NCBI GenBank assembly: GCA_016199325.1
Contig: JACQGW010000177.1
Span: 1-6,168 of the forward strand
Length of the DNA stretch: 6,168 nucleotides
Reading direction: 5' to 3'
Origin: Chloroflexota bacterium
GTDB lineage: Bacteria; Chloroflexota; Dehalococcoidia; JACQGW01
Each line of letters starts with the position of its first letter. The stretch's first letter is position 1. The notes under the pieces are model-generated. The model worked only from the letters and a program-made list of their open reading frames with translations. It was not told the origin of the DNA and ran no database searches. Below are positions 1-6,168 of the stretch, in pieces. Both the position numbers and the translations under genes were made by a program.

Positions 1-326
1 ACCGCCGTTCCAAGCCCCAGAACGCTGTAATGGACAGCTCCCATCCAGCCGCCTGTGAGGACGAATCCGCGCGCCAGTAGCAATAGGACGGCGCCAACGA
101 ACAGATGGACGGCGATGGTGAGCGACCGATGGGGTGCAAACGTCGCCACGCTCGGCAGAGCGACGCCCGCGACCAGGAACACCGCTCCCCACCACGGAAG
201 CTGCGGCCAGATGGCGGCGTAAATGGGCGAGCTGAACTGATGCGGCGCAATGAGCATCAGCGACCCGATCATGCCGCAGAACGTGCCCACCGCCCACTGA
301 AGCGTCCCGACCCGGATGGCTCGCAC
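1..326 (-). CDS. N-terminal part of a multi-pass membrane protein (truncated by window edge)
   Basis: Reading the minus strand from a GTG at 324-326 gives 108 codons that stay open to the left edge; the C-terminal part lies outside the window. The product is strongly hydrophobic, with probable membrane segments at about residues 7-30, 44-63, 68-92 and from 95 onward. Short loops between them contain APHQF, WPQLPWW and FAPHRS. The GTG is chosen because GGAGGGG lies a few bases upstream, no ATG exists upstream before an in-frame TAG near 418, and the hydrophobic run begins right after it. I do not recognise the family. N-terminal membrane regions of this style occur in front of PAS/GAF, GGDEF or kinase domains in Chloroflexota-like proteins, so it could be the sensor part of a signalling protein, but nothing in the visible part proves that. 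It may be unrelated to the copper genes to its right, since about 270 bases and a possible own promoter separate them. Confidence 0.7.
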   Translation of the reverse strand, partial: MRAIRVGTLQWAVGTFCGMIGSLMLIAPHQFSSPIYAAIWPQLPWWGAVFLVAGVALPSVATFAPHRSLTIAVHLFVGAVLLLLARGFVLTGGWMGAVHYSVLGLGTA

Positions 327-330
327 AGGA

Positions 331-337
331 CCCCTCC
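331..337 (-). promoter_or_regulatory. Ribosome binding site of the truncated membrane gene
   Basis: On the minus strand GGAGGGG precedes the GTG start at 326 by four bases (GGAGG by six). It decides the start, because an upstream in-frame GTG has only a poorly spaced AGGAG. Confidence 0.6.
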
Positions 338-521
338 GCGCCCGCCCCTGCCGTGCGCCGACTCCGACCCGCGCTCGGCCCACCGCTCCTGGCTCTGCCT
401 GGCGCAGACCCGCCTATTGATTCCTGCGGAGCAACCCGCCGGAGCACGGCAACCGGTCCGCCGCCGGGACAGGAAACGAGCGCCGCAGCGTCAGGATGTC
501 GGTGCAGAAACCACCAGTCCC

Positions 522-549
522 ATTATGCCGCGATCCGCGAAAAAGTAAA
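522..549 (-). promoter_or_regulatory. Possible sigma-70 promoter for the truncated membrane gene
   Basis: On the minus strand TTTACT (544-549) and CATAAT (522-527) are separated by 16 bases. The -10 matches five of six consensus bases and the -35 four of six. This would start transcription near 515 and give a leader of about 190 bases before the GTG at 326. It lies in the only AT-richer patch of the 274-base gap between the two genes. I saw no strong hairpin-plus-T terminator for the copper operon in that gap. Confidence 0.35.
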
Positions 550-600
550 CCCTGGACAGGAATATCGTAACAATTCCGTCATGCCATCCCTGCTGTTCGC

Positions 601-3144
601 CTACCGGTCGACCGGTGCGAACGTCTTGACGTAGTTCAGCACGTGCCAGCGGTCGGCATCGGTCAGCCGATCCTTGAACGCGGGCATCGCCGTGCCCGGC
701 AAACCGCCCGTAATCCACCCGTAGAGCTCCCCATCGGCGTGCGTCCCCACGTGCTGGCTCAGGTCGGCCGGGCGCGGGCGCAGCGTCGCCGCCAGCGGCC
801 CATCGCCCTGCCCACCGGGACCATGACAGGTCGCGCATTCCTGCTGGTAGAGCTGCCGCCCGCGGGCCAGCGACTCCTCCGTGGGCGGGTACGGGTTCAC
901 CAGATCCGCCGCGGCGGGGGACGACGGCGCCAGCAGCGCCCGGACCGAAAGGCCCGAGCCCAGCAGCGCCAACACACAGCCCACGGCGACGATGGCACGG
1001 CCACGGCTGCCCCTGGCTCTTCCCATCCGCAGCGTCCGCACCACCGCGGCAAGGCCCAGCGCCAGAGCGCCAACGCCAACCGCGAGTGGCGCCGCCACCA
1101 GCAGAGCCGAGTCGGCCGCAGCGCGACCCGAGTCGCCGGACCGACGCGAGCCGATCGGCAGCGCCAGCGTGGTCCGGACGTCGTCCTGTCCCGACCGGCG
1201 GACGAGCACTTCGACGCGCCAGGTCCCGCTCATCGAGGTGTAGAGGCCCTGGGCGAGATACCGGCCATCGCCCAGATCGCCGGCAACCGCCTCGGCCTCC
1301 CCCATCTCGTGCTCGACCATCGTGAAGATCAGCGCGACCTTCTGCGCTCCCGCCACCGGCCGGCCGGCGCCATCTCGGAGATACACGTCAAACGTATTGA
1401 ACGCCGGCTGGCCGGGATTCACGGCCACGACGACGCGCAGATCGGCGGCCTGGCCGCGCAGGATGAGGCCGGGGCCGAAGGCGTCACGCGCCGGCGGCAA
1501 GCTCGTCAGCACCGCCGCGGCCGCCAGCACCGCCGTTGCCAGGAGCGCCTCAGCGCCAACGGTTCGGCGCAGGTGTCGCCGGAGCGGCTCCCCCGCCTCG
1601 CCCCGCCCCGATTCGCCGATCTTCCTCGTCTCCCGCCTGGTGGCAAGGAAGCTCACGCCCGCCAGGCCCAGCAGCGGAACGATCAGCGCCGTCTTCGCCA
1701 GCAGCGCCGTCCCGTACGGCGTATCGAGCAGGTTCGCCCAATCGCCAACCTCGGCCACCGCCCGGTAGATGCCGGAGAGGACCACCGTGGCGACGCCGGC
1801 CGTCGCCACCCGCGAGAACCGCGCGACCAGCCCCGGAACCGGATTGGCCCTCCCGAGTCTATCGGTGCTGGGCAGCGTCCAATGAACGGCCGATCCCCGC
1901 AGGGGCGCCGGCCCGGGGTCGCCCTCGTCTCCCTCCCGCGCCGCACCTGCCTGGCGCAGTACCACCAGGAGCGCGCCCAGCCCACCGATCCACAGACTTG
2001 CCGCCACCAGATGGAGCCAGTCGATCGCCACGGCCACCGGAGCGCTCGCCCCGGCGGCGGCGTGGCTGCCGAGGCTCACCGTCAGCAGCGCCAGGCTGCT
2101 GAGCACCAGCCCGCACCACCACCACCACCGGCCGTGTACCGGCCGGGCTCGCCTCATCCGAACCCACAGCAGCCGGACCAGCACACCGAGCAGCGCGAGC
2201 AAGAGCAGCCGGGCCCAGAAGATCAGGCCGTACCGCGTGCCGCCGAGCAGCGCCGCCAGCGGCGCGCCCAGCGCCGCGAGCGGATCGACGCCGGCGCTGG
2301 CCGCCGCCTGGAGCACCGCGCCAACCAGGCTGGCCGCCGACGCCAGGCCCGCGCCGCCGATCAGCAGCACGACCAGGCCGGACGGCAACGGCGGGATGGC
2401 AGCCTCTCCCGCCTCCGCTGGAGCTGCCAGGCGACCGGCCGGCGTTGCCCGCGGGCGCTTTGGCGCGGGCGTGCGCGGCTCGGCCATCGCCGGCAGGAGG
2501 ACGAGCGGCACGAAGCCGAAGCCGCCGGCCAGGATCGCCATGCCGAGGTAGCCCAGCCAGCGCGCCGCGACAGCCGCCGGTGCCGGCCCTCCGGCACTCT
2601 CGGCGCCCGGTCCCCGGGCGCTGGGGCGCAGGCCGCCGGCCGGGACCTCGTCCCGGCCGACGGCGAAGGCGAAGGTGCCGGCGGTCACGTGGCCGTCGAC
2701 GGCCGACAACGCCCGCCAGACCACGGTATAGACGCCGGGCGGCAGCGGCGGAAGCGGCGCCCGCACGGCACCGGCGTCGGCCGGATCGGCGCGGAGCGGT
2801 CCGACCAGCTCCAGCCGCCGGCCCTCCCGGTCGAGCAGATGCACCTCGCAGAACCGCAGCTCGACCGCCTCCGAAAACCACAGGCGCAGCTCGCCCGGCG
2901 CCGCGTCCAGCACCGCGTTGGCCTCCGGCTCCGACCGAACGAGGTTGGCGTGCGCCAGCGCCAGCCCGTGCCCCACGACCACCATTACCAGGCCGAGCAC
3001 CAGACCGCGCAGCAGCGCCGGACCGCGGAACGGGTTTCTGGTTTCTGGTTTGGGGTTTCTGGTTTGGGGGCTCCGGTCTCTGGCTGAGGGGGCGCGCCGC
3101 CCCCACCAGAAACCAGAAACCAGAAACCACGAGGCCCGTCTCAT
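601..3144 (-). CDS. CopC-CopD copper resistance/transport fusion with YtkA/FixH-like and cytochrome c domains
   Basis: This 847-residue protein carries four modules. A Sec signal core (about 43-64) precedes a CopC domain (65-163) whose mature N-terminus would be His65; with Asp150 and His152 in the AVDGH motif this matches the Cu(II) site of CopC. A CopD membrane region follows (about 196-548), with roughly eight segments and the typical motif around His378 (DWLHLVAASLWIGGLG), plus His361. Residues 560-665 form a YtkA/FixH-like domain. Two more segments (about 680-703, 717-737) lead to a cytochrome c with haem site CATCH (770-774) and likely Met820 ligand in GTAMPAF. Even segment numbers place CopC, YtkA and haem all outside. 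The CopC-CopD-YtkA order resembles YcnJ-like copper importers; the haem domain is an addition. ATG at 3144 overlaps the upstream stop (ATGA), indicating translational coupling. Residues 7-39 are encoded by a heptamer repeat element, so the pre-signal region is abnormally long. Direction of copper transport is inferred, not shown. Confidence 0.93.
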   Translation of the reverse strand: MRRASWFLVSGFWWGRRAPSARDRSPQTRNPKPETRNPFRGPALLRGLVLGLVMVVVGHGLALAHANLVRSEPEANAVLDAAPGELRLWFSEAVELRFCEVHLLDREGRRLELVGPLRADPADAGAVRAPLPPLPPGVYTVVWRALSAVDGHVTAGTFAFAVGRDEVPAGGLRPSARGPGAESAGGPAPAAVAARWLGYLGMAILAGGFGFVPLVLLPAMAEPRTPAPKRPRATPAGRLAAPAEAGEAAIPPLPSGLVVLLIGGAGLASAASLVGAVLQAAASAGVDPLAALGAPLAALLGGTRYGLIFWARLLLLALLGVLVRLLWVRMRRARPVHGRWWWWCGLVLSSLALLTVSLGSHAAAGASAPVAVAIDWLHLVAASLWIGGLGALLVVLRQAGAAREGDEGDPGPAPLRGSAVHWTLPSTDRLGRANPVPGLVARFSRVATAGVATVVLSGIYRAVAEVGDWANLLDTPYGTALLAKTALIVPLLGLAGVSFLATRRETRKIGESGRGEAGEPLRRHLRRTVGAEALLATAVLAAAAVLTSLPPARDAFGPGLILRGQAADLRVVVAVNPGQPAFNTFDVYLRDGAGRPVAGAQKVALIFTMVEHEMGEAEAVAGDLGDGRYLAQGLYTSMSGTWRVEVLVRRSGQDDVRTTLALPIGSRRSGDSGRAAADSALLVAAPLAVGVGALALGLAAVVRTLRMGRARGSRGRAIVAVGCVLALLGSGLSVRALLAPSSPAAADLVNPYPPTEESLARGRQLYQQECATCHGPGGQGDGPLAATLRPRPADLSQHVGTHADGELYGWITGGLPGTAMPAFKDRLTDADRWHVLNYVKTFAPVDR
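3033..3128. repeat. 96-bp heptamer-based inverted repeat inside the copper fusion gene
   Basis: The left arm (3033-3051) and right arm (3110-3128) are a perfect 19-bp inverted repeat made of heptamers: GGTTTCT/GGTTTGG units on the left (five in a row, 3033-3067) and three CCAGAAA units on the right. The centre holds a further hairpin, GGGGGC (3088-3093) with GCCCCC (3099-3104). ACG flanks both sides (3030-3032 and 3129-3131), like a 3-bp target duplication. The element is 96 bp, exactly 32 codons, and lies in frame within codons 6-38 of the fusion gene. Removing it together with one ACG copy joins MRRAS directly to FRGPALLRG and yields an ordinary signal peptide. Confidence 0.85.
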
Positions 3145-3770
3145 CGGAGCGTCCCGAGCGCCCGGGATCGTCCGCCCACCAGGGCCAGCGCCCCGACGGC
3201 CAGGCCCGCGAGCCCGACGACGAGCCCGCCAATGGCCAGGAGGCGAGCCGTCGCAGCCTCCGCGCGCGCCGCGCTGACCTCCTCGGCGAGGGCCGACGCA
3301 TCGGGGACGGCCTGCGGAAACTGGATCGTCTGGGTGGCCTTCACGTCGTCGAAGCGCCCCGGTCCGGACTCGAAGCGCTCGTCGATCGCGGTGCCCTCGA
3401 TCTCCCCGGCGAAGATGAAGATGTAGGCCCCGGTCCTGGTCGGGAAGAAGTCGGCCACGTAGTAGCCCTTCTGTCCGAAGACGGCGCGGAGCGCGAACTC
3501 CCTCGGCTGGCCGCCGCCAAAGGCGATCCGGATCTTCAGCGTCTTCTCGACGCCCTCCACCGGGTCCTGCGTCCCCGCCCGAGAGATGCGGATGGACGCC
3601 GCGTTCTGCAGATTGACAAACGCCGGCTCCCGATCGAAGCCGACGACCACCTCGTACTTGCCGCCGCCGATCGTGCGGCGCTCGTGAGCGAAAGCCAGGC
3701 TCGGCAGAGCCAGTTGAACAGCCAGAGCCACTATGGCCAGCATCCCAACAAGAGATAGCGCGCGTTGCAC
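3141..3770 (-). CDS. Secreted, C-terminally membrane-anchored protein of the copper operon, family uncharacterised
   Basis: This 209-residue protein has a clear Sec signal (hydrophobic about 4-27, cleavage after AFA28), so the mature chain would begin with His29 (HERRTIGGGKYEVVVGF). The core (about 29-155) looks like a beta-rich extracellular domain, with repeated Tyr/Phe/Ile-Val strands and the stretch YYVADFFPTRTGAYIFIF (103-120). A short Ala/Glu-rich helical stretch (158-176) leads to one membrane segment (177-199) and a basic tail. I recall similar proteins beside copC/copD genes but know no established function. The start is GTG at 3768-3770, with a perfect AGGAGG five bases upstream; no better start exists. 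Its stop overlaps the start of the CopC-CopD fusion gene by 4 bp, so it is probably part of the same copper-handling job. An N-terminal His after signal cleavage is how CopC and other His-brace proteins bind copper, which makes copper binding a reasonable guess here, but no partner ligand pattern is obvious. Confidence 0.88.
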   Translation of the reverse strand: MQRALSLVGMLAIVALAVQLALPSLAFAHERRTIGGGKYEVVVGFDREPAFVNLQNAASIRISRAGTQDPVEGVEKTLKIRIAFGGGQPREFALRAVFGQKGYYVADFFPTRTGAYIFIFAGEIEGTAIDERFESGPGRFDDVKATQTIQFPQAVPDASALAEEVSAARAEAATARLLAIGGLVVGLAGLAVGALALVGGRSRALGTLR

Positions 3771-3775
3771 AGAGA

Positions 3776-3781
3776 CCTCCT
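3776..3781 (-). promoter_or_regulatory. Consensus Shine-Dalgarno site of the His-N-terminus gene
   Basis: AGGAGG on the minus strand lies five bases before the GTG start at 3770. It fixes the non-ATG start of the uncharacterised secreted protein and predicts strong initiation for the first gene of the ATGA-coupled pair. Confidence 0.85.
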
Positions 3782-3818
3782 ATTGCATAGTAGTTGGAGA
3801 TCGGCTGGCCCGCCCCTC

Positions 3819-3899
3819 GTCATGCTGAGCCGCAGCGAAGCATCTCCCGCGGTGGAGCCAGCAGCGTCCGGGAGATGCTTCGCTGCGGCTCAGCATGAC
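3819..3899. repeat. 31-bp perfect inverted repeat with 19-base loop
   Basis: The arms at 3819-3849 and 3869-3899 are exact reverse complements over 31 bp and begin GTCATGCTGAGCCGCAGCG. The loop is 3850-3868. It sits between the end of the His-rich gene (3943) and the ribosome binding site of the next gene (3776-3781). I recall palindromes of this GTCATGCTGAGC...CGAAGCATCTC type scattered between genes in Chloroflexota and other phyla, so it is probably a multi-copy REP/MITE-like element. In transcripts of either strand it would form a very stable hairpin. It has no U-tract on either side, so it is not a classical terminator, but it could cut read-through or protect an mRNA end. Confidence 0.9.
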
Positions 3900-3942
3900 A
3901 GACGGGGGCGTCCGGCCGCGAGGGACTTGCCGGATGCGCCAC

Positions 3943-4365
3943 TCAGCGCGCGATGGGGGGCTTATCCGGAAGGGGGAGGATCACCTCGGCGAAGCCGCCG
4001 AACACCGGCGGAGGAATACGACCGCTGAGCAGCGAAGGGGGACTGCCGGGCCGCTCGGCCATCCCCAGCGGCCAGCGTCCCAGGCCGCCGTCGGCCGGCG
4101 GCGCCAGCTCGAATGCGGTCACGGCCAGCCTCGTATCGAGCGAGCTCGTCGGGCTGCCGGTCGGCGTATGGGCGTGCGCGTACTCGTAGCCGTGCCGGTG
4201 TGACACCCGCCCGGCCGGCAGCACGCCGCCCGCGTCGAGGACCAGATGATCGTGCCAGGGGACGCGCTCGACCGCATGGTGATCCAGCAGGCCGGCCAGC
4301 AGGCTCAGCCCGAAGACCAGCACGACCGCCGTGCGGACGACGAGCAGCAGAGAGGGTTTCACCAT
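3943..4365 (-). CDS. Small His-rich membrane-anchored or secreted protein, unknown function
   Basis: The product is 140 residues with one N-terminal hydrophobic segment (about 4-27) after a Lys and before an Arg, so it is an uncleaved anchor or a signal peptide. Residues 29-66 hold eight histidines (29, 30, 38, 40, 56, 58, 64, 66) in HH, WHDH, SHRH and AHAH clusters, with Asp28, Glu33, Asp39 and Asp44 nearby, which suggests metal binding. The remaining half is Pro/Gly-rich (GRIPPPVFGGF near 116-125), with no known fold visible. There are no cysteines. The ATG at 4363-4365 has only a distant GGGGGA (about 15 bases away) as a possible ribosome site, so the adjacent GTG codon or weak initiation is possible. 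It reads in the same direction as the two copper genes but is separated from them by 172 bases and a strong hairpin. A role in copper or other metal handling is inference from composition and position. Confidence 0.72.
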   Translation of the reverse strand: MVKPSLLLVVRTAVVLVFGLSLLAGLLDHHAVERVPWHDHLVLDAGGVLPAGRVSHRHGYEYAHAHTPTGSPTSSLDTRLAVTAFELAPPADGGLGRWPLGMAERPGSPPSLLSGRIPPPVFGGFAEVILPLPDKPPIAR

Positions 4366-4405
4366 CGCCGGAGCAGCGTTTCCCCCTTGCCTGGCCTCAC
4401 CGCAG

Positions 4406-4520
4406 CGTCATACGTCATGGGACGAGTGCCACAAACTCCAGATCGGATAATTGGCGCAGTGTCTGGCGAAAACCGATCTGGAGTCTATGGCACCCGTCCC
4501 GTCATGCGTCATGCGTGAGG
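4406..4520. repeat. 28-bp inverted repeat flanked by CGTCATN heptamers
   Basis: The arms at 4419-4446 and 4473-4500 match in reverse complement at 25 of 28 positions, with a 26-base spacer. All three differences (pairs 4425/4494, 4432/4487, 4434/4485) become G.U pairs in an RNA copied from the minus strand, so that transcript could fold into an uninterrupted 28-bp hairpin. The minus strand is the direction of the His-rich gene starting at 4365, so the hairpin may lie in its leader. Heptamers CGTCATA and CGTCATG (4406-4419) precede it, and CGTCATG twice (4500-4513) plus CGTGAGG follow. GTCAT directly abuts both ends (4414-4418, 4501-4505) and could be a target duplication or simply part of the heptamers. 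No protein gene is supported in 4366-4583. Confidence 0.8.
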
Positions 4521-4583
4521 CTTTGCTTCTCCTGCGAGTATAGGGCAGCCACCGCGAATGCTTCAACCCGTATGGTCGTCTGC

Positions 4584-4612
4584 TTGACAACGCCCCACGG
4601 CCGTGGTATGAT
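4584..4612 (+). promoter_or_regulatory. Strong sigma-70 promoter of RNA copy A and the potassium channel gene
   Basis: TTGACA (4584-4589) matches the -35 consensus fully and TATGAT (4607-4612) matches the -10 at five of six bases, with the optimal 17-base spacer. Transcription should begin near 4619-4620, right at the 5' end of the conserved RNA unit. The spacer contains a perfect 12-bp palindrome CCACGGCCGTGG (4595-4606) touching the -10, a plausible operator; copy B's spacer lacks it. The fourteen bases TCGTCTGCTTGACA (from 4576) are identical in the second copy. Confidence 0.85.
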
Positions 4613-4618
4613 GGAGAT

Positions 4619-4771
4619 GTCCCGAGCGGTTGAGTAAGGTAAACCCGCTGGACCGTAGGATACCGAACGCTGAGTAGGTGGAAGCCGGGGGAACCCGGTG
4701 GAAGCCGAGAGGCGCATAGGGCACTGAAGGCTGGCGGGGTACACCGAAAGGTCGCTCGGGGCATTTCTTTT
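4619..4771 (+). ncRNA. Candidate structured RNA, copy A; leader of the potassium channel mRNA
   Basis: This ~150-nt RNA shares long identical blocks with a second copy at 5622-5779. Its 5' CCCGAGCG (4621-4628) pairs with 3' CGCTCGGG (4753-4760), followed by GCATTTCTTTT, so the closing stem plus U-tract resembles an intrinsic terminator or the end of a free small RNA. Inner elements are GGTT/AACC closing a loop (4628-4645), a hairpin GCCGGG-GGAA-CCCGGT (4684-4699) and GCC-GAGA-GGC (4704-4713). The blocks GGATACCGAAC and GAGTAGG and the run GGGCACYGAAGGCYGGCGG are conserved between copies. I do not recognise it as tRNA, RNase P RNA, tmRNA, SRP RNA, or a riboswitch whose consensus I can recall; a 6S-like RNA is not excluded. 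The U-tract ends eight bases before the channel's ribosome binding site and no other promoter fits between, so channel expression must read through it. It could be a cis-regulatory leader, a processed small RNA, or both. Confidence 0.72.
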
Positions 4772-4778
4772 CCTACCT

Positions 4779-4783
4779 GGGAG
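4779..4783 (+). promoter_or_regulatory. Ribosome binding site of the potassium channel gene
   Basis: GGGAG lies six bases before the GTG start at 4790. It supports that start and sits only eight bases beyond the U-tract of RNA copy A, so folding of the RNA's 3' end could affect access to it. Confidence 0.6.
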
Positions 4784-4789
4784 CCGGCT

Positions 4790-5590
4790 GTGGGCAAACG
4801 AGGCGAAGTGGGGGTCCGCCGACGGGTCGCCGGGGATCTGCGAGCACTCCAGCGGACCCTCGACGTCGTCGTCGCACTGGCCGCGTTCCTCACCGTCCCG
4901 CTCATCATCGCTCAGGAGCGCGGCGCCACCGATCCCCTGATCGCCGTCGCCGACTGGCTTGTCTGGGCGGTCTTTCTCGGCGAATACGTCGCCATGCTCG
5001 CGCTCTCGCCGAACCGGCACGGCTACGTCCGGGGGAGCTGGCTCAGCGCCGCCGTCGTCGTCCTCTCCTTTCCGCTGCTGCCGACTCTCCTCGGTGTCGT
5101 GCGGCTCGTGCGGCTTGCCCGACTCCTCCGACTCGCCCTCATCACCTGGCGGGGGCTCGGCGCGCTCCGCCGCGTCCTCGGCCGGCGCGGGTTCGCCCAC
5201 GTCGCCACCCTCAGCGTCCTGCTGGTGCTCGCCGGCGGCGCCGCCCTGGCCCTCCTGGAGCCCGACACGGTCAAGGGCGACCTCGGCAATGGACTCTGGT
5301 GGGCCGTCGTCACGGCGACCACCGTCGGCTACGGCGACATCGCCCCGGCAACAATCTGGGGCAAGCTGGTTGGCGTCGCCCTCATGCTCACCGGCGTCGG
5401 GCTCATCTCGACCCTGGCAGCCTCGACCGCCGCCTACTTCGTCGGCCAGGACGAAGGCCCGGACCTGCAAGATCTGGCGAGCCGACTGGACCGGGTCGAG
5501 GCCCTTCTGCACCAGATCCTCGAAACCTCCGCCGCCGCTACGCGACCAGATGACGGTCCCCCCCCCGCCGGCGGAAGCTCGTCTGCTTGA
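4790..5590 (+). CDS. Six-TM voltage-gated-type potassium channel
   Basis: The 266-residue product has the layout of a voltage-gated-type cation channel. S1 is about 22-41, S2 about 50-72 with acidic Glu65, S3 about 84-98, and S4 about 101-119 with arginines at every third position (105, 108, 111, 114), then Arg121. S5 is about 136-156 and the pore loop holds the potassium filter TTVGYGD (177-183). S6 is about 189-218. The cytoplasmic tail has a short coiled-coil-like helix (225-247, DLQDLASRLDRVEALLHQIL) that could help tetramer assembly, then a Pro/Gly/Ser tail. There is no RCK/TrkA-N or cyclic-nucleotide domain, so any ligand gating must come from elsewhere. Four subunits should form a potassium pore in the cytoplasmic membrane. 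The start is GTG with GGGAG six bases upstream. The gene follows structured RNA copy A directly, and its TGA stop overlaps the -35 box of copy B, so it is framed by the two RNA units. Confidence 0.93.
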   Translation: MGKRGEVGVRRRVAGDLRALQRTLDVVVALAAFLTVPLIIAQERGATDPLIAVADWLVWAVFLGEYVAMLALSPNRHGYVRGSWLSAAVVVLSFPLLPTLLGVVRLVRLARLLRLALITWRGLGALRRVLGRRGFAHVATLSVLLVLAGGAALALLEPDTVKGDLGNGLWWAVVTATTVGYGDIAPATIWGKLVGVALMLTGVGLISTLAASTAAYFVGQDEGPDLQDLASRLDRVEALLHQILETSAAATRPDDGPPPAGGSSSA

Positions 5591-5615
5591 CAGGCCCGAG
5601 CGGATCTGTTATTCT
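5587..5615 (+). promoter_or_regulatory. Strong sigma-70 promoter of RNA copy B
   Basis: TTGACA (5587-5592) and TATTCT (5610-5615) are 17 bases apart, placing the start of transcription near 5622. The -35 box contains the TGA stop codon (5588-5590) of the potassium channel gene. The preceding TCGTCTGC matches the same positions in front of copy A, showing that the promoter is part of the duplicated unit. Confidence 0.8.
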
Positions 5616-5621
5616 GAAAGA

Positions 5622-5779
5622 GTCCCGAGCGGTTGAGTACGGGCAACCCGCAGGACTGGAGGATACCGAACTCCGAGTAGGCAGGCGTTGGGGGCCCCCC
5701 CGACGGCGGCCGAAAGGCGAAGAGGGCACCGAAGGCCGGCGGCAGAAGCCCGAAAAGGTCGCTCGGGGCATTTCTTTTT
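5622..5779 (+). ncRNA. Candidate structured RNA, copy B
   Basis: This is a diverged second copy of the RNA at 4619-4771. The closing stem is CCCGAGCG (5624-5631) with CGCTCGGG (5760-5767), followed by GCATTTCTTTTT. The GGTT/AACC loop, GGATACCGAAC, GAGTAGG and the GGGCACYGAAGGCYGGCGG block are kept. The central hairpin has changed in sequence but not in form: GTTGGGG (5687-5693) pairs with CCCCGAC (5698-5704), replacing the six-pair stem of copy A. The next small hairpin keeps its GCC/GGC stem and changes its loop from GAGA to GAAA (5709-5718), both GNRA. This pairing-preserving change supports selection on RNA structure. Unlike copy A, no gene with a ribosome binding site follows within about 390 bases, so this copy looks like a free-standing small RNA ending at its U-tract. 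Confidence 0.72.
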
Positions 5780-5818
5780 GTCCGCCACACCGGCGACTGC
5801 GCCGGCTCCCCACCGCCG

Positions 5819-5974
5819 CGAACCCCCCGCCATCGGCGCGTGTGCAGCGGAACCCCATCCGGCATAACGCATGCCCCCCGCCCCATGACGCATGACGTAT
5901 GACGCATGACGTATGACGCACGACCCCGCCACCTGCACGGTTGCAGTGGGAACCCATCTGGCGCGGTAGTGCAT
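5819..5974. repeat. Imperfect ~54-bp direct repeats flanking the heptamer array
   Basis: Positions 5819-5872 and 5921-5974 are alignable with small gaps. Shared landmarks in order are CGA-CCCC-GCC, TGCAGYGG, AACCC, ATCYGGC and a terminal GCAT. The YATGACG array lies between them. This looks like an old duplication or two halves of a degenerate mobile element; it has no coding signal. Confidence 0.5.
5884..5925. repeat. YATGACG heptamer tandem array
   Basis: Five consecutive heptamers CATGACG, CATGACG, TATGACG, CATGACG, TATGACG run from 5884 to 5918, followed by a degenerate CACGACC. The reverse complement CGTCATG/CGTCATA is the same heptamer that flanks the hairpin at 4406-4513. Confidence 0.9.
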
Positions 5975-6009
5975 GAAGTATTGCAGAAACCCGCCGGGCA
6001 GCCCCGTAT

Positions 6010-6121
6010 TGTCATGAGTCCACTGAAAAAAGCCGGATCGCGCGTATCCGACTGGCGGAAACACTCGTGAAATCGGTGCGTGAACCGCGCCAGAGGGCCT
6101 TCTTTCAGGGGACTCATGACA
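6010..6121. repeat. 112-bp element with 25-bp inverted ends (MITE-like)
   Basis: The left end (6010-6034) and right end (6097-6121) match in reverse complement at 22 of 25 positions, starting TGTCATGAGTCC at each outer edge. The interior (6035-6096) has a small stem CGGAT/ATCCG around GCGCG (from 6034) and no coding frame. The size and inverted ends suit a non-autonomous mobile element, but I see no clear target-site duplication. Confidence 0.6.
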
Positions 6122-6168
6122 GCGTCCCCCCGAGTTCCCCCGTTTCTGCTATGATCGTCACGATGGAG

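Follow-up and report, generated by a model that had tools for sequence, protein, structure and literature searches.

A stand-alone structured RNA gene family of Chloroflexota that has no Rfam match and often lies beside hpt

The stretch of Chloroflexota DNA analysed here (6,168 nucleotides of contig JACQGW010000177.1, hereafter "the window") carries two copies of a structured RNA gene, and we are nearly certain that the RNA gene family they represent is genuine and has no match in Rfam 15. What is new is the family; stand-alone structured RNA genes as such are of a known kind. Our preferred reading, to which we would assign a probability of roughly 0.45, is that the RNA is transcribed on its own and regulates by binding a protein, with a probable tie to HPRT or to purine status; transcription, partner and function are what we infer here. 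A structured RNA that is kept across classes, amplified in some genomes and absent from Rfam suggests an RNA function as yet undescribed, in bacteria that have received little study.

A first-pass annotation, made from the letters of the window, had described two paralogous units bracketing a potassium channel gene, and this arrangement is indeed present. When the window is compared with itself, positions 4569-4696 and 5572-5699 match at 73% over 128 nt without a gap, and both units finish with an identical 25-nt end (4747-4771 and 5754-5778); the local alignment of the two copies scores 85, whereas 1000 dinucleotide shuffles give 19 at most. Copy 1 is an unbranched rod of about 150 nt (4619-4771, forward strand; 135.6 bits with our covariance model R1 and 127.6 bits with R3), and copy 2, on the same strand, measures about 158 nt (5622-5779; 82.2 and 79.5 bits, respectively). 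The sequence shared ahead of the -35 box and the sigma-70 promoter with a 17-bp spacer, both claimed earlier, were found for each copy: a common 14-nt box, TCGTCTGCTTGACA (4576-4589 and 5579-5592), has as its last six bases the -35 hexamer TTGACA (4584-4589 and 5587-5592), and after 17 bp comes a -10 hexamer, TATGAT at 4607-4612 for copy 1 and TATTCT at 5610-5615 for copy 2, which ends 5 nt before the modelled unit. The unit itself is closed by a stem, P1, whose strands lie at 4619-4631 and 4750-4762 in copy 1 (seen in fold, consensus and covariation) and at 5622-5634 and 5757-5769 in copy 2 (fold and consensus). An identical closing stem of 8 bp had been proposed; the stem is there, but it is 13 bp long (GUCCCGAGCGGUU / GGUCGCUCGGGGC). 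After P1 follows a T-rich tail with seven T in eight positions, terminator-like in copy 1 (4763-4771) and similar in copy 2 (5770-5779). At the other end of the rod, the apical hairpin GCCGGG-GGAA-CCCGGU of copy 1 (4684-4699) is replaced in copy 2 by GUUGGGG...CCCCGAC (5687-5704), and the folds of both copies agree with the earlier remark that this central hairpin has been rewritten with its pairing kept.

The gene between the two RNA genes codes for a potassium-type ion channel of 266 aa (4790-5590, forward strand; PF07885 and PF00520); it starts about 27 nt after the end of copy 1, and at its other end the stop codon and the -35 box of copy 2 overlap. Extra copies of the RNA in other genomes adjoin varied genes (ftsZ, an AMP-binding enzyme, a phosphoketolase and others), which suggests that the channel gene is probably an incidental neighbour. 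The neighbour that recurs elsewhere is hpt, while the channel gene is no constant partner; in the window itself no hpt is shown. The window has other features of its own. On its minus strand (601-3144) a single ORF unites CopC, CopD, YtkA-like and cytochrome c domains in a copper/cytochrome fusion. Three long inverted repeats with arms of 31, 28 and 23 nt (3819-3899, 4419-4500 and 6010-6121, respectively) are apparently intergenic; miRNA-type Rfam matches coincide with the first two and fall off the RNA units. Finally, repeats of the CATGACG type lie on either side of the RNA-channel-RNA block, at 4406-4521 and 5872-5911, with opposite orientations.

Compared with shuffled versions, copy 1 folds better (z -4.4, none of 200 as good) and copy 2 only modestly so (z -1.9, 7 of 200 as good), and for this reason the claim of a conserved structure rests on covariation and not on folding energy. 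Alignment A3 was made without structure from the first 25 sequences; A5, A8 and A9 were fitted to the model, and A8 and A9 lean toward the fold. In A3, 96.5% of the cells pair and 15 of 30 pairs show changes on both sides, and the covariation score of 0.326 is attained by none of 500 shuffles, for which it is 0.164; when the partners are slid by one to three columns, pairing falls to 29-52% and the score to 0.11 at most. Double changes occur in 24 of 30 pairs of A8, and in 25 of 30 pairs of A9, which consists of 20 later-found sequences from outside the set used to build R3 and in which 92.0% of the cells pair. Sliding A9 by +1 leaves 18 of 30 pairs doubly changed, but only 49% of the cells then pair and the score shrinks from its original 0.587 to 0.143. 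For A3, A8 and A9 alike, the observed values lie beyond all 500 shuffles on each of five measures. The signature of a selected structured RNA, announced by the annotation from two copies, is thus borne out by compensatory changes beyond both shuffled and slid controls.

The minimum free energy fold is a single unbranched hairpin rod in 67 of 73 units, and its internal loops are short, conserved and purine-rich, without a large open bubble. The GAGA/GAAA element had been read as a GNRA tetraloop, and here we disagree: in the consensus fold it forms one strand of an internal loop that faces AGUA. This recurring AGUA opposite GAA has the look of a candidate bulged-G (loop E) motif. One copy (L006) is devoid of the apical hairpin, though it could still finish with a GGAA loop. 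No reading frame is open in all 69 units checked for coding, and on the minus strand one frame is open in 55 and another in 49 of them; we nevertheless disfavour an antisense ORF, because the lengths of the units vary by non-multiples of three and the stems covary.

Promoter and T-run lie outside the models R1 to R3 and were scored separately, by sequence match only. For 69 units, the promoter match at the fixed offset has a mean of 9.0 out of 12, compared with 5.5 for 20,000 positions drawn at random from these loci. A match of at least 9 is reached by 41 of the 69 units and by 0.6% of the random positions; the match is weak (7 or less) in 6 of 69. Leaving aside two units at contig ends, 52 of 67 are followed by a T-run, with a background of 2.1%. 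Many units are close relatives, so that a fairer test is provided by the 16 loci L167-L182, from genomes first reached with R3. There the promoter match is 9 or more in 15 of 16, which argues that even matches of 31-40 bits are real genes. In three Bacillota copies viewed by eye, TTTACA and TATA-like boxes are present. The idea that each copy is a complete gene with its own promoter therefore agrees with signals that recur at fixed positions, as judged by these matches.

As for the distribution of the family, a pattern scan placed this RNA in the Chloroflexi MAGs FW602_bin.16 (four copies) and NC_groundwater_656 (one copy), at 80-94% identity. It gave seven matches in genome contigs, of which L003 and L005 were left out as chance matches; R3 found nothing in their genomes, G550 and G551. 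Covariance models grown from the units were then available from 25 (R1), 34 (R2) and 48 (R3) sequences, and with these, homologues were found across Chloroflexota. Their E-values are rough, and counts from genome draws of more than 40, which used stricter filters, are lower bounds: R1 places the family in 27 of 400 Chloroflexota genomes (two of them weak). Within the class of G243 (197 genomes), R2 finds it in 14 and R3 in 30. In two control phyla, R3 finds it in 2 of 149 genomes of the phylum of G550, which we take as Bacillota, and in 0 of 141 genomes of the phylum of G551, which we take as Cyanobacteriota. We used the R1 count in place of a BLAST search that returned 34 of 400 genomes at E<=0.01, several of these matches being fragments of 20-30 bases. 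In the class of G002, R2 matched 8 of 29 genomes (all listed); 3 of the 8 (L129-L131) show merely 45-nt hairpins and were left out, giving 5. The Bacillota copies score 29-33 bits only. The main clade would be a third class, being absent from the class of G002 (29 genomes) and from the hits in the class of G243 (197 genomes).

The copy number, a further point raised at first pass, goes up to seven per genome: six genomes have three to seven R3 matches (7 in G457, 5 in G243 and G394, 4 in G001 and G532, 3 in G116), many of the second copies being counted as model matches. Two of the contigs of G001, C34 and C100, end just after the RNA (loci L001 and L007); assemblies end in this way at repeats, so more than four copies may exist in this genome. 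In another genome (L083), a unit on the minus strand at 5001-5140 is followed almost directly by a weaker second one (4910-4998, 28.9 bits), and the two may be made as one tandem RNA. The window copy at 4618-4763 is 93-94% alike to the RNAs at L001, L002, L004 and L007, which belong to G001 (three of its four copies) and to G002. G001 and G002 belong to different classes despite this likeness, and transfer or mis-binned MAG contigs are possible explanations. Searches for carriage by viruses with two patterns, both of which reach close relatives only, gave 0 viral contigs with one and 4 with the other, with 0 model matches among them, and copy 1 used as query had no match in phage and plasmid collections.

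Such multiplicity, together with the two G001 contigs that break off just after a unit, could bring to mind a dispersed repeat or mobile element without any RNA function. We hold this to be very improbable, since the helices covary and the promoters recur, and the locus beside hpt is kept while the RNA itself drifts down to 30-40 bits.

The annotation could not assign the units to a known family, and the Rfam scans agree. The window compared with Rfam 15 at E<=10 gives no significant match on either unit, the sole fragment being DUF805b on copy 2 at a chance-level 13.8 bits (gathering score 35.6). Twenty homologue loci have 0 matches at the gathering thresholds, and in 14 loci, mostly divergent, scanned at E<=0.1, RNase P, tRNA and weak matches all fall off the units or on the opposite strand. 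The parts consulted of the open-access literature searched, including PMC11109978, PMC2864571, PMC8632094 and PMC8152036, contain no description of the family, which leaves its absence from print unproven.

The recurrent neighbour is hpt, the gene of the purine salvage enzyme hypoxanthine-guanine phosphoribosyltransferase (HPRT). In the main clade, the RNA and hpt point toward each other, and the RNA and a thiolase gene point apart. With wider flanks a copy near hpt is seen in 14 of 16 genomes of this clade; the two exceptions, G361 and G397, have contigs that stop 0.7 and 1.5 kb past the RNA. In the class of G243, hpt is near the RNA in 20 of the 30 R3-positive genomes, and the remaining 10 have no hpt in their flanks (about 1.5-5 kb, some cut by contig ends). 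At ten wide-flank loci of this class the RNA is convergent with hpt and lies 37-188 nt from the edge of the hpt alignment; the gene beyond hpt varies, being ribonucleotide reductase at 7 of the 10. At L167-L182, hpt is within 1.5 kb in 10 of 16 cases, eight facing the RNA and two on the same strand. Both Bacillota genomes (2/2) have hpt between two RNA copies, all on one strand, and the copies are spaced about 760-775 nt. There are thus three arrangements, namely convergent, same strand after hpt (L176, L180) and RNA-hpt-RNA (Bacillota). By comparison, hpt was found in 0 of 5 positive genomes of the class of G002 (flanks of about 1.5-5 kb, some cut by contig ends) and at 0 of 32 control loci, which represent 29 separate places near 6S, SRP or chance matches and have flanks of about 1-1.5 kb. 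Of the proteins encoded by the neighbouring gene, 7 of 7 tested pass the HPRT cut-off TIGR01203. At L092 (5231-6676), the HPRT beside the RNA is a protein of 481 aa with an N-terminal GAF domain, and relatives of similar length exist at other loci. The hpt linkage may be inherited synteny, with the lineages within a class not independent of one another.

The position of the RNA relative to its neighbours also bears on two cis or antisense readings, both of which we consider improbable. According to the first, the RNA would be a leader or attenuator in which P1 and the T-run stop transcription ahead of a downstream gene unless a ligand or protein intervenes. In its favour, the channel gene does begin some 27 nt past the end of copy 1, and hpt follows closely after one of the Bacillota copies. 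At 21 loci without hpt, a crude pick of the longest ORF gives a downstream ORF oriented like the RNA in 12 cases, one oriented the opposite way in 6 and none in 3 (L105 is doubtful in this pick, as ftsZ there is on the other strand). The genes downstream of other copies are, however, heterogeneous, and at hpt-linked Chloroflexota loci hpt mostly faces the RNA, which consequently is mostly not a leader there. Going by the 12 of 21 same-strand ORFs of this crude pick, some extra copies may be leaders.

The second of these readings, a small RNA that controls mRNAs by base pairing, for example that of hpt or of a neighbouring gene, would suit a promoter-driven intergenic RNA. Most of its bases, however, sit in the rod. 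We made 13 duplex predictions with the start regions of neighbouring genes (11 of hpt, with starts taken from alignment ends or ORF starts, and 2 of the channel gene), and 12 of them are within one standard deviation of shuffles. The one that is stronger (L187, z -3.2) uses a region that overlaps the RNA's own end by 13 nt, which is probably why it stood out. Freely covarying stems combined with conserved loops point instead to an RNA that binds a protein and works in trans rather than by pairing with an mRNA.

The preferred reading, a protein-binding RNA tied to HPRT or to purine status, can then be described as follows. Each unit would be a complete small RNA gene in which a sigma-70-type promoter directs synthesis of an RNA of about 110-165 nt with a closing stem, and the T-run after this stem would end transcription. 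The product would fold as one unbranched rod, with conserved purine-rich internal loops between short helices, and would act in trans by binding a protein, putatively HPRT. A copy beside hpt is frequent and probably ancestral, and extra copies, such as the two of the window, would raise the RNA dose. The recurrent linkage to hpt in differing arrangements suggests HPRT, or a purine-responsive factor, as the partner; repeated placement in three arrangements and apparently two phyla at least provides a concrete candidate. As the likeliest mechanism, the RNA would join HPRT, or some factor that senses purine status, in a ribonucleoprotein, RNA and enzyme regulating each other. There is a precedent in PyrR, a phosphoribosyltransferase that is an RNA-binding regulator. 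In B. subtilis, HprT together with TilS is reported as a DNA-binding activator of ftsH (PMC8152036). We regard an HPRT-linked protein-binding mechanism as tentative, its odds lying from about three in ten to slightly short of even. Its most specific form stands at the lower end of this range and is rather doubtful: that the RNA family, so far undescribed and present in Chloroflexota and some Bacillota, has HPRT as its dedicated partner in a ribonucleoprotein, in which purine or PRPP levels would control how active the RNA or the enzyme is, the pair paralleling PyrR but with an RNA that is stand-alone and multi-copy. If HPRT does bind this RNA, a textbook salvage enzyme would gain an RNA-based regulatory role.

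The main rival to the HPRT reading is a 6S-like role, in which the rod would be abundant and would modulate transcription by binding RNA polymerase, serving as a second or replacement 6S. We consider it unlikely, but clearly less so than the leader or base-pairing readings. An unbranched rod with its own promoter and terminator signals and with extra copies would fit, and 6S likewise has a conserved neighbour (ygfA) in proteobacteria. The 6S model RF00013 finds 6S in 97 of 400 genomes of the phylum, yet in only 6 of 38 carriers of the RNA, four of them weakly (G255, G361, G377 and G397, at places other than the units); 32 of 38 carriers are left with no recognised 6S, and there the RNA may have a 6S-like role. 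On the other hand, in carriers G001 (70.7 bits) and G171 (68.7 bits) a 6S over the cut-off exists at another place, on a separate contig, and identity with the annotated 6S is rejected for these two genomes. Moreover, RF00013 matches no unit scanned (window at E<=10, 20 loci at gathering, 14 loci at E<=0.1), and the internal loops are short and conserved where a large open bubble would be expected. Should RNA polymerase turn out to bind this RNA, it would be a new kind of 6S-like regulator.

Several known systems invite comparison. 6S RNA (RF00013) is an unbranched rod encoded by a stand-alone gene with promoter and terminator signals, sometimes in several copies, and in these respects our RNA is alike; it is, however, shorter, is not matched by the 6S model, and has short conserved loops in place of the large central bubble of 6S. 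Bacterial SRP RNA (RF00169) is also a rod with conserved purine-rich internal loops, but it sits at its own, separate place in 35 of 38 carriers and gives no match on the units scanned; identity with it is rejected for these 35 genomes. The PyrR-binding RNA of pyr leaders shares the link to a phosphoribosyltransferase gene, and the 5' string GUCC-GAG-GG-U of our RNA resembles, as we see it, the PyrR loop. The partner gene is pyrR in one case and hpt in the other, and in the scans made the units have no Rfam match to the PyrR element or to a riboswitch-type leader; in our RNA, in contrast to the PyrR-binding one, the PyrR-like string is inside a long-range stem of a stand-alone rod of 110-165 nt. 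Lastly, the Chloroflexi-1 motif (RF01698), which a table of PMC2864571 reports as a candidate RNA from Chloroflexi and lists for Chloroflexus aggregans, is comparable as a candidate RNA of the same group, but gave no match in the Rfam 15 scans made.
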